Origin: a virus | Strand: one strand, 5' to 3' | DNA length: 20,348 bases | IMG/VR virus record: IMGVR_UViG_3300037264_000305 | Location: 1-20,348 of that record | Shown here: positions 1-20,348 of the stretch, in pieces | Layout: each line of letters opens with the position of its first letter | Numbering within the stretch: the stretch's first letter is position 1 | Made by a program: the position numbers and the translations under genes | The notes under the pieces: generated by a model | Databases searched by the model: none | What the model saw: the letters and a program-made list of their open reading frames with translations, nothing else | What the model was told of the DNA's origin: nothing

Positions 1-49
1 GTTGCGCAGCAGCGCCCCGGTCCGTCAAAGTTTTCAGCGGTAAAACCCC

Positions 50-502
50 ATGCTTCTCGCTGAGCAACGCATAACCGCAGCCGAGTTTGGCGCCATCGTT
101 GGGATCAAGGCGCGGCGCGTTGGTCAGCTCGTGGCCGAGGGCGTGCTCGAGGCGGACGATGCGGGGCTCGTGCTGGGGGAATCGGTGCAGGCGTTTTTCC
201 GGCACAAGCAGACGCGTGGCGGGCAGGAATCGGCGCGCGACATGCGCGAACGAGCACAGGCGCGCAAGATTGGCCTAGAAGTGGACGTGTTAGAGCGCAA
301 TACGGTATTGATTAGCGATGTCGCAGCAGGATGGAGCAATGCCAGTCAGCAGGTCATCGAACGACTTCTCGCCGTCGGTCGGCAATACCCCGAGGCTGCC
401 GAGGACATCCGGCGATGCCTCGATTCGATCGCCGAGTTACCTGACGTTCTCGTTCCGTCAGTATCGGCAAGCAGGGCCGCTAACGGTCACACAGTGGGCT
501 GA
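50..502 (+). CDS. Terminase small subunit, Nu1-like
   Basis: A 150-aa protein that probably recognises the phage packaging site and recruits the large subunit. The N-terminal ~45 residues read like a winged-helix/MerR-type DNA-binding region (ITAAEFGAIVGIKARRVGQL followed by a short beta-wing), as in lambda Nu1. Residues ~55-115 are charged and helical, fitting an oligomerisation/TerL-contact region. It sits directly before a gpA-type large subunit, the Nu1-A order of cos-packaging phages. No convincing ribosome binding site precedes the ATG at 50; the 49 bases before it hold no gene I can support. Its 3' end overlaps the terminase large-subunit frame by more than 150 bases, which is unusual. 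The last ~15 residues look non-conserved. The family call is by pattern and position, not by alignment. Confidence 0.78.
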   Translation: MLLAEQRITAAEFGAIVGIKARRVGQLVAEGVLEADDAGLVLGESVQAFFRHKQTRGGQESARDMRERAQARKIGLEVDVLERNTVLISDVAAGWSNASQQVIERLLAVGRQYPEAAEDIRRCLDSIAELPDVLVPSVSASRAANGHTVG

Positions 503-2300
503 CGCGCATCGCGTGTTGAGCCGTGAGTCTGGCGCGTCGCCCGGGCGTTGGCGGACGAGTCGTGCCCCGTATCTCGCGGCGATCATGGATGCGTTTCTGA
601 CGGCTCGCGAGGTCGTGTTCATGAAGTCGGCGCAGGTCGGGGCGACCGAGGCGCTGCTGAACATTCTGGCGTGGATCATGGATCAAGATCCGGGCCCGAC
701 GCTGGTCGTGTATCCGACGATCGAGATGGGCAAGGCGTGGAGCAAGGACCGTCTCGACCCGATGCTGCGCGACACTCCACTCCTGCGCAACGCTGTCACC
801 GACAACCAGAAAGACGCCGGCAACACGATTCTGCACAAGCGGTTCCCTGGCGGCGCAGTCACGGTGGTTGGCGCCAACTCCGAGGCGAATCTCCGCTCGC
901 GGCCGATCCGCAACGTGTTGCTCGATGAGATCGACGGATATCCCAAGCACATCGACGGCGTGGGCCTCGCGATCGGTCGGGCCAAGGCGTTCGGATCGTC
1001 GCGGCGAATCTACAAGGCGTCGACGCCGTTGCTGAAAGACAGCAGCCGTATTGAGCGAGCATTCGGGGCGTCGAATATGCAGTACTACTTCGTGCCGTGC
1101 CCACACTGCGATGCGTACCAGCGGCTCATCTGGGAGCAGGTGCGGTGGCAGAAGGAACTGCCGGGCGGGCGCCGCGTGCCTGGCCTCGACAAGCAGTGGA
1201 AGGGTCGCGGCAGACATCTGCCGGAGACGGCCTGCTACGTGTGCGAGCACTGCGGCGCTGAACTCTCCCACGACGCTAAGGCGCGGATGCTCGCGCGTGG
1301 CGAGTGGCGGGCAACCGCGCAGGAGACCGGCGTCGAGGGGTTTCACATCAACGAAATCTATTCGCCGTTCGTCACGTGGCAGGAGATGGTTGAGGGCTGG
1401 CTCGTCAAGAAACAGTTGCCCGAGACGTTGCAGGAGTTTGTCAACCAGTCGCTCGGCCTGTCGTGGGAGGAGCAGGCGGACAAGCACGATCCGCAGTCGT
1501 TGAAGTCGCGCGCGGAGCCGTATCGCCAGGCGCCGAACGACACGCTGCTCGTGACGTGCTCGGTCGACGTGCAGGATGATCGTCTCGAGCTCGAGGCGTG
1601 CGGGTGGGGGCGGATGTTCGAGTCGTGGTCGCTGGACTGGAAGCAGTTTCTCGGCGATCCCGCGTTCCCCGACGTGTGGCGCGAACTCGACGAGTATCTG
1701 CGTCGGACGTTTGAGCGCGGCGACGGCGTGCAGTTGCCGATCACGTGTACGATGGTCGACTCCGGGCACCATACCGACATGGTGTATCGGTTCTGCAAGG
1801 CACGGTATCGGCGGCGCGTGTACGCGCTCAAGGGCGTGGGCGGGCTCGGGTCCGGGCATCCGATCGTGGGGCGGATCAAGCGCGAGAACAAGTTTCGGTG
1901 TCCGGTGCTGCCGGCGAATGTCGACGAGTGCAAGAACCGCATCTTCGGCTGGCTGTCGCTCGAGGAGGCGGGGCCGGGGTACATGCACTTTCCCGACGAC
2001 CGCGACGACGAATACTTCTACCAGCTCACGGCCGAGGATCGCGTCGAGCGCGTGCTCAAAGGCCAGAAGGTGCGGGCGTATGTGCAGCGGCGCGCACGCA
2101 ATGAGGCGCTCGACTTGCGCGTGTATAACCTCGTGGCGGTGGAATTGCTAGCGCCGAAGTGGGACACTCTCGCTCGACGTCAGGCGCCGAAGGATGCGGA
2201 GCCTGTGCCGGTGGCGGAGGTAGCAAGGATAGCGCCTCCGCTTCGGCCGATCCTGCGGCGGCAGATACACCGGCCGGGGGGATTTACGACGAACTGGTAG
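339..2300 (+). CDS. Terminase large subunit, lambda gpA type (ATPase/nuclease)
   Basis: This is the packaging motor ATPase and the nuclease that cuts concatemeric DNA. Numbered from an ATG at 318 (660 aa), the ATPase carries a Walker-A-like segment KSAQVGATE (103-111) and Walker B LLDEID (201-206). A Cys cluster follows (CPHC at 261-264, CYVCEHC at 306-312), a zinc-binding insert typical of the GpA family. The nuclease domain shows acidic positions in SVDVQDD (415-421), MVDSGHHTD (479-487) and NEALDLRVYN (595-604). Start choice is uncertain. ATG 339 has an AGGA seven bases upstream and is used here; ATG 318 has none. Family members usually begin only ~20-30 residues before LTVTQWADAHR (residue 55 here), but no ATG, GTG or TTG lies in frame there. 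Length is normal for GpA. Confidence 0.95.
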   Translation: MPVSRSSNDFSPSVGNTPRLPRTSGDASIRSPSYLTFSFRQYRQAGPLTVTQWADAHRVLSRESGASPGRWRTSRAPYLAAIMDAFLTAREVVFMKSAQVGATEALLNILAWIMDQDPGPTLVVYPTIEMGKAWSKDRLDPMLRDTPLLRNAVTDNQKDAGNTILHKRFPGGAVTVVGANSEANLRSRPIRNVLLDEIDGYPKHIDGVGLAIGRAKAFGSSRRIYKASTPLLKDSSRIERAFGASNMQYYFVPCPHCDAYQRLIWEQVRWQKELPGGRRVPGLDKQWKGRGRHLPETACYVCEHCGAELSHDAKARMLARGEWRATAQETGVEGFHINEIYSPFVTWQEMVEGWLVKKQLPETLQEFVNQSLGLSWEEQADKHDPQSLKSRAEPYRQAPNDTLLVTCSVDVQDDRLELEACGWGRMFESWSLDWKQFLGDPAFPDVWRELDEYLRRTFERGDGVQLPITCTMVDSGHHTDMVYRFCKARYRRRVYALKGVGGLGSGHPIVGRIKRENKFRCPVLPANVDECKNRIFGWLSLEEAGPGYMHFPDDRDDEYFYQLTAEDRVERVLKGQKVRAYVQRRARNEALDLRVYNLVAVELLAPKWDTLARRQAPKDAEPVPVAEVARIAPPLRPILRRQIHRPGGFTTNW

Positions 2301-2318
2301 GCGACCAATGGAAGGCGC

Positions 2319-2840
2319 ATGCAGATCCCGCAGACTCTAACCGCTGGCGACCTTTGGGGATGGACGGACACGCTGACCGACTACCCGGCGACGGTGTGGG
2401 TGCTGTACTACTACTTCGCCGGCCCTAAGGCGTTTAGCATCACGGGCACGGCGAGCGGCTCCGATCACGTTCTCGCGTATCTGGCCGCCTCGAGCACCGA
2501 CTATCCGCGTGGCACGTATCAGTGGCGCGCCCGTGTCGTCAAGATCGCCGACACGACTAACAAGGTCTCGGTAGCTACAGGCCGACTCTCGCTGCTGCCG
2601 AACCTCGCGAACCTCGCCACTGACAACCGCTCGCACGAGCAGAAGGTGCTCGATGCGCTCGAGGCCGTGATCCAGAATCGTGCGACGACCGACCAGCAGA
2701 GCTACTCCGTTGCCGGCCGTTCGATCTCGCGCATGACATGGGACGAGCTGCACGCAGCGTATGACCGCTACAAGCTGATCGTCGCGAAACAGTCCGGGCT
2801 GCATCCGAGTCGTGTGCTGATTCGCACGGGGCTCGCATGA
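2319..2840 (+). CDS. Two-part head protein: beta domain plus gpW-like head-tail connector
   Basis: A 173-aa protein between the terminase and the portal, where lambda carries gpW. Residues ~1-92 look like one beta-sandwich domain: Trp/Tyr-rich strands around GWTDTLTDYPATVWVLYYYF and GTYQWRARVVK. Residues ~100-173 resemble gpW/DUF6148-type connectors, with a helix around EQKVLDALEAVIQ, a short hairpin SYSVAGRSISRM and a closing helix TWDELHAAYDRYKLIVAK. That C-terminal half probably helps close the head or join head to tail; a role for the N-terminal half is unknown. A GGAAGG lies three bases before the ATG, which is closer than ideal. The stop overlaps the portal start (ATGA). The gpW-like reading is inferred from layout and motif shape. 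Confidence 0.6.
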   Translation: MQIPQTLTAGDLWGWTDTLTDYPATVWVLYYYFAGPKAFSITGTASGSDHVLAYLAASSTDYPRGTYQWRARVVKIADTTNKVSVATGRLSLLPNLANLATDNRSHEQKVLDALEAVIQNRATTDQQSYSVAGRSISRMTWDELHAAYDRYKLIVAKQSGLHPSRVLIRTGLA

Positions 2841-4393
2841 CGCTCACGAAGCGCATCGCACGAGCATGGGGCGCGCTGTTAGGCAAGCCGACTGCGCGGC
2901 GCATGTACGAAGCGGCGCGCCCCTCCCGCACGACGAGCGGCTGGGACTCTGCGACCACGAGCGCCGACTCGGAAATCAAATCAAGCCTGACGAACCTGCG
3001 CGGCCGATCGCGTTCGCTCGGCCGAAACTCCGCCTATGCGAAACGCGCGAAGGCGATTGTGGTAGACAACGTGGTCGGCGCTGGCATGGGGCTACAGGCG
3101 CAAGTCGAGTCGACGCGAGCCGGGCTGCGCAAATCCGTAAACAGCGCGATCGAGGAAGCGTGGACGCAATGGTCTCGCGCGCAGTTCTGCCATACCGGCG
3201 GCGCGATGTGCTTCACGGACATCGAGCGCGGCGCGATGAGCGAAGTATTCGAGACCGGCGAGATTTTCTTGAGGCTGCATCTGCGCCCGTTCGGTGGATC
3301 GCCGATCCCGTTCGCGCTAGAGTTTATCGAATCGGAGCGTGTGCCGCATGAGTTCGCGCCGCTCAACATGGACCCAAATTCTCGCATGGGGATCGAGGTC
3401 GACGACTTCGGGCGGCCTCTGGCGTATTGGATACGCTCGACGCATCAGGTAGACGTCAGTTTCTCGGGCATGGGCGCGTGGCGCGTTGAGCGCGTGCCCG
3501 CGTCGGAGATTCTGCATATCCGCGTTGTCGAGCGCTGGCCGCAATCGCGCGGCGTGCCGTGGTTGCATGCGACCATGAAATCGCTGAACGATATGGACGG
3601 CTACGCGGACGCCGAAATCACGGCTGCGCGAGGCGCAGCGAACTACATGGGCTGGCAGGATATCTCCGACCTTGACGACCCAGACGTCGAGCAGCAAGAG
3701 GACGGCACCTACCAGACGGAGCTCGCGCCCGGCATCATCGGCCGCGGCCCACCCGGTTCAGAAATCAGGTTCAACAATCCGAACCGGCCGAACACGGCGC
3801 TGCCGGACTTCATGCGCTACATGCTGCGCCAGGCGGCGGCAGGCATTGGCATCAACTACGAGTCTCTGTCGAAGGACTTCTCGCAGTCGAACTATTCGAG
3901 CAGCCGGCTGGCATTGCTCGATGACCGCGACCGCTGGCGTGTGCTGCAGGGCTGGTTCATGCAGTTCAGGCAGATCATCCACGAGACCTGGCTGCGCCAA
4001 GCCGTCATGGCCGGCGCGATCGAGGGATTGAGCGTCGAGCAGTATGCGGCCAACCCGCAGAAATTCGCCGCCGCGAAGTTCAAAGCGCGCGGCTGGGGAT
4101 GGGTCGATCCGGCGAAAGAGGTAGACGCCTACAAAGAAGCGCTCAAGGCTGGATTCACGACGCGCACGCAGATCGTGTCGATCTCCGGCGCCGGCATGGA
4201 CATCGAGGACGTCGACGCGGAGCGCAGAGCCGAACTAGACTCGCAGGCCGAGCTCGATCTCGAGTACGACACGGACCCCGGCGCCGATCAGAAGGCCGCG
4301 CCAGCGCCGGCAGCGCAGCCGGACAAACAGCAGCAAGACGAACCTAGTGACGACGACATGCCAGCAGGGCGCAACGTGAGGGCCATTCGATGA
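2837..4393 (+). CDS. Portal protein, lambda gpB type
   Basis: A 518-aa dodecameric portal forming the DNA entry/exit vertex and docking the terminase. Supporting features are the family-typical start (short basic helix, then residues ~52-82 LTNLRGRSRSLGRNSAYAKR leading into the VDNVVGAGM motif) and FIESERVP around residue 165. A middle segment NYESLSKDFSQSNYSSSR is also highly typical of lambda-type portals (Phage_portal_2). The last ~60 residues are Pro/Ala/Gln/Asp rich and likely disordered. The ATG at 2837 overlaps the upstream stop, and the next gene starts inside this stop codon (ATGA at 4390), so expression is probably coupled. Length fits the family (~500-530 aa). Confidence 0.94.
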   Translation: MTLTKRIARAWGALLGKPTARRMYEAARPSRTTSGWDSATTSADSEIKSSLTNLRGRSRSLGRNSAYAKRAKAIVVDNVVGAGMGLQAQVESTRAGLRKSVNSAIEEAWTQWSRAQFCHTGGAMCFTDIERGAMSEVFETGEIFLRLHLRPFGGSPIPFALEFIESERVPHEFAPLNMDPNSRMGIEVDDFGRPLAYWIRSTHQVDVSFSGMGAWRVERVPASEILHIRVVERWPQSRGVPWLHATMKSLNDMDGYADAEITAARGAANYMGWQDISDLDDPDVEQQEDGTYQTELAPGIIGRGPPGSEIRFNNPNRPNTALPDFMRYMLRQAAAGIGINYESLSKDFSQSNYSSSRLALLDDRDRWRVLQGWFMQFRQIIHETWLRQAVMAGAIEGLSVEQYAANPQKFAAAKFKARGWGWVDPAKEVDAYKEALKAGFTTRTQIVSISGAGMDIEDVDAERRAELDSQAELDLEYDTDPGADQKAAPAPAAQPDKQQQDEPSDDDMPAGRNVRAIR

Positions 4394-4590
4394 GCGACGA
4401 AATCAGCATGGAGTACGACGCCGCGAATAAATCGGCGGTGCTAAAGTTCAAGGGCGGGCGCACGCTGCGACTCGCGAACGTGACCGAGGATCAAGCCAAG
4501 CAATTCGTGGCCCGGCACGCGCCGGAGTTTCAGCGCCGAGAGTGCATTCTGCACACGGTCGGCGGCATCGAGACTCGGGAGGTTGCATGA
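4390..4590 (+). CDS. Small unknown protein between portal and protease
   Basis: A 66-aa protein I cannot assign. It is acidic at the N-terminus, then reads as two short beta strands (SAVLKFKGGRTLRLANV) and a helix (TEDQAKQFVARHAPEF), ending with a single Cys-containing strand. No signal peptide or membrane segment is seen. It starts with ATGA overlapping the portal stop, with a GAGGG eight bases upstream, and it ends with an ATGA overlap onto the protease-capsid gene, so it is embedded in the head operon and very likely real. Position suggests a head-assembly accessory role, which is inference only. Confidence 0.7.
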   Translation: MSDEISMEYDAANKSAVLKFKGGRTLRLANVTEDQAKQFVARHAPEFQRRECILHTVGGIETREVA

Positions 4591-6380
4591 GCGACCGAAC
4601 GCGGACGCTGTCGTTCTCGTCCGAAAGCCCGGTCGAGCGCTGGTTCGGCACGGAGATCCTCGACCACACGGCAGGCGCCGCACGCATGGACTTCATGGCT
4701 AGTGGTCGCGCGCCGCTGCTACTCGATCACAACCCCGGTCGCGTTGTGGGCGTCATTGAGACTGCCAGCATCGGCCGCGACAAGATCGGCCACGCCGCAG
4801 CGCGCTTCGGCCGTGGTAGCGTTGCGGTCGATACGTTGCGCGACGTCGACGACGGCATCCTGCAAAACACGTCCGTCGGATACCGCGTCCACGGCATGAT
4901 TCTCGAAGAGGCCCGCGACGAAGGCGACGTGTATCGAGTCGACGATTGGGAGCCGCTTGAGGCGAGTTTGGTGGGCATCCCGGCCGACCCAACTGTCGGG
5001 GTAGGCCGGAGCCGCTTTGCAAGTGGCGAAAATGCGGATACAGTACGGGTGACCGAGTCGGCGCAAGGATTGCGCACTACCACCGCCAGGGAGGCGATGA
5101 TCATGGATGAGACACCGGAACAGAAAGCCGCTCGCGAGACTGCAACGGCAGCCGGAGTCGCAACCCGCGCAGCCGAACAAGTCCACGGCGCGGACGTCGA
5201 CAGGGAGCGTGTCACCGGCATCGAAAACCTCTGCGGAGCGTGCAACATCGACGCCGGCTTACAGTCTCGGTGGATCACTGCCGGCACCTCGCTGACCGAG
5301 GTCGCCAAGCAAATCACGGCGATTCAAAAGCAACGAGCCGAGAAGTCCAAGCCGCTCACAGAGCTTGGCTTGGGCGACAAGGAAGTCCGTCGTTACTCCC
5401 TAGCCCGCGCCATCAAGGCGTGCGCGGATCAGAACTGGAGCGACGCCGGCTTCGAGGCGGAAATCTCCGCAGCGATCGGCCAGAAGGTCGGGCGCGTATC
5501 GGACAAAATGCGGTTTTTCGTACCGCACGAAGTCCAAAAGCGCGACCTGACAGTCGGCACGGCGAGCGCCGGCGGCTACTTGGTTGCGACGAACAACCAG
5601 AGCTTCATCGAGATACTGCGCAACTCGTCCGTCGCGATCCGCATGGGCGTGATGGAAATGCCCGGACTGGTCGGCAGCATCACGGTGCCCAAGCAGACCG
5701 CGGCGGCCACGAACTACTGGCTATCGACAGAAGCCACGGCCATCACCGAGAGTCAGCAGACGTTTGCGCAGATGGCGCTGTCGCCGAAAACCGCAGGCGG
5801 GTATGTCGAAATCAGCCGTCAATTGCTGTTGCAATCCTCGCCCGGTGCGGAACAGATCGTGCAGAACGACCTCGCGCAAGTGGTCGGTCTCGCGGTCGAT
5901 CTTGCAGTGCTCAACGGCTCCGGCGCATCTGGCCAGCCGACCGGCATCATCAACACGGCCGGCATCGGCGGGGTCACTGGCACGTCGATCACTTACACCG
6001 GAATCGTGGAATTCCAGACCGACACGGCGGCCGGTAACGCGCTGTTCGATGCGGCTGGCTACGTCACGACCCCGGCGGTCGCTGGCTTGCTCAAGCAGCG
6101 GGTGAAGTTCACGTCGACCGCGTCGCCGATCTGGGAGGGCAAACTGCTCGACGGAACGGTCGACGGGTATCGCGCGATGGCTTCGAACCAAGTCCCGAGC
6201 GCCAATATCCTGTTCGGCGACTTCGGCAAGGTCGTGCTCGCGAGCTGGGGCGTGCTCGAGGTCGAGGTCAATCCGTACGCGAACTTTGCTGCCGGCATCG
6301 TCGGCGTTCGGGCCATGTACTCGATCGACGTCGGTGTGCGCTACGCCGCGGCGTTCTCGCTGGCGACATCGGTCACCTAA
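4587..6380 (+). CDS. Prohead protease / HK97-fold major capsid protein fusion
   Basis: A 597-aa polyprotein. Residues ~1-145 are an HK97-type prohead maturation protease (S78/U35-like). The likely catalytic His is H48 in LLLDHNPGRVVG and the likely Ser is S96 in NTSVGYR, followed by the typical WEPLEASLVGIPADPT block (121-136). Residues ~173-300 form a charged helical region equivalent to the scaffolding delta domain. Residues ~310-597 are the HK97-fold capsid protein: SAGGYLV, the IEILRNSSVAIRMGVMEMPG arm, YWLSTEATAITESQQTF, and NPYANFAAGIVGVRAMYSID near the end. The start at 4587 is chosen because it makes an ATGA overlap with the previous gene; a frame extension to 4542 lacks support. Protease and capsid are usually separate genes of ~200 and ~400 aa, so this is a genuine fusion with a shortened linker. 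An internal start at 5103 could give capsid alone. Confidence 0.95.
   Translation: MSDRTRTLSFSSESPVERWFGTEILDHTAGAARMDFMASGRAPLLLDHNPGRVVGVIETASIGRDKIGHAAARFGRGSVAVDTLRDVDDGILQNTSVGYRVHGMILEEARDEGDVYRVDDWEPLEASLVGIPADPTVGVGRSRFASGENADTVRVTESAQGLRTTTAREAMIMDETPEQKAARETATAAGVATRAAEQVHGADVDRERVTGIENLCGACNIDAGLQSRWITAGTSLTEVAKQITAIQKQRAEKSKPLTELGLGDKEVRRYSLARAIKACADQNWSDAGFEAEISAAIGQKVGRVSDKMRFFVPHEVQKRDLTVGTASAGGYLVATNNQSFIEILRNSSVAIRMGVMEMPGLVGSITVPKQTAAATNYWLSTEATAITESQQTFAQMALSPKTAGGYVEISRQLLLQSSPGAEQIVQNDLAQVVGLAVDLAVLNGSGASGQPTGIINTAGIGGVTGTSITYTGIVEFQTDTAAGNALFDAAGYVTTPAVAGLLKQRVKFTSTASPIWEGKLLDGTVDGYRAMASNQVPSANILFGDFGKVVLASWGVLEVEVNPYANFAAGIVGVRAMYSIDVGVRYAAAFSLATSVT
5088..5105 (+). promoter_or_regulatory. 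Internal ribosome binding site and start within the protease-capsid fusion
   Basis: AGGGAGG at 5088-5094 lies eight bases before ATG 5103, with another in-frame ATG at 5097. Initiation at 5103 would give a 425-aa protein beginning MDETPEQKAARE, a typical N-terminus for an HK97 capsid precursor with its delta domain. The site falls exactly at the protease/capsid border. It would let the phage make capsid in large excess over protease from one frame. This is sequence-visible but its use is inferred. Confidence 0.65.
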
Positions 6381-6383
6381 GCG

Positions 6384-6671
6384 ATGGCGCTCGAGTCCGC
6401 CGGCTCCGCTCTGGTAGCAGGCTCTCAGCTTGCGACCGCGCGGCGTTGGATTCGCGTACTGCGGCCGTTCTTCTACGGTGGCAAATTGCAGGCGATCGGC
6501 ACGCCGCTTGAAGTCGATCGGTTCTTCGCCGACGAGATGCGCAGCTCGAACAAGGCTGAGGGGGCGACAGCGCCGGCCGAACCAGCTCCAACGCCGGCAG
6601 TCGAAACATCAGAGGATGAGGCCGCCGATAAGCCACGGCGCCGCAAAAAGGGAGAGAGCGATGCTAGCTAA
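6384..6671 (+). CDS. Small head-region protein with basic C-terminal tail
   Basis: A 95-aa protein. The first ~55 residues contain a compact segment RWIRVLRPFFYGGKLQAIGT then EVDRFFADEMRSSNKAEG, reminiscent of small proteins often found just after capsid genes, where a short basic beta-hairpin is followed by a helix. The remainder is Ala/Pro/Glu-rich and ends KPRRRKKGESDAS, a disordered, strongly basic tail that could contact DNA or the capsid interior. It starts three bases after the capsid stop, in the same frame, with no clear ribosome binding site, so it may depend on reinitiation. It overlaps the next gene by 11 bases. Function is unknown; a head completion role is a positional guess. 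Confidence 0.65.
   Translation: MALESAGSALVAGSQLATARRWIRVLRPFFYGGKLQAIGTPLEVDRFFADEMRSSNKAEGATAPAEPAPTPAVETSEDEAADKPRRRKKGESDAS
6649..6663 (+). promoter_or_regulatory. Strong ribosome binding site for the 6661 gene
   Basis: AGGGAGAG at 6649-6656 stands four bases before ATG 6661 (core GGAG gap of six). It decides the start of the decoration candidate at 6661, even though the same frame is open upstream to 6430 inside the preceding gene. Confidence 0.6.
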
Positions 6672-7041
6672 CCAAGGCCAAGCGTGCGAGATCGTGAAGC
6701 TCGTCACGTCTCAGTCGGCCACCACGACGGCGCTCGCGAGTTCGAGCACGACGTACATCGACGTGCGCAAGTACGAGGGTGACCTCGTGTTCGTCATCAA
6801 TCCTGGTGCGATCACAGGGTCGCTGACGCCAGACATTCAGGACGCCACGGACACGGCCGGGACCGGCACGGCGAGCGTCGCGGCCAACGAGGGCGCCTAC
6901 ACAGCGCTCGCCGCCAACACGGACCGTAAGTACACCGTACCCGCGGGATCGACGCGCGGCTTTATCCGCCTCATCAACACGCTGGTGACGGGGCCTTCAT
7001 TGATCGGCGCACAGATGATGGCGCACCCGAAGTACACGTAA
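6661..7041 (+). CDS. Putative capsid decoration/structural beta protein
   Basis: A 126-aa protein starting at the ATG with a strong upstream AGGGAGAG. The frame is open further upstream, but that part overlaps the preceding gene out of frame and is not supported. It is rich in Thr, Ala, Gly and Val and reads as alternating beta strands (TTYIDVRKYEGDLVFVINPG, then DRKYTVPAGSTRGFIRLINT), with no signal peptide or membrane segment. A single beta-sandwich of this size directly after a capsid gene suggests a capsid cement/decoration protein of high copy number. No specific family is recognised. The strong ribosome binding site fits abundant synthesis. A neck or other head protein remains possible. 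Confidence 0.55.
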   Translation: MLANQGQACEIVKLVTSQSATTTALASSSTTYIDVRKYEGDLVFVINPGAITGSLTPDIQDATDTAGTGTASVAANEGAYTALAANTDRKYTVPAGSTRGFIRLINTLVTGPSLIGAQMMAHPKYT

Positions 7042-7044
7042 GCC

Positions 7045-7332
7045 ATGATCGAGAGCGCCGCCGACCGCCTGGCGCTCGTTCGGGATGCGGGCGAGGTCGT
7101 CGAGGTCGACGGCAAGCAGTTGCCCGGCATCTACACGGCGCCGTATCAGCCTGTGCCGTTCGGCGATCACGTGATGGAAAGCGCAACCCCGCAGGTCATG
7201 GTGGTCGACACCGACTTGCCGGCCGGATACAGCTCGGTCTCCGTCGTCGCGATCCGTGGCACCGACTACGGCATCGCTGAGACGCAGCCAGACGGCACTG
7301 GCCTCACGATCATCCGGCTGCGCAAGCGATGA
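7045..7332 (+). CDS. Head-tail joining protein, gpFII-like
   Basis: A 95-aa beta-rich protein. The arrangement is a helical start (IESAADRLALVRDAGEVVEV), a core with PVPFGDHVMESATPQVMVVDTDLPAG, and a final beta unit ending DGTGLTIIRLRKR. This matches the shape of lambda gpFII/Phage_attach-type joining proteins, where a D/G-rich turn precedes a final strand such as VLR. Such proteins form the ring between the head completion complex and the tail terminator. The position between capsid and tail-terminator genes supports this. The next gene overlaps its stop (ATGA at 7329). Its own ribosome binding site is weak. Assignment is by pattern and context. Confidence 0.6.
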   Translation: MIESAADRLALVRDAGEVVEVDGKQLPGIYTAPYQPVPFGDHVMESATPQVMVVDTDLPAGYSSVSVVAIRGTDYGIAETQPDGTGLTIIRLRKR

Positions 7333-7763
7333 TCCACCACCGCAAGCGCATTCGCGACCGCATCGTCGACAAGCTCAAGGCGGCCAATATCGGCGGAGTC
7401 AACCAGAACGTGGCGGGCTCCGTCTTTTTCCCGTTCCCGAAGGGCGAGACGTCGATCTGCGTTTACCCGTCGGAGGAGCAGTCCGCGCGCGTTGCTGGCC
7501 AGTACGAGCGCACGGTGGCCATCGTGGTTCAGATCGCCGCCACGGCCGCCCAGAACGTCGAGGATCTGATCGACGAGATTTGCGCCGAGGTGGAGTCTGC
7601 GATTCAGCCGCTCGAGGTCGACGAGCTCGCCAACGGTGGGGCTTTGAGGGCCACCGAGTTCGAGCGTAGTGGCGAGGGCGACGAGGAAATCATGACCGCC
7701 TCGCTAACCTATGTGTTCACTTACTCGACGACGTTGTACAATCCGACGGCCGCAGTCCATTAG
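7329..7763 (+). CDS. Tail terminator / tail completion protein (gpU/gpZ-like)
   Basis: A 144-aa cytosolic protein. It has a basic helical start (HHRKRIRDRIVDKLKAAN), a strand with SICVYPSEEQ, a helix-strand alternation (YERTVAIVVQIAATAAQNVEDLIDEICAEVESAI) and a C-terminal strand TASLTYVFTYSTTLY. This alpha/beta pattern is characteristic of tail terminators such as lambda gpU, which cap the tail tube and stop its polymerisation. Location between a head-tail joiner and the tail tube gene agrees. It starts by ATGA overlap. I cannot separate a gpU-like from a gpZ-like role without structure prediction. Confidence 0.65.
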   Translation: MIHHRKRIRDRIVDKLKAANIGGVNQNVAGSVFFPFPKGETSICVYPSEEQSARVAGQYERTVAIVVQIAATAAQNVEDLIDEICAEVESAIQPLEVDELANGGALRATEFERSGEGDEEIMTASLTYVFTYSTTLYNPTAAVH

Positions 7764-7775
7764 GGAGCCATCATG
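7762..7775 (+). promoter_or_regulatory. Strong ribosome binding site for the 7773 gene
   Basis: AGGGAG at 7762-7767 overlaps the upstream TAG stop and stands five bases before ATG 7773, indicating efficient initiation of the following beta protein. Confidence 0.6.
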
Positions 7776-8201
7776 GCAGCGATCACAGTGACCCCCGGTA
7801 GCGTGTTATTCGTCGACGGCGAGAGGGTCAACGGATACCTCGCGGGAGCGACCATCACTGCCGGAATGGCCGTCTATGTGGACACCGCAGGACTGGTTCA
7901 GATCGGCACCAACGCAACCTCCGCAGGTTCGGGGGTAGCGGCTCCTTACGTCGGGGTCGCTCTAAACGGCGGCGCGGCAAGTCAGCCGATTCAGATCCTC
8001 AAAACTGGCGGGACTGTGAACATCGGCGGCACCGCAGCGGTCGGCAAGCAGTACTGTCTCGGCACCGCTGGCGGCATCATCCCGGTCGACGACATCGCGA
8101 CCGGCGAGTACATCACCACCATCGGCGTCGGCATCACGGCCGCGAACCTCAAGCTCGGCGTGAACGTCAGCGCAGTTCAAGCCGCCGGCGCCGTGACATA
8201 G
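7773..8201 (+). CDS. Decoration-like structural beta protein
   Basis: A 142-aa protein made of Gly/Ala/Thr/Val-rich beta strands. It opens ITVTPGSVLFVDG, then TITAGMAVYVDTAGLVQIG, GVALNGGAASQPIQILKTGG, VGKQYCLGTAGGIIPVDDI and GVGITAANLKLGVNVS. This pattern (an ITAGQxVYxD turn, a GIALNGAAxGQP turn, and a TSTSNLKL-type ending) is one I associate with widespread phage structural proteins thought to decorate virions. No signal peptide or membrane segment is visible. A strong ribosome binding site suggests high copy number. Its position, between tail terminator and tail tube rather than beside the capsid, is odd and leaves open a tail-surface role. It contains one Cys. Function is inferred. Confidence 0.6.
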   Translation: MAAITVTPGSVLFVDGERVNGYLAGATITAGMAVYVDTAGLVQIGTNATSAGSGVAAPYVGVALNGGAASQPIQILKTGGTVNIGGTAAVGKQYCLGTAGGIIPVDDIATGEYITTIGVGITAANLKLGVNVSAVQAAGAVT

Positions 8202-8214
8202 GAGATAACCAATG
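8200..8214 (+). promoter_or_regulatory. Strong ribosome binding site for the tail tube gene
   Basis: AGGAGA at 8200-8205 overlaps the previous TAG stop and lies six bases before ATG 8212. It resembles the block before ATG 17210 (TAGGAGAGCAACCAATG versus TAGGAGATAACCAATG here), so both may be strong initiation sites. Confidence 0.6.
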
Positions 8215-8634
8215 GCGAATCGACTAGGCCACGAATACCGACTTTACGTTGACAACGGTTCCGGCACCTACACGGAGGTCGCGGGGCAGACGGACTGCAC
8301 GATCAACCGGCCGCAGGAACTGATCGACGTCACGGCCAAAAGCGACACGCTGAAAATCCGCGTACCTGGGCGGCCGGACCTGACGATCAACGTCAGCGGC
8401 AACGTGCGGCTGCCGGACACCAACGGACTCACGAGGCTCTACACGGTCATGCTCGCGCAGACTCCGGTCAACGTGCAGGTGCGCTATACGCCGTTCAGCG
8501 CTTCGGAACTTGTGTACGCCGGATCGGTGTATGTGTCGAACAACGACCGCGGCATGGTCGATCAGCAAGCGGCCACGTATTCTTTCCAGCTCACCGCGGC
8601 CGCGGCTGCTACGACCGACACGCTCGGTGCCTAG
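8212..8634 (+). CDS. Major tail tube protein
   Basis: A 140-aa protein whose hexameric rings should stack into the tail tube. It shows the pattern of Phage_tail_2-type tube proteins: an opening strand HEYRLYVDNGSGTYTEVAGQ, TDCTINRPQELIDVTAKSD (the conserved insert with the N-x-x-x-x-DVT-x-K motif), a central strand TINVSGNVRLPD, a helix GLTRLYTVMLAQ, the loop VRYTPFSASELVYAG, and a C-terminal Ala/Thr-rich strand. Length matches small siphoviral and gene-transfer-agent tube proteins. It is followed with no gap by the assembly chaperone in the same reading frame, as is typical of tube-chaperone-tape measure order. The strong ribosome binding site agrees with a high-copy component. Confidence 0.82.
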   Translation: MANRLGHEYRLYVDNGSGTYTEVAGQTDCTINRPQELIDVTAKSDTLKIRVPGRPDLTINVSGNVRLPDTNGLTRLYTVMLAQTPVNVQVRYTPFSASELVYAGSVYVSNNDRGMVDQQAATYSFQLTAAAAATTDTLGA

Positions 8635-9030
8635 TTGGCCGAGTACACGATCAGCGCCGAACGCGGCGAGGTTCCGATCACGATCGAAGGCGTCGTGTAT
8701 CCGATGCGTCCCAGTGGCGCAGCTCAGATGGCGATTGAGGACCAGCTAGGGACGACGATCACCGAGCTTTGGTTCCGCATGGCCGCTCTGTGGAAGCGGT
8801 CGAGCGGCGAGCCAGCCGACGGCGCAGCTGGGCTCACGCTCAAGCAGATGGCCGTTGTAGTGACGGAGTGCATAAAAGCCGCCGGCCGTGACCGTCAGGA
8901 CAAAGACTTGCAGGCATTCAAAGTCGATCGCATTGCCGACCTGATTGCCGATAATCGCATGGGCTACAACGAACCTCTCGCGACCCTACTTGGCGGGATG
9001 CTCACGAAGGACGACGAAAAAAAAGCGTAA
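8635..9030 (+). CDS. Tail assembly chaperone, gpG-like (GTA gp10-type)
   Basis: A 131-aa protein that probably coats the tape measure before tube polymerisation. It opens with a short beta hairpin (SAERGEVPITIEGVVYPMRP), then helices (GAAQMAIEDQLGTTITELWF; LTLKQMAVVVTECIKAAGRD; DRIADLIADNRMGYNEPLATLL). This resembles Phage_TAC_11/GTA gp10 proteins. Initiation is probably at TTG 8635, immediately after the tail tube TAG stop and in its frame, so reinitiation or low-level readthrough is plausible; no ATG fits the N-terminus. The 3' end is GAA AAA AAA GCG TAA, containing the heptamer A AAA AAA. A -1 slip there extends the protein by 47 residues to a 177-aa fusion, as in lambda G-GT. Confidence 0.8.
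   Translation: MAEYTISAERGEVPITIEGVVYPMRPSGAAQMAIEDQLGTTITELWFRMAALWKRSSGEPADGAAGLTLKQMAVVVTECIKAAGRDRQDKDLQAFKVDRIADLIADNRMGYNEPLATLLGGMLTKDDEKKA
9018..9024 (+). promoter_or_regulatory. -1 programmed ribosomal frameshift site (A AAA AAA)
   Basis: In the chaperone frame the codons are GAA (9016) AAA (9019) AAA (9022) GCG (9025) TAA (9028). The final A of GAA plus two AAA codons form the canonical X-XXY-YYZ heptamer, three bases before the zero-frame stop codon is exposed. After a -1 slip, reading resumes AGC GTA ACC from 9024 and stays open to TGA 9165-9167. Only a weak hairpin is visible downstream. Confidence 0.8.
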
Positions 9031-9167
9031 CCCGGTTCATGACCGCGGCCCTCGGTGGGCAGTTGTGCCACGCGCTCCATTGGACCCCGCAACAGTATTG
9101 GGAATGCACGTCCCGTGAGATACTAGCCATAGCGGAGGCGGCGGCAGCACCCAATGGCAAGGCTTGA
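9024..9167 (+). CDS. Tail assembly chaperone frameshift extension (gpT-like, Phage_TAC_6-type)
   Basis: The -1 frame encodes 47 further residues, SVTRFMTAALGGQLCHALHW then TPQQYWECTSREILAIAEAA, and ends at a TGA that overlaps the tape measure start by 14 bases. The pattern LGxLCxxLHWTPQQYWECTxxEILAI matches small tail chaperones of the DUF2376/Phage_TAC_6 type, where an L-x-W-x-P-x-x-F/Y-W-x-x-T-x-x-E-L signature follows a membrane-like helix. It would bind tape measure. An independent 42-aa product from ATG 9039 is conceivable but has no ribosome binding site, which favours production by frameshifting as a minor fusion. Confidence 0.75.
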   Translation, partial: SVTRFMTAALGGQLCHALHWTPQQYWECTSREILAIAEAAAAPNGKA

Positions 9168-11034
9168 AGATCTAGAGTTTCGTATCACCGCCAACATGGG
9201 CGAGCTTACGACCGCGCTCAACAGCGGATCGGCTCAGGTGAAGCGATTCGCGGATCGCACGGCCAACGACTTCTCACGCTTCGGCCGGGGCGTAGGCATT
9301 GGGCTCGACGCACTGCGCTCCGCGCTAGCGGCGTTCGGCATCGCTCTAGGCGCGAGGTCAATCCTCAATTTCGCGCGCAACGCGATCGAGACCGCGGACG
9401 CTATCGGCGAGACCGCCAAGGCCGCTGGCCTCGGTGCGGAGCGGTTCCAGCGACTGCAATTCGTATTCGAGCAGAACGGCGTCGAGGCAGAGAGTTTCGG
9501 TTTAGCGATGCGCACGCTGAACGTGCGCCTAGGACAGTTTCAAACGACCGGAGCCGGGCCAGCGGCTGAGGCGCTCAAGGATCTGGGTCTGGCGCAGGAC
9601 GTAGCGAACGGCAAGATCCGCACAGCCGACGACCTGATGACGGCTCTGATAAGGAAGTTCGGCCAGGTCGAGGGTACGGCGAAGGCCGCCGCGCTTGGCG
9701 CCGCTCTGTTCGGCAGGGGCGTTGGCGTGGAGATGGTTCCGGCGTTGTTGCGCGGAGCCGATGCGATGGAGTCGGCTGCCGCTGCCGCTAAGGGAATCTT
9801 CACTGACGACCAGGTGCGCGCGGCCGACGAGATCAACGACAAATTCAACGAGCTGTCCCAGACTATCGGCGTGACGTTTAAGGGCGCAGTTCTCGACGCG
9901 CTTGAGGGCTGGCGGCAGTTCTTTGGCCCGACCGAAGTCGAGGCAGCCAAGAAACGCATGGGCCAACTGAACACTCTGATTCAGGAAAATAATGCGGAGA
10001 TCGAGCGGATTGGGCGGAGCACGCCGCGATTCTTCGGGGGCTTGTTTGCGGCTCTCGGGCACGCGGAGATAGACCATCGCACTGAGCAGGTGGCCAAGTA
10101 CACCAAGGAGCTTGATGCTCTCTGGGAAGTCGTCAAGAGGGCCGCCGGAATCGACAACACGCGCCCGACAGGCGCCGAACTTCTTGACGGCGATACAGCC
10201 GCATCCAAAGGGCAGAAGCACTCGCCGGAGCTGCGAGCAGTCATCTCACAGCTCGAAATGGCTGAGAAGCTCACAGAGGCAATGGCGACCGACTTCGAGC
10301 GGCAGGCCGAAGCGATGCGCGAGGCAAAGTTCTTGCTTGACGATCAGCGAATAACGCTGGAGACCTACAACCGCCTACGCGACTCCTTCCTCAAGCCGAT
10401 CTTAGTTGACGCCCGTCGCATGGAAGATCCCGCCGTCGCTCGCCGCACCAAAGAACTAGCCGACGCAGCCGAGGAAGCCAAGCGCAAGTCCGAGCAGTTC
10501 GGCATCGCGCTCGCTTCGGCGTTCGAGTCTCGTGGTATCGAGGCGTTGATGAACGGCGACATCCGCGCCGGCATTCGCGGGTTCGCGCAGGACTTAGCAG
10601 AACTGGTGATCCGCATCGCTGTCTTGCAGCCGTTGGCAGAGCGACTTGCCGCGACGTTCTCGAACATGGGAAGCGGTAGCAAGGGCGGCGTCCTCGCCTC
10701 GCTGGCCGGGATGTTTGGCGGTGGTGGTGGCGGCGGCGGTGGTGATCCTCTAGCCGGCATCGAGACGTTCGGCAGCGGTGGACCAATGAGCGCCGGGCAG
10801 ATGGGAATTGTCGGCGACCGCGGTCCTGAGCTGTGGGTGCCAAACGTCGCCGGACGAATCCTGACCGGCTCGCAGGCGCGCGGCATGGGCGGCGGCACGA
10901 CGGTCGTGCAGAACTTCTACACGCAAGCCGGGTTACCTCCGCAGTGGGAAGTGCAGCTAGCAGGGGTCGCCAGTCTCGCAGCCGGCGCCGCGCTCGATGC
11001 GGTCAATAGTCGCGGGCCTGGTGGGCGTCGATGA
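9154..11034 (+). CDS. Tail tape measure protein
   Basis: A 626-aa protein setting tail length and probably passing into the host envelope during DNA ejection. The N-terminal half is helical: coiled-coil start (LEDLEFRITANMGELTTALN), a hydrophobic/Ala-rich stretch ~53-75 (LRSALAAFGIALGARSILNF), then GETAKAAGLGAERFQRLQFV and LKDLGLAQDVANG with repeated helices. A long coiled region spans ~270-500. The C-terminus is flexible and Gly rich: nine Gly at 522-530, then the tape-measure signature GIVGDRGPELWVP (551-563) and VQNFYTQAG. By the usual ~1.5 angstrom per residue rule this implies a tail near 90 nm, so it is a short to medium siphoviral tail. It follows the chaperones and precedes the distal tail gene, the standard position. 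Confidence 0.93.
   Translation: MARLEDLEFRITANMGELTTALNSGSAQVKRFADRTANDFSRFGRGVGIGLDALRSALAAFGIALGARSILNFARNAIETADAIGETAKAAGLGAERFQRLQFVFEQNGVEAESFGLAMRTLNVRLGQFQTTGAGPAAEALKDLGLAQDVANGKIRTADDLMTALIRKFGQVEGTAKAAALGAALFGRGVGVEMVPALLRGADAMESAAAAAKGIFTDDQVRAADEINDKFNELSQTIGVTFKGAVLDALEGWRQFFGPTEVEAAKKRMGQLNTLIQENNAEIERIGRSTPRFFGGLFAALGHAEIDHRTEQVAKYTKELDALWEVVKRAAGIDNTRPTGAELLDGDTAASKGQKHSPELRAVISQLEMAEKLTEAMATDFERQAEAMREAKFLLDDQRITLETYNRLRDSFLKPILVDARRMEDPAVARRTKELADAAEEAKRKSEQFGIALASAFESRGIEALMNGDIRAGIRGFAQDLAELVIRIAVLQPLAERLAATFSNMGSGSKGGVLASLAGMFGGGGGGGGGDPLAGIETFGSGGPMSAGQMGIVGDRGPELWVPNVAGRILTGSQARGMGGGTTVVQNFYTQAGLPPQWEVQLAGVASLAAGAALDAVNSRGPGGRR
10717..10743 (+). repeat. (GGN)9 polyglycine tract in the tape measure gene
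   Basis: Nine consecutive GGT/GGC codons encode Gly 522-530 of the tape measure protein. This is a low-complexity, slippage-prone run that probably forms a flexible linker before the C-terminal domain; copy number could vary between isolates in steps of three bases without breaking the frame. Confidence 0.8.
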
Positions 11035-11630
11035 GCACCGCGTTCCCCTCATCGCTGCTGACCAAGATCCTCCGAATGCGGCGAGACCTGAATGAGAACA
11101 AGGCCATCTTCGAGTCGCTATTCACGCGCGAGCGGCAGGTCGTATCACTCAGCGGTGGGACGTCTGATCGTTGGGAAGGAATCCTTGAGACCGTCTCGCT
11201 CAAGCCGTCCGAGGTTCGTGTCATGGAGGCGTTCCTCCATCAAGTCGGAATCTATGGTGAGTGGACGGTCAAAAATCCTGACTACACTGGACCGACGAGC
11301 GGGCAGAGTGTTGCGCTAGTACAAGGGGCCGGGCAGTCCGGCACCTCGCTGATCGTCGACGGGGTTACTCCGTCGGTGTCGTTCTTGCTGGCCGGCGAGT
11401 TCTTCCAGGTCGGAACTGAGTTCAAGGTGGTGACCGCTGACTGCACGGCCAACGGGTCGGGCGTGGTTACGGTCACCTTCAAACCAGCGTTGCGGACTTC
11501 GCCAGCGGACAACGCCGCGCTCACTCTTACCACGCCGCTCATGCTGCTACTGTTGACCGCGAACGCTTCAGTCGACACCAACAACGAGGGCCGGTCTACG
11601 TTCTCGCTCGGGTTTCAGGAGTCGCTGTAG
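11031..11630 (+). CDS. Distal tail / minor tail protein
   Basis: A 199-aa protein. N-terminal helices (TKILRMRRDLNENKAIFESLF) lead into beta strands (RWEGILETVSLKPSEVRVMEAF), a W-containing segment, a domain with GQSVALVQGAGQSGTSLIVD and SFLLAGEFFQVG, and a final beta unit (LMLLLLTANASVDTNNEGRS). The hydrophobic Leu-rich strand near the C-terminus should not be read as a membrane segment given the surrounding beta context. Location immediately after the tape measure fits a distal tail (Dit/GTA gp12-like) ring that connects tube to tip. No named domain is recognised. It starts by ATGA overlap with the tape measure stop. Confidence 0.55.
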   Translation: MSTAFPSSLLTKILRMRRDLNENKAIFESLFTRERQVVSLSGGTSDRWEGILETVSLKPSEVRVMEAFLHQVGIYGEWTVKNPDYTGPTSGQSVALVQGAGQSGTSLIVDGVTPSVSFLLAGEFFQVGTEFKVVTADCTANGSGVVTVTFKPALRTSPADNAALTLTTPLMLLLLTANASVDTNNEGRSTFSLGFQESL

Positions 11631-12280
11631 TGGCTGACCGCGGTTTCTCTGCAACGATCGAGACGATGCTAAGCGCGCAGGACGCTGCCGCTGCGCTGCT
11701 CGTCTACCTCGACTGGCCCGGCGGTGCGGTGCGCGCCTGGACCGGCGTGGGGTCCGTGACGTGGAACGCGCAGACGTGGCTCGGGGTCGGGAATCTCGGC
11801 AGCATCGACAAGATCGTGGACTCCGTTGATCGCGCCGACATCGGGGTAGACCTGTCGTTCAACTACCTCGACGACACGCTGCGCAACGCGATCATCGCCA
11901 CAGATCCGGTGGGCCGCGCTGCGTCGGTGTACCTCGCTGCCGTGAATGCGGCGGCCGGGACGATCACCGACGCCTACGAGATATTCGCCGGCTTCATGGA
12001 CCGCGTAGAGATCGAGGATGCCGGGAGCAGCGGTCGAATCGTCGTTCGACTAGCGTCGGAGCTTGCGCGGCTGAATCGGCCGACGTACTACCAGCTCACG
12101 CACGCGCATCAGCAGGCTCTATTCCCCGGTGACTTAGGGATGGAGTTCGCGCCCCGGATGGACGAGCCGATCATGTGGGGGCGCCGCCCGCTGCTGCCGC
12201 TGACCGGTCCAGGTCAGCCTCCGAGCACCGAGCCCTATCCGGGCTACAACGATCAATTCTTGTTTCCGTACCCACAATGA
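11630..12280 (+). CDS. Tail hub protein (GTA gp13/DUF2163-like)
   Basis: A 216-aa beta-rich protein, starting at GTG 11630 that overlaps the upstream stop (TAGTG). It opens RGFSATIETMLSAQDAAAAL, then LVYLDWPGGAVRAWTGVGSV and TWNAQTWLGVGNLGSIDKIV, continues through strand pairs (DIGVDLSFNYLDDTLRNAII; DAYEIFAGFMDRVEIEDAGS), and ends with LASELARLNRPTYYQLTHAH. Gene order (distal tail, this protein, peptidase-like protein, tip protein) and the TW-N-G/A-Q-TWLGVG pattern suggest a hub/baseplate protein analogous to GTA gp13. The last ~25 residues are Pro/Gly/Tyr rich and may be an extended arm. The exact family name is uncertain. Confidence 0.6.
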   Translation: MADRGFSATIETMLSAQDAAAALLVYLDWPGGAVRAWTGVGSVTWNAQTWLGVGNLGSIDKIVDSVDRADIGVDLSFNYLDDTLRNAIIATDPVGRAASVYLAAVNAAAGTITDAYEIFAGFMDRVEIEDAGSSGRIVVRLASELARLNRPTYYQLTHAHQQALFPGDLGMEFAPRMDEPIMWGRRPLLPLTGPGQPPSTEPYPGYNDQFLFPYPQ

Positions 12281-12678
12281 TGAGGCGCACGGACTGGCCG
12301 GAGCGGATGGCGCTCGCGCTCGCGGCCGCGGAGGTGATGCGGTTCGTGGAGTCCTACTCGTGCGTGTGCTTCGCCGCTGACGTCGTGCTCGCCATGACCG
12401 ACGTCGACCCGCTGCCGGTGCGGCACGAGTCCGTGGTCGACGCCTACAAGTACATGCGCTCGGTGGAGGGCTTCGAGACGATCGAGGCTGCGATCGAGGC
12501 GAAGGTCGGGCCGAGCGTACCGCTGGCGTTCGCTCGTCGCGGCGATCTGATCCTGCGACGCGTGGACGGGCAGGAGGCGATAGGTATCTGCTGCGGGCAG
12601 GAGTCGGCATTCATAAGCTCGCAGGGCGGGCTCGCGTTCTGGCCCACGCTCTCGCAGTCCGCGGCGTTTAGGGTCTAG
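12277..12678 (+). CDS. DUF6950 / NlpC-P60-like tail protein
   Basis: A 133-aa protein in the usual place of the tail peptidase, between hub and tip protein. It shows the DUF6950 order: a helix DWPERMALALAAAEVMRFVE, a Cys helix SYSCVCFAADVVLAMTDVDP, a YMRS turn, a GDLIL segment (ARRGDLILRRV), AIGICCGQESAFISSQGGLA and an aromatic/Ala-rich end (FWPTLSQSAAFRV). The fold is NlpC/P60-like, whose members cut peptidoglycan peptides. The nucleophile position (S-C-V-C) carries two Cys, but the usual His after GDLIL is replaced by Ala-Ile-Gly, so activity is doubtful. Start ATG 12277 overlaps the upstream stop (ATGA). Function may now be structural. Confidence 0.7.
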   Translation: MMRRTDWPERMALALAAAEVMRFVESYSCVCFAADVVLAMTDVDPLPVRHESVVDAYKYMRSVEGFETIEAAIEAKVGPSVPLAFARRGDLILRRVDGQEAIGICCGQESAFISSQGGLAFWPTLSQSAAFRV

Positions 12679-12680
12679 CG

Positions 12681-15600
12681 GTGTCAGACTCCCTCAAGCG
12701 CGTCGTCGGCATCGGCCTGCTGATATTCGGGACGATCTACTCGGGCGCCGCCCTTGGCCCCAAGCTGCTGCTCGCGATGAAGCTCGTCGGTACGGTGCTG
12801 CTGTCGAGCGGCGCCAAGAAGATCAAGGGCGCGCTGCAGTCGTTCGGCACCGAACTGCAACTGTCCGGCGACCCGACCGACGTTCGCAGCATAGTCTACG
12901 GCGAGACGTGGACCGGCGGCACGCTTCGCTATCGCAACTCCACCGGGGTCGATAACCGCGAGCTGTACATGGTGGTAGTGCTCGCCGGGCACTCGTGCGA
13001 CTCAGTGCCGCAGGTGGTGGCTGACAAAGAGTCGCTCGCGATTGATGGCAGCGGCAACGTGACTTCACCGGTCAAGTGGGCCGGGCTGATGAACATCCGC
13101 TTCTACCTCGGCAGCGACACGCAGACCGTCGACACTACGCTCGACACCGCCTTCGCGAACTGGACTAGCAATCACCGCCTGCGTGGACTCACATACGCAA
13201 TCGTCAAGCTGACGTTCGACGAGACAAATCTCAACACCGTCCCGCAATTCCGGTTCAAGGTCCGCGGTCGGAAGGTGTACGACAATCGTCTCGACTCGAC
13301 GAACGGTGGCAGCGGCTCGCATCGCTTGAATGACGAGACCACGTGGGCGTGGTCGGAGAACGCGGTCAACTGCTGCTACGACTACGCGCGCGGCGTGATG
13401 ATAAACGGCATTAGGATCGCCGGTCCTGGCATCTCGTCGACGCGAGTCGATCCTGCGAACATCATCGCCGAGGCGAACGTGTGCGACGAGAACGTCGCGA
13501 TAGCTGCCGGCGGGAATGGCAACCGCTACACGGTCAACGGGGTCATCGACCCGAGGCAGCCGTCCGAGGAAATCATCAAGCTGTTCGAGTCGGCGTTCGG
13601 CGGTGAGTTCTTGTGGAGCGACAACAAGTGGCGGTTCTTCGTCGGCGCCTACCGCACCCCGACTCTGGCGCTGACTGCCGATCACTTCATCGGGCCGCTC
13701 AAGCACGTAGTCCACATGGGCGAGGCGGCGCGTTACGACACCATCCAGGGGCGGTACTCGTCGTCCGCTGAGCAAGGCGGACTCGTAGACTACTCTCCGG
13801 TGAGCCTCCCGACCGCGACGGTAGGTAGCGAGCGCATCGCGTCGCTCGACTTCCAGCTCGTGAACGACATCATGGACGGCGGCGGGACGGATGGCGGGGC
13901 GAGGGCGCAGAGAATCGCGAAGCTGGAGCTGGAGAAGCGCGCTGCCGGCAAGCGTATCTCCTGCACCACTTCGCTCTACGGTTTTCGCGCGATGCCCGGC
14001 GAGACGATCTCGGTCACGCACGCGGCGTTCGGGCTCTCTGCTCAGGCGATGCGCGTGATGGAGGTTCAGCTCCGGCCGGTGTTCGACGGGGAGAAGTCCG
14101 GGCTGGTCGTCGACCTCGTGCTCGAAGCCGGGCCGTCGTCGCTCTACACGTGGGCGGCGGAGGAGACGGCGATAGGCGCGAGTCCGACGCTGCCACAAGC
14201 ACAGGTGCCGATTGAATCCCCGCTAGGCTGGACCCCCGTCCTCGTCAACGTCGCGCGTGCTGGCTCGACGTTCACCAAGACCGACGGCACCGGCTACACC
14301 GCGTCGGTCTACTCGACCGAGCGATACCCGGCGTGCGTGGTGTCGACGCGCGGGCCGAACACTACGAACCTCGGGGTGTTCGTTGGGCTTAGCGTGACCC
14401 CGACGACTAACCACAGCTACGAGACCATCGACTTCATGTGGGGGTACGACAACGACGGCGTACTCCGCATCTACGAACTCGGCGTCTACGAAGCATTCGG
14501 CACCTACAGCGGCAGCGGCGATCCGGTCTCGATCGAATACGACGGCCACACCGTCAGGTACTACCGCGGCGCTGCGCTGATTCGCTCTACGCCTCGCGAG
14601 GGCGCCTACCTCCACCTCGACTCGTCCTTCGCCGGGGCGGGTGTCGTTCTCAATCAGCTCACGTTCGCCGAGGGGGCGCTGCAAGTCCCGAGCGGGAACC
14701 TACTGCGAGTGGACGGGTGGGCGGTCGGCGATGTGCCGTCCGCAGGGCGCGGAAACTTTGTTCCCGTTGAAACCGCGACCAACGAGACGCAGGTGTTAAT
14801 CAGCACCGGGCCGCACGGCATCTCGCAGATGGCGTGGGAGGCGAGCTGCACCGATCCTGGATTTGGTAGCGGTGGCGACGCCAACGGCGGTTGGGACAAC
14901 CGCGCCGATCTCAAGGGACTCAATCCGGCAAAAGCGTATCGCTCGACGGTGTGGGCTCGTCGGCGCGTGTCTACCGGCGGCACCAACGGCTTCTATCACG
15001 GCTGCGGCCAGGTCAGCGACACATATGATCTCGGTGGAGGCGTCAACAATAACCCGTATTTCGTCGCCGGCACCATTGTGAGCACCGCGCTCCCTGTAAT
15101 AGACCGCTGGTACTTGTGCGTCGGCGTCATCCACGGCTCTAGCTACGCTGGCAGCAACTCGGGCGTGGCAGGCATCTACGACCCGACGACCGGGCAGAAG
15201 GTGCTCGCCGCGAACGAGTTCCGCATGGCGCCGACTGCCACGACTCAGAGTCATCGCACGTTCATGTACTACGGCGGCGATACGACCGTGCGCATCGAGT
15301 GGACTGAGCCGCGCTTCGAGGAGATCAACGGCAACGAGCCCGCTCTATCGGCCCTGCTGACTTCTGGTAACGCGCTCGACTGGCGGCGCGAGATGGTGCA
15401 CGACGAGTTCGCGTATGTGAACGACGTGGACTTGCTGATGCACTGGGGGGATGTCTCCGGTGGCGGCGAGATAACTGCTATAGCAGACACCACCGCCCCC
15501 GGTGGCAACGCGGTCCGGTTCGGCAACAACTCCGGCAACGACCAGCGGTGGATATGGTTCAAAGACTACCTATTTCCATACGACGGGCTGTCGCTGTACG

Positions 15601-17198
15601 AGGTCGGGTGCGTCGTCTCCCGCTCGGCCGGTACTGGCACTTTCTACTGCGGGCTGGAGGGAGTGAGCAGCGACCGGGTGACGATGATCGCCGCTGACGG
15701 AACGAACAATCACAGCTCGCAGCACTACCTAGCGGCAGCCGGTGCTAATCCCAGCGCGTCGTGGCAAACATATCGAGGATTCGTTCGCGGGTGGGGAACG
15801 AGCGGGCTCGGTGCAGCGGCGAACGACCCGCGCGTGCCGAGCAAGATGTACTCAGGCGCGGTATTCGTGCGCCCGCTGCTCATCATGAATTATAGCGCCG
15901 CGGCCGGTCAGACAGAGGTCGCCGCGCTGTGGGTTCGCCGCATCCCCGGCGAGCAGGCTGGGCTTGACACCGACGTTTATCGTCAGTCTCTCGCGCCAGC
16001 GCATGCGATCGGCCGCCTGTGGGTCGACACTGACGATGCGCGAGTGTATCGCAGCGACGGCAGCGCGTGGATTCAGATAAGCGCCAACGATCTAGCGGTT
16101 ATCGCCGGGGCCATCAATCTAGCGACGCAAGTCAGCGGCACGCTGACCGCCGCGTTCGCAGCCGCCGGTCTCATCAACGCCAACGTTACGATCAATGCTG
16201 ACGGCTCACTGACCGGAGCCGGCGGCGGCCAGGCGTCGCTCAACTCAATCCCCGGCGACATCGCTACAACGCAGATCGAAGACAACGCGATCACGACTGG
16301 CAAGATCAACGCGAACGCTGTCACGGCGGCGAAGATCGCCGCCAATACAATCACCGCCGCTCAAATAGCTGCGCTCACAATCACCGCCGCTGAGATAGCG
16401 GCGAACACGATCACCGCCGCGAAGATCACAGCCCTGACGATCACCGCCGCTGAAATAGCGGCGAGCACAATCACGGCTGGAAAGCTCAGCGTATCCACGC
16501 TCTCGGCGATCACAGCTGATCTCGGCGCGATCACTGCCGGCACGATAGACCTGTCGTCCGGCACGGCGTACATCAAATCAGGGCAAACAGCCTATGACGC
16601 CGGAACTGGCTTCTGGCTCGAAAGAAACGGCGGGACTCCAAGATTCAGCATTGGGAACAGCGCCGGGAACAAACTTACTTGGAACGGCACGGCGCTGGTA
16701 ATCGTTGGGGACATAAGCGCCAACAATGTTCTGACGATGGTCAACGCTCCAAGTGAGGCGAGCGCCGACAAGACGGTCAACAAACTTCTGCTCAAAGGCG
16801 ACAGCAACACGCACGCAGTCGTGGGGCAATTGCTCGGCTCGGCGGTGGCTACAGTCAACAACCTTGGTGCCGAGGAGTGGACAACTCTGAGAACATTCGT
16901 CACCAATTTTACCGGCACGTTTAGGCTCATGGTCGAGGCAAGAGAGAATGTGACCGGCGCTGATAGTGCCAACGGTGGTTGGCGGCTACTGAACGGTGTC
17001 GACACCAATGTTCACGAGCAAACTATAAGTTCAGGCACCTACGCGCAGACGTTCTCGGGTGAGGAAACCGTAACCAGCTCTGGCGAGACGTGGGAGATAC
17101 AGGGCGTCTCGCGAACGGACTTATCAACCTACACTATCGAGACCGAGATCCGTGACATAGAAGTGCGCTGTAGATTCAATCACGCGCCAATTACCTAG
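12681..17198 (+). CDS. Tail tip / host specificity protein (gpJ/GTA gp15-like)
   Basis: A 1505-aa protein starting at GTG 12681. Residues ~9-45 are hydrophobic with Gly (membrane-active or hub-packing helix). Residues ~60-510 are a Phage-tail_3-type tip domain: VIDPRQPSEEIIKLFESAFG (288-307), SDNKWRFFVGAYR (~314), and a later FRAMPGETISVTHAAFGLSA. Residues ~516-1105 hold beta-sandwich, carbohydrate-binding-like modules, e.g. GVLRIYELGVYEAF (593 on), LNPAKAYRSTVWARR (747 on) and a third around 900-1060. Residues ~1112-1133 (GRLWVDTDDARVYRSDGSAW) form the usual short module. Seven decapeptide repeats occupy 1204-1273, followed by a C-terminal beta domain that probably trimerises or binds receptor. 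It very likely determines host recognition; modules are inferred from strand patterns. Confidence 0.85.
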   Translation: MSDSLKRVVGIGLLIFGTIYSGAALGPKLLLAMKLVGTVLLSSGAKKIKGALQSFGTELQLSGDPTDVRSIVYGETWTGGTLRYRNSTGVDNRELYMVVVLAGHSCDSVPQVVADKESLAIDGSGNVTSPVKWAGLMNIRFYLGSDTQTVDTTLDTAFANWTSNHRLRGLTYAIVKLTFDETNLNTVPQFRFKVRGRKVYDNRLDSTNGGSGSHRLNDETTWAWSENAVNCCYDYARGVMINGIRIAGPGISSTRVDPANIIAEANVCDENVAIAAGGNGNRYTVNGVIDPRQPSEEIIKLFESAFGGEFLWSDNKWRFFVGAYRTPTLALTADHFIGPLKHVVHMGEAARYDTIQGRYSSSAEQGGLVDYSPVSLPTATVGSERIASLDFQLVNDIMDGGGTDGGARAQRIAKLELEKRAAGKRISCTTSLYGFRAMPGETISVTHAAFGLSAQAMRVMEVQLRPVFDGEKSGLVVDLVLEAGPSSLYTWAAEETAIGASPTLPQAQVPIESPLGWTPVLVNVARAGSTFTKTDGTGYTASVYSTERYPACVVSTRGPNTTNLGVFVGLSVTPTTNHSYETIDFMWGYDNDGVLRIYELGVYEAFGTYSGSGDPVSIEYDGHTVRYYRGAALIRSTPREGAYLHLDSSFAGAGVVLNQLTFAEGALQVPSGNLLRVDGWAVGDVPSAGRGNFVPVETATNETQVLISTGPHGISQMAWEASCTDPGFGSGGDANGGWDNRADLKGLNPAKAYRSTVWARRRVSTGGTNGFYHGCGQVSDTYDLGGGVNNNPYFVAGTIVSTALPVIDRWYLCVGVIHGSSYAGSNSGVAGIYDPTTGQKVLAANEFRMAPTATTQSHRTFMYYGGDTTVRIEWTEPRFEEINGNEPALSALLTSGNALDWRREMVHDEFAYVNDVDLLMHWGDVSGGGEITAIADTTAPGGNAVRFGNNSGNDQRWIWFKDYLFPYDGLSLYEVGCVVSRSAGTGTFYCGLEGVSSDRVTMIAADGTNNHSSQHYLAAAGANPSASWQTYRGFVRGWGTSGLGAAANDPRVPSKMYSGAVFVRPLLIMNYSAAAGQTEVAALWVRRIPGEQAGLDTDVYRQSLAPAHAIGRLWVDTDDARVYRSDGSAWIQISANDLAVIAGAINLATQVSGTLTAAFAAAGLINANVTINADGSLTGAGGGQASLNSIPGDIATTQIEDNAITTGKINANAVTAAKIAANTITAAQIAALTITAAEIAANTITAAKITALTITAAEIAASTITAGKLSVSTLSAITADLGAITAGTIDLSSGTAYIKSGQTAYDAGTGFWLERNGGTPRFSIGNSAGNKLTWNGTALVIVGDISANNVLTMVNAPSEASADKTVNKLLLKGDSNTHAVVGQLLGSAVATVNNLGAEEWTTLRTFVTNFTGTFRLMVEARENVTGADSANGGWRLLNGVDTNVHEQTISSGTYAQTFSGEETVTSSGETWEIQGVSRTDLSTYTIETEIRDIEVRCRFNHAPIT
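16290..16499 (+). repeat. Seven 30-bp (decapeptide) tandem repeats in the tail tip gene
   Basis: Seven 10-residue units run in frame from residue 1204 to 1273: ITTGKINANA, VTAAKIAANT, ITAAQIAALT, ITAAEIAANT, ITAAKITALT, ITAAEIAAST, ITAGKLSVST. They form an ITAA-x-I-A-A type solenoid or beta-helix/coil shaft often found in tail fibre stalks. Perfect inverted repeats occur at 16325-16343, 16385-16403 and 16445-16463, with an imperfect one at 16355-16373, caused by the Ala codons either side of the central residue. Confidence 0.85.
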
Positions 17199-17212
17199 GA
17201 GAGCAACCAATG
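17197..17212 (+). promoter_or_regulatory. Strong ribosome binding site opening the lysis region
   Basis: AGGAGAG at 17197-17203 overlaps the tail tip TAG stop and stands six bases before ATG 17210. It resembles the site before the tail tube gene and marks efficient initiation of the first gene after the tail tip. Confidence 0.6.
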
Positions 17213-17548
17213 ATCTCTGCGCTCAGTCTCATCGCCGGCTGGTACCTCCTGACCGGCGCATTCGTGCTCGTGATGCACGCGAAGCGACTCCGCGACGAGG
17301 GCGCGAAGCTCACGCTGTTCTGGCGCGTCAACATCCTGCCGTGGGCCATCGTGGGCCTGGCGCTCGATCTCGCATTCAACGTGGTGGCCGGCACCATCAT
17401 GTTCGTGGAGCTGCCGCGCGAGTTGCTGTTCACGTCGCGCTGCAAGCGGTTGGTCGCGGGGGACGACGAGACGTTTTGGCTCTATCGGCGCAGCGTCGCG
17501 CTGTGGTGGCAGCGGCAGTTAAACCAAATTAGTCCGGGGCACGTGTGA
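17210..17548 (+). CDS. Two-segment inner-membrane phage protein, unknown role
   Basis: A 112-aa protein with two hydrophobic segments: ~2-22 (ISALSLIAGWYLLTGAFVLV) and ~43-65 (ILPWAIVGLALDLAFNVVAG), separated by a charged, positive loop (HAKRLRDEGAKLTLFWR), suggesting both termini in the cytoplasm. It continues IMFVELPRELLFTSRCKRLV and ends QISPGHV. I recognise this as a recurrent layout in phage late regions (a VELPRE-LFTSRCKRL block and a PGHx end) but know of no function. Its position just ahead of the DUF5675 and holin genes suggests a role in the envelope during lysis or virion release. Strong ribosome binding site; GTGA overlap with the next gene. Confidence 0.65.
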   Translation: MISALSLIAGWYLLTGAFVLVMHAKRLRDEGAKLTLFWRVNILPWAIVGLALDLAFNVVAGTIMFVELPRELLFTSRCKRLVAGDDETFWLYRRSVALWWQRQLNQISPGHV

Positions 17549-17931
17549 GAGTCAACGTCCTGCGATTCGCTACACTCGCCGAGGCGATCATCGCGCTGCT
17601 TTTCGCGCTGCCGTCGCGCGCGCAGTGGGTCTACGAGTTCGAGTTCGCATACGCCATCCGCCCCGACCGATTGCTCGCCGCTTCATGCACTAAGGTCGTC
17701 CCGCTCGTCTACGTTGCGAACTACGCCGCAGAGCAACGCCCCGGCTGGGAGGTCTCCTGCGGCAACGATCAGCCGATGTACACGCACTTCCTCGGCCGTC
17801 GGTGCTGGAAGCCGTCGCCGCGATTCCAGCTTGAGTGCGGGTGGCGTCACTTCTCGTCGCCGGGTGATCGCGAGGAGATCAGCTTCGACGCCCTGAGCGT
17901 GCGCGGTCGGTTCGAGTGGGGGCGGAGATGA
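17545..17931 (+). CDS. Exported Cys-rich phage protein
   Basis: A 128-aa protein starting at GTG 17545 (GTGA overlap with the upstream stop). Residues 1-27 form a Sec signal peptide: MRVNVLR, hydrophobic EAIIALLFALPSRA, cleavage likely after SRAQ. The mature part has four Cys (48, 72, 87, 98), enough for two disulfides, and ends with aromatic alternating strands (QLECGWRHFSSPGDREEISF then DALSVRGRFEWG), which reads like part of a small outer-membrane beta barrel or beta sandwich. No lipobox is seen. Function unknown; an envelope-modifying or superinfection-excluding role would fit, but this is speculation. It ends in ATGA overlap with the DUF5675 gene. Confidence 0.6.
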   Translation: MRVNVLRFATLAEAIIALLFALPSRAQWVYEFEFAYAIRPDRLLAASCTKVVPLVYVANYAAEQRPGWEVSCGNDQPMYTHFLGRRCWKPSPRFQLECGWRHFSSPGDREEISFDALSVRGRFEWGRR

Positions 17932-18362
17932 ACCTGCGGCAGCAGCGATTCCCGTCACTCCCCGACTCGACCATCGGTGGCGTGTCGATCGACGGCCGCT
18001 TCTGCTGCTTCACGCTCGAGGACGAGAGGCGGGCCGTGAAGGTCGCGGGCGAGACGCGCATCCCGGCCGGCACCTACGTGATCAAGCTGCGCGCCGAGGG
18101 CAAGCTGCACGAGAAGTACAAGGGCAAGTTCCCGGGCGAGCACCGCGGGATGCTGTGGCTGCAAGACGTGCCCGGCTTCGAGTGGGTCTACATCCATGTC
18201 GGCAACACCGACGACCACACGGCCGGCTGTATCCTCGTCGGCGACGCGGCGGTATCATCCGGCGAGCTTGGCCAGTCGGCGCAGGCATACAGGCGGCTCT
18301 ACGGTCAGGTCGCGAACGCGATCCTAGCTGGCGAGCCAGTGACGATCACGGTGGAGGACTAG
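17928..18362 (+). CDS. DUF5675 family protein, probable cell-wall lytic enzyme
   Basis: A 144-aa protein that I place in the DUF5675 family from the ordered motifs RFCCFTLEDERRAVKVAGET (24-43), RIPAGTY (44-50), GMLWLQDVPGFEWVYIHVGN (74-93) and TDDHTAGCILVG (94-105). It has no signal peptide, as for a phage lytic enzyme released by a holin. H90 and C101 with the TAG preceding the Cys resemble the His and Ser/Thr-x-Gly-Cys arrangement of YkuD L,D-transpeptidases. No other peptidoglycan hydrolase is visible in the lysis cassette, so it is the main candidate endolysin-type gene. ATG 17928 is chosen over GTG 17916 because it makes an ATGA overlap with the preceding stop, with GGCGGAG close upstream. 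Activity is inferred. Confidence 0.72.
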   Translation: MNLRQQRFPSLPDSTIGGVSIDGRFCCFTLEDERRAVKVAGETRIPAGTYVIKLRAEGKLHEKYKGKFPGEHRGMLWLQDVPGFEWVYIHVGNTDDHTAGCILVGDAAVSSGELGQSAQAYRRLYGQVANAILAGEPVTITVED

Positions 18363-18364
18363 CT

Positions 18365-18871
18365 ATGCGATGGAGTCGAAGCGACACGGTGCGAGCGATC
18401 GACGGGATCGCGTTCACCGTCGGCATGCTGATCCCGCTGTTCTGGCTCGACGCTCGGGCGACCGAGAAGCCGACGCCTCCGGCAGAGCAGACCCAGGAGC
18501 AGCACCAGAGCCAGACGGTCACGGCCGGCGGCGGCCAGGGCGGCGGCGCGTCCAACCAGCTCGCCATCGGTGGCGATCGCTCCACGGCGATTGGGCTCGC
18601 GCACGGCGCGCCGACACCGCCCGTGTGCCCGAACGGGCTCGTGCCTGGGCGCGGCAAGAGTCGCGGGCATGGCTCACCGCTCTACTCGATCTCCGCGACG
18701 TGTGAGGCTCCTGACGAGGCGCAGGCGGCTGCCATACAGGGCGCGCGCGAGCACGAGCTGGCGATCGCTCGCCTCGCCGTGCAGGCGGCGCGAGCCGAGG
18801 CCGAGCGCGACCGGGTAGCGACGGACCGCATACGAGCGGAGGCGTGCCGTGCTGGCTGCGTCGCCAAGTAG
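18365..18871 (+). CDS. Membrane-anchored periplasmic phage protein, unknown role
   Basis: A 168-aa protein starting at ATG 18365 (the frame is open further upstream, but that part overlaps DUF5675 and is not supported). A single hydrophobic segment ~12-29 (IDGIAFTVGMLIPLFWLD) follows a basic start, so the rest is likely periplasmic. Residues ~40-80 are Gln/Gly/Ser rich (EQHQSQTVTAGGGQGGGASN), then PTPPVCPNGLVPG, then a predicted helix ~117-160 with Ala/Arg/Glu. Five Cys occur (88, 113, 161, 165 and none in the anchor). The Gln/Gly spacer followed by a Cys-Pro segment is common among small periplasmic proteins beside phage lysis genes. It could be an i-spanin-like or other envelope protein; function unassigned. 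Confidence 0.55.
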   Translation: MRWSRSDTVRAIDGIAFTVGMLIPLFWLDARATEKPTPPAEQTQEQHQSQTVTAGGGQGGGASNQLAIGGDRSTAIGLAHGAPTPPVCPNGLVPGRGKSRGHGSPLYSISATCEAPDEAQAAAIQGAREHELAIARLAVQAARAEAERDRVATDRIRAEACRAGCVAK

Positions 18872-19019
18872 CAGACTGGACGAGGTATGCCGGCAGATCG
18901 AGGACGATTCGCCGACGTCACGCCGGCCGACGGCTCGGTCGCAGGGTCAAGCGCAGGCCAGACGTCGCGGTGTTCTGGTTCGAGATCGGTACGGCGACGA
19001 CAAGTGGTTCTGCCTATGA
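18849..19019 (+). CDS. Overlooked 56-aa gene coupled to the holin
   Basis: A 56-aa frame starting at GTG 18849, ending at TGA 19017-19019. GGAGG at 18838-18842 stands six bases upstream, inside the previous gene. Its stop overlaps the holin ATG 19016 as ATGA, like most real junctions in this window. The protein begins MLAASPSSRLDEVCRQIEDD, has a basic Gln/Arg middle (PTARSQGQAQARRRG) and ends VLVRDRYGDDKWFCL. No membrane segment or signal peptide is seen. It overlaps the upstream gene by 23 bases. I do not recognise a family with confidence. Its coupling to the holin suggests a lysis-related role. Confidence 0.6.
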   Translation: MLAASPSSRLDEVCRQIEDDSPTSRRPTARSQGQAQARRRGVLVRDRYGDDKWFCL

Positions 19020-19372
19020 GCGCCACGCTTGAGCTGGTGTCGCGCGTCGCGCTCGCCTGGATGAACAAGCGGCCGTTCTCGAAGGAGTCACGTGCCAGGC
19101 GTAAAGCCAAGCGCGCCGCGAGGAAGGGCGGCGAGCCCGTCGACGAGACGTCAGAGGTTTTCAACGAGGTAGAGGAATCAACTATGGACGTTCAAGGTTT
19201 TGTCGTTCAGTCAATCATGGCGGCCATTCGACACGGGCTCACTGCCGGCGGTCTCGTCGGCATCGTGGGGTCGGACCAGTCGATGGCGCAGATCGCGGGC
19301 GTGGTCGCTCTCGTCGTCGGTGGCGCGTGGTCGCTGTGGCGCAAGTGGGCGGCGGCGAAGAAACCGGCCTAG
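19016..19372 (+). CDS. Holin (Pam3-gp28-like) with long N-terminal extension
   Basis: A 118-aa protein with two membrane segments, ~62-84 (FVVQSIMAAIRHGLTAGGLV then GIV) and ~91-108 (AQIAGVVALVVGGAWSLW), and a basic end RKWAAAKKPA. The pattern of an RH inside the first segment and WSLWRK after the second resembles small holins of the Pam3-gp28 type, which form membrane lesions timing lysis. Residues 1-56 form a cytosolic basic extension (FSKESRARRKAKRAARKGGE) and acidic linker. Start 19016 is chosen from the ATGA overlap with the 56-aa upstream gene. A second in-frame ATG (19184) with a good ribosome binding site would give a 62-aa holin core. Confidence 0.75.
   Translation: MSATLELVSRVALAWMNKRPFSKESRARRKAKRAARKGGEPVDETSEVFNEVEESTMDVQGFVVQSIMAAIRHGLTAGGLVGIVGSDQSMAQIAGVVALVVGGAWSLWRKWAAAKKPA
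19171..19186 (+). promoter_or_regulatory. Internal ribosome binding site and start within the holin gene
   Basis: AGAGGA at 19171-19176 is seven bases before in-frame ATG 19184, whose product is the 62-aa MDVQGFVVQSIMAAIRHGLT holin core without the 56-residue basic extension. Dual starts are known for holin/antiholin pairs such as lambda S107/S105, though here the two forms would differ by a whole domain rather than two residues. Confidence 0.55.
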
Positions 19373-19648
19373 GTGAGCGACATCATCCAGAAGTGGCTCG
19401 TTGGCGTGCTCACGACAGCGAGCATGGCGCTCATCGTCGCCGCGTTTGCTCTATGGTCACGAGTCGCTGCTTTGGAAGCGTGGAGGACCGAGACGATGCC
19501 GCTGCAACTCGCGGTCGAGCGAGCGCAGCGCGACAACACCATCAATGCAATCGAACTCAAGACGATGCGCGTGGAGATGCGCGTGGAGGAAACCCGCGAC
19601 GAGTTGCGTTCATTGGACGAACGGATACGTCACTTGGAGGACGATTGA
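19373..19648 (+). CDS. Membrane-anchored coiled-coil protein (i-spanin-like)
   Basis: A 91-aa protein starting at GTG 19373, immediately after the holin TAG and in its frame, so coupled. A short cytoplasmic start is followed by one hydrophobic segment ~9-28 (LVGVLTTASMALIVAAFALW) and then a long charged helix ~31-91 (EAWRTETMPLQLAVERAQRD to LDERIRHLEDD) with heptad spacing, that is, a coiled coil facing the periplasm. This is the architecture of i-spanins (lambda Rz) and of several phage coiled-coil membrane proteins. It sits downstream of the holin as spanins often do. No embedded lipoprotein frame (o-spanin) is found within it. Function tentative. Confidence 0.6.
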   Translation: MSDIIQKWLVGVLTTASMALIVAAFALWSRVAALEAWRTETMPLQLAVERAQRDNTINAIELKTMRVEMRVEETRDELRSLDERIRHLEDD

Positions 19649-19890
19649 TGATGCGGTCAATGGCGATATTGCTCATGGCGGTCTCGGTGCTCGCGGCGCG
19701 TACTCCCGCAGAGATCGAGGAGTACGCGCGCAAGCTGTTGCTACAGGCATACCATCGTCAGGACGTGCAGGCGTTCTGCGGTGCGAATCCTGATTCGGTG
19801 TATCAGGTCGAGGTCGGTGGGAACGGCGAGGTTGTTGCCATTCTCGTCCGGTGCCGCGCTTATCACGACTGGCTGGCAACGCAGAAGTAA
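19648..19890 (+). CDS. Small exported protein with two cysteines
   Basis: An 80-aa protein starting at ATG 19648, which overlaps the upstream stop (TGATG). Residues 1-17 form a signal peptide (MMRSMAILLMAVSVLAA, cleavage near LAA-R), so the mature part should be periplasmic. A helix TPAEIEEYARKLLLQAYHRQ is followed by FCGANPD, a beta strand VYQVEVGGNGEVVAILV and a second Cys (RCRAYHDWL). The two Cys could pair. There is no lipobox, so it is not a standard o-spanin, although it lies directly after the coiled-coil membrane protein where an o-spanin would be expected. It is the last + strand gene of the lysis region. Function unknown. Confidence 0.55.
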   Translation: MMRSMAILLMAVSVLAARTPAEIEEYARKLLLQAYHRQDVQAFCGANPDSVYQVEVGGNGEVVAILVRCRAYHDWLATQK

Positions 19891-19908
19891 GCCGGTCGGT
19901 CCTGACTA

Positions 19909-20348
19909 TCACTGCACCACGCTCACCGTTATAGTGTACGAGCACGAGCCGATCAACGTCGGGTAGCTCTGCACGACGGTATGTAGCCACGTCGTCTCGA
20001 CGCGATCCGCGAGCACTTGCGCCCCGGCTGCGGTGATGCGATATCGCCCGACCTCTTTCTCGACCACTGAGTACCCGACGGCTCCGGGCACGCTGAGCGT
20101 GTAGAAGTACACATCCTGAAACCAGTACGCACTGCGATCCCTCACGTTACGAGCCGGGCAGCTTCGGCGGGGAAGTGTCACGGTCATCCCAGCGTACTGC
20201 GCGAGGTCGCCGAGATCCCAGCACGCGCCTGGCTTGGTCGTCGAAAACGGAAACGGTGCGGTATAGCTCGGGCATGGCACGACGGTCGGCGTCTGCGCTT
20301 CGGAATCGAAAGCGACGAACGCGAGAACGAGAGCGATTAGACGGTACA
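19909..20348 (-). CDS. Convergent secreted protein, partial at the right edge
   Basis: A minus-strand gene running off the window. Downstream of the edge the frame reads YRLIALVLAFVAFDSEAQTP, a signal peptide, before the GTG at 20280 that would otherwise be taken as the start. The two edge bases read TG on this strand, so the start codon (probably ATG) is likely cut by one base, giving a 146-aa precursor. The mature part has four Cys, aromatic segments (SAYWFQDVYFYTLSVPG) and beta-like strands (GYSVVEKEVGRYRITAAGAQ; YPTLIGSCSYTITVSVVQ). No lipobox or membrane helix follows. It is the only minus-strand gene, convergent with the lysis genes, and ends 18 bases from them; this is a frequent place for moron (lysogenic conversion) genes. 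Function unknown. Confidence 0.65.
   Translation of the reverse strand, partial: YRLIALVLAFVAFDSEAQTPTVVPCPSYTAPFPFSTTKPGACWDLGDLAQYAGMTVTLPRRSCPARNVRDRSAYWFQDVYFYTLSVPGAVGYSVVEKEVGRYRITAAGAQVLADRVETTWLHTVVQSYPTLIGSCSYTITVSVVQ

Follow-up and report, generated by a model that had tools for sequence, protein, structure and literature searches.

A tail-chaperone gene of the lambda G/GT type with a predicted programmed -1 frameshift on an A-only slippery run in an IMG/VR virus fragment

Do two overlapping reading frames lying between the major tail protein and tape measure genes of a virus form one frameshifted tail-chaperone gene, two separately started genes, or an incidental arrangement? This question is raised by a 20,348-base IMG/VR virus fragment of 64% GC, the whole of which was analysed and is referred to here as the window. 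Profile searches identified in it a siphophage-like head and tail module comprising terminase, portal, protease/capsid, tail terminator, major tail protein, chaperone, tape measure, and distal tail protein genes. One member of this module, the ORF at 4542-6380, has matches to prohead protease (Peptidase_S78) as well as to phage capsid families and represents a protease-capsid fusion. The locus under study, which like all window features described below lies on the + strand, has the order major tail protein, TAC_11, TAC_6, tape measure. Its flanks are the major tail protein gene (8212..8634; PF06199, E 3.4e-7; phrog_1407 major tail protein, E 3.6e-16) and the tape measure gene (9154..11034; phrog_10574, E 8.7e-31; PF10145, E 5.5e-8). 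A preliminary description had proposed that a programmed -1 frameshift joins the two chaperone frames, and this proposal is supported by the anatomy, conservation, and homologies of the locus. Judged from its sequence, the region 8635-9167 is very probably one lambda G/GT-type tail-chaperone gene expressed with such a frameshift.

The upstream frame encodes a short, gpG-like chaperone of 131 aa (8635..9030), delineated by its ORF, a profile match, and a fold model. It starts at a TTG directly after the stop codon of the major tail protein gene. Taken alone, the window protein matches Phage_TAC_11 (PF11836) with E 9.6e-4 and 19.6 bits, below the Pfam curated cut-off of 27.8; each of the 11 sequences in the family alignment matches it as well, with E values up to 0.01 and a best value of 1.6e-9. 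By sequence homology, the short product is a distant relative of PF11836 Phage_TAC_11. Its fold model, built from an alignment that left out one row originating from a public phage record, is confident (pLDDT 91.6). The best fold matches of this model in a viral library have a probability of ~1 with E values of only ~2e-3, and several of them are annotated as tail assembly chaperone or tail tube protein. Sequence and fold searches of the PDB found no relative, and PHROGs offered no useful family for either the 0 or the -1 frame.

The 3' end of this frame, at 9016-9030, reads GAA AAA AAA GCG TAA, with the TAA at 9028, exactly as first described. It carries the slippery heptamer A_AAA_AAA in the 0-frame phase (9018..9024), embedded in a run of eight A (9017-9024) and separated from the 0-frame stop by one sense codon. 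Such a run is out of keeping with the composition of the window: one A8 is observed against 0.04 expected from shuffles, and it is the sole A or T run of at least six bases in the window. Codon usage gives a similar picture, as the main ORFs of the window contain 46 AAA and 101 AAG lysine codons, and no other Lys-Lys pair in these ORFs is encoded as AAA AAA.

A slip of one base back on this heptamer would lead into a -1 extension of gpT-like, Phage_TAC_6 type, consisting of 47 codons followed by TGA (9024..9167) and identified by its translation and a profile match. The translation from 9024 is SVTRFMTAALGGQLCHALHWTPQQYWECTSREILAIAEAAAAPNGKA (47 aa), and the TGA at 9165-9167 lies 14 bases inside the tape-measure ORF, which starts at 9154; the length, family type, and end point originally given for the extension are all correct. 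A comparison with Phage_TAC_6 (PF09550), which the preliminary description had called for together with one against TAC_11, gave E 1.5e-4 and 22.6 bits, below the curated cut-off of 23.4. All 11 of the 11 aligned family members match this family (best E 3.3e-7), and a Sphingomonas relative (L105) scores above the PF09550 cut-off. The conserved W..P..FW..T..E core of TAC_6 is present in the window extension as HWTPQQYWECTSRE, and the extension shares 43% identity over 37 aa with that of a further relative, L004.

The behaviour of the extension between close relatives points in the same direction. The locus used for this comparison is the closest relative, L003, whose short product is 80% identical to that of the window and in which the A8 run, its phase, and the -1 extension are all kept. 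Within 9039-9153, a region where only one frame is coding, the two sequences differ at 6, 8, and 15 sites in -1-frame codon positions 1, 2, and 3, respectively. These differences make 13 codons non-synonymous, compared with 18.4 +/- 1.9 when they are placed at random, and only 24 of 5000 simulations produced 13 or fewer. In this sequence comparison of the window with L003, the -1 extension is under purifying selection. An incidental origin, in which A run and open frame coincide by chance and the extension is left untranslated, deserves mention because an open frame of 47 codons would be unsurprising at 64% GC. It is nevertheless refuted by the TAC_6 homology, the purifying selection, and the conservation across the 70 loci described below, and can be given hardly any credence.

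Conservation was assessed in 70 distinct usable loci gathered from three scans of viral collections, a genome scan, and a single phage record; this number overstates the independent cases because many of them are closely related. A DNA search of the phage collection gave no match to the locus, a protein search returned unannotated records only, and of the prokaryotic genome scans the first yielded none and the second two loci. Relative to TAC_11, the frame of the TAC_6 motif is -1 in 70 of 70 loci. A phased slippery heptamer, counted as X_XXY_YYZ or G_GGG_GA(A/G), occurs no more than 75 nt from the 0-frame stop in 69 of them, and the remaining one, L060, has it at 138 nt. For comparison, four upstream control stretches of the same length contain a phased heptamer in 1-3 of 70 loci, and heptamers near the stop in the other two phases occur in 12 and 8 of 70. 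Within the motif set, G_GGG_GAA had been published previously (PMC10885494), and G_GGG_GAG was entered after it had been sighted in these loci. One candidate exception to the frame rule, L104, was rejected: its 0-frame is interrupted upstream, and downstream of the interruption its frames stand in the -1 relation.

The first slip site per locus is GGGGGAA in 36 cases, GGGGGAG in 17, GGGAAAN in 7, and an A run in 10. The A-run group consists of the window, L003, L007-L012, L037, and L039, with sites of the form A_AAA_AA(A/G); a phased run of A7-A9 is kept in 10 of its 10 members, and none of the loci of the nine relatives contains an A or T run of at least seven bases besides the slip run. The preliminary description had foreseen that an interrupted -1 frame or a lost A run among homologues could overturn its proposal. 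This was examined and the proposal stood: all nine of these relatives retain both the A run and an uninterrupted -1 frame, and in more distant loci the -1 relation persists alongside other slip sites. In the tree built from the fused proteins, all ten A-run loci lie to one side of a branch with modest to weak support (72), as expected for a swap of slip site with the frame kept, and GGGAAAN sites appear in several separate places. By sequence, the slip site turns over across the family under a constant -1 direction.

Several loci add detail to the range of sites. Every complete member of L014-L033 has G_GGG_GAG in place of the published G_GGG_GAA (36 nt before the stop in L014), and in these loci the 0-frame stop overlaps a -1-frame ATG as TGATG or TAATG. 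A more distant tape-measure relative, L005, carries a phased G_GGA_AAC at 2631-2637, 36 nt before its 0-frame stop, followed by a longer -1 extension. In the alphaproteobacterial loci L108, L109, L111, and L115, the heptamer C_CCT_TT(C/T) lies in the 0-frame phase 12-15 nt before the 0-frame stop, within a conserved Pro-Phe-(x)-Trp stretch of TAC_11/TAC_6 loci. In three of these four loci no -1-frame start precedes the domain core, and L108 has only a distant GTG; C_CCT_TT(C/T) is, on this sequence pattern, a possible further slip-site class.

The constancy of the -1 relation within the 70 loci is informative because this relation is not universal outside them. In wider alphaproteobacterial loci TAC_6 is sometimes separately started, even in frame 0 or +1 (L112, L117, L123), and in L110, L113, and L116 it has overlapping starts. 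These six sequences suggest that the frameshift has been lost or replaced in some lineages. They also lend substance to the reading that the downstream frame of the window is a separate 42-aa T gene, translated by reinitiation at ATG 9039 after the stop at 9028, with no fusion made. The preliminary description had recognised no start codon with a ribosome binding site in the -1 frame; it overlooked this ATG (9039..9041), which lies 8 bases after the 0-frame stop and recurs in L003, although it was right that ribosome-binding sequence is missing, as the 20 bases upstream contain nothing Shine-Dalgarno-like. Reinitiation is a real rival in principle because of the shared ATG, the TGATG or TAATG overlaps of stop and -1-frame start in many relatives, and the separately started alphaproteobacterial TAC_6. 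The overlapping ATG, however, corresponds in most members to the conserved Leu-Met of the T domain, and an ATG near the junction is missing from 16 of 70 loci. In 8 of 70, ATG, GTG, and TTG are all missing, and separate initiation therefore cannot explain the family. L007, one of the nearest relatives, has no -1-frame ATG, GTG, or TTG near the junction, and L006 lacks a usable ATG; in L011 the 0-frame stop precedes the ATG by 17 bases, yet the -1 residues before that ATG (NYRR) match those of relatives. Reinitiation would also leave unexplained both the phased heptamers found in essentially every locus and the unique A8 run. As the sole source of the T domain it is very improbable; as an addition alongside frameshifting, reinitiation at ATG 9039 is possible but unsupported.

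If the frameshift reading is preferred, the slip itself could occur on the ribosome or in the RNA polymerase. Runs of more than seven A serve transcriptional realignment (PMC3711429), and the A8 of the window and the A9 of several relatives fall within the length range so used (PMC3711429), which would allow the fusion to arise mainly from transcripts carrying an extra A. Against polymerase slippage as the main source, the run at this place is no longer than A7 in L009, L010, and L012, and the bulk of the family carries G_GGG_GA(A/G) or G_GGA_AAN, fitting tandem tRNA slippage; the 0-frame phase of the A run is also kept, which slippage in the transcript does not require. With these three members limited to A7 and G-rich sites in most of the family, ribosomal slippage is the common denominator, and a mainly transcriptional origin is improbable. 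Frameshifting of 10% is reported for an A_AAA_AAA cassette in that paper's test system, and of 7% for an HK97-like tail chaperone (PMC3711429). In E. coli, A_AAA_AAA is less slip-prone than A_AAA_AAG (PMC5009743). The preliminary description had expected the fusion to be scarce given the nearby stop; this reasoning does not hold, since the ratio of products is set by the efficiency of slippage rather than by the distance from slip to stop. The sequence AAGGA (9007..9011), 6 bases before the heptamer, is a Shine-Dalgarno-like candidate stimulator. It also precedes the slip run in L003, by 9 bases, and is absent from the other A-run relatives. RNA folding downstream of the slip site is no better than in shuffles (z 0.3 to 1.3), and no stimulator is claimed here.

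A close model for the gene is lambda G/GT. In both, two overlapping frames lie between the major tail protein and tape measure genes, a phased X_XXY_YYZ heptamer sits near the 0-frame stop, and a short 0-frame product is accompanied by a -1 fusion, which is predicted in the window; here the -1 frame is open from the slip site and the arrangement is kept in homologues. The differences concern the slip site, which is G_GGA_AAG in lambda and A_AAA_AAA, one sense codon before the stop, in the window, and the protein families, which in the window are TAC_11 and TAC_6. The closest named GT in the fold library is that of N15, a weak match (E 0.26). The GTA-type pair (PF11836 'GTA-gp10' and PF09550) shares with the window both families, in the same order, before the tape measure gene; unlike the window, several alphaproteobacterial TAC_6 have their own start, and the -1 frame is not obligatory for them. 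Among the papers searched, none mentions gene transfer agents together with the Pfam names of the Phage_TAC families. The 'fivetwo' G_GGG_GAA sites of actinobacteriophage chaperones (PMC10885494) act in the same direction and in the same gene as proposed here; this is the commonest site in the wider family (36/70 loci), whereas the group of the window has A_AAA_AA(A/G).

In lambda the G:GT ratio is ~30:1 (PMC5009743). In the window, most ribosomes would read through to TAA 9028 and produce the 131-aa short form, and a minority would slip back one base on A_AAA_AAA (9018-9024), yielding a fusion of 177 aa that ends in the TAC_6 domain. By analogy with lambda, the tape measure protein, the presumed binding partner of the gpG-like domain, would be coated by the short form. 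The fused T domain would recruit the major tail protein, its own presumed partner, and polymerisation of the tube would then start. A more elaborate scheme holds that the A-run group exchanged a G-rich for an A-only site, makes its fusion by ribosomal and transcriptional slippage together, and in the window and L003 additionally releases a free T from ATG 9039. This scheme is unlikely; if true, the window and L003 would make three products (fusion, short form, and free T) compared with the two of lambda.

The locus is a new example of a known mechanism and not a new mechanism. With it, the conserved tail frameshift gains a large, frame-consistent set of TAC_11/TAC_6 chaperone genes, among which the slip site varies (A_AAA_AAA, G_GGG_GAA, G_GGG_GAG, G_GGA_AAN) under a constant -1 direction. 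For phage annotation, both frames here should be merged into one frameshifted gene, a gene that ORF callers would miss because its -1 part has no proper start.
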